This document shows positions 1-32,421 of a DNA stretch of 32,421 bases, one piece after another. The notes below the pieces were generated by a model. That model ran no database searches. It had not been told where the DNA came from and worked only from the letters and a program-made list of their open reading frames with translations. The first letter of the stretch is position 1; each line of letters starts with the position of its first letter. The stretch covers positions 1-32,421 of the forward strand of contig CALIHL010000010.1 of assembly GCA_938022935.1 (NCBI GenBank). The letters are read 5' to 3'. A program made the translations under genes and the position numbers. This DNA is from an uncultured Saprospiraceae bacterium. Its GTDB lineage: Bacteria > Bacteroidota > Bacteroidia > Chitinophagales > Saprospiraceae.

Positions 1-94
1 GAAGGGCAGCGATGATGGCTATGATCACTCCATACTTGATCGTTGTTTGGAGTTTTCCTTTGTTTACTTCCGAGTCTGATATTTTTCGATCCAT
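1..94 (-). CDS. HlyD-family efflux adaptor, N-terminus only (runs off left edge)
   Basis: Only 31 codons are visible, from an ATG at 94 leftward. The translation opens MDRKISDSEVNKG and continues into a hydrophobic stretch (residues about 20-31), which would be the single N-terminal membrane anchor. The complete adaptor at 16993-18243 opens MDRNISDSEVNKG, so 12 of the first 13 residues agree. The gene is therefore very probably a paralogous periplasmic adaptor of a tripartite efflux pump, presumably the first gene of a second efflux operon outside the window. Its upstream region is also a relative of the one at 18275-18542. The start is supported by that match and by a predicted sigma-54 start site about 20 nt upstream. 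The remainder of the protein is not visible, so the family call rests on the paralogue. Confidence 0.8.
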   Translation of the reverse strand, partial: MDRKISDSEVNKGKLQTTIKYGVIIAIIAAL

Positions 95-124
95 GTTGTG
101 CTTTGGTTATGTACTATAAGCAGA

Positions 125-139
125 ACAATGGGTGTGCCA
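125..139 (-). promoter_or_regulatory. Sigma-54 (-24/-12) promoter of the left adaptor gene
   Basis: On the minus strand the sequence is TGGCAC-N5-TTGT, against the sigma-54 consensus TGGCAC-N5-TTGC. The -24 half is perfect; the -12 half deviates in its last base. It sits 30 nt before the ATG at 94, giving a predicted leader of about 20 nt. The same element, at the same distance from the same upstream sites, stands before the paralogous adaptor (18275-18289), which makes chance unlikely. Confidence 0.75.
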
Positions 140-144
140 ACTAT

Positions 145-157
145 TAAGTGGTTGATA
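145..157 (-). promoter_or_regulatory. IHF-type bending site between enhancer and promoter
   Basis: On the minus strand TATCAA-CCAC-TTA matches the IHF consensus WATCAANNNNTTR at every defined base. It lies between the upstream sites and the -24 element, where IHF sites lie in classical sigma-54 promoters. The second locus has an equally perfect match at the same offset (18295-18307). Which IHF/HU-like protein would bind in this organism is not known from the window. Confidence 0.6.
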
Positions 158-191
158 ATCAATTCAAAACACATTTAAATTAATTATATAA

Positions 192-228
192 TATCCGATA
201 TCGGACACGTGCATTCTATTTTCGGACA
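192..228. promoter_or_regulatory. Paired upstream activator sites (TCGGACA, 21 bp apart)
   Basis: Two TCGGACA cores start at 201 and 222, two helical turns apart. The first is one half of a near-perfect 16-bp dyad, with TCCGATATCGGA at 194-205 as a perfect 12-bp palindrome; the second is a half-site. The centre is about 96 bp upstream of the predicted start, typical for an enhancer-binding protein. The arrangement is reproduced exactly at 18342-18378. The likely binder is the NtrC-type protein encoded at 10844-12196, by inference from operon linkage. Confidence 0.7.
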
Positions 229-275
229 TCAATGAATTTTCTGTTGACAGTTTTAATACTTTTTTGACAAACATG

Positions 276-297
276 CAACCACATGATCATGTGGTTG
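276..297. repeat. Perfect 22-bp palindrome
   Basis: Two 11-base arms beginning CAACCACATGA are exact inverse complements with no spacer. The palindrome is nested inside a second short inverted pair, TTGAC at 264-268 and GTCAA at 302-306. It lies between the activator sites and the RNA-like element of the left locus and has no counterpart at the 18.3 kb locus. It could be an operator or the foot of an RNA hairpin; its function is unknown. Confidence 0.6.
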
Positions 298-342
298 ACA
301 AGTCAATTTTTGTTTCTCATATTTGCTTTTATAACCGCGCAA

Positions 343-430
343 CATGTTTAATCCACTGTTGCGAGCATCATCAGAGAGGACATTTTCTCTCCGTGAAAAC
401 AGGAGCCGCTGAGTTTTATCAGCGGCTTCT
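343..430 (+). ncRNA. Candidate structured small RNA with terminator, copy 1
   Basis: This stretch matches 18451-18542 closely although the neighbouring genes differ. Shared in order are CATG(T/C)TTAATCCA, GAGCATCA, a short hairpin (GAGAG 374-378 with CTCTC 387-391), the string CCGTGAAAAC (391-400) and a 9-bp terminator stem (404-412 with 419-427) followed by TTCTT. Conservation outside the terminator, oriented toward it, argues for a plus-strand RNA, though a shared 3'-UTR read from the minus strand is possible. No convincing promoter was found: a TATTTG at 320-325 resembles part of the Bacteroidota -7 box. No known RNA family was recognised. Confidence 0.45.
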
Positions 431-535
431 TAAGTACCTTCTATGATTTGCTTATTGGTTTTTGAGTTCGCTTGGCCTACCAGTGGTTACAACAAACTCA
501 GATATAAGAGTTAGCTCGACGCAGCGGAAGTTTAA

Positions 536-1411
536 TTATATCTCCTCCAACAACCTTTCAAACCGTTGTCCATATTCCAAATAAAGATCATACTCCCTCT
601 GAGGATCACCTGCTCCCTCACTGGTGTGAAAGACCTTTCCAACATGTGGCTCAATAGCAACAAAACCTTTGTAATGATTGGCCAACAAATCAGCGATGAT
701 CGCTTTAGTATGCCCTTGTCCTTCGCCAGCAAAAGTATATTCTGGTTCTCTTTCTTCATCGTGCATGATGCCATCTTTGACATGCACATGAGCAATCGCA
801 TGTTTTACTTGATTGTAAAAAGATAACGCATCTTGCCAAGGGTAGTAGTTTGGTTTAGAAGATTGAGGTTGGGAGCGATCTCTTTGGAAGACAGGATTGC
901 CAGTGTCAAACACCAATCTCAGACCAGGCACTTCATCTAATAAGCGCAAAGTATGATCTGCTGAAAAGCCACCCCAGTTCATACAGTTTTCATGAAGCGC
1001 TTCTAATCCCGCATCTTTAAATCGAGTCGTGATCTCGCGTAGTCTTTTAAAACGCTTTTTTTCAAATTGTTCTTCTCCCCAAGTGCATTGCGCATAGGAC
1101 ATGATGCGCGCGTTCTTTACTCCCAGCTTTTGCATCTTAGGAATGCAGCGATCTATTTCTCCTAAGGTCAAGTCCCAATCAGAATGTATCGTCTTTGCCC
1201 AACTGCCAATCATTGTTCCAAACTCAGCAACTCGGATATTAGCTTCTTCCAGTGCCTCCCAGACATCTGCAAATTTGGCATCGGGTAAATCATGGATATT
1301 TGTCCCATCAATCATCCGCAAGGACATGTGATCCCAGCCCAACGCTTTCTTGACTTTTATCTGCCCAGCAAGATCACTCGCCGCTTCATCTGTAAATCCT
1401 GTGAGTATCAA
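536..1411 (-). CDS. Sugar phosphate isomerase/epimerase (xylose isomerase-like TIM barrel)
   Basis: The 291-residue protein opens MILTGFTDEAAS and has the layout of the AP-endonuclease-2/xylose-isomerase-like TIM barrel. Probable metal ligands and catalytic residues recur in order: Glu in ALHENCMNWGG, Asp in LVFDTGNP, His in AHVHVKD and Glu in VAIEPHVG near the C-terminus. The family isomerises or epimerises sugars and sugar-like compounds using a divalent metal; the substrate cannot be read from the sequence. There is no signal peptide, so it is cytoplasmic. It lies 7 nt behind the Gfo/Idh/MocA oxidoreductase and is the last gene of a probable four-gene catabolic operon with the transporter and cytochrome-linked dehydrogenase upstream. 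The stem at 404-427 could serve as its terminator on the minus strand. Confidence 0.85.
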   Translation of the reverse strand: MILTGFTDEAASDLAGQIKVKKALGWDHMSLRMIDGTNIHDLPDAKFADVWEALEEANIRVAEFGTMIGSWAKTIHSDWDLTLGEIDRCIPKMQKLGVKNARIMSYAQCTWGEEQFEKKRFKRLREITTRFKDAGLEALHENCMNWGGFSADHTLRLLDEVPGLRLVFDTGNPVFQRDRSQPQSSKPNYYPWQDALSFYNQVKHAIAHVHVKDGIMHDEEREPEYTFAGEGQGHTKAIIADLLANHYKGFVAIEPHVGKVFHTSEGAGDPQREYDLYLEYGQRFERLLEEI

Positions 1412-1418
1412 TTTCTAA

Positions 1419-2477
1419 TTATAAATTATTATCTAATTCTATCCAAGCCCCATCAGCTTTAGCACTGCGATATATAGCATCGATCACTTCAACTGCTTTC
1501 AATCCTTCTGCTCCTGTCACCAGCGGAGCTCTATTATTCTCAATGGCGTCAACAACATCTTCAAAATTACGCAAATGGCCATCAAAATTAATTGAAGAAG
1601 GATCATTAGCTCCTAAGCCTTGGTCGGCGCCTTCCATGAGATTGCTTTTTACAAAGTCATCTTCGGCGCTTACATCTTTAAAGTCCCAAACTCTAAAAGA
1701 TGCATCACTCATGAATACTGAGCCTTCACTACCGCAAAGATGCACCTCCGCAGGATGACCACTTGAAGACCAACAAGAAGTAGCTCCTTGGATGACGCCT
1801 CGAGCACCACTTTCATATTCTAATATGGCTACAGCAGTATCTTCTACTTCTATGCCTTCATGGATCAAGCAGGTAGTAGAAGCTGAAAGTCGTTTTATCG
1901 GACCAGCCAAATATATCAATTGGTCAATGGTATGAATGGACTGGTTCATCAAAGCACCGCCACCATCAAGTTCCCACGTCCCACGCCATGCTCCAGAATC
2001 ATAATACTCTTGTGTTCGATACCATTTTACATAAGCATCGCACAGTGTTAGTGTCCCAAATCTTCCGTTGTCAACTGCTTGCTTAAAGGCTTGTACCGCG
2101 GGATTGAACCGTCTGTTAAAGATGGCAGCCAGAACAACCTTTTGCTCGGCACAGATTGTAATCATTAGGTTGATTCTCTCTGGAGTGACTTCCAGAGGCT
2201 TTTCACAGATGATGTGCTTTCCAGCTTTGGCTGCTGCTATAGTTGGGTTAAGATGTGCACCTGAAGGAGTAGCGATCGTAACTATGTCGATCGAAGTATC
2301 AGCGAGTAATTTTTCTAAATTAGAATAAGCTTTGCAATTATATTTTTGGGCTAACTCGTTTGCCTTTTTAAGATTTCGAGCGTAGATGGCACCTAACCGT
2401 CCATTGCTCATGGCTTGAATGGCTTGCGCATGAAAATTGGCAATCATGCCCCCACCTATAATTCCGAAAGTCTGCAT
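1419..2477 (-). CDS. Gfo/Idh/MocA family NAD(P)-dependent oxidoreductase
   Basis: The 352-residue protein begins with a Rossmann nucleotide-binding strand and glycine loop (IIGGGMIANFHAQAI, residues 6-20). The hallmark EKP motif follows (CEKPLEV, Glu92-Lys93-Pro94), then the C-terminal GFO_IDH_MocA domain, including WELDGGGALMNQSIHTIDQL, where the His residues would be catalytic. Members oxidise or reduce sugars, inositols and glycoside derivatives. No signal peptide is present, unlike the Tat-exported subfamily, so it acts in the cytoplasm. It sits 42 nt behind the Nramp-like transporter and 7 nt before the TIM-barrel isomerase, a pairing common in sugar or polyol catabolic operons. The substrate is unknown. 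Confidence 0.9.
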   Translation of the reverse strand: MQTFGIIGGGMIANFHAQAIQAMSNGRLGAIYARNLKKANELAQKYNCKAYSNLEKLLADTSIDIVTIATPSGAHLNPTIAAAKAGKHIICEKPLEVTPERINLMITICAEQKVVLAAIFNRRFNPAVQAFKQAVDNGRFGTLTLCDAYVKWYRTQEYYDSGAWRGTWELDGGGALMNQSIHTIDQLIYLAGPIKRLSASTTCLIHEGIEVEDTAVAILEYESGARGVIQGATSCWSSSGHPAEVHLCGSEGSVFMSDASFRVWDFKDVSAEDDFVKSNLMEGADQGLGANDPSSINFDGHLRNFEDVVDAIENNRAPLVTGAEGLKAVEVIDAIYRSAKADGAWIELDNNL

Positions 2478-2519
2478 CGTGTAGAAGTATAAAGATTATA
2501 AAGGTATAATAGTTCCGAG

Positions 2520-4148
2520 CTAACTTGCCTCAGCTTGCTCTCTGCGCATGAATCCAATGACCCCAATCAGAATCAAAATAGGCAAGCCAATCAATCCCAC
2601 CAAGCCAAAGCGATGATCATAAACATTGGAGCTTTGGTACTTGCCTACCAACGCCCAGATAGAAGCAAAGGTCGCTATACCGGTTGCTACAAACATCATA
2701 ACATTTACCAGTATTCTTCGCTTAGGTAGTTCTTCACCCAAAGCCTTTTTGGAATTCATCAGTAGCAGAAAGATCAAGTAAGCTATTGGAAGTAAGGTAG
2801 TAGCAATCACTGAGGCAGGTACAGCTAGCGCCGTTTTGGCTGCTCCATTCCAAATGAGTGGAGAGAAGAAACCTGCGAGAGCAGGAATCGCGGCACCTAT
2901 CAAGAATAGTCTTCGTTGACCAGGTTGGCCAAATGCTTCACTGACGGCATATCCGTTCATCATCATGTGTACCAACATGGTACTGATAGCCATAGCCAGT
3001 ATACCAATCCCAAATATCAACTGTGACCAGTTGCCTAAAAAGGGTGTTAGCGCTTTGGCTAGATCATTTGCATTTCTTTTGGCCAACATGGTTGATAGCT
3101 CTTTGTCAACAGTAGGTGCGCTCTGTCTAAGCTGTGCAATCTGTGCAACACTGAAAGTTGCAAAATCATTGTGCTCTGCTTTTAGACGTGCATCCAGTAC
3201 TTGATGGTAAGCTCCTTCACTTACATGGCCATCTTTCTTGGCATGAAACTGTGAAGCCGTAGAAATAATCAATGCAGATGCACCAAGTATGAACGGAATA
3301 AGCAACCCTAAGAATAAATCAAATCGAGCCAACTCGCGATGTTTCTTACCCCACTTTTTCTTCATAATAGAGTAGGGCAGTAAGAAAGTCATATTGATCC
3401 CTACTGCAGTGCCAAAAGCACCGATGATAATGTTACGTTGACTGTCCGATATATAGCTTTCCCAGAATCCTCCATATTCTCCAGCAGCAGTGATGCTTGA
3501 TGTGTAAGCATCTGTAGGTCTAAACAATGCTGAAAAATCAGGAACAAGGCCTCCTGCTAAAGCGCTCCAATCTATCGCATCATTGACCATGAGTGTTACA
3601 GCTACACCCATGAATGCCAAGACAATGGTGGCTACTAAGCATTTTATAATATTGTCAATGATCTTAGATGCCTTTCCTTCTCCAGAGAACAACCAAATCA
3701 AATAAAAGGCAACTGCAAAAAGTAGACCCGTAATTAGAAAAGGCGGCAGATTGCCTCCGCCCAGATTACCTTGTATAGCATCCGTACCCAATGCAAACTG
3801 GGCAGCACAAAACACCACATCGGCTATAATCGTTGCGATCAACCAGCCCCAAGCTAAAGAAGGTGATACATGTCTCTTTGCTAACTCAAAAGGTCGATCT
3901 TCTATTTTGTCTTTACTAAGTGTTACATAACTGATAGCACTTAGCATGATGATACCACAGAGCATAGCCAATGGTTGCAGCCAAAGAAATTGATAGCCAC
4001 CGACTACCCCGAGATAAAGTGCTCCAACTAAGGTTCCTCCACCCAGCGTGACTGCTGCTTGCACCCATCCAGGTCCGCTTAGTTTGGTATAGTGAAAGAG
4101 CTTGCCAAAGAACCCTGCCGATTGTGCTTTCTCGAATGTGTCTTCCAT
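2520..4148 (-). CDS. Nramp-like membrane transporter lacking canonical metal ligands
   Basis: The 542-residue protein has about eleven hydrophobic segments and the Nramp/APC-type pattern. TM1 reads GPGWVQAAVTLGGGTLVGAL; in true Nramp metal transporters the corresponding helix carries DPGN with the metal-binding Asp and Asn. The TM6 region reads GAFGTAVGINMTFLLPYSIM where Nramps have a Met-Pro-His motif. Both sets of metal ligands therefore appear to be missing. A long hydrophilic insertion (about residues 300-365, with KKDGHVSEGAYHQVLDARLK) separates helices in the second half. Family members are usually labelled divalent metal transporters, but the missing ligands and the placement among sugar oxidoreductase and isomerase genes leave the cargo open. 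The gene is 36 nt downstream of the cytochrome-containing lipoprotein and 42 nt upstream of the oxidoreductase. Confidence 0.75.
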   Translation of the reverse strand: MEDTFEKAQSAGFFGKLFHYTKLSGPGWVQAAVTLGGGTLVGALYLGVVGGYQFLWLQPLAMLCGIIMLSAISYVTLSKDKIEDRPFELAKRHVSPSLAWGWLIATIIADVVFCAAQFALGTDAIQGNLGGGNLPPFLITGLLFAVAFYLIWLFSGEGKASKIIDNIIKCLVATIVLAFMGVAVTLMVNDAIDWSALAGGLVPDFSALFRPTDAYTSSITAAGEYGGFWESYISDSQRNIIIGAFGTAVGINMTFLLPYSIMKKKWGKKHRELARFDLFLGLLIPFILGASALIISTASQFHAKKDGHVSEGAYHQVLDARLKAEHNDFATFSVAQIAQLRQSAPTVDKELSTMLAKRNANDLAKALTPFLGNWSQLIFGIGILAMAISTMLVHMMMNGYAVSEAFGQPGQRRLFLIGAAIPALAGFFSPLIWNGAAKTALAVPASVIATTLLPIAYLIFLLLMNSKKALGEELPKRRILVNVMMFVATGIATFASIWALVGKYQSSNVYDHRFGLVGLIGLPILILIGVIGFMRREQAEAS

Positions 4149-4184
4149 GTGAGGATTTTTAAATTGCAGTACTTTGTATACTTT

Positions 4185-6416
4185 CTATTGCTCACTAGAT
4201 ATCGGCCATTCTTGAAGCTCCTCTTCTGTAAACATCTCTTTTCTATCTGCTGTTTTTACTCTAAGTGCAGCTACATCTTCTTCTTTCATTTTTGACCATG
4301 TTGCATCAGTAGTGAATCCATTCTTGATGTATGCTATGATATCTATGATGTCTCTATCAGAGATGTCGCTATTATCTTTAATGCCGGGCATAACTGCTGC
4401 TCCTTTATAAACTTCTCCATGGATGGTAAGCGGTCCTTGTAGTCCATGCAGCATGATCAATGCCATATGTTCTGATGGTCCCGCCGTATATTCTGTTTGG
4501 TAGAGTGGTGGTGCCAAGTTTTCTAATCCTTTACCGTCCATGCCATGGCAAGTAGCGCAGTATTGATTATAAATTAGAAAACCTCTGGTTCGATTGTCAG
4601 TCAAGTCATTGTTCCTTATTGTGGCAAGTTGTTTTTTATCATTGACTTTATTGTCTATGGCTTTGGCCAATGTTTCAACCAGTTTGGATTCTTTATTGTT
4701 GGATTGAAACTGTTTCAAATATTGCTCTTCCTTACCATGTAGACTGCTAACAAGAGCATTGGCCATAGCTGAGTTGTCTGCGTATTTTACCCCAAGGGTA
4801 CTCGCCATCTCGTATAGCGTTGTATTAGGTAACTGTCCTATGCTATGCGCTATTTGCAAATGATGATCAAAATCAGAAGAAGCTAATGCTTCCTCGAAGA
4901 TCGGTGTTAAGGTTGCTGATGTATTGTCATTATATAGACTCTTGGCGAGTAGAATAACTTGAGACATCACATCTGGGTTGTTCTTAGAAAGAGCTGCAAG
5001 AAAAGCCGCATCTAAACTACTCATGCCTTTCAAAGTCCATAATGCATGTATCTGTCCTAGTGGGTGTTGTGTGTCTTTTGCAATCTCTTGTATGGATGAT
5101 ACTAAGCTTTTGTCATTGGAAAATACTAATTTTTTCTGCGCTGTGATGCGATGCCAAGCATTGGGAGATTGTAATTTTTCTACCCAATCAGAAAGTGATA
5201 ATCCACTTAGGTCTGGCAGATTTTTAATTGGATTATTACTATCCGATACTCGATATACTCTTCCCCTGTTAGGGATGGTGTCCATCTCTTTTTTAATGAG
5301 TAATTCCTTTAAGTAACTAGTCATGTAAGCTCTATGTTGGATAACTGCTTGTCGCATATCCACAACATATAAAGCGCCGTCAGGCCCATTGTTTAAGTTG
5401 ACAGGACGGAAAGTCTCATCCATAGAAGTTAGAAACTCATAACCTTCGCTGGTCGCCACGGCCTTAGTCTCACCATCGTTGAATTCCATTTTGTAGCGCT
5501 TCACTAAGTTTCCTTCTGGTCCACAAACAAATGCGTTTTGATAAAATTTATCTTGAAACTGGCTGCCCCGGTAAATCTTAGGACTACAAGCAGAAGTGAA
5601 ATCTATAACTCGTCCCAATGAATCAAAAGATCCCTCACCATATCCTCGGTTGATTAAAGTGGGATGCGCAGGATAGAATCGACGCGACTTGCACAAGTTT
5701 TGATTTTCTAATCCCTTGCTACTGAGATAAGGATTGGCATTGGCTTGTTTGGGTTGTACGAGATCTCCGAATATTGGATTGCTATTATTGTTGTAGTACA
5801 ATCGACCCGCATCATCGTTAGAAATGCCCCATTGTCCTCTAGCATAAGTAGCATCTCTTTCCCATTGTCCATCTTTATATCGATAGCGACGGTCTGACTT
5901 AGCACTATAGATCCAGTTATCTAAATTGTAAAGAAGCCCATTTGGTGCATGCTCGATATTGCCACCCAAAGAATAAGTAGAATCTATCAGTTGTCTTTCA
6001 CCAGGTTGGTCATCTACAATTTTAACATACCAAAGGTTAGGTGGCTCGGCGTATAGCAAGCCATCGTGTATTAATTCGATAGCCCTTGGTAAAACCATGT
6101 TGTCTAAGAAGACTGTCTTCTTGTCCATGACCCCATCGCCATCCGTATCTTCTAAGATTGATATTTTCCCATCAGGGATATCCTCGCCAGAGCCATCTAT
6201 GTCACGCATGTAGCCGGGCATCTCTAAAGTCCAGATTCGACCTTTCTCGTCAAACTCAATCTCTACCAAACCTGACAATAATGGTTCAGCAGCTACTCCT
6301 TTTATCTCAAATCCAGGTTCAAGAGTAAACTCGCTTGTTAGGTCTAACGGCTGATCCGAGTTTTGGCAAGCAAAGAATAAGAGCAAGGAAGAAGAAAATA
6401 TGATGAATCGATTCAT
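4185..6416 (-). CDS. Membrane-bound dehydrogenase-like lipoprotein with C-terminal cytochrome c domain
   Basis: The start at 6416 gives MNRFIIFSSSLLLFFACQ, a clean lipoprotein signal peptide with the lipid-receiving Cys at residue 17; an in-frame ATG 36 nt upstream would add a charged, less likely leader. The mature part begins with a beta-propeller-like region typical of the putative membrane-bound dehydrogenase family (GRIWTLEMPGYMRD, LEDTDGDGVMDKKTVFLDNM, NGPDGALYVVDMRQ), then a helical HEAT-like section. A cytochrome c domain follows, with heme motif CATCH (about residues 620-624) and a likely distal Met in AAVMPG. It should sit on the periplasmic or outer face and pass electrons from an oxidised substrate, probably a sugar, to the respiratory chain. 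It is the first gene of the operon with the transporter, oxidoreductase and isomerase. Confidence 0.85.
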   Translation of the reverse strand: MNRFIIFSSSLLLFFACQNSDQPLDLTSEFTLEPGFEIKGVAAEPLLSGLVEIEFDEKGRIWTLEMPGYMRDIDGSGEDIPDGKISILEDTDGDGVMDKKTVFLDNMVLPRAIELIHDGLLYAEPPNLWYVKIVDDQPGERQLIDSTYSLGGNIEHAPNGLLYNLDNWIYSAKSDRRYRYKDGQWERDATYARGQWGISNDDAGRLYYNNNSNPIFGDLVQPKQANANPYLSSKGLENQNLCKSRRFYPAHPTLINRGYGEGSFDSLGRVIDFTSACSPKIYRGSQFQDKFYQNAFVCGPEGNLVKRYKMEFNDGETKAVATSEGYEFLTSMDETFRPVNLNNGPDGALYVVDMRQAVIQHRAYMTSYLKELLIKKEMDTIPNRGRVYRVSDSNNPIKNLPDLSGLSLSDWVEKLQSPNAWHRITAQKKLVFSNDKSLVSSIQEIAKDTQHPLGQIHALWTLKGMSSLDAAFLAALSKNNPDVMSQVILLAKSLYNDNTSATLTPIFEEALASSDFDHHLQIAHSIGQLPNTTLYEMASTLGVKYADNSAMANALVSSLHGKEEQYLKQFQSNNKESKLVETLAKAIDNKVNDKKQLATIRNNDLTDNRTRGFLIYNQYCATCHGMDGKGLENLAPPLYQTEYTAGPSEHMALIMLHGLQGPLTIHGEVYKGAAVMPGIKDNSDISDRDIIDIIAYIKNGFTTDATWSKMKEEDVAALRVKTADRKEMFTEEELQEWPISSEQ

Positions 6417-6657
6417 TATGGATTTTTTGGACTTTCGGTCTTCGTTGGCCACACATTTGATTTTAGAGGCTTAATATGTTCTCCTGTGACTTACGTTATA
6501 TGCCTATAATAGAACTAGTTGTTTATTGAAACTTAAAATAGGAAATATTCTTTAACAACAGAAGATTATCAGATATACGATTCCCAAACAGAGGCCACAA
6601 GGCTTGATCTGAAGCATGGGCTTATACCCTTGTTTGATTTTGATTTATATTGATATT

Positions 6658-6686
6658 TTGATTGGCTAAGAGCCACAACCAATCAA
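6658..6686 (-). terminator. Hairpin at the end of the PhoX-like gene
   Basis: TTGATTGG and CCAATCAA form a perfect 8-bp inverted repeat around a 13-nt loop. It overlaps the stop codon of the PhoX-like gene and is followed on the minus strand by an A/T-rich stretch with few consecutive Ts. A weak intrinsic terminator is the best reading. It would separate this gene from the operon starting at 6416; the rest of the gap (6417-6657) shows nothing else I can name. Confidence 0.45.
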
Positions 6687-8092
6687 GAGCTAACCCCTTC
6701 AGCCCAAGGACCCATAATAGCTATAGTAAGCCCAGGCTTCTGAATATTTACAAATAGTGTAGAACCATCAGGAGAGAACGTCGCTCCGGCAAATTCTGAT
6801 GGGTAGCCAACGTTTTTGGCGATCTGATAAGTCTTGCCCTTTGGCGTAACTCCTATAATTCTTGGTGTGTGTTTGTCTTCACAGATGACTAAGTCACCAT
6901 TGGCAGCAATGGTTAGATTGTCACAATTTTCTATGACCCGTGATCTGTTTGGTTCCAAGAATAACTCTAATGTGCCTGGAGTTGTGGCTTCAGCTTCTTG
7001 TGCTTCAAAAGGAGAAGGAGTATATCTAAATATCTGACCGATCGCTTCTCTTCCGCCATTAGTACAAGCAAAGTACAGCTCATTATCACCAAACCATACA
7101 CCTTCTCCTCTAGCAAAGACAGCAGCTCCAGCTTTCTTACCTCGAACCCTCAGGTCATCAAAAGGAGACTCAACATCATCGATATCCATCCAATGTACTT
7201 CGTACTTTTTATTCTTTTTCATTTTCTTAGCACCAGTCGTCGTCCAGTTTCGTGTATCAAATGGTGATTGCGCTTTAATCGCCAGTACTTGTAGTCGTCC
7301 ACCTTTGTTCAGTTGGCCTGGGACATCTGGCACATAGCGATAGATGAGCCCATCCGGACGATCTTCCGTCTGATAGACGATGCTTGTCCGAGGGTCAACA
7401 CACACAGCTTCGTGATTGAACCGCCCCATAGCTTTTATAGGTAGTGGATCGTGGATCTCTATACCGTTGGTAGCTGGTACTTCAAAGTTATAACCATGGT
7501 CTTTTTCGAGCATATCATTTGCCCTGAGCACACTTTCTTCACATGTGATCCAAGACCCCCAAGGTGTTGTGCCGCCTGCACAGTTGCGCACAGTGCCAGC
7601 GAGACTAAGCCACTGTTTTTCTACTTGATGTGTCTTTCGATTATAGATCAGCGTCGACGTGCCTCCTAAGCAGGGCGTTGTGCCATGGCCGTAATCATAG
7701 AAAAGGTCTGATGAAACTTTACCCAACAGATCCATCTCTTTGCCAAATCCTCCATTGATCACATCCTTAGGTGATATCTCATGGTTTCTAACGATGATTG
7801 TGTGGTTGGGATCAGCTCCTTGGAAGGTGCCCATACCATCTCCTAAACCAGGTACAAGCAAACCGTCTGACATCTTTTCCCCTCGTTGGGAAATGATCTT
7901 ATAAGAAAAGCCCTTTGGAAGGTTTAGGATCTTATTGGGGTCTTTTTTTAGACGACCATAACCGCATCCAAAGATGTCTTCATATTCTGTAGCATGGTTA
8001 TCTGCTATGTCAAAAGCATCAGCATATGACCTAAGACCCAAGAATCCCAAACCCACTAAACTGCCTTTCTTTATAAACTTCCTGCGCTGCAT
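6683..8092 (-). CDS. PhoX-like (DUF839) protein, Tat-exported
   Basis: The 469-residue protein starts MQRRKFIKKGSLVGLGFLGL, a twin-arginine signal (RRKFIKK plus a hydrophobic stretch), which implies folded export with a cofactor. The body has features of the PhoX/DUF839 beta-propeller family: LNLPKGFSYKIISQRGEKMSD, IIVRNHE, CAGGTTPWGSWITCEE, GRFNHEAVCVDPRTSIVYQTED and NCDNLTIAANGDLVICED. Characterised PhoX enzymes are periplasmic phosphomonoesterases using calcium and iron, with Glu and Cys ligands in these segments. Whether this member is a phosphatase or another esterase is not certain, because the family is wide. It is separated from the following operon by a hairpin and about 270 nt. A TIGR02604-type lipoprotein lies next downstream. 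Confidence 0.8.
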   Translation of the reverse strand: MQRRKFIKKGSLVGLGFLGLRSYADAFDIADNHATEYEDIFGCGYGRLKKDPNKILNLPKGFSYKIISQRGEKMSDGLLVPGLGDGMGTFQGADPNHTIIVRNHEISPKDVINGGFGKEMDLLGKVSSDLFYDYGHGTTPCLGGTSTLIYNRKTHQVEKQWLSLAGTVRNCAGGTTPWGSWITCEESVLRANDMLEKDHGYNFEVPATNGIEIHDPLPIKAMGRFNHEAVCVDPRTSIVYQTEDRPDGLIYRYVPDVPGQLNKGGRLQVLAIKAQSPFDTRNWTTTGAKKMKKNKKYEVHWMDIDDVESPFDDLRVRGKKAGAAVFARGEGVWFGDNELYFACTNGGREAIGQIFRYTPSPFEAQEAEATTPGTLELFLEPNRSRVIENCDNLTIAANGDLVICEDKHTPRIIGVTPKGKTYQIAKNVGYPSEFAGATFSPDGSTLFVNIQKPGLTIAIMGPWAEGVSS

Positions 8093-8177
8093 GTCCTTCT
8101 TTCTGCTGTTCTTTAATTAAGACAAGATATCTTTTATATTGTTTATATGCTTGGCTCTATTTATTCTTTGATTGATG

Positions 8178-9245
8178 TCAGTACTTAGTCTTTGGTTTAT
8201 TCAAAGGTTTCTGGTTGTGCCTATAGAAAGACTTGATGTAGCTAATCACATCTTGGCGTGACGATCTACTCAGATGATTGCATGACTTGATCTCTGTGAT
8301 GATGTCTTTCCTTTTTAATTGAAATAGTTCGATCGCCTTCTTGGTTTCTGCGGCTGAAGACTTGCCCAGATACATTCTTTTGTTAGTCTTGTTAAGTATA
8401 TATGGTATAGAAGTATAGTAAGCACCTACCAACATGCTAAAGTCAAAATCATAAGGTATGGCTATAATATCGTCATCTGTTGATTGTTGGATGAGACATA
8501 TGTTCTGACTGCTTTCTGTTTTCCAATCATGATTGCCTATCATATATTGAAAGAGATAAGTGATTGCTGCATTCTCGGGATCTAACTGTTCATGAAGTGC
8601 ACCATGTTCTTTGTATGGCTTACAGCCTAGTCGTTCTATGACTTCTTCTTCACTTTCTATGAGGTAGGCCCACTTAACTTCATCGTTATGATGGTCGCCA
8701 CTATCTATCCATGTTGCTTTGACAAGCTGTACTTTAAAGCTTTGAGGCGTTATGATATTCAAGATCTTATATGCCAGATATTCTTTTAAAACAAGCTCCT
8801 CACTCTCGGCTCGTTCGCTGCAGTGTGTGACCAATTTTAGATCGTTGTAAGTCTTTAAGCCATTAGCCCTTAACTCCTTTTTTTTGAATTTTAATTTCAG
8901 AGGAGGAAAGTCACACGTCTTGCGTCTGTATCTGCCACGAGCACTTACTTTTATATTCCAATCTTTTACATGATTTTGGGCACCATCTATCTGAAGAAGA
9001 CCTTTTTGAGAAGTATCGATGTTCTTGTGTGCTAGTAAGTTCTCGATATCAGTCGTGATAGATATCTTAAGCACATCTTCATCAGATAATAGCTGAAAGA
9101 TGCTTTTCGTGCTATCTGCATCTCTTGTAACTTCTTCGGCGCTTACACATCCAATTGCCACAACCTGTATCAATATCAAGATTGTAATAAAGGCTTTGAC
9201 TTTGAAGCAATTAGTATGTAGCAATAATCTGAACATCCATTGCAA
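8178..9245 (-). CDS. CotH-like lipoprotein (atypical kinase fold), function unknown
   Basis: The 355-residue protein has a hydrophobic leader ending VVAIGC (Cys33), which looks like a lipobox, so it is probably an exported lipoprotein. The core resembles CotH-type atypical kinases: an N-terminal segment with RGRYRRKTCDFPPLKLKF, then LKLVTHC, YLAYKILNIITPQSFKVQLV, the catalytic-loop-like YMIGNHDWK followed by QNICLI, and IPYDFDFSML, where Asp residues could bind metal as in a DFG motif. Spore-coat CotH proteins phosphorylate proteins, but the Bacteroidota relatives with this Arg-rich beta-strand segment are uncharacterised. The gene lies 85 nt upstream of the PhoX-like gene. The first residues are uncertain because another Met (residue 4) is in frame. 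Confidence 0.6.
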   Translation of the reverse strand: MQWMFRLLLHTNCFKVKAFITILILIQVVAIGCVSAEEVTRDADSTKSIFQLLSDEDVLKISITTDIENLLAHKNIDTSQKGLLQIDGAQNHVKDWNIKVSARGRYRRKTCDFPPLKLKFKKKELRANGLKTYNDLKLVTHCSERAESEELVLKEYLAYKILNIITPQSFKVQLVKATWIDSGDHHNDEVKWAYLIESEEEVIERLGCKPYKEHGALHEQLDPENAAITYLFQYMIGNHDWKTESSQNICLIQQSTDDDIIAIPYDFDFSMLVGAYYTSIPYILNKTNKRMYLGKSSAAETKKAIELFQLKRKDIITEIKSCNHLSRSSRQDVISYIKSFYRHNQKPLNKPKTKY

Positions 9246-9319
9246 AGATATGGTATTAAATTATCCTAAGATGTTCAACTTTTTCACCGCTACGACTGTG
9301 CCGTCTGAGCGTAGTGAAG

Positions 9320-9347
9320 CCGAAAACCATCAACCGAAAACCATCAA
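9320..9347. repeat. Tandem 14-bp repeat, two copies
   Basis: CCGAAAACCATCAA occurs twice with no spacer in the gap between the CotH-like gene and the histidine kinase stop codon. Just to its left, CTACG and CGTAG form a small inverted pair. No protein or terminator is evident here; it looks like slippage-type intergenic repetition. Confidence 0.75.
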
Positions 9348-9359
9348 CTATTGACCAAT

Positions 9360-10658
9360 TCACCCAAATCCAATTCTAAACTCTGTCCACCCACTTGCTT
9401 GATCCGTCTCCAAAGAAAAGGTGGCGCTATGACCCAAAAGTATATCTCTGATGATGATGAGTCCGATCCCTTGGCCAGTTGGTTTAGTTGAGAAAAAGGG
9501 CGAGAAGAGTTTTTCCTTTGCCTCAGGACTGATGCCAGGCCCATTGTCTGCAATTATAATGTGCGGTGTGTTGGCGCTGATGGTTATTCTAATTTCTCCT
9601 TTTTCTCCTATCGACTCTATGGCGTTTTTGATAATATTGACAAATACTTGTTGCATCAATTGCGGATCAAGATCGACCATCAATGAAGGAGTAGTATAAT
9701 CAGTTTCTATTCTTATCTCAGCGTCATTCGCTTGAGGCGTCATCAGTTGTTTGCACTTATCCAGTAGTTCAACCATATCAATCGACTTTAGCGAAGGTTG
9801 AGGTAGACGGATGACAGAAGCAAAGTTCTTCATGAACTGAGCGAGGTCTTGATTTCTTTCTATGGCTATGTTTAAGGACTCTACATATTCGTTATTGGGG
9901 CCTGCAGCCTCATACCCAAAGTCAACAACAGATTGCAATATGGAGTTGACTGCGCCCATGCTGTTATTGACTTCGTGAGCCATCATACGGATGACTTTTC
10001 CGTAAGCTTCTTTTTCTGTCGAAAGAAGCTCCTTGGAGAGCTCCTCAATCATAACAAACCTTCTTTTGAAGCCTTGGTGTATGACTTCATTGACTTGACA
10101 TCTATATTTTCTTACGCCTTCAGTTGAGATGATCTTACTGTCTCCACTTTTTAGCTTCGTGATATTTGTCGCAAGTGCGTGTTGTATCTCGCTTACATAA
10201 GTTGGAGTACTTTTTTGTCCAAGCCCCAGCAGTCTACGTGCACTTGCATTGATACTAGTGATCTCACCATCAAATCCCAATATGATCATCCCAATAGGGG
10301 AAGCGCTGATCAAGCTTTCTAAAAAGAAGCCTTGCTCTTCAGTGCGCACCTTTTCTTCTCCGAGCTTATCCAACATCGCATTGAAGACCTCGATAAGGTC
10401 ATTCATCTCCGTACTATTGGTGGAAAGAAACTTAACGTTATAGTCCTTTTCCTTGATTGCAGACACTCCGGTTTTCATCAGCTCTATGGGCTTGATAAAT
10501 GAAGCATAGATTTTATAAGAAAGAATCAACGAAAAGATGATCAGTAGCTCTGAAAGTATGAAGTACCATTTATTATCCTCAAGTACGAAGTATATCAACG
10601 TCGTAAGGACGATATGTAACAGCACGATAAAGATGAGATATTGGTATTTTATCTTCAT
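9360..10658 (-). CDS. Membrane histidine kinase (NtrB-like sensor) of the efflux operon
   Basis: The 432-residue protein has two N-terminal membrane helices (about residues 7-26 and 31-52) with almost no periplasmic loop between them, so it probably senses inside the membrane or cytoplasm. A HAMP-like segment follows (about 50-100), a PAS-like domain (about 110-170, SASPIGMIILGFDGEITSIN), the phospho-acceptor motif RMMAHEVNNSMG with His228, and a complete ATPase domain: N box VFVNIIKNAIESIG, G1 DNGPGIS, G2 GQGIGL. HisKA sequences of this form typically pair with sigma-54 activators. It is the last gene of the operon, 185 nt behind its presumed partner response regulator, and should control phosphorylation of that regulator and hence transcription of the pump genes. 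Confidence 0.93.
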   Translation of the reverse strand: MKIKYQYLIFIVLLHIVLTTLIYFVLEDNKWYFILSELLIIFSLILSYKIYASFIKPIELMKTGVSAIKEKDYNVKFLSTNSTEMNDLIEVFNAMLDKLGEEKVRTEEQGFFLESLISASPIGMIILGFDGEITSINASARRLLGLGQKSTPTYVSEIQHALATNITKLKSGDSKIISTEGVRKYRCQVNEVIHQGFKRRFVMIEELSKELLSTEKEAYGKVIRMMAHEVNNSMGAVNSILQSVVDFGYEAAGPNNEYVESLNIAIERNQDLAQFMKNFASVIRLPQPSLKSIDMVELLDKCKQLMTPQANDAEIRIETDYTTPSLMVDLDPQLMQQVFVNIIKNAIESIGEKGEIRITISANTPHIIIADNGPGISPEAKEKLFSPFFSTKPTGQGIGLIIIRDILLGHSATFSLETDQASGWTEFRIGFG

Positions 10659-10673
10659 GAAGGTGAAGGTATA

Positions 10674-10840
10674 CTATTTGTGTTTTAAGGCGGAGATTGT
10701 TTTGTTTATTTGCTTACTCTGCTCAGGAGTCTTTAACTCAATAATTTCTCCTTCGTCGTCTTGGTGATCTCTGTAATTAGGTTAAGTCTCTGTTCTCGCA
10801 GCGCAGCGGTCTCTCTTCTAAAAGCGCAGCAATCTAACAT
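10674..10840 (-). other. Gap between regulator and kinase with possible coding remnant
   Basis: Two short minus-strand reading stretches overlap here. One opens at an ATG at 10840 and codes for 35 residues, ending at 10733. The other, in a different frame and without a start codon, ends at a TAG at 10674-10676 and reads EGEIIELKTPEQSKQINK, which looks like the tail of a hydrophilic protein. Together they could be a frameshifted small gene, or chance. GCGCAGC is directly repeated at about 10800 and 10824. No terminator is seen, so the kinase may still be cotranscribed. Confidence 0.2.
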
Positions 10841-10843
10841 CTT

Positions 10844-12196
10844 CTAAATACCATACTTCTCCATCCTCCGATACAGACTACTCCTAGTCAACCCAAGTGA
10901 CCGTGACGTCTTGCTGATCGAATGATTGTGGTAAGTAAGAGCTTTTTTAATCATCTGTTTTTCTAATTCTTCAAGAGTGACTTCTCCTATCTCTGGCAGT
11001 TCGATTGATGATCCAAGTCTCTTATGAGCGACCATGTTGTTTTGAAAGTCTTTAATATCAAGAATCTTCTTGTTGATCGAGAGTAGTGCAGTGCGTTCTA
11101 CTATGTTGCGTAGTTGTCGGATATTGCCCGGATAAGACTGATTAGAAAGCCAATCATAAGCTTGGTCTTCTATAATTGGTAAGTCAAATTCATAGTGATG
11201 GCAGACATTCTTTATAAAATGCTTTACTAAGAGAGGGATATCTTCTTTACGTTCTCTTAAGGATGGGATATTTATATCAATGAGATTGATTCTATAAAAA
11301 AGATCCTCTCTGAAGGTGCCATCGTTGACCATTTCCTGTAAGGGCTTATGTGTCGCACTGATCACGCGTATATCTGTCTTTACCGTTTTGCTGGATCCAA
11401 GTACTTCGTAAGTCTTCTCTTGAAGTACGCGTAGTAGCTTTACTTGACTTTCTAGTGCCAAGTCACCTATCTCATCTAAAAAGATAGTGCCTCCTTCCGC
11501 TTTTGCAAATCGCCCATCACGATCTGCACTCGCATCTGTGAATGCACCTTTCTTATGCCCAAACATTTCACTTTCAAAAAGTGAAGTTGAGATGCCACCA
11601 AGATTGACCTTTACAAATGGATGATCTCGCCGCTTGGATCTATTGTGTATCAGTTCTGCAACCACTTCTTTACCAGTGCCACTCTCACCCGTGATCAAAA
11701 CACTAGCATCTGTATGTGCTACTCGATCTACTATAGATAGAACATCTTTATAAGAAGAGCTTTTTCCAATTACAAACTCATCGGTCTCTGCAAATTCTCC
11801 TTGTGCTCTTTTATCCTTTTTGTAATGTAAAGCAATAGTTGTTTCTATCGAAGAGATAAGATGTTTGTTATCCCATGGCTTCGCGATAAAATCTTTAGCA
11901 CCCTTTTTCATCCCTTCGACGGCAAGCTGTAGCGTTGCCCACCCTGTGATCAGTATCACAGGTAGTCCAGAGTGATGCTCTTGTATCAACTCTAAAGCGC
12001 GCATACCTTGACGACCTGAAGTGTTGATCGAGTAGTTCATGTCCAGGATGATGACGCTAGGCTTGATCCTGTCGATGGTATCAAGAAGTTCTGCGATAAG
12101 ATTGATGCTCGAAGCTTCATAGCCCGATTTTCGCAAGAGTAGCTCAAGACTCTTGCAGACTGTTCTGTCGTCGTCTGCGATTAGAATGTGATGCAT
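10844..12196 (-). CDS. NtrC-family sigma-54-dependent response regulator
   Basis: The 450-residue protein has the full three-domain build. The receiver domain has acidic residues 8-10, phospho-acceptor Asp52, Thr84 and Lys106. The AAA+ domain has Walker A GESGTGKE at 170-177, the sigma-54-contacting loop GAFTDA at 217-222 and Walker B FLDEIGDL with Asp241-Glu242. A Fis-type helix-turn-helix closes the protein (SISKTSRSLGLTRSSLYRRMEKYG). The loop is GAFTDA instead of the enterobacterial GAFTGA, a variant I associate with this phylum. It lies 15 nt behind the second half-permease and so is transcribed with the pump from the sigma-54 promoter at 18275-18289, implying autoregulation. The likely targets are the TCGGACA pairs at 192-228 and 18342-18378; this assignment is inferred from linkage. 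Confidence 0.95.
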   Translation of the reverse strand: MHHILIADDDRTVCKSLELLLRKSGYEASSINLIAELLDTIDRIKPSVIILDMNYSINTSGRQGMRALELIQEHHSGLPVILITGWATLQLAVEGMKKGAKDFIAKPWDNKHLISSIETTIALHYKKDKRAQGEFAETDEFVIGKSSSYKDVLSIVDRVAHTDASVLITGESGTGKEVVAELIHNRSKRRDHPFVKVNLGGISTSLFESEMFGHKKGAFTDASADRDGRFAKAEGGTIFLDEIGDLALESQVKLLRVLQEKTYEVLGSSKTVKTDIRVISATHKPLQEMVNDGTFREDLFYRINLIDINIPSLRERKEDIPLLVKHFIKNVCHHYEFDLPIIEDQAYDWLSNQSYPGNIRQLRNIVERTALLSINKKILDIKDFQNNMVAHKRLGSSIELPEIGEVTLEELEKQMIKKALTYHNHSISKTSRSLGLTRSSLYRRMEKYGI

Positions 12197-12211
12197 GCTT
12201 CTATCTTTATA

Positions 12212-13381
12212 TCAATCTTCGCGAAGTGCAGTTGCTGGATGTATCCTGGCTGCTTGAATACTCGGATATAGTGCACACAAGGTAACAACAGCTAGAATAA
12301 TAAGGGCAGCATAAAGGATGCCTCTGTAGAAGATATCATGCGGTGCGTCGATTAAACTGTGAAGTGGTACTTGAACAGCGAAGAAAATGCCTACAAAAAT
12401 TGCTAAACTCGCTAATAGTACAATTTCCAAAGTAAACTGTTGAGTGATAGATCCTCCTGAAGCACCGATTGCCCTTCTGAGCCCAACTTCTCCCTTTCTC
12501 TTGCTGATACTGTAGGACAGAACTCCAAATAATCCAAGAGCGATGTTGATACACAAGAATGCACAGATGCAGAGTAGAGCGACCATAGGCACCCATGTCT
12601 CCAGATTAGTTCTTTTACTGAGTAGAGGAGCATCTTGTATAACAAAACTGGAGGTTTTGAGCACACTTTGGATCGTGTTGCTTATCCTTTCTTCATAACT
12701 CACATCTGCAGAAGGATCTAACTTTAGATATGCTGTTGTCATTCGGACATCATTCCCTGGGGTATTTAATAGTAACGCCCTGTTATCCGATTCTTCAAAC
12801 TCGCCATTGTACTTAAATGCTTCTATAACGCCGATTATCTTTTTGTCTCCTTGAAAACTGATGATACTATCAATCATATCTTGGCCAGGGAAGAACTCAT
12901 TCATGAAGTGTTCATTGGGGATGATAGGATCATATGCCGCGTTGATATCTTCTTCTAAAAACCCTCGCCCAGCTGTGATTTTCATGCCGTTGGTATTTAT
13001 AAAGTTATGATCTACTACAGCATAACAAGCTTGTACAAGATATCCCTTGTTTTCATTTCCATGGCAGTTGTTGCTTCCGCCAAATGGTCTTACGTTATTA
13101 GAAAAAGCTACCTCTTCGATTAAGTTCAGATCTTCAAGCGAGCGCTTCATCAGATCTAACGATTGTGCTCTGGTCAGAGAGTCCATCTCTTCGAGGTCAC
13201 CAAAGGAAACGTACTTCCTATTTTCAATTTCAAATCCCAAGGGATTAGCGAGTCGATCCACATTGTAGAAAACAAAACTAAGTACAGCAAATAGTACCAA
13301 AAAGGCTAAGAAAATCTCAAGAAGTACAAGAACGTTTGCGCCTTTTTTATTCCATATAAGTTTAAAGATATGCTTGATCAT
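12212..13381 (-). CDS. FtsX/MacB-like ABC half-permease 2
   Basis: The 389-residue protein has one N-terminal membrane helix (about residues 12-38), a large extracytoplasmic MacB_PCD-like domain (about 40-265) and three C-terminal helices. These carry the FtsX coupling motif around YSISKRKGEVGLRRAIGASGGSI, and the protein ends YPSIQAARIHPATALRED, the usual FtsX-permease tail. The family does not move substrate through the membrane; it transmits ATP-driven conformational change to the periplasmic adaptor and TolC exit duct. The ATG overlaps the stop of the first half-permease by 4 nt (ATGA), so the two are translationally coupled and probably form a heterodimer on the ATPase at 14768-15433. 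Confidence 0.92.
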   Translation of the reverse strand: MIKHIFKLIWNKKGANVLVLLEIFLAFLVLFAVLSFVFYNVDRLANPLGFEIENRKYVSFGDLEEMDSLTRAQSLDLMKRSLEDLNLIEEVAFSNNVRPFGGSNNCHGNENKGYLVQACYAVVDHNFINTNGMKITAGRGFLEEDINAAYDPIIPNEHFMNEFFPGQDMIDSIISFQGDKKIIGVIEAFKYNGEFEESDNRALLLNTPGNDVRMTTAYLKLDPSADVSYEERISNTIQSVLKTSSFVIQDAPLLSKRTNLETWVPMVALLCICAFLCINIALGLFGVLSYSISKRKGEVGLRRAIGASGGSITQQFTLEIVLLASLAIFVGIFFAVQVPLHSLIDAPHDIFYRGILYAALIILAVVTLCALYPSIQAARIHPATALRED

Positions 13382-14721
13382 GATTTGGTTTGTTTAAGTG
13401 CGTTAACAACGTGAAGCTTAGACATGCGGTAAGCAGGCAGTAACCCTGATAATAGTCCAAATATGAGACAGATGATCAGGCTGTATACGTAGAATTTGTA
13501 ATTGACCTTGAGGATGATATCTCCTAATAGCCCGGCGTCATTGATCATTTTAATCATGATCATTGCGAGCCCCATGCCAAGTAATCCACCTAATATCGTC
13601 TGAACAATATTTTCAACTATGAACTGCCCGAGGATATTTGATTGGGTTGCCCCAAATGCTTTTCTAACGCCAATCTCAGAGCTACGTTCCATGATTCTGC
13701 TTACATTGAGATTGATAAGGTTCAGTGTAGGTAGAAGGATGAAGAAACTTAGTAGGCCGATCATAATCCACTTCAAGGCACTTAGACTGCGACCTGGTGA
13801 GTCATCGTCGTCAAGATTTAGAATAGAGTCAGAGTATATTTCGAAATATGAAAAAGTCTTAAGCCGTACTTCATTGTAATATTCTTGAACATCAGGGTGG
13901 ACTTCAAGTCCAGAGTTAACAACAGCTATCTCATCTTTTATCTTCTGCATGTCACTTATAGTTTCCGCTAAGAAGATGGCCATAAATCCTCCAAAGCCTA
14001 TTTCTTCTGAGCGACCTACGTTATTAAGTAAAGTATGAGGCACTATGATGTCGGTTGCAAGTAAAGATACCCCTGGTGGATCTACTACTCCCATCACCTT
14101 AAATGATGTGCCATCCATTTCTATGTATTCGTCGAGCACATCAGTTGTCCGCCCAAAATAGTTTTCAGCAAGCTTGGTTGTGATGACAGCAACTTTCTCT
14201 TGTTGGTCTACAGATGACTCACCAAAGCCAAACCCTTCCCTAAAATTAAAATCGAAAACCTCCCAAAAGCGATGATCAGTGTAAACGGCCTTCATCTCTA
14301 CTTTTGAATTATTGATATATGCGTTAAATGAGTTGTCGCTGCTGAAAAATGTAAAAGTCTTTGGACTGGAAAGGTTGGATAAATGCTTATCCAGATAACT
14401 CCAAGCAAAAGAGCTGTTAGAATTGTTTGAGCCGCCATCTTCAAGCTTATAGGTGGTATCTATGGTTACAAGTTCATTTACGATCAGTGTATCAAAAGTG
14501 TATATCGTATCATAGAATTGCTTTTTTAGACTAAGTGTAGGTAAGATGATAATCTTATCTTTTTTTGTAAGTGGTTGTGTGCTTCCAACTTCTGTCTCCA
14601 TCATAGAGATGATGAGCATCAAGATGGCAAGCGTGAAGCTAATGCCAAATAGTGTAATAGCCGTAAAAAATTTGTTACGTCCAAGAACCCTAATAGCGAG
14701 TTTGATATAATTTGTGAGCAT
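13378..14721 (-). CDS. FtsX/MacB-like ABC half-permease 1
   Basis: The 447-residue protein has the MacB layout: N-terminal helix (about residues 18-42), extracytoplasmic core domain (about 45-320), then three membrane helices with the coupling segment MERSSEIGVRKAFGATQSNIL and an ending of LPAYRMSKLHVVNALKQT. It differs enough from the neighbouring half-permease to be a distinct subunit. It lies 46 nt behind the ATPase gene and overlaps the next permease by 4 nt. Together with the ATPase, adaptor and TolC-like protein it would form an MacAB-TolC-like tripartite machine. Possible cargoes include antimicrobial peptides, siderophores or envelope molecules; the sequence does not decide among them. 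Confidence 0.92.
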   Translation of the reverse strand: MLTNYIKLAIRVLGRNKFFTAITLFGISFTLAILMLIISMMETEVGSTQPLTKKDKIIILPTLSLKKQFYDTIYTFDTLIVNELVTIDTTYKLEDGGSNNSNSSFAWSYLDKHLSNLSSPKTFTFFSSDNSFNAYINNSKVEMKAVYTDHRFWEVFDFNFREGFGFGESSVDQQEKVAVITTKLAENYFGRTTDVLDEYIEMDGTSFKVMGVVDPPGVSLLATDIIVPHTLLNNVGRSEEIGFGGFMAIFLAETISDMQKIKDEIAVVNSGLEVHPDVQEYYNEVRLKTFSYFEIYSDSILNLDDDDSPGRSLSALKWIMIGLLSFFILLPTLNLINLNVSRIMERSSEIGVRKAFGATQSNILGQFIVENIVQTILGGLLGMGLAMIMIKMINDAGLLGDIILKVNYKFYVYSLIICLIFGLLSGLLPAYRMSKLHVVNALKQTKS

Positions 14722-14767
14722 GTTTCTTTCTTTTAAAAGTTGAGCAATAGACCTTTACAGAAGACTC

Positions 14768-15433
14768 TTATTTGACTTGAGCGCCATCATAAAGTCTCAT
14801 CAACTTGTGTGTCTTCTTGGCCATATTCTCATCGTGTGTCACCATTACTATTGTAGTGTTGTTAGTAGAGTTAAGCCCGGTTAGTATATCCATAACTTCA
14901 TTACCCATGACACTATCAAGATTACCTGTTGGCTCATCTGCCAGTATGATCTGTGGATTGCCAACTATAGCTCGTGCGATAGCAACACGTTGCTTTTGTC
15001 CACCAGAGAGTTGGCTAGGGTGGTGTGACATTCTATTCTTGAGCCCAACAGACTCTATTGCCTCTTCAGCCATCATTCTTCTTTGTTTACTCCCCACTTT
15101 TCTATAAAGAAGTGGCAACTCTACATTATCAACTACGGAGAGATCTGGGATCAAGTGAAAACTCTGGAAGATAAACCCAAGCTTTTCGTTTCTAAAATTT
15201 GCTATGCCTTTGCCTGAATAACTTTTTACTTGGTTGCCAGCTATTGATACAGCACCATTGGATGGCTCATCTAGCAGTCCGATGATATTGAGCAGTGTAC
15301 TCTTTCCGCATCCAGAAGGGCCCATGATAGATAAGAACTCACCTGCCGGTACATTTAGATTTATGTTATTGAGGGCAGTCGTCTCTATAGTTTTGGTCCG
15401 ATATACTTTGTTGACATTTTGTAATTCGATCAT
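14768..15433 (-). CDS. ABC transporter ATPase, MacB/LolD type
   Basis: The 221-residue protein is a complete stand-alone nucleotide-binding subunit: Walker A GPSGCGKST (residues 38-46), Q-loop FIFQSFHLIPDLSV, signature LSGGQKQR, Walker B IILADEP followed by TGNLDS, and H-loop VMVTHD. Length and motifs fit the LolD/MacB/FtsE group, which drives FtsX-type permeases. It sits between the outer membrane protein gene (48 nt) and the two half-permeases (46 nt), all on the same strand. Its dimer would energise the heterodimeric permease encoded directly downstream. Confidence 0.95.
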   Translation of the reverse strand: MIELQNVNKVYRTKTIETTALNNINLNVPAGEFLSIMGPSGCGKSTLLNIIGLLDEPSNGAVSIAGNQVKSYSGKGIANFRNEKLGFIFQSFHLIPDLSVVDNVELPLLYRKVGSKQRRMMAEEAIESVGLKNRMSHHPSQLSGGQKQRVAIARAIVGNPQIILADEPTGNLDSVMGNEVMDILTGLNSTNNTTIVMVTHDENMAKKTHKLMRLYDGAQVK

Positions 15434-15481
15434 CGTGATAATTTTTAGGTATTAAAATTTGGTGAGAAGTTTATGGTTGTA

Positions 15482-16987
15482 TTAATTGACATAAGTGATT
15501 GGAGTATTTGATTCAAAGTTGAATCCTGTAAGTTTTCTAATCTGATAATAGGTCACCCAGTAAGCTCTGAGTGAGTTGATATAGTTTCTTTGAGCTTGAT
15601 CTTTTTCTCTTTGTGCTATAGTGAGATCTGTGATGCTGATATCTCCGAGTACATATCGCTGCCGTGATATCTCAAATCTATCAAGACTTACGCTCTGGAT
15701 TTCTTCTTGTAAAGCGACCTCTCTTTGTATCTGTAACCAGCGTCCGATGACTTGTATGATGTTGTTTTCAAAGTCCAGCTGATCTTGAGCGATCTGCTGA
15801 CTTACCAGTTCTTTGCGGGCCTTTGCTATGCCAACGGCAGACTTTTTACGGCCCCAATCCAATATTGGTATGCTTACGCCAAGTTGTAATTGTTGCTCTG
15901 ATACTGGGTTGCTGTAGATGTCTCCAAGTTTTTCAGAACCACGAGCAAACCCAAAACTTGCGAAGACATCTGCTTTGATCCCAAAGTCGACTTGGGTTTG
16001 ATTGATATCTCGATCCGCTTCTAACTTTTGCCTTTGGAAAGCTATCACTTCTGGACGATTAGCCAGTGCTTGATCCAGTGCGATATCTGTAGCTATGACC
16101 ATGTCTACTGCCAGTGGCTCAGGTGTGATCAAGTTGATAGAGTCTGGATCAGTCTGACCAAGAAAAGTAAAGAGAGCTGCTTGCGCATTCTCCACTTGAA
16201 ACTGCGCAATTGAAAAGTCCTTTACTGCTGACTTGTATTCTAACTCCAACTGTAGAAGTTCGTTTCTTGATATTTTACCCAATTCATATCGCTGTCTCGC
16301 TATCTCTAAGAGTTTTGCATTGACATCAGTGTTGGTCTTTGCGATGTGTTCGTTGACTTTGGATTCTAACAAGTCAAAGTAGCTAACCGTAGCACGAAGA
16401 TGAATGTCTTCCATATCAACGATGTACTTTCTGTCTGCTTCATTAACAAGTAGTGGTTCGATGCGGTCATTCCACTTTAGTTGGTTAAAGCCAAATAGTG
16501 GTTGCATAAACCCTATCCTAAATGGGATGCCATTGTACTGTTTAGAGTCAAGGGAGAAGTCATCAAATCTTTGTAACTGAGAACTCAAGAAGAGCGTTCC
16601 ACCTGTTGACTTAAGTTGTTGCTCTATGCCTAAGCTTATGCTTGAGTTGTTCTGTGATACAGATTGGAAAGCAATAGAACCATCTGGCTGTATGATCTCT
16701 CTGGATGTCTTGCTGAAGTTAGGAGCGAGGATATCTAATGTCACACCTGGCTTTAAGTTGGCTTTGTGAAACTGCCATCTTGATTGCGCGATTTCATTAT
16801 CTGCGTCAGCTTGATATCTATATATAGATTGTCCTTCTGCTAATTTTAAGATGCCGCCTAATGTATAGCTCTGTTGTGCCTTAACTTCTGTGAAAAGAGA
16901 AGGTTGGAGTATCGTAAAGATTAGAATCCATATCAGAAGTATGATTCTTACACTCAGTTGCTTGATATTCACTTTGTGGTATATCAT
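15482..16987 (-). CDS. TolC-family outer membrane efflux protein
   Basis: The 501-residue protein has an N-terminal hydrophobic signal (about residues 14-38, ending VKAQQ) and the repeated long helices of the OEP family. Typical family segments include ATVSYFDLLESKVNEHIAKTN, LLEIARQRYELGKISRNELLQLELEY, the second-repeat DINQTQVDFGIKADVFASFG, LGVSIPILDWGRKKSAVGIAK and DRFEISRQRYVLGDISITDL. It forms the trimeric exit duct through the outer membrane for the neighbouring ABC pump. The gene begins only 5 nt behind the adaptor stop codon, so the two are almost certainly cotranscribed and made in coordinated amounts. Confidence 0.93.
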   Translation of the reverse strand: MIYHKVNIKQLSVRIILLIWILIFTILQPSLFTEVKAQQSYTLGGILKLAEGQSIYRYQADADNEIAQSRWQFHKANLKPGVTLDILAPNFSKTSREIIQPDGSIAFQSVSQNNSSISLGIEQQLKSTGGTLFLSSQLQRFDDFSLDSKQYNGIPFRIGFMQPLFGFNQLKWNDRIEPLLVNEADRKYIVDMEDIHLRATVSYFDLLESKVNEHIAKTNTDVNAKLLEIARQRYELGKISRNELLQLELEYKSAVKDFSIAQFQVENAQAALFTFLGQTDPDSINLITPEPLAVDMVIATDIALDQALANRPEVIAFQRQKLEADRDINQTQVDFGIKADVFASFGFARGSEKLGDIYSNPVSEQQLQLGVSIPILDWGRKKSAVGIAKARKELVSQQIAQDQLDFENNIIQVIGRWLQIQREVALQEEIQSVSLDRFEISRQRYVLGDISITDLTIAQREKDQAQRNYINSLRAYWVTYYQIRKLTGFNFESNTPITYVN

Positions 16988-16992
16988 ATTTC

Positions 16993-18243
16993 TTATTTAG
17001 AAGTGATGGTGAATGATTCTAAGTGGTCATAGTCTTCCATGTCTGAGATGATGATCTTGTCACCATCTTTAAGATTGTTGAGGATCTCTACATAATCACT
17101 GTTTTGCAATCCTTTATTGATTCTGCGCTTTGTGGCTTGGTCGCCGTCAACAACGTAGATGTATTGAGTCTTAGCGCCTTTGAAGGCTGGTCCATTCTTG
17201 ACGCGCAGCACGTCATCCTTCTTGTCTGTGATGATAAACACCTCAGCTCTTATGTTGGGTCGAAGTACATCATCATTAGATGCATCCAGGTCTATGTAGA
17301 ACTTCACAGTATTGTTTTCTACTGCTGGCAGTATGGTTGAGATCACACCTGATAGATCTTTTCGGTTGATACGTACTTTTACAGGCATGCCTACGGATAT
17401 CTTATTCGTATTTCTATCAGAGCTTGAAGCTTCTACTCTAAACTTGTCAAGATTAGCAAGTCGCACAAGGGTCTCTCCTTCGAGCACCTTCTTGCCTATG
17501 TCTTCATTGACCCAAGTGATGACCCCTTCTTGAGGTGCCTTAACGTTAGTCTCTCTGAGTTTTCTTCTTAACTCTGCAAGTTTGTTTTCTTGGATGGTGT
17601 ATTCTAACTCTAGTCCTTTTTTCTCATTGACATTAACGCTTTGTCTGTATGACAGCTCATTCTCAAGCATCTTCTTTTCTAACTGTGCTACTTTGAGTTG
17701 TAGTTCAGCTTGCTCTACTTCTTCAGCTGTAGCACCACCTACTTCTTGAAGTCTCTTTTGATCTTTTACTTGAGCAGAAAGCTCGTCGAGCTGTAGTGAC
17801 TTGATCTGATTTTGATAATCGAGGTCACGAAGATTTTTGTCGTACTCTAGTTTTAGCTTGTCAACATTGTTCCTTCTAAGCTGTAGCTCATCTGCTAATT
17901 GGTTATAAGTTAATTTGGTGAATTCTTGATCTAACTCAAGGATGAGATCGCCTTTCTTAACGAATTCGCCCGTACTCTTAACCACTTTTTTGATCTCAGT
18001 TGAGACTGGTGAATTTATTTGTCTTTCAACGGAAGGGACCACAGTACCTGTTGCTGTGAGTGTGTTTTGGATATCGCCTCTTTCAACAGAGACAATGTAG
18101 AAGTCACTACGATCACCAGACTTTTTTAGGAAGCCTTGTCCCCACCAGAGCGCAGCGAATAATGCTCCAATGATGATGACATACTTTATAATAGAAAGAG
18201 CTCGTCCTTTATTTACTTCACTGTCTGATATATTTCTATCCAT
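16993..18243 (-). CDS. HlyD/MacA-family periplasmic efflux adaptor
   Basis: The 416-residue protein has a cytoplasmic N-terminus, one membrane anchor (about residues 20-38), a lipoyl/barrel-sandwich half (SVERGDIQNTLTATGTVVPS), a long coiled-coil hairpin (about 110-230, rich in Lys, Glu, Leu and Gln), the second lipoyl half (TNVKAPQEGVITWVNEDIGKKV) and a beta-barrel/membrane-proximal domain (LANLDKFRVEASSSDRNTNKI). It bridges the permeases and the TolC-like duct. It is the first gene of the seven-gene pump-plus-regulators operon. The start at 18243 is fixed by the sigma-54 promoter about 32 nt upstream and by the near-identical N-terminus of the paralogue at 1-94. Confidence 0.95.
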   Translation of the reverse strand: MDRNISDSEVNKGRALSIIKYVIIIGALFAALWWGQGFLKKSGDRSDFYIVSVERGDIQNTLTATGTVVPSVERQINSPVSTEIKKVVKSTGEFVKKGDLILELDQEFTKLTYNQLADELQLRRNNVDKLKLEYDKNLRDLDYQNQIKSLQLDELSAQVKDQKRLQEVGGATAEEVEQAELQLKVAQLEKKMLENELSYRQSVNVNEKKGLELEYTIQENKLAELRRKLRETNVKAPQEGVITWVNEDIGKKVLEGETLVRLANLDKFRVEASSSDRNTNKISVGMPVKVRINRKDLSGVISTILPAVENNTVKFYIDLDASNDDVLRPNIRAEVFIITDKKDDVLRVKNGPAFKGAKTQYIYVVDGDQATKRRINKGLQNSDYVEILNNLKDGDKIIISDMEDYDHLESFTITSK

Positions 18244-18274
18244 GACTTATTTTTGGTTATCTATTTCTATACAA

Positions 18275-18289
18275 CCAATGGGCGTGCCA
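18275..18289 (-). promoter_or_regulatory. Sigma-54 (-24/-12) promoter of the efflux operon
   Basis: On the minus strand TGGCAC-N5-TTGG matches the sigma-54 consensus except for the last base of the -12 half. It lies 32 nt before the adaptor ATG, predicting a leader of about 21 nt. An NtrC-type activator is encoded in the same operon, and an equivalent element precedes the paralogous adaptor at the left edge (125-139). Confidence 0.8.
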
Positions 18290-18294
18290 ACTAT

Positions 18295-18307
18295 TAATAT
18301 GTTGATA
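18295..18307 (-). promoter_or_regulatory. IHF-type bending site of the efflux operon promoter
   Basis: On the minus strand TATCAA-CATA-TTA fits WATCAANNNNTTR at all defined positions. It lies 11 nt from the -24 hexamer's first base, exactly as at 145-157, while the four unspecified bases differ between the two loci (CATA versus CCAC). Confidence 0.6.
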
Positions 18308-18341
18308 AGCAGAATATTACATATACGTAAAATATATATTT

Positions 18342-18378
18342 TATCCGATTTCGGACAGTTGTTGATTGTTATCGGACA
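18342..18378. promoter_or_regulatory. Paired upstream activator sites of the efflux operon
   Basis: TCGGACA cores begin at 18351 and 18372, 21 bp apart. The first belongs to a near-palindromic 16-mer (TATCCGATTTCGGACA); the second is a half-site. The distance from the first core to the promoter's GTGCCA is 67 bp, identical to the left locus. Flanking sequence between the two loci is otherwise poorly conserved, which supports protein-binding constraint. Confidence 0.72.
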
Positions 18379-18450
18379 TCTTTATGAAGCAAATTTTAAA
18401 AAGGTTGGAAAGCAGCGATGTATTTGCCATCTTTAAGATATGAATCACAT

Positions 18451-18542
18451 CATGCTTAATCCATATGTGTGAGCATCACCGGAGAAGATTTCGTATTCTC
18501 CGTGAAAACGAAAAGCCGCTGAGGAGACTCAGCGGCTTTCTA
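18451..18542 (+). ncRNA. Candidate structured small RNA with terminator, copy 2
   Basis: This is the counterpart of 343-430. It opens CATGCTTAATCCA, followed by GAGCATCA, a 7-bp hairpin (CGGAGAA 18480-18486 with TTCTCCG 18496-18502), GTGAAAAC (18502-18509) and a 12-bp terminator stem (18512-18523 with 18528-18539) closed by a GAGA tetraloop. The base changes between copies leave the first hairpin formable. The stem also has a T-rich flank on the minus strand, so it can end the LytTR gene transcript as well. The terminator stem sequence recurs at 22131-22158, so only the part before it is special to these two loci. No known RNA family was recognised. Confidence 0.45.
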
Positions 18543-18574
18543 TTTATGGCCTAAAGTATGCTCGGTTTTTGGGC

Positions 18575-19327
18575 CTAACTAACAAATCTCGACTTCAGGG
18601 CTTCTACGACAGTACTTTTCTTTCTAGAGGAAAGAGGTAGAGACTTGTTGCTTGTCATAAGAACACTTCCGCCATCAGCTTTTTGAAGCGAAATGACTTG
18701 ATTGAGATTGATTAGATAGGAGTGATGATTTCTAATAAAGCCATAAGGCTCAAGTATGCGCTCATATTCTTTAAGATTCATAGAAGTGACAATGGTTCGT
18801 TCATCTGTTAAGAAGAATGAAGAATAACTTCCTTCTGCTTGACAATAGATGATGTCTGATATCATTACGAGATACATGCTATCGGCATCTTTCAGAATGA
18901 TTTTTTCACTTTGAGAGAATTTCTTTTCTAGTTTTTCATTTAGGATGGAAAAACGTTCCTCATCTTTAATGTCATGATTCGACTCAATCTTTGAAATTGC
19001 ATTTTTCAACATATCAGGAGAGACTGGCTTAAGCAAATAGTCAACAGCACTGATCTTAAAGGCATCTATCGCATATTGATCATATGCAGTAACAAAGATC
19101 ACATGGAAGTCTTTTTTTTCTAATCTGTATAACAAGTCAAACCCTGATCCATCAGGTAAGTTGATATCCAGAAAGAGTGTGTCGAACTGTGTTGCATTGA
19201 TCAGCTCGATGCCTGATTCAACATTGTCAGTAGCGCCGACCACTTCAATCTCTGGACAAAAGGTATTCATCAGTTTTATAAAACCTTCTCGTACATTGAT
19301 CTCGTCTTCTATGACAATAGCTCTCAT
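18575..19327 (-). CDS. LytTR-type response regulator
   Basis: The 250-residue protein has an N-terminal receiver domain with Glu7-Asp8, phospho-acceptor Asp54 in LFLDINLPDGSG, Thr80 and Lys100 (YLLKPVS). A LytTR DNA-binding domain fills about residues 143-245 (IIYCQAEGSYSSFFLTDERTIV, GFIRNHHSYLINLNQVISLQ). It regulates transcription by binding direct repeats as a dimer. Its start overlaps the stop of the sensor kinase gene by 4 nt, so the two form a coupled two-component pair. It ends just before the bidirectional stem at 18512-18539, next to the efflux promoter region. A regulatory link to the pump is possible but not shown. Confidence 0.93.
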   Translation of the reverse strand: MRAIVIEDEINVREGFIKLMNTFCPEIEVVGATDNVESGIELINATQFDTLFLDINLPDGSGFDLLYRLEKKDFHVIFVTAYDQYAIDAFKISAVDYLLKPVSPDMLKNAISKIESNHDIKDEERFSILNEKLEKKFSQSEKIILKDADSMYLVMISDIIYCQAEGSYSSFFLTDERTIVTSMNLKEYERILEPYGFIRNHHSYLINLNQVISLQKADGGSVLMTSNKSLPLSSRKKSTVVEALKSRFVS

Positions 19328-21402
19328 ATGGCAGTTACTTTAGGAAGTTGTATAGTGACTATGGTGCCTCCTGATTGGATTTTATCTACGATTAAATCAA
19401 ATTTTCTTTTGCTCACCTTCGAAATAAAGTCGAGCCTTTCTTGAGTTATCTTAGTTGATAAGGACGTCTTTTTAAAATTGACTGGATTGGGTTTTATTTT
19501 CATCTCCTTGTACCCAATACCATTATCCTGAATTACTAATTTTAGATTGTTTTTCTTACTGCTAATGGTAATAATTACCTTGCCATTTTCAACTCTATAG
19601 ATCATGCCATGTTCTATTGCATTTTCTACAAAAGGCTGAGCGATCAGTGGAGGGACCATTGTTGCATGAGTGTTAATCTCTGGATCAACGTTTATCTCGT
19701 ATCCAAAGTTATTATTGTATCTGAGCTGCTGTAGTTCAAGATAGTTTTGCAAAGAACTTATCTCCGTGGATAGCGGTACCGTTTCTTCTCTGCTATTTTC
19801 CAATATTTGACGCATTAGTTCGGCAAACTTGGACATGTATGTTAGAGCTACTTTTAGATCCTTCTGATCGTATAGATAGTTTTGGATTGAGCTGATGGCA
19901 TTAAAGATGAAGTGAGGATTCATTTGCGATCTAAGTAGCCGCTGCTCTATATTTTCTTTTTGGCTTATCAATTTAAGCTTTTTCTGATTGAACATAAGGA
20001 GCCCCACGATGCTCAGTAGGATAGTTGAGATGAGGCCTCCAGCTATTAGCGATATACGTTGTTGGGATGTCTTTTTGTCCAAAGAACCCTGAAGCTCTAA
20101 TCGTTTAATTATTTCTTCCTTTTCTTTGGTTTCATAAGCTACATTGAGCTCTTCGATAGATGCTTTAGATGAGACATTTAATATGGAGTCTGCAAAGGAT
20201 TTGTGCTTCCTTTCGTGATGGAGTGCAGGTTTATACTGGCCAATATGTTCGTAGATTTTAGATGCGTTTTCATGAACTTCAGCGATCAGAGTTAGTTCAT
20301 CTTCGGTGTCTAATAGAGATAATGCTTTCTCAATATTAGCTTTGGCCAGCATGTAATCGTTTGTCTCTATATATGTTTTTGAAAGACTAAGCAAGCCATT
20401 TATTAGACTATTCTTATTGTTGATTTTGTCTGCAACCTCTATGAGTTCGTTAGCCGCATCGATAGCCTTCTTGTAGTTCTTTACCCTTAAGTATAGAAGT
20501 ATGACATTGTTTAGATCCTTGTTTAAGGCGGCATAATTTTTACTTGCTTTTGCGCTAGGGATGATTTGCTCAAAATAATAGAGTGCGCTGTCTGGCTCAT
20601 TGAGCTTCATATGAGCGCCTGCTAATCCAGACTTGATATACCTCGTCGACGAAGGTCTTTTCGGCTCTATATATGCTAAAGCTTTTTTATAATATTCGAT
20701 TGCCGAATTGTATTCTTCATTGATGATCCTTGTGTGTCCGTAGAGGTTACAGTTAGAGTAGAGAAGTATTGTGTCATTATAGAGCTCTCCTATCTCCATG
20801 CCTTTCTGAGTATAAAGAGCAGCTTGGTCGTAATCTCCATAATTTAGAAATGATGCAGCCGCGTTAGTCATGGTATATGCTCTAAAAATCTGCTCTTTTT
20901 TACTTTCAGGATTGTCAGCGTTTTCGGATAAGTCTATGGCTTTTAGAAAGTACTCAGTTGCTTTTTTGTTTTGACCTGACTTGCTAAGACCATTTCCAAG
21001 CCCATTAGCAATTCTTGCAGCTTTATATTGATCGTCAATACTTTCAAAGTATCCAAGTGCCTTTTCTGCATACTCTATTGCTTTTTGAGGGTCAGTATTT
21101 ACAATAGAATTGGCCTTGTAATAGTAACCTTGATGAGTGAATGGTGGATTGTTTGTGGAGGCTCCCAGTTTAATCATTAATTGAGAAACACTATCCAAAG
21201 ATGTTAGGTCTCCTTTCTTATTATAGATGTTAGCTGCAGAGATGTATATGCTAAACAAAGAATCAGGACTCTCCTCTTGTAGCGGCAAAGAGACAAATCC
21301 AAATACATGAAAACTATTAAGCAGTAGAGCAATTATAACAACAAAGGGGTGGTATATCAGTGTTCTATTATACTTGTTGACCACGTGCTTGTAGATTATC
21401 AA
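19324..21402 (-). CDS. LytS-type sensor histidine kinase with TPR sensor region
   Basis: The 692-residue protein has an N-terminal hydrophobic segment (about residues 17-38) and then tetratricopeptide-type helices across about 50-400 in the periplasm, for example YKAARIANGLGNGLSKSGQNKKATEYFLKAI-type pairs. After a coiled coil comes a second membrane helix (about 452-472, LIAGGLISTILLSIVGLLMF), then a His_kinase domain with His497 in QMNPHFIFNAISSIQNYL. The ATPase domain has N box FVENAIEHG (Asn594) and G1 DNGIGY (Asp626); the G2 glycines are degenerate, as is common in LytS-type kinases. It phosphorylates the overlapping LytTR regulator. The TPR sensor suggests recognition of a protein or peptide ligand. 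Confidence 0.92.
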   Translation of the reverse strand: MIIYKHVVNKYNRTLIYHPFVVIIALLLNSFHVFGFVSLPLQEESPDSLFSIYISAANIYNKKGDLTSLDSVSQLMIKLGASTNNPPFTHQGYYYKANSIVNTDPQKAIEYAEKALGYFESIDDQYKAARIANGLGNGLSKSGQNKKATEYFLKAIDLSENADNPESKKEQIFRAYTMTNAAASFLNYGDYDQAALYTQKGMEIGELYNDTILLYSNCNLYGHTRIINEEYNSAIEYYKKALAYIEPKRPSSTRYIKSGLAGAHMKLNEPDSALYYFEQIIPSAKASKNYAALNKDLNNVILLYLRVKNYKKAIDAANELIEVADKINNKNSLINGLLSLSKTYIETNDYMLAKANIEKALSLLDTEDELTLIAEVHENASKIYEHIGQYKPALHHERKHKSFADSILNVSSKASIEELNVAYETKEKEEIIKRLELQGSLDKKTSQQRISLIAGGLISTILLSIVGLLMFNQKKLKLISQKENIEQRLLRSQMNPHFIFNAISSIQNYLYDQKDLKVALTYMSKFAELMRQILENSREETVPLSTEISSLQNYLELQQLRYNNNFGYEINVDPEINTHATMVPPLIAQPFVENAIEHGMIYRVENGKVIITISSKKNNLKLVIQDNGIGYKEMKIKPNPVNFKKTSLSTKITQERLDFISKVSKRKFDLIVDKIQSGGTIVTIQLPKVTAI

Positions 21403-21492
21403 TAGAAAATTTCTTAAAGTTGGTATAGGTAGATGCGCTCCTCAATATAGATGTATTGCCTGACATCCTCCACAATGTGTTAATGGCCATAC

Positions 21493-21996
21493 TTAGATAC
21501 AACTTACAGAGAAAAAGCCATCCTCGATGATTCGTGTAGAGCCGTCCTCGTTGTTTACGAGCGTACCTGAAAATTTACCTTCTACAACTGTGCCACTGCT
21601 ACTGGTAAAAAGAGTGATGGTTGCAACACCAGAACCTCCTTCATTAATGGATGACCAGCGATTGGATTTGCCATCATCATAGATGAGTTGTCCTACTGAG
21701 TTTTGATCAAAGCTGTAGGCTTGACCTGCGCTAACAACATCTGTATTGTCATCTATTGAAACAATGATGCCTTCGCCTTCTATCCTGTTGGTGCCATAGA
21801 TAACGAAGTTGCCTGAGAAGTCCTCAGTATCACAATATGTCCAACTACCAGATTTTTCAAAGCTCTCTTCATTGAGATCCCAAGAAACTATGCCTTGGGC
21901 TTCAATTTTTTCTTGAGGATTTTGTTCTGCATCGCTGCAGCTGAAGAGGAATATAGAGAACAGGGGTAACAATATTAAGTATTGTGATTTCATCAT
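21493..21996 (-). CDS. Small lipoprotein, function unknown
   Basis: The 167-residue protein starts MMKSQYLILLPLFSIFLFSC, a lipoprotein signal with the acceptor Cys at residue 20, followed by an acidic Ser-rich linker (SDAEQNPQEK). The remainder is rich in Gly, Ser and acidic residues with alternating hydrophobics, suggesting a small beta-sheet domain; segments include GSWTYCDTEDFSGNFVIYG and GTVVEGKFSGTLVNNEDGS. Two further Cys (in YCDTE and the C-terminal SVSCI) could form a disulfide. I do not recognise the family. It lies 90 nt upstream of the TPR histidine kinase on the same strand and downstream of a terminator, so it is either monocistronic or leads the kinase operon. Confidence 0.7.
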   Translation of the reverse strand: MMKSQYLILLPLFSIFLFSCSDAEQNPQEKIEAQGIVSWDLNEESFEKSGSWTYCDTEDFSGNFVIYGTNRIEGEGIIVSIDDNTDVVSAGQAYSFDQNSVGQLIYDDGKSNRWSSINEGGSGVATITLFTSSSGTVVEGKFSGTLVNNEDGSTRIIEDGFFSVSCI

Positions 21997-22124
21997 AGTG
22001 GATGCAACTTATCCAGTCATCTGGATATAGCAGATTAGAATTCATAAGTGTATACATCGGATATATAAGTGTAAGGATACTGGTGCTAAGAGTAGATTTG
22101 AAATTGCCAATGACTAAGTGGTAA

Positions 22125-22160
22125 ATAAAAAAAGCCACTGAGTAAACTCAGCGGCTTTTA
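22125..22160 (-). terminator. Intrinsic terminator after etfA
   Basis: AAAGCCGCTGAG and CTCAGTGGCTTT pair around a four-base TTTA loop, with a T-rich tail on the minus strand. It lies 27 nt past the etfA stop codon. The stem shares AGCCGCTGAG with the terminators at 404-427 and 18512-18539. Confidence 0.85.
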
Positions 22161-22186
22161 TAAAATCTTCTAAAAGTGAATGTTGC

Positions 22187-23146
22187 TTACGCGTCCTTCA
22201 TCTTCTTAAATGCTTCTGTCAACCTAGGCACTACATCAAATAAGTCAGCACATACTCCATAGTCAGCAGCCTTAAAGAAAGGTGCTTCTGGATCTTTGTT
22301 GATCACAACGATACACTTAGAGCTATTGACACCAGCAAGGTGTTGGATAGCGCCAGAGATCCCTGCAGCGATGTACAAGTTAGGTCTGATGGCAACACCA
22401 GTTTGTCCAACGTGCTCATGATGCGGTCTCCAACCAGTATCTGCTACTGGACGAGAGCAAGCTGTTGTTGCGCCTATCGTTTTAGCTAACTCATCGATGA
22501 TACCCCAGTTTTCTGGACCTTTCATTCCTCGACCTGCGGATACTACAAGTTCTGCTTCTGGAAGCGGTACTTCACCGTCTACTGTTTTAGTTTCTTTGAC
22601 TGTTACAGAGTTAGCAGGTATGTCTACTGATCCTGCTTCAACTGCGCACGGGCTGCCTACTTCTTCTATAGGAAGTGCATTTCCCATGAGGGATAAGACA
22701 CACTTGTCACCTGCTATTTTACATTTGGCGAAAGCCTTACCTGAGAATACTGGCTTCGTCACCGTGATGCCACCATCTTCTGCAACAGGCACACTGTTGA
22801 CTTGGCTGACAACACCCGCGTCCATCTTGACACCTACGCGACCTGCGATCGACTTACCTGTAGATGAATGGTTGACAACTACTGCCTTAGCGCCTACTTG
22901 ACCAGCTACCTGACCGATAATAGATGCATATACTAATGCGTCGATACCGCCAGCATAATCTGCTACATGGATCACCTTAGAAGCACCATAAGTGCCAAGT
23001 GCGCCAGGATCATCACATGCTCCGATCACCAATGCAACACACTCTCCACCCAATGACTGAGCGGCCTTATGTCCATAGTGCACTGCTTCATATGCAGCTT
23101 TCTTAAACTTTCCCTTGGGACTCTCTGCTAATACTAATACTGACAT
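22187..23146 (-). CDS. etfA: Electron transfer flavoprotein, alpha subunit
   Basis: The 319-residue protein has the N-terminal ETF domain (SVLVLAESPKGKFKKAAYEAV) and the C-terminal FAD-binding domain characteristic of EtfA, including VVSAGRGMKGPENWGII, CSRPVADTGWRPHHEHVGQTG and RPNLYIAAGISGAIQHLAGV. Length is normal. With EtfB it forms a soluble heterodimer that takes electrons from acyl-CoA and other dehydrogenases and passes them to ETF:quinone oxidoreductase and the respiratory chain. The gene begins 1 nt after the etfB stop codon, so the pair is cotranscribed, and it is followed by a strong terminator. Confidence 0.96.
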   Translation of the reverse strand: MSVLVLAESPKGKFKKAAYEAVHYGHKAAQSLGGECVALVIGACDDPGALGTYGASKVIHVADYAGGIDALVYASIIGQVAGQVGAKAVVVNHSSTGKSIAGRVGVKMDAGVVSQVNSVPVAEDGGITVTKPVFSGKAFAKCKIAGDKCVLSLMGNALPIEEVGSPCAVEAGSVDIPANSVTVKETKTVDGEVPLPEAELVVSAGRGMKGPENWGIIDELAKTIGATTACSRPVADTGWRPHHEHVGQTGVAIRPNLYIAAGISGAIQHLAGVNSSKCIVVINKDPEAPFFKAADYGVCADLFDVVPRLTEAFKKMKDA

Positions 23147-23147
23147 C

Positions 23148-23888
23148 TTATATAACTTTAGCTTCTTCGTGAAGTAATCTTACTAATTCATCCATGTTCT
23201 CTGGATCGATCATCTTAACACCACCTTTTGCTGCGGGTAGCGTGTAAGACACAACGCTTACTTTGCTATCAGATACAGCTGCGGCCTCAACATTGAGCGG
23301 CTTACGCTTTGCCATCATGATACCTCTCATATTTGGGATACGCTGTTCTGCGAGTCCTTTAGACGCTGATAGCACAAATGATCCAGCTACATCAACTACC
23401 TCGACACCACCTTCGATGTCTCTTGACACAGTTGCCTTAGATCCATCGTGATCCATATGTGATGCATAGGATACATATGGTAAGCCCAAATGCTCAGCGA
23501 CCATTCCGCCTACTTCTGAACCGTTATAATCGATAGATTCTTTACCAGTGAATATGACATCATATCCTTTATCCTTTGCATGAGCAGCGATGTTAGCAGC
23601 TACTTGGCTTGAGCTAAGTGCTTCTGTATCGATACGTACTGCATCATCAGCTCCGATAGCCAATGCTTTTCTGATGATCACATCATTGGCAGCTGGACCG
23701 ACGTTGATTGCCGTGACTGTACCTCCATGTTGCTCCTTGAGTTCGAGTGCTCTGACGAGTGCATACCACTCATCGTAAGGATTCATTATAAATTGGACAC
23801 CACTTTCGTCAAACTTGCTATCGCCATCTGTAAAGGCAATCTTGGCAGTCGTCTCAGGTGTCTTTGTTATACAAACGAGTAATTTCAT
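23148..23888 (-). CDS. etfB: Electron transfer flavoprotein, beta subunit
   Basis: The 246-residue protein begins MKLLVCITKTPETTAKI, as EtfB/FixA proteins do, and keeps the family segments YDEWYALVRALELKE, VTAINVGP, ALAIGADDAVRID and VIFTGKESIDYNG (the AMP/flavin-side loop). It is the first gene of the etfB-etfA unit and is divergent from the small TPR gene at 23988, with about 100 nt between them that must hold both promoters. No specialised electron-bifurcation features or fused partners are visible next to it, so a housekeeping role in fatty acid or amino acid oxidation is likely. Confidence 0.95.
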   Translation of the reverse strand: MKLLVCITKTPETTAKIAFTDGDSKFDESGVQFIMNPYDEWYALVRALELKEQHGGTVTAINVGPAANDVIIRKALAIGADDAVRIDTEALSSSQVAANIAAHAKDKGYDVIFTGKESIDYNGSEVGGMVAEHLGLPYVSYASHMDHDGSKATVSRDIEGGVEVVDVAGSFVLSASKGLAEQRIPNMRGIMMAKRKPLNVEAAAVSDSKVSVVSYTLPAAKGGVKMIDPENMDELVRLLHEEAKVI

Positions 23889-23987
23889 ATTATGTAACTT
23901 GACGTTTTATGTTCTTAAAACAGCGTAGAGCATAGGTTTGTTCTTTCGCTGCCGCAAATGTAATTCTTAATTAGTAGTAGTGTAAAG

Positions 23988-24311
23988 ATGGATAATTGGC
24001 GATTGGATCATTTAAAGGGGTTGTTGAACGAGGATCCCAAGGATGAGTTTGTCCTTTATGCCTTGGCGCAAGAGCATACTAAGCACGAGCAACTAGAGGA
24101 GGCACTTGCTCGCTACAAAGAGTTAAAGAGGCTCAATAGTGATTATGTAGGCATGTACTACCACTTAGCAGCGCTATATATCGAGTTAGAGCAGGATGCG
24201 GAGGCAAAAGCGACATTTGAGCAAGGTATAGAGATCGCAAAGCGACTGGGTGATCAGCATGCTCTAGGAGAGCTGATGAATGCTAAGACTAATTTTGAGC
24301 TGGGGGTATGA
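23988..24311 (+). CDS. Small TPR-repeat protein
   Basis: The 107-residue protein consists of about two to three tetratricopeptide helix pairs: DEFVLYALAQEHTKHEQLEEALARYKELKRLNSDY, then GMYYHLAALYIELEQDAEAKATFEQGIEIAKRLGD. It has no signal peptide, so it is cytoplasmic, and it is probably a protein-protein adaptor. It is transcribed divergently from etfB and ends at an intrinsic terminator (24434-24460), about 120 nt downstream. Nothing in the sequence or the neighbours identifies its partner. Confidence 0.8.
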   Translation: MDNWRLDHLKGLLNEDPKDEFVLYALAQEHTKHEQLEEALARYKELKRLNSDYVGMYYHLAALYIELEQDAEAKATFEQGIEIAKRLGDQHALGELMNAKTNFELGV

Positions 24312-24433
24312 GTGAATTGTTATTTCATGTGCTGATAAGGTGCCAAAAACGAACTAAGTAACACTAAATGAGTTGCTTTAATGATTAGGTTAGTCTACCT
24401 TTAAGACAAATATGCTTGCCATGCCTCTCCCTG

Positions 24434-24460
24434 AAGCACACTTTGGTGGGCTTTTTTTTT
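24434..24460 (+). terminator. Intrinsic terminator directly before the Abi-type gene
   Basis: AGCACAC (24435-24441) and GTGGGCT (24446-24452) pair at six of seven positions around a TTTG loop, followed by nine consecutive Ts (24452-24460). It would end transcription of the small TPR gene. The next gene's ATG follows at 24464. Confidence 0.7.
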
Positions 24461-24463
24461 GCT

Positions 24464-25360
24464 ATGAAGTATCAAAAGCCGCCATTAAGTATTAATAATC
24501 AAATAGTTAGACTCAAATCAAAGGGGTTGACAATTCATGAATTAGCAAAAGCCAAATCAACCTTAAGAACGGTTAATTACTATAGGTTAAGCTCCTATTT
24601 TATTCCGTTTTACAAGATAAGGACGAGTAAGTTTCGGAAGAACACCACATTTCAACAGATCTCAGAGCTGTACGATTTTGATAATCAACTTAGGTGGATT
24701 CTATTTGGAGCAATACAGAAAATTGAGATAGGGATTCGAGCACAACTTATAAATGAGTATTCAAACAGTTATGGCTCACATTGGTTTTCCCAAGTCAACT
24801 TGTTCAAAGACTTCAACGACTTTTCTTCATTTCAATCAAAAGCATATAAAATAATTGCTGATAATAGAAACAAAGAAAAGTTTATTAGTCACTACATGGC
24901 GAAGTATAATGATCCACCAATTCCTGCTAATTGGATGATTGTCGAGCTACTCACTTTTGGCCAAATGTCCAGACTTTATAAATCCTTAAGGGATGACAGG
25001 ACTAAAAAAGACATAGCAACTAAATTTGGAGTAACAGAAAAAGTCTTAGAATCTTGGTTACACAACCTTAATTATATTAGAAATATCACGGCTCATCACA
25101 TTAGATTGTGGAATCGAGATCTGAGAATAACACCAATGAACCCAAGGAGGATCAGATATCAATTTTTAAACTCAAGAGGTGCTTCTTCTCATCAAAAGCT
25201 ATACTTCACTCTTTCGGTAATAATATACCTTCTGAAAAGATTTGATCCTAATTGTAATATTGCAAGGCAAATACTGGATTTGTTTGGGAACACAACATCT
25301 ACAATTACAAACCAAATGGGATTTCCTCAGAATTACAAAATAGAACCGTTATGGAATTAA
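24464..25360 (+). CDS. Abi_2 family abortive-infection-type protein with HEPN motif
   Basis: From the ATG at 24464 the protein has 298 residues and begins MKYQKPPLSINNQIVRLKSKGL, the usual opening of Abi_2 (AbiD/AbiF-like) proteins. A TTG 48 nt upstream is in frame but would put the terminator hairpin inside the gene, so I reject it. Family segments include NYYRLSSYFIPFY, LYDFDNQLRWILFGAIQKIEIGIRAQL and NWMIVELLTFGQMSRLYKSL, then the HEPN-type RNase motif R-x4-H in IRNITAHHIRLWNRDL. Relatives act as phage-defence toxins, probably cutting RNA after infection. It is solitary, with no antitoxin or methylase neighbour, and appears richer in A+T than flanking genes, which suggests acquisition. Confidence 0.88.
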   Translation: MKYQKPPLSINNQIVRLKSKGLTIHELAKAKSTLRTVNYYRLSSYFIPFYKIRTSKFRKNTTFQQISELYDFDNQLRWILFGAIQKIEIGIRAQLINEYSNSYGSHWFSQVNLFKDFNDFSSFQSKAYKIIADNRNKEKFISHYMAKYNDPPIPANWMIVELLTFGQMSRLYKSLRDDRTKKDIATKFGVTEKVLESWLHNLNYIRNITAHHIRLWNRDLRITPMNPRRIRYQFLNSRGASSHQKLYFTLSVIIYLLKRFDPNCNIARQILDLFGNTTSTITNQMGFPQNYKIEPLWN

Positions 25361-25392
25361 ACTCATATTGCTAAGGCCATATATTGTAAGCA

Positions 25393-25435
25393 TCTCTCTT
25401 TGTGTTTCAGAGAGAATACCGATAAATACTCGGTA
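25393..25435. terminator. Two tandem hairpins in a convergent gap
   Basis: TCTCTCT (25393-25399) pairs with AGAGAGA (25409-25415), and TACCGA (25417-25422) pairs with TCGGTA (25430-25435). Both stems are perfect. They lie between the convergent Abi_2 and dapF stop codons, so a bidirectional end structure is likely, although neither has a T-run. Confidence 0.4.
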
Positions 25436-25451
25436 ATTCGACATGATGATC

Positions 25452-26240
25452 CTATAATCCTACAGAAAAAACTCCCTCATACACATAAGTAGCTGGCCCA
25501 ATCAACCAGATATTCTGATAATTACTACCGTTTTTCTCGAACGAAACTTTGAGCAGCCCACCTTTGGTCTTGATATTCACTTGATCTGAGATGCCTTTGA
25601 CATGCTCTGCTAATGATAGTGCAGAAGCGACAACGCCAGTTCCACAAGAGAAGGTTTCATCTTCTACACCGCGTTCATAAGTGCGGACTTGTAAGATATC
25701 ATCTTGCCATTCTACAAGGTTGACATTGATGCCATTAGCTTTATAAGTGTCATTGTATCTCACTGTTCGTCCTTGATCAACCATATCCAATGAGGCGATA
25801 TCATCAGCAAATCGTACATAATGTGGGGAGCCGGTATCTAAGACATATGCAGATGCATCTTTATTGATCACAGAGACATCATTCATCTTTAGAGCCACAG
25901 ATCCATCTTTTTCGACTCTTGCTTTATGGATACCATCGATCGCGTCAAATGTGCAAGAACCCTTGAAAATGCCCAGTTTAGCTGCCAGACTGACGATACA
26001 TCGACCGCCATTGCCACACATAGAGCTGGTCCTCCCGTCAGCATTGAAGTAGATCATCTCAAAGTCCGTCTCATTAGATGGTTCGATCAACATCAAGCCA
26101 TCCGCTCCGATGCCAAATCTTCGATCACACATCCGTTCTATCAGAGCTTGGTTGGACGCTTCGACATACTTTTTGATCCTTTGATCGATGATCACAAAGT
26201 CGTTACCAGTACCTTGATATTTAAAGAATGGGATCTTCAT
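25452..26240 (-). CDS. dapF: Diaminopimelate epimerase
   Basis: The enzyme interconverts LL- and meso-diaminopimelate for lysine and peptidoglycan synthesis, in the cytoplasm and without a cofactor. From the ATG at 26240 the protein has 262 residues and begins MKIPFFKYQGTGNDFVIID, the standard DapF opening; an in-frame start 30 nt upstream would add residues the family lacks. Both catalytic Cys motifs are present: SSMCGNGGRC in the first half and ETFSCGTGVVASAL in the second. DRRFGIGADGLM and GSPHYVRF are also conserved. It is convergent with the Abi_2 gene and divergent from the nucleotide-sugar operon. Confidence 0.96.
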   Translation of the reverse strand: MKIPFFKYQGTGNDFVIIDQRIKKYVEASNQALIERMCDRRFGIGADGLMLIEPSNETDFEMIYFNADGRTSSMCGNGGRCIVSLAAKLGIFKGSCTFDAIDGIHKARVEKDGSVALKMNDVSVINKDASAYVLDTGSPHYVRFADDIASLDMVDQGRTVRYNDTYKANGINVNLVEWQDDILQVRTYERGVEDETFSCGTGVVASALSLAEHVKGISDQVNIKTKGGLLKVSFEKNGSNYQNIWLIGPATYVYEGVFSVGL

Positions 26241-26355
26241 AAGTATTCTTGGTCCACAAAGTAAAGGCAATTATACCTCGCTTCAAATTAATCTCATAGG
26301 TATATCCTTGACGATAGAAGGAGATATTGACAAGAGTATTGCTTTCTTTTGTACC

Positions 26356-27630
26356 ATGATGGCAGCAGATCTGCAAGACTTGATGATAAAGCTAAAGGCT
26401 CGGACTACCTCGGTCGCTATCATAGGGCTGGGTTATGTCGGCTTACCACTTTATAGATGTGCCAGTCAGTATGTAGAGGTGATGGGTTATGATATCGATG
26501 AGAGTCGCATCAAAATGATCAAGATGACAGATCACGATGCTAAGGTCACTTCATCTGTTCCCGATATATCTAAGGCCTTTGTGTACATAGTTTGTGTCCC
26601 AACTGATATAACTAAAGACAAGCTACCAGATCTAACACATCTGAAGGAGAGCTCGCAGGCGATTAGCAAATGGTTGAATAAAGGAGATGTGGTCATCTAT
26701 GAGTCAACGGTCTATCCAGGGTGTACAGAAGAAGAGTGTTTGCCGATATTAGAAACAGGTTCGGGCTTAAAGCCAAATGTTGAGTTTACGATTGGGTATG
26801 CACCTGAGCGTATCGTGCCAGGTGTTGCGGATTTGCAATTGTCAAACATCTCACGAGTGGTATCTGCCGGTACAGAGTCAGGTAGACAATTCGTTCATGA
26901 TTTTTATAAATTGTTCATTAATGCGGATGTACACATAGCACCATCGATAAAAGTAGCGGAAGCAGCCAAGATCGTAGAAAACACACAAAGAGATTTGAAT
27001 ATCTCTTTGATGAATGAACTTGCCATCATATTTGATAAGTTAGACATCGATACCCAGGAAGTTTTAGAAGCTGCCGACACAAAATGGAACTTCCACAAAT
27101 ATCATCCGGGGCTCGTAGGTGGCCACTGTATCAGTGTGGATCCTTTTTACTTGTTGTATAAATCAAGAGCTGTAGGACATGAACCTAAAGTGATAGCCGC
27201 AGGTAGAGAGATCAACGATTACTTACCACTTTTCATAGCAGAAAAATTAGAATCAACACTGCTGAAAAATAACGTGGCGATCAAGGGTGCTCGGATTATA
27301 GTTTTTGGACTCACCTTTAAAGAGAACATCGATGATATGCGCAATTCTAAAGTTGTAGACTTGGTCAAGGCATTACAAGCAAAAGGTGCAAATGTGACTA
27401 TAAAAGATAGCCACGTTAACGAAGAAATAATACATAGCCTTGTTGGTCCATATGTTGCATCCGAAGATGGAGTCTATGATGCGGCTATTGTTGCTGTAAA
27501 GCATGATGATGTTGTAGCATTGGGTGCCGACTATTTTTATAATTTACTGACAGAAGATAAAGTGCTTTTTGATTTAAAAAGAGTAATAGATAGTAGCGAT
27601 AAAGAAAGATTTCAATATTGGGCTTTGTGA
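26356..27630 (+). CDS. UDP-N-acetylhexosamine 6-dehydrogenase (WbpA/WbpO/TviB type)
   Basis: This enzyme oxidises C6 of a UDP-N-acetylhexosamine to the uronic acid with two NAD+. The 424-residue protein (start chosen at ATG 26356; TTG 26308 and ATG 26359/26383 are alternatives) has Rossmann motif VAIIGLGYVGLPL, YESTVYPGCTEE, GYAPERIVPG, KIVENTQRDLNISLMNELA and the catalytic Cys in LVGGHCISVDPFYLL. The C-terminal domain reads ARIIVFGLTFKENIDDMRNSKVVDL. The TKWNF...PGLVGGHC form is closest to TviB/WbpO-type enzymes, but the downstream genes point to the WbpA step on UDP-GlcNAc. Its stop overlaps the next start by 1 nt (TGATG). Confidence 0.88.
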   Translation: MMAADLQDLMIKLKARTTSVAIIGLGYVGLPLYRCASQYVEVMGYDIDESRIKMIKMTDHDAKVTSSVPDISKAFVYIVCVPTDITKDKLPDLTHLKESSQAISKWLNKGDVVIYESTVYPGCTEEECLPILETGSGLKPNVEFTIGYAPERIVPGVADLQLSNISRVVSAGTESGRQFVHDFYKLFINADVHIAPSIKVAEAAKIVENTQRDLNISLMNELAIIFDKLDIDTQEVLEAADTKWNFHKYHPGLVGGHCISVDPFYLLYKSRAVGHEPKVIAAGREINDYLPLFIAEKLESTLLKNNVAIKGARIIVFGLTFKENIDDMRNSKVVDLVKALQAKGANVTIKDSHVNEEIIHSLVGPYVASEDGVYDAAIVAVKHDDVVALGADYFYNLLTEDKVLFDLKRVIDSSDKERFQYWAL

Positions 27631-28745
27631 TGAAAGATATCATGAACATACCGATGAATGATCTCAAAAGAGAATATGCTCTTTTGAAAGATGAGATAGA
27701 TGAAGCGATGGCTGAAGTATTAGCTTCAGGTCGATATATAGGTGGAGATGTAGTAGATAGATTTGAAAAAGGCTGGGCGGATTATCTTGGAGTTGAACAT
27801 GTGATATCATGTGCCAATGGGACCGATGCTTTGTTGATCGCTTTTATGGCTTTGGACTTACAACAAGGCGATGAGATCATCATGCCGGCATATGGTTATA
27901 TCGCAGCGGCGGAGTCAGCAGTGTTGATTGGGCTAGTGCCGGTTCTTGTTGATGTAGGAGCAGCTTATAACCTTGATGTTTCGCTGATAGAAGATGCGAT
28001 CAGCTCTAAAACAAAAGCGATCTTACCGATTCAGTTGTTTGGAAAGTGTGCTGATATGCAAGTGATTAACACGATTGCCAAGAGACATGGTTTATATGTT
28101 ATAGAAGATGCGGCACAGGCGAGTGGTGGCGCAGTAGTGATTGATAATCAGACTTATAAGGCAGGCACAGTAGGGACGATTGGCTGCTTTTCCCACTTTC
28201 CTACTAAGAACTTAGGTTGCTTTGGCGATGGAGGAAGTATATGTACCAATGACAAAGATCTTGCAGAGAAGATCCGACGCATCAAGAAGCATGGTCAGTC
28301 GGCCAAGTATATTCATAAGGATGTAGGGGTAAATTCGAGATTGGATGCGCTGCAAGCGGCTATCCTCAATGTAAAATTGAAACACTTAGATCAACATAAC
28401 AATCGTCGTAGAGAAGTTGCAAAGAGGTATTCTTCTTCATTGAAGCATCAAGAGATTAAGGCGATGGACTTTGATGCTGCGCATACATATCATCAGTATC
28501 CATGTGTGGTTACTTCAGATAGAAGAGATGCGATTAAGTCGCAATTATCCAGACAAGGCATAACAAGTACAACCTACTATCCAAAGGCGATATCAGAACA
28601 AGAGGCTATGTTGGGCAAGGTGATAGTACATAGTGATAAGCGATCTAAAGAACTTGCTCTTTCCAATCTGTGCTTGCCGATTAGTCCAACCATAACTGAT
28701 GAAGAAGTTGACCATATTTGTGATATTATAAATTATAAACTGTGA
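27630..28745 (+). CDS. DegT/DnrJ/EryC1 aminotransferase, WbpE-like
   Basis: This PLP-dependent sugar aminotransferase has 371 residues from the ATG at 27630. It shows the fold-type I motifs [44 protein letters not shown] (Asp160 for the PLP ring nitrogen), the PLP lysine in [15 protein letters not shown] (about Lys193) and [12 protein letters not shown]. In the Wbp pathway WbpE transfers an amino group from glutamate to C3 of the 3-keto uronic acid made by WbpB. The order here (dehydrogenase, aminotransferase, acetyltransferase, oxidoreductase) supplies exactly those steps. The gene is coupled on both sides by short overlaps. Confidence 0.9.
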
Positions 28746-29236
28746 AAGGCTGGAAACACGATACAGCAGTTGTCGATGATGGTGCCTCGGTAGGAGAGGA
28801 GACTAGGATTTGGCATTTTAGCCACGTCATGTCGACTGCTGTCATTGGGTGTGGTTGTGTAATCGGGCAGAATGTTTATATCGGTGAGAATGTCACTATT
28901 GGGAATGGGGCCAAGATCCAGAATAATGTTTCTATTTACGAAGGTGTAGAATTAGAATATGACGTTTTTATTGGGCCTTCTGTAGTATTTACAAATGTGA
29001 TCAATCCACGTGCTTTTATAGAAAGAAAAGATGAGTTCCAAAGGACTTTAGTTAAGAAGTGCGCATCTATCGGAGCGAATGCAACTATACTTTGTGGTGT
29101 AACGATTGGAGCATACGCTATGATCGGGGCGGGTAGTGTCGTAACGAAAGATGTACCTGACTTTGCAATCGTCAAAGGCAATCCAGCAAAAGTATATGGT
29201 CGAGTGGACAAAGAAGGAAATAAAATAGAGGAATGA
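28742..29236 (+). CDS. Left-handed beta-helix N-acetyltransferase, WbpD-like
   Basis: The 164-residue protein starts at a GTG whose bases overlap the preceding stop (GTGA, 4 nt). It consists of hexapeptide repeats ([32 protein letters not shown]) and has the WbpD hallmarks RIWHFSHV near the N-terminus, [22 protein letters not shown] in the middle and the ending [30 protein letters not shown]. WbpD acetylates the 3-amino group, giving a UDP-2,3-diacetamido-2,3-dideoxy uronic acid, with acetyl-CoA as donor; it acts as a trimer in the cytoplasm. Substrate is assigned from the neighbours and the motif set. Confidence 0.9.
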
Positions 29237-30117
29237 GTAGCGTCAAGAGATTTGCAATCATGGGCGTTGCCGGCTATGTGGCGCCTAAGCACTTACAAGC
29301 GATCTATGATCTTGGGCATCTTGTTGTTGCTGCCATGGATATCAATGACAGTGTTGGGATACTTGATCGATACTTTCCAGATTGTAAGTTCTTTAACGAG
29401 TTCGAGCGATTTGAAAGATTCTTGACCAAAAAGGCAAAGGAAGAAAGAGGCATTGATTATCTGACTGTGTGTACGCCCAACTATCTTCATGATGCACATT
29501 GTAGATTTGGACTGAGATTAGGAGTAGATGTTATTTGCGAAAAGCCACTGGTCCTCAATCCATGGAACTTAGAAGCATTGGTAGATGCAGAAGTGTCAAG
29601 CGGTCATAAGATTGCCAATATCCTTCAGCTTCGCCATCATTCGGAAATACTGAAACTCAAGGAGCAGATTAGTACAAGTACCCATAGGCATCAAGTCTCG
29701 CTTAATTATATCACACCACGCGGCGGTTGGTATGATATTTCCTGGAAAGGGAGCTTGCCAAAGTCTGGAGGTATCACTACCAACATCGGTGTACACCTGT
29801 TTGATCTATTGCTGTGGTTGTTTGGCCCTGTCGTAGAGATAGTTGAGGTTTATTCAAGCCCGCGAACGACTAAAGGCATACTGAAGTTAGAAAGAGCAGA
29901 TGTAGACTGGCAACTTAGTATCGACTTCTCTAAACTCAAAGACGGACAAAAGTCGCTAAGAAGCATCATCTGTGATGGCATTAAGGTTGAGCTGGATTCG
30001 GGTTTTGATGATCTGCACAAGACTTGTTATCAGCACATCCTCTCAGGTAAGCTGATCCGACCGGAGGATATAAGACCATTGATACAACTGATGTATGATC
30101 TCAGAGGATCTAAGTAA
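29233..30117 (+). CDS. Gfo/Idh/MocA 3-dehydrogenase, WbpB-like
   Basis: The 294-residue protein overlaps the acetyltransferase by 4 nt (ATGA). It begins [20 protein letters not shown] and continues [27 protein letters not shown], segments diagnostic of WbpB rather than of general Gfo/Idh/MocA enzymes. The [12 protein letters not shown] motif and QLRHHSEI follow. WbpB oxidises C3 of UDP-GlcNAcA with a tightly bound NAD+ recycled by 2-oxoglutarate, preparing the 3-keto sugar for WbpE. At 294 residues it is somewhat short for the family. It is the last gene of the four-gene unit; no glycosyltransferase, epimerase or flippase follows. Confidence 0.9.
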
Positions 30118-30241
30118 AACCCATGGTCTACTCTCCAGTATATGAAGTTATACGTTAAGGTATCGGTGATTATTAGGGATATTAGTACTTTTGAGTGCTT
30201 TCATTGGCATCTCGGGATACTAAAACAACTTTAAAAGACCT

Positions 30242-31138
30242 ATGAGCGTCGATTCTATAAACGTCCCATCAACCTTAGCAAAAAAAACACTCTCAGGCCC
30301 ACTGAGGCTTGTGACTATATGCAGTGACGACATAGAAGTGATCAAAAACTTCTATGAGAGACAGCTGTCCCTTGTCGTGGATGGTCCGATTGAGGTGCCT
30401 GATACGGATAAACTAAAGAACTACTACGGTATATCAGATGATATAGACTTTGCCATTTACAAGGTTGGAGTAGGGGATAAAGACAATGATGTCCGACTTC
30501 GGGTGATCAACATCAGCCAATCAACACCTTCTATCAAGGGCTCGCATAGTGCTCGTGAGGTGGGTCTGTTGATGATGGATCGACTCGCTGACAGTAAGAA
30601 TGGTCTATCCCAATCTCCAGATCAGTATTATTGGAGTGCATCTAACGAAAAGGAAAAGGGTAGTGATCAAGAAGAATCACTTGACTTTGTCGATACCCAG
30701 TCGCCTATGATCACCTTCGTTACAGATCAAGTAGATGAGGATGTTACTTTCTTTACCCATATCATGGGCATGCTTGTGATTGAAGATGCAACGACCAAAG
30801 TTTCTCCCAAAGAGCTTCCTGGTTTAGAGAAAGCAACTGAAGTACGATCTATCCATTTGCAAGCTATGACAGGAGATGGATGTACGATAAGGTTATTGTC
30901 CTTTGTGGATGGCCAATACTTAGAGCAAGAAGCAGCTCCTCGGTTGCCTAATCAAGGCGTGACGATGTGTTCATTTGAGACAACTGATATCGGTGAGATA
31001 TTAGCTCGAGCCCATGCAAAGCAGATCAAAGTATATCGGACGCCAAGAAAGCTAAGTGACCCACTCTTGGGAGAGATTATAACCATGAGCTTGTTAAGCC
31101 CTACAGGCTCAATTATAGAAGTGTACAGTCGCGCATAG
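30242..31138 (+). CDS. Two-domain VOC (glyoxalase/dioxygenase superfamily) protein
   Basis: The 298-residue protein has two VOC-type halves. The first is about residues 18-100 (LRLVTICSDDIEVIKNFYERQLSLVVDGP). The second is about 155-298 (MITFVTDQVDEDVTFFTHIMGMLVIED, then VTMCSFETTDIGEILARA and SPTGSIIEVYSRA). A charged linker separates them (EKEKGSDQEES). The ending GSIIEVY supplies a conserved Glu that is a metal ligand in many VOC enzymes, but the complete His/Glu set is not clear. The family includes glyoxalases, extradiol dioxygenases and resistance proteins; no substrate can be inferred. It has its own upstream gap of 124 nt, in which I see no clear signal. Confidence 0.75.
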   Translation: MSVDSINVPSTLAKKTLSGPLRLVTICSDDIEVIKNFYERQLSLVVDGPIEVPDTDKLKNYYGISDDIDFAIYKVGVGDKDNDVRLRVINISQSTPSIKGSHSAREVGLLMMDRLADSKNGLSQSPDQYYWSASNEKEKGSDQEESLDFVDTQSPMITFVTDQVDEDVTFFTHIMGMLVIEDATTKVSPKELPGLEKATEVRSIHLQAMTGDGCTIRLLSFVDGQYLEQEAAPRLPNQGVTMCSFETTDIGEILARAHAKQIKVYRTPRKLSDPLLGEIITMSLLSPTGSIIEVYSRA

Positions 31139-31193
31139 ACAGAGCTACCAAAACTTTCAAACAGTTCATCAAGATTCTTTATAGATTTATATC

Positions 31194-32324
31194 ATGAAGG
31201 TGTCTAAGTTATATGTGTTTGTCTTGCTTGGAGCCGGGTTATTAGTTTTTTCATTCTTTCGCTTTCCTGCTGGAGATGAGGATTCAACGTATGATGCAAG
31301 TCATGTCCCTTCAATGAAGGGTTTATGTTGGGTTGCTGGTGATTCAATAGCCAGTCATAACATAAGTCACATCACAGAGTTTGGTACAAACTGGATCTCT
31401 CAGACGCCTTTTGGGTGGATGGAAGGCATCGATCAAGCAAACGTCAGAGGCAATACTGAAAGAGCTTGGTGGGGTGAAGCAGATCGCGGTATCCGTCATA
31501 CCACTGCACTAGCCAAGAAGTCTGGAGTTAAGACCATGCTCAAGCCACATATCTGGCTGCGTACCGATGATGGAAAGTGGCGCCAAGACATTGAGATGAA
31601 TAATGAGAAAGACTGGGCATCTTGGTTTGAAAGTTATAAAGATTGGATGTTGCGTTATGCTAAGCTGGCTCAGGAGTGTAAGATCGAGTCCCTATGTATC
31701 GGTACAGAGTTGCACCAGACTATCAAACGCACAGAGCAGTGGCGAGAGATCATAAGGGAGATTAGAAAAGTGTACGATGGTGATCTTACTTATGCGGCTA
31801 ATTGGTACAAGGAGTATGATGATGTGAAGTTCTGGGATGACCTCGATTACATCGGTATTCAAGGCTACTTTCCACTTTCTAAAAAAGAATATCCCAGTAA
31901 GAAAGATCTTATAAAAGGATGGTCTAAGCACAAGTCAAGCTTAGCTAAACTTTCAAAAAAGTATAATAAGAAGATTGTTTTTACAGAAATAGGTTATAAG
32001 AATACAGCTGATGCGGCTCATGAACCATGGACGTGGCCGCAAAACTCTGATGAGTCAATGATTGTCTCTGATGAAACGCAAAAGATCTGTTATGAAGCGA
32101 TGTTTGAGTCACTGTGGCATGAGTCATGGATGGATGGCATATTTATATGGAAGTGGTTTCACACTACTTATAAGCACAATGAGGAATCAGAGTACTTCTT
32201 AGCCAGAGATAAGAGAAGAAAAGAATGGGCCCAAAAGCGTAATCGAAAGATGAGGCCACCTGTCTACTTTACCCCACAACGTAGTGAAGCGATGGAAGTC
32301 TTGGAAGCTTGGTATGGTGAGTAA
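31194..32324 (+). CDS. Exported GH113-like glycoside hydrolase
   Basis: The 376-residue protein has a short N-terminal hydrophobic segment (residues 6-22), a signal anchor or signal peptide. A TIM barrel of the GH113 type follows: MKGLCWVAGD, GVKTMLKPHIW, LCIGTELHQT with the likely acid/base Glu172, DYIGIQGYFPLS, and IVFTEIGYKN with the likely nucleophile Glu265, then WKWFH near the end. Characterised GH113 enzymes are endo-beta-1,4-mannanases or related hydrolases, so a mannan-like substrate is plausible but unproven. No SusC/SusD pair or other carbohydrate-active gene surrounds it, so it is not part of a visible utilisation locus. It is followed by a terminator. Confidence 0.85.
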   Translation: MKVSKLYVFVLLGAGLLVFSFFRFPAGDEDSTYDASHVPSMKGLCWVAGDSIASHNISHITEFGTNWISQTPFGWMEGIDQANVRGNTERAWWGEADRGIRHTTALAKKSGVKTMLKPHIWLRTDDGKWRQDIEMNNEKDWASWFESYKDWMLRYAKLAQECKIESLCIGTELHQTIKRTEQWREIIREIRKVYDGDLTYAANWYKEYDDVKFWDDLDYIGIQGYFPLSKKEYPSKKDLIKGWSKHKSSLAKLSKKYNKKIVFTEIGYKNTADAAHEPWTWPQNSDESMIVSDETQKICYEAMFESLWHESWMDGIFIWKWFHTTYKHNEESEYFLARDKRRKEWAQKRNRKMRPPVYFTPQRSEAMEVLEAWYGE

Positions 32325-32330
32325 TGATGT

Positions 32331-32365
32331 AAAAAAGGAGCACTTGATGTAAGCGCTCCTTTTAA
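32331..32365 (+). terminator. Intrinsic terminator after the GH113-like gene
   Basis: AAAGGAGC and GCTCCTTT form an 8-bp stem with an inner CTT/AAG pairing, A-rich on the left and TTTT on the right. It can work in both directions between this gene and the convergent one entering from the right edge. Confidence 0.8.
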
Positions 32366-32382
32366 TGTTAAATAACGAAAAT

Positions 32383-32421
32383 CTACTTTTCTTCTAATTT
32401 CAAAAGTCGCTCGGACATTTG
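32383..32421 (-). CDS. C-terminal end of a convergent gene (runs off right edge)
   Basis: The minus strand at the right edge reads QMSERLLKLEEK followed by a TAG at 32383-32385. Only 12 residues are visible; they are charged and helical, as in a coiled-coil tail. Its position facing a bidirectional terminator supports a real gene end, but the fragment is too short for any functional call. Confidence 0.4.
   Translation of the reverse strand, partial: QMSERLLKLEEK

Follow-up and report, generated by a model that had tools for sequence, protein, structure and literature searches.

The region from 24373 to 25360 of the window (the whole stretch of 32,421 nucleotides analysed here, from an uncultured Saprospiraceae bacterium) in all likelihood forms a complete AbiF toxin-antitoxin module of a type III-like kind, in which a small RNA would act as the antitoxin and a protein as the toxin. 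The hairpin immediately before the Abi_2 gene most probably represents the small antitoxin RNA of this toxin, an abiF RNA, and not a stray terminator. The analysis establishes the anatomy of this system: the RNA, the promoter box, the toxin fold and their linkage across species. The combination of an AbiF toxin with an abiF-type RNA belongs to an already known kind of module, and the type III-like order of RNA antitoxin, terminator and toxin gene is legible in the sequence. If the hairpin is the antitoxin of the module, the odd spacing of this locus becomes the normal layout of the known AbiF/abiF RNA pairs, and a gene jammed behind a terminator can be read as a recognisable signature of AbiF modules.

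Anatomy of the locus

A direct reading of the sequence gives the order ...GGTGGGC, TTTTTTTTT (24452-24460), GCT and ATG (24464), which confirms the initial annotation in its observation of a hairpin with nine T directly before the start codon. The features of the module are the following:

24373..24375, plus strand: TTG, putative -33-like promoter element, 23 nt before the -7 box
24396..24403, plus strand: TACCTTTA, putative -7 promoter box (5/6 positions of the consensus TAnnTTTG)
24408..24460, plus strand: predicted abiF antitoxin RNA of about 50 nt with predicted ends (match of the covariance model R1, described below, at 24412-24460)
24415..24451, plus strand: abiF motif (sub-threshold RF03085 match; pair counts on the alignment of relatives), with a loop of 11 nt and a 3' bulge of 6 nt, CACUUU
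24415-24420 with 24445-24450, plus strand: outer helix of the abiF motif
24422-24424 with 24436-24438, plus strand: inner helix of the abiF motif
24452..24460, plus strand: nine-T run, terminator of the RNA (from the sequence and from the T-runs of other loci)
24464..25360, plus strand: abiF (Abi_2 family) toxin gene, 298 aa (PF07751, PADLOC AbiD, 8vz6 fold)
25079..25096, plus strand: codons of the HEPN RNase motif R206-N-I-T-A-H211 (alignment of 17 proteins, PbAbiF)

The Abi_2 frame at 24464-25360 comprises 298 aa and the stop codon, and its ATG is common to the two nearest homologues (MKYNK...); an in-frame TTG at 24416 falls within the hairpin. The gene is flanked by a TPR gene (23988-24311) and by a convergent dapF, and the GC content of the module is 34% versus roughly 38-43% in its surroundings, which makes a horizontal origin plausible. 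A repeat search over 24280-25480, in which a target-site duplication was considered, found no direct repeat flanking the module. Homologues are present in phage (79) and plasmid (409) records, all of them below 60% identity, and none is close enough to name a source of the module. A mir-2944 match on the minus strand within the ORF (19.6 bits versus 56) was dismissed as chance.

The same genome carries a second Abi_2 system (L002, G000:C139), whose protein is 35% identical and whose RNA loop is different, located between an ffh-like gene (recognised by eye) on one side and a sigma-70 family gene on the other. Near the closest homologue, a Flavo-1 RNA (RF01705, 46.3 bits) maps to positions 4965-5053 of the minus strand of locus L067.

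The predicted toxin protein

The assignment of the gene to the Abi_2/HEPN defence kind, already made from the sequence by the initial annotation, is borne out by profile searches. The Abi_2 domain covers most of the protein (PF07751, 8.9e-52, residues 33-217, profile positions 2-184 of 184), and the PADLOC AbiD model matches residues 2-292 (5.2e-70). The structure predicted for the 298-aa protein (mean pLDDT 90.9) has a single clear match among solved structures, the PbAbiF dimer with its ncRNA (8vz6; TM 0.90, Z 28.6, rmsd 2.5 over 292 residues), to which it is also related by sequence (E 8.6e-52, 33% identity). The remaining rows of the structure search (Foldseek E 1.6 or worse; VIA-align Z 4.2 or less) were left uninterpreted. 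The HEPN RNase motif R-N-x3-H of the dimer groove is present, its R206 and H211 being invariant in the 17 aligned proteins, that of the window included, and aligning with R210 and H215 of PbAbiF. By analogy with PbAbiF and AbiFCd, the protein would be expected to be a toxic RNase.

An abiF-type RNA upstream of the gene

The abiF motif was reportedly described by Weinberg in 2017. Its Rfam model, RF03085, aligns end to end at 24415-24451 with 23.3 bits, below the gathering score of 37, and this is its sole match up to E 10 in the genome (150 of the 1760 first-look candidates were scored). The same gathering score is reached by only 4 of the 38 Abi_2 loci examined here and missed by the other 34. 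Since the Rfam threshold misses most of these loci, the name abiF-type RNA is based here on a second model, R1, and not on the Rfam score.

Leaders were extracted from the 38 Abi_2 loci, and a script searching for a stem, an inner helix and a T-run found all three in every locus except L006. An alignment of 29 rows (A1, 27 of them distinct), from which the window and its two nearest relatives were left out, contains nine pairs, seven of which vary at both positions; 98.4% of the cells are paired, as compared with a mean of 87.4 in 3'-shuffled controls and 18-44% in slid ones, counts that lean towards structure because the stem-finding script rewarded pairing. The covariance model R1, built from A1 and thus from Abi_2 leaders of other species, gives the window a score of 40.4 bits (genome-wide E 2.6e-6), with a match at 24412-24460 on the same strand as the Abi_2 gene that starts directly downstream at 24464. 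It also recovers the left-out, dissimilar loci L067, L068, L057 and L069 at 37-44 bits. Within the genome of the window, R1 finds just two matches at E<=0.1, which lie 4 and 22 nt before its two Abi_2 matches. Altogether, 37/38 of the Abi_2 loci examined have an R1 match, and the one exception, again L006 (G051:C1:38230-39084), is one of the observations that count against the module reading, along with the sub-threshold Rfam score, the unremarkable folding of the RNA alone, the imperfect -7 box and those Abi_2 matches of the phylum that have no close R1 match (see below).

The stem is followed, within 0-7 nt, by a run of at least four T in all 36 loci measured. In the window, an internal loop breaks the stem, the outer part of which includes three G-U pairs, and a simple terminator scan does not list the hairpin at 24415-24460. 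Taken alone, the hairpin RNA has no clear fold advantage over shuffled sequences (z -0.97; 33/200 as good), and no support comes from the fold of the entire intergenic region either (z 0.76). That the hairpin is more than chance follows from the comparative evidence, that is, the pair changes, the R1 matches and its presence in 37/38 loci. No tandem repeats were detected in 24200-24600, the RNA consisting of one motif only. A Cas13-like guide function was also considered, and that interval holds no repeat array. A competing hairpin, AAGC...GCTT, near 24433-24454 is absent from the 40 lowest suboptimal folds printed, and, judged by eye, its pairing is not general beyond the nearest relatives of the window.

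The initial annotation missed that its terminator hairpin is very probably an abiF RNA and the likely antitoxin. One could still regard it as a cis-acting attenuator, comparable to a riboswitch, that limits transcription of the gene while the RNA itself does not bind the toxin. A stem with a U-run directly before the gene would suit such a role, and the RNA leader of the C. difficile system acts also at the level of termination (available text of PMC12373285). In spite of this, the conservation extends beyond the needs of a terminator, to the inner helix, invariant C and G columns and the 3' bulge, and in both relatives studied the RNA binds the protein (available texts of PMC12373285 and PMC12737573), so that a role restricted to attenuation seems very improbable.

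Promoter and spacing

As the initial annotation observed, there is no room for a promoter between the hairpin and the ATG, where one was rejected because only 13 nt are available; upstream of the hairpin, on the other hand, there is a promoter-like pair at 24373-24403. This predicted pair, TTG-N20-TACCTTTA, is of the Bacteroidota type, in which, according to the portions of PMC6847099 and PMC9723704 available, TAnnTTTG is the -7 box, placed at -12 to -5. Taking the box at these positions, transcription would start at about 24408. This pair is the candidate for the promoter of the antitoxin. The box of the window differs from the consensus by one change, the missing final G. An exact TAnnTTTG is found 18-20 nt before the stem in all 11 other RNA loci of the same class, and a TTG occurs 22-23 nt upstream of the box in 8/12 same-class loci, a set that includes L067 and L068, the class of which was taken from record titles only. 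Over all 37 loci there are 12 exact boxes (six positions tested), versus a mean of 0.19 and a maximum of 2 after Markov resampling, and sliding the test window gives 0-2 exact boxes. Several loci outside the class carry a sigma-70-like pair at the same place (for example, TTGACA-17-TACATT in L041 and L051).

The distance from the end of the stem to the ATG is 13 nt in the window, 11 in L068 and 14 in L067, and ranges from 7 to 101 nt (median 22) over the 37 loci, some of which have a second hairpin between the RNA and the gene. The last 18 nt before the start hold no Shine-Dalgarno-like match in 34/37 loci, an absence that the literature, in the parts available, describes as usual in Bacteroidota.

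The TPR-dapF site in relatives

A different explanation for the arrangement is that the hairpin is a mere intrinsic terminator of the TPR gene, behind which the Abi_2 gene was inserted by chance. The nine T that end the hairpin, the location of the module between TPR and dapF and its GC content, lower than that of the surroundings, would all fit this scenario. Its consequences can be compared with ten relatives in which TPR and dapF were both found as convergent neighbours. The site is empty in nine of them, with an intergenic distance of -22 to 147 nt, as compared with 183 nt in the tenth, L009, which keeps a decayed RNA without toxin, and 1140 nt in the window. Four of the nine empty sites have overlapping stop codons, which leaves no space for a terminator. 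Among 29 TPR loci, R1 gives no match below E 1 except for the L009 relic (18.3 bits, E 0.038), whereas the same RNA precedes 37/38 Abi_2 loci in other neighbourhoods. An origin of the hairpin as the TPR terminator is thus extremely improbable and largely refuted. As the RNA goes with the toxin while the site is either empty or occupied by a relic in the relatives, the terminator belongs to the module.

The proposal of the initial annotation that the gene is a recent insertion at a terminator is not supported either, since the RNA accompanies 37/38 Abi_2 loci and has been kept, with the toxin gone, in the nearest congener; at the nine other TPR-dapF sites R1 finds no such RNA. As for the conservation of the gene here in all relatives, which that annotation had named as an observation that would count against it, none of the five congeners searched has an Abi_2 match.

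The nearest congener, L009, belongs to the same genus (etfB 96% and TPR 92% identical). Its relic, at 1356-1402 of the minus strand (G001), conserves the leader, including the promoter region, up to ATGAAGTATCAA, and the toxin is missing after its first four codons. In the RNA, the G of GCA, invariant in A1, has been lost and the T-run is broken; this G is intact in the window. No Abi_2 match was found in the L009 genome, which is only 76% complete. The simplest reading of these sequences, from one genome, would be a gain of the module before the split of the two species, followed by loss of the toxin and decay of the RNA in one of them. This sister genome offers a natural snapshot that fits a loss of the toxin and a subsequent decay of the antitoxin.

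A clear relic in the nearest congener raises the question of whether the module of the window is itself decaying, with a gene or an RNA that has lost its function, like the module of the sister species. The -7 box without its final G and the three G-U pairs of the outer stem could be read in this way. Yet the ORF has its full length and its invariant residues, the invariant G missing from the relic is present, and its two closest homologues, which are 59% and 56% identical, share the RNA class and the spacing of 11-14 nt in other neighbourhoods, all of which makes a decaying module improbable.

abiF-type RNAs without an Abi_2 gene

A search of 395 genomes of the phylum with R1 (E<=1e-4, stricter filters) yielded 75 matches, in 43 cases with an Abi_2 match no more than 134 nt downstream. 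Conversely, 13 of the 56 Abi_2 matches in the phylum, several of which are fragments, have no close R1 match up to E 1e-4. The other 32 R1 matches have no Abi_2 match behind them. Of these, 27 have no Abi_2 sequence in the retrieved DNA, which extends up to 1.5 kb; a C-terminal Abi_2 remnant follows one further RNA, two others are additional copies located ahead of intact systems, and in the last two, which a contig end cuts, an Abi_2 start is visible (in one case recognised by eye). In L054 (830-881) and L055 (840-891), the intact system is preceded at a distance of about 570-580 nt by a second abiF RNA, which has no toxin gene immediately after it.

Neighbouring genes were read for 19 of these 32 orphan RNAs and for L155, and in 9 of the resulting 20 cases, which were picked after being seen, the next downstream gene on the same strand is of a defence kind. 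These nine comprise type III methyltransferases (L153, and L152 and L165 by the likeness of their first residues), HsdR, DarT, an AbiLi-like ATPase, a PLD-SNF2 helicase, IetA and a DUF4062-NACHT protein.

Several of these loci deserve a description of their own. In L132 / L146 (G110:C23:124539-124590, minus strand), an abiF-type RNA with a second motif in tandem, seen by eye, precedes HsdR; the genome, whose completeness is given as 100%, has no PF07751 match. The RNA of L141 / L147 (G339:C53:24690-24753, minus strand) has an extended loop in addition to a TATATTTG box and is found 42-52 nt before the DarT of a DarTG pair. Near-identical abiF-type RNAs precede type III methyltransferase genes or fragments in L133 (called by profile) and in L134, L135, L144 and L145 (called by likeness), and the RNAs of L126, L125, L128 and L140 lie upstream of the AbiLi-like ATPase, the PLD-SNF2 helicase, IetA and the DUF4062-NACHT protein. 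In L084 (1501-1551, minus strand, G037:C4), an abiF-type RNA with a TATCTTTG box and a T-run is followed by a frame of 164 aa, which has no Pfam match above cut-off; this genome has two other Abi_2 loci.

One conceivable, though rather unlikely, interpretation is that the abiF RNA constitutes a portable leader, made of promoter, antitoxin and terminator, that has been captured by other defence operons. If so, captured leaders might hold down the expression of these operons or protect them from an AbiF encoded elsewhere. More plainly, the orphan RNAs may be relics left in defence islands after loss of the toxin. As a control, 6/10 genes before orphan RNAs match PADLOC models at 1e-5, as do 3/10 further downstream neighbours, so that a defence-island background may explain the neighbours of the orphans. 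No report of abiF RNAs before defence genes other than Abi_2 was found in the open PMC literature, in the parts of it available.

Proposed mechanism and comparison with known systems

The working of the module would start with transcription from near 24408, driven by the promoter at 24373-24403. Most transcripts would terminate in the U-run that follows the stem of the RNA itself, as shown for the C. difficile relative, giving rise to an abundant RNA of about 50 nt. This single-motif RNA would bind the AbiF HEPN dimer and block its RNase site, as shown in print for relatives. Occasional readthrough would produce abiF mRNA and thereby a little toxin, and in the leader of this mRNA the antitoxin hairpin would still be present, 13 nt upstream of the start codon. 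Folded or with toxin bound, the hairpin may in addition impede the ribosome, which would provide a feedback. The suggestion of the initial annotation that expression depends on readthrough, keeping the toxin low, is in this respect probably right. Under a shutdown of host transcription, for example by a phage, the unstable RNA would be lost first, as judged from type III systems, and the toxin would then cleave RNA and stop growth.

The closest known counterpart is PbAbiF-AbiFr of a Prevotellaceae bacterium (PDB 8vz6; Zilberzwige-Tal et al., as cited in the available parts of PMC12373285 and PMC12737573), in which one RNA is bound per monomer (PMC12737573, available part). The full-length fold, the HEPN R/H pair and 33% identity are shared, whereas the species is another one and the RNA of the window has its own loop and inner-helix letters.

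The system of C. difficile prophage phi027 is also similar in having an abiF RNA, RCd22, upstream of an Abi_2 gene with the HEPN motif. According to the available text of PMC12373285, RCd22 and abiF are under one promoter, most transcripts end before the gene and readthrough makes the toxin, a scheme that would apply to the window as well. RCd22 binds AbiF directly and thereby neutralises it, both in cis and in trans (same text), and direct binding of RNA and toxin is in print for both RCd22 and AbiFr (PMC12373285, PMC12737573, parts available). RCd22 combines two abiF motifs with a terminator of its own, separate from them, and a ribosome binding site, whereas the only motif of the window itself provides the terminator, through its stem and U-run, 13 nt before the ATG. 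By comparison, this single motif, with its own stem and U-run, would serve as antitoxin and terminator at once, a simplification with respect to RCd22. AbiF is a proposed ancestor of Cas13 (PMC12165695 and PMC12737573, as far as available), and small one-motif AbiF-RNA pairs would therefore be useful for the question of the origin of Cas13.

AbiD, AbiD1 and AbiF of Lactococcus lactis share the Abi_2 family and the PADLOC AbiD model with the protein of the window, but they are plasmid systems of a Gram-positive organism (PMC12373285, available text). Finally, ToxIN, CptIN and TenpIN are, in the sources at hand, alike in their order of RNA antitoxin, terminator and toxin gene, with readthrough setting the ratio, and they differ in the toxin fold and in their tandem-repeat antitoxins, absent in the window. 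As its antitoxin lacks tandem repeats, the module is best said to work like type III systems, without being filed as a classical type III member.
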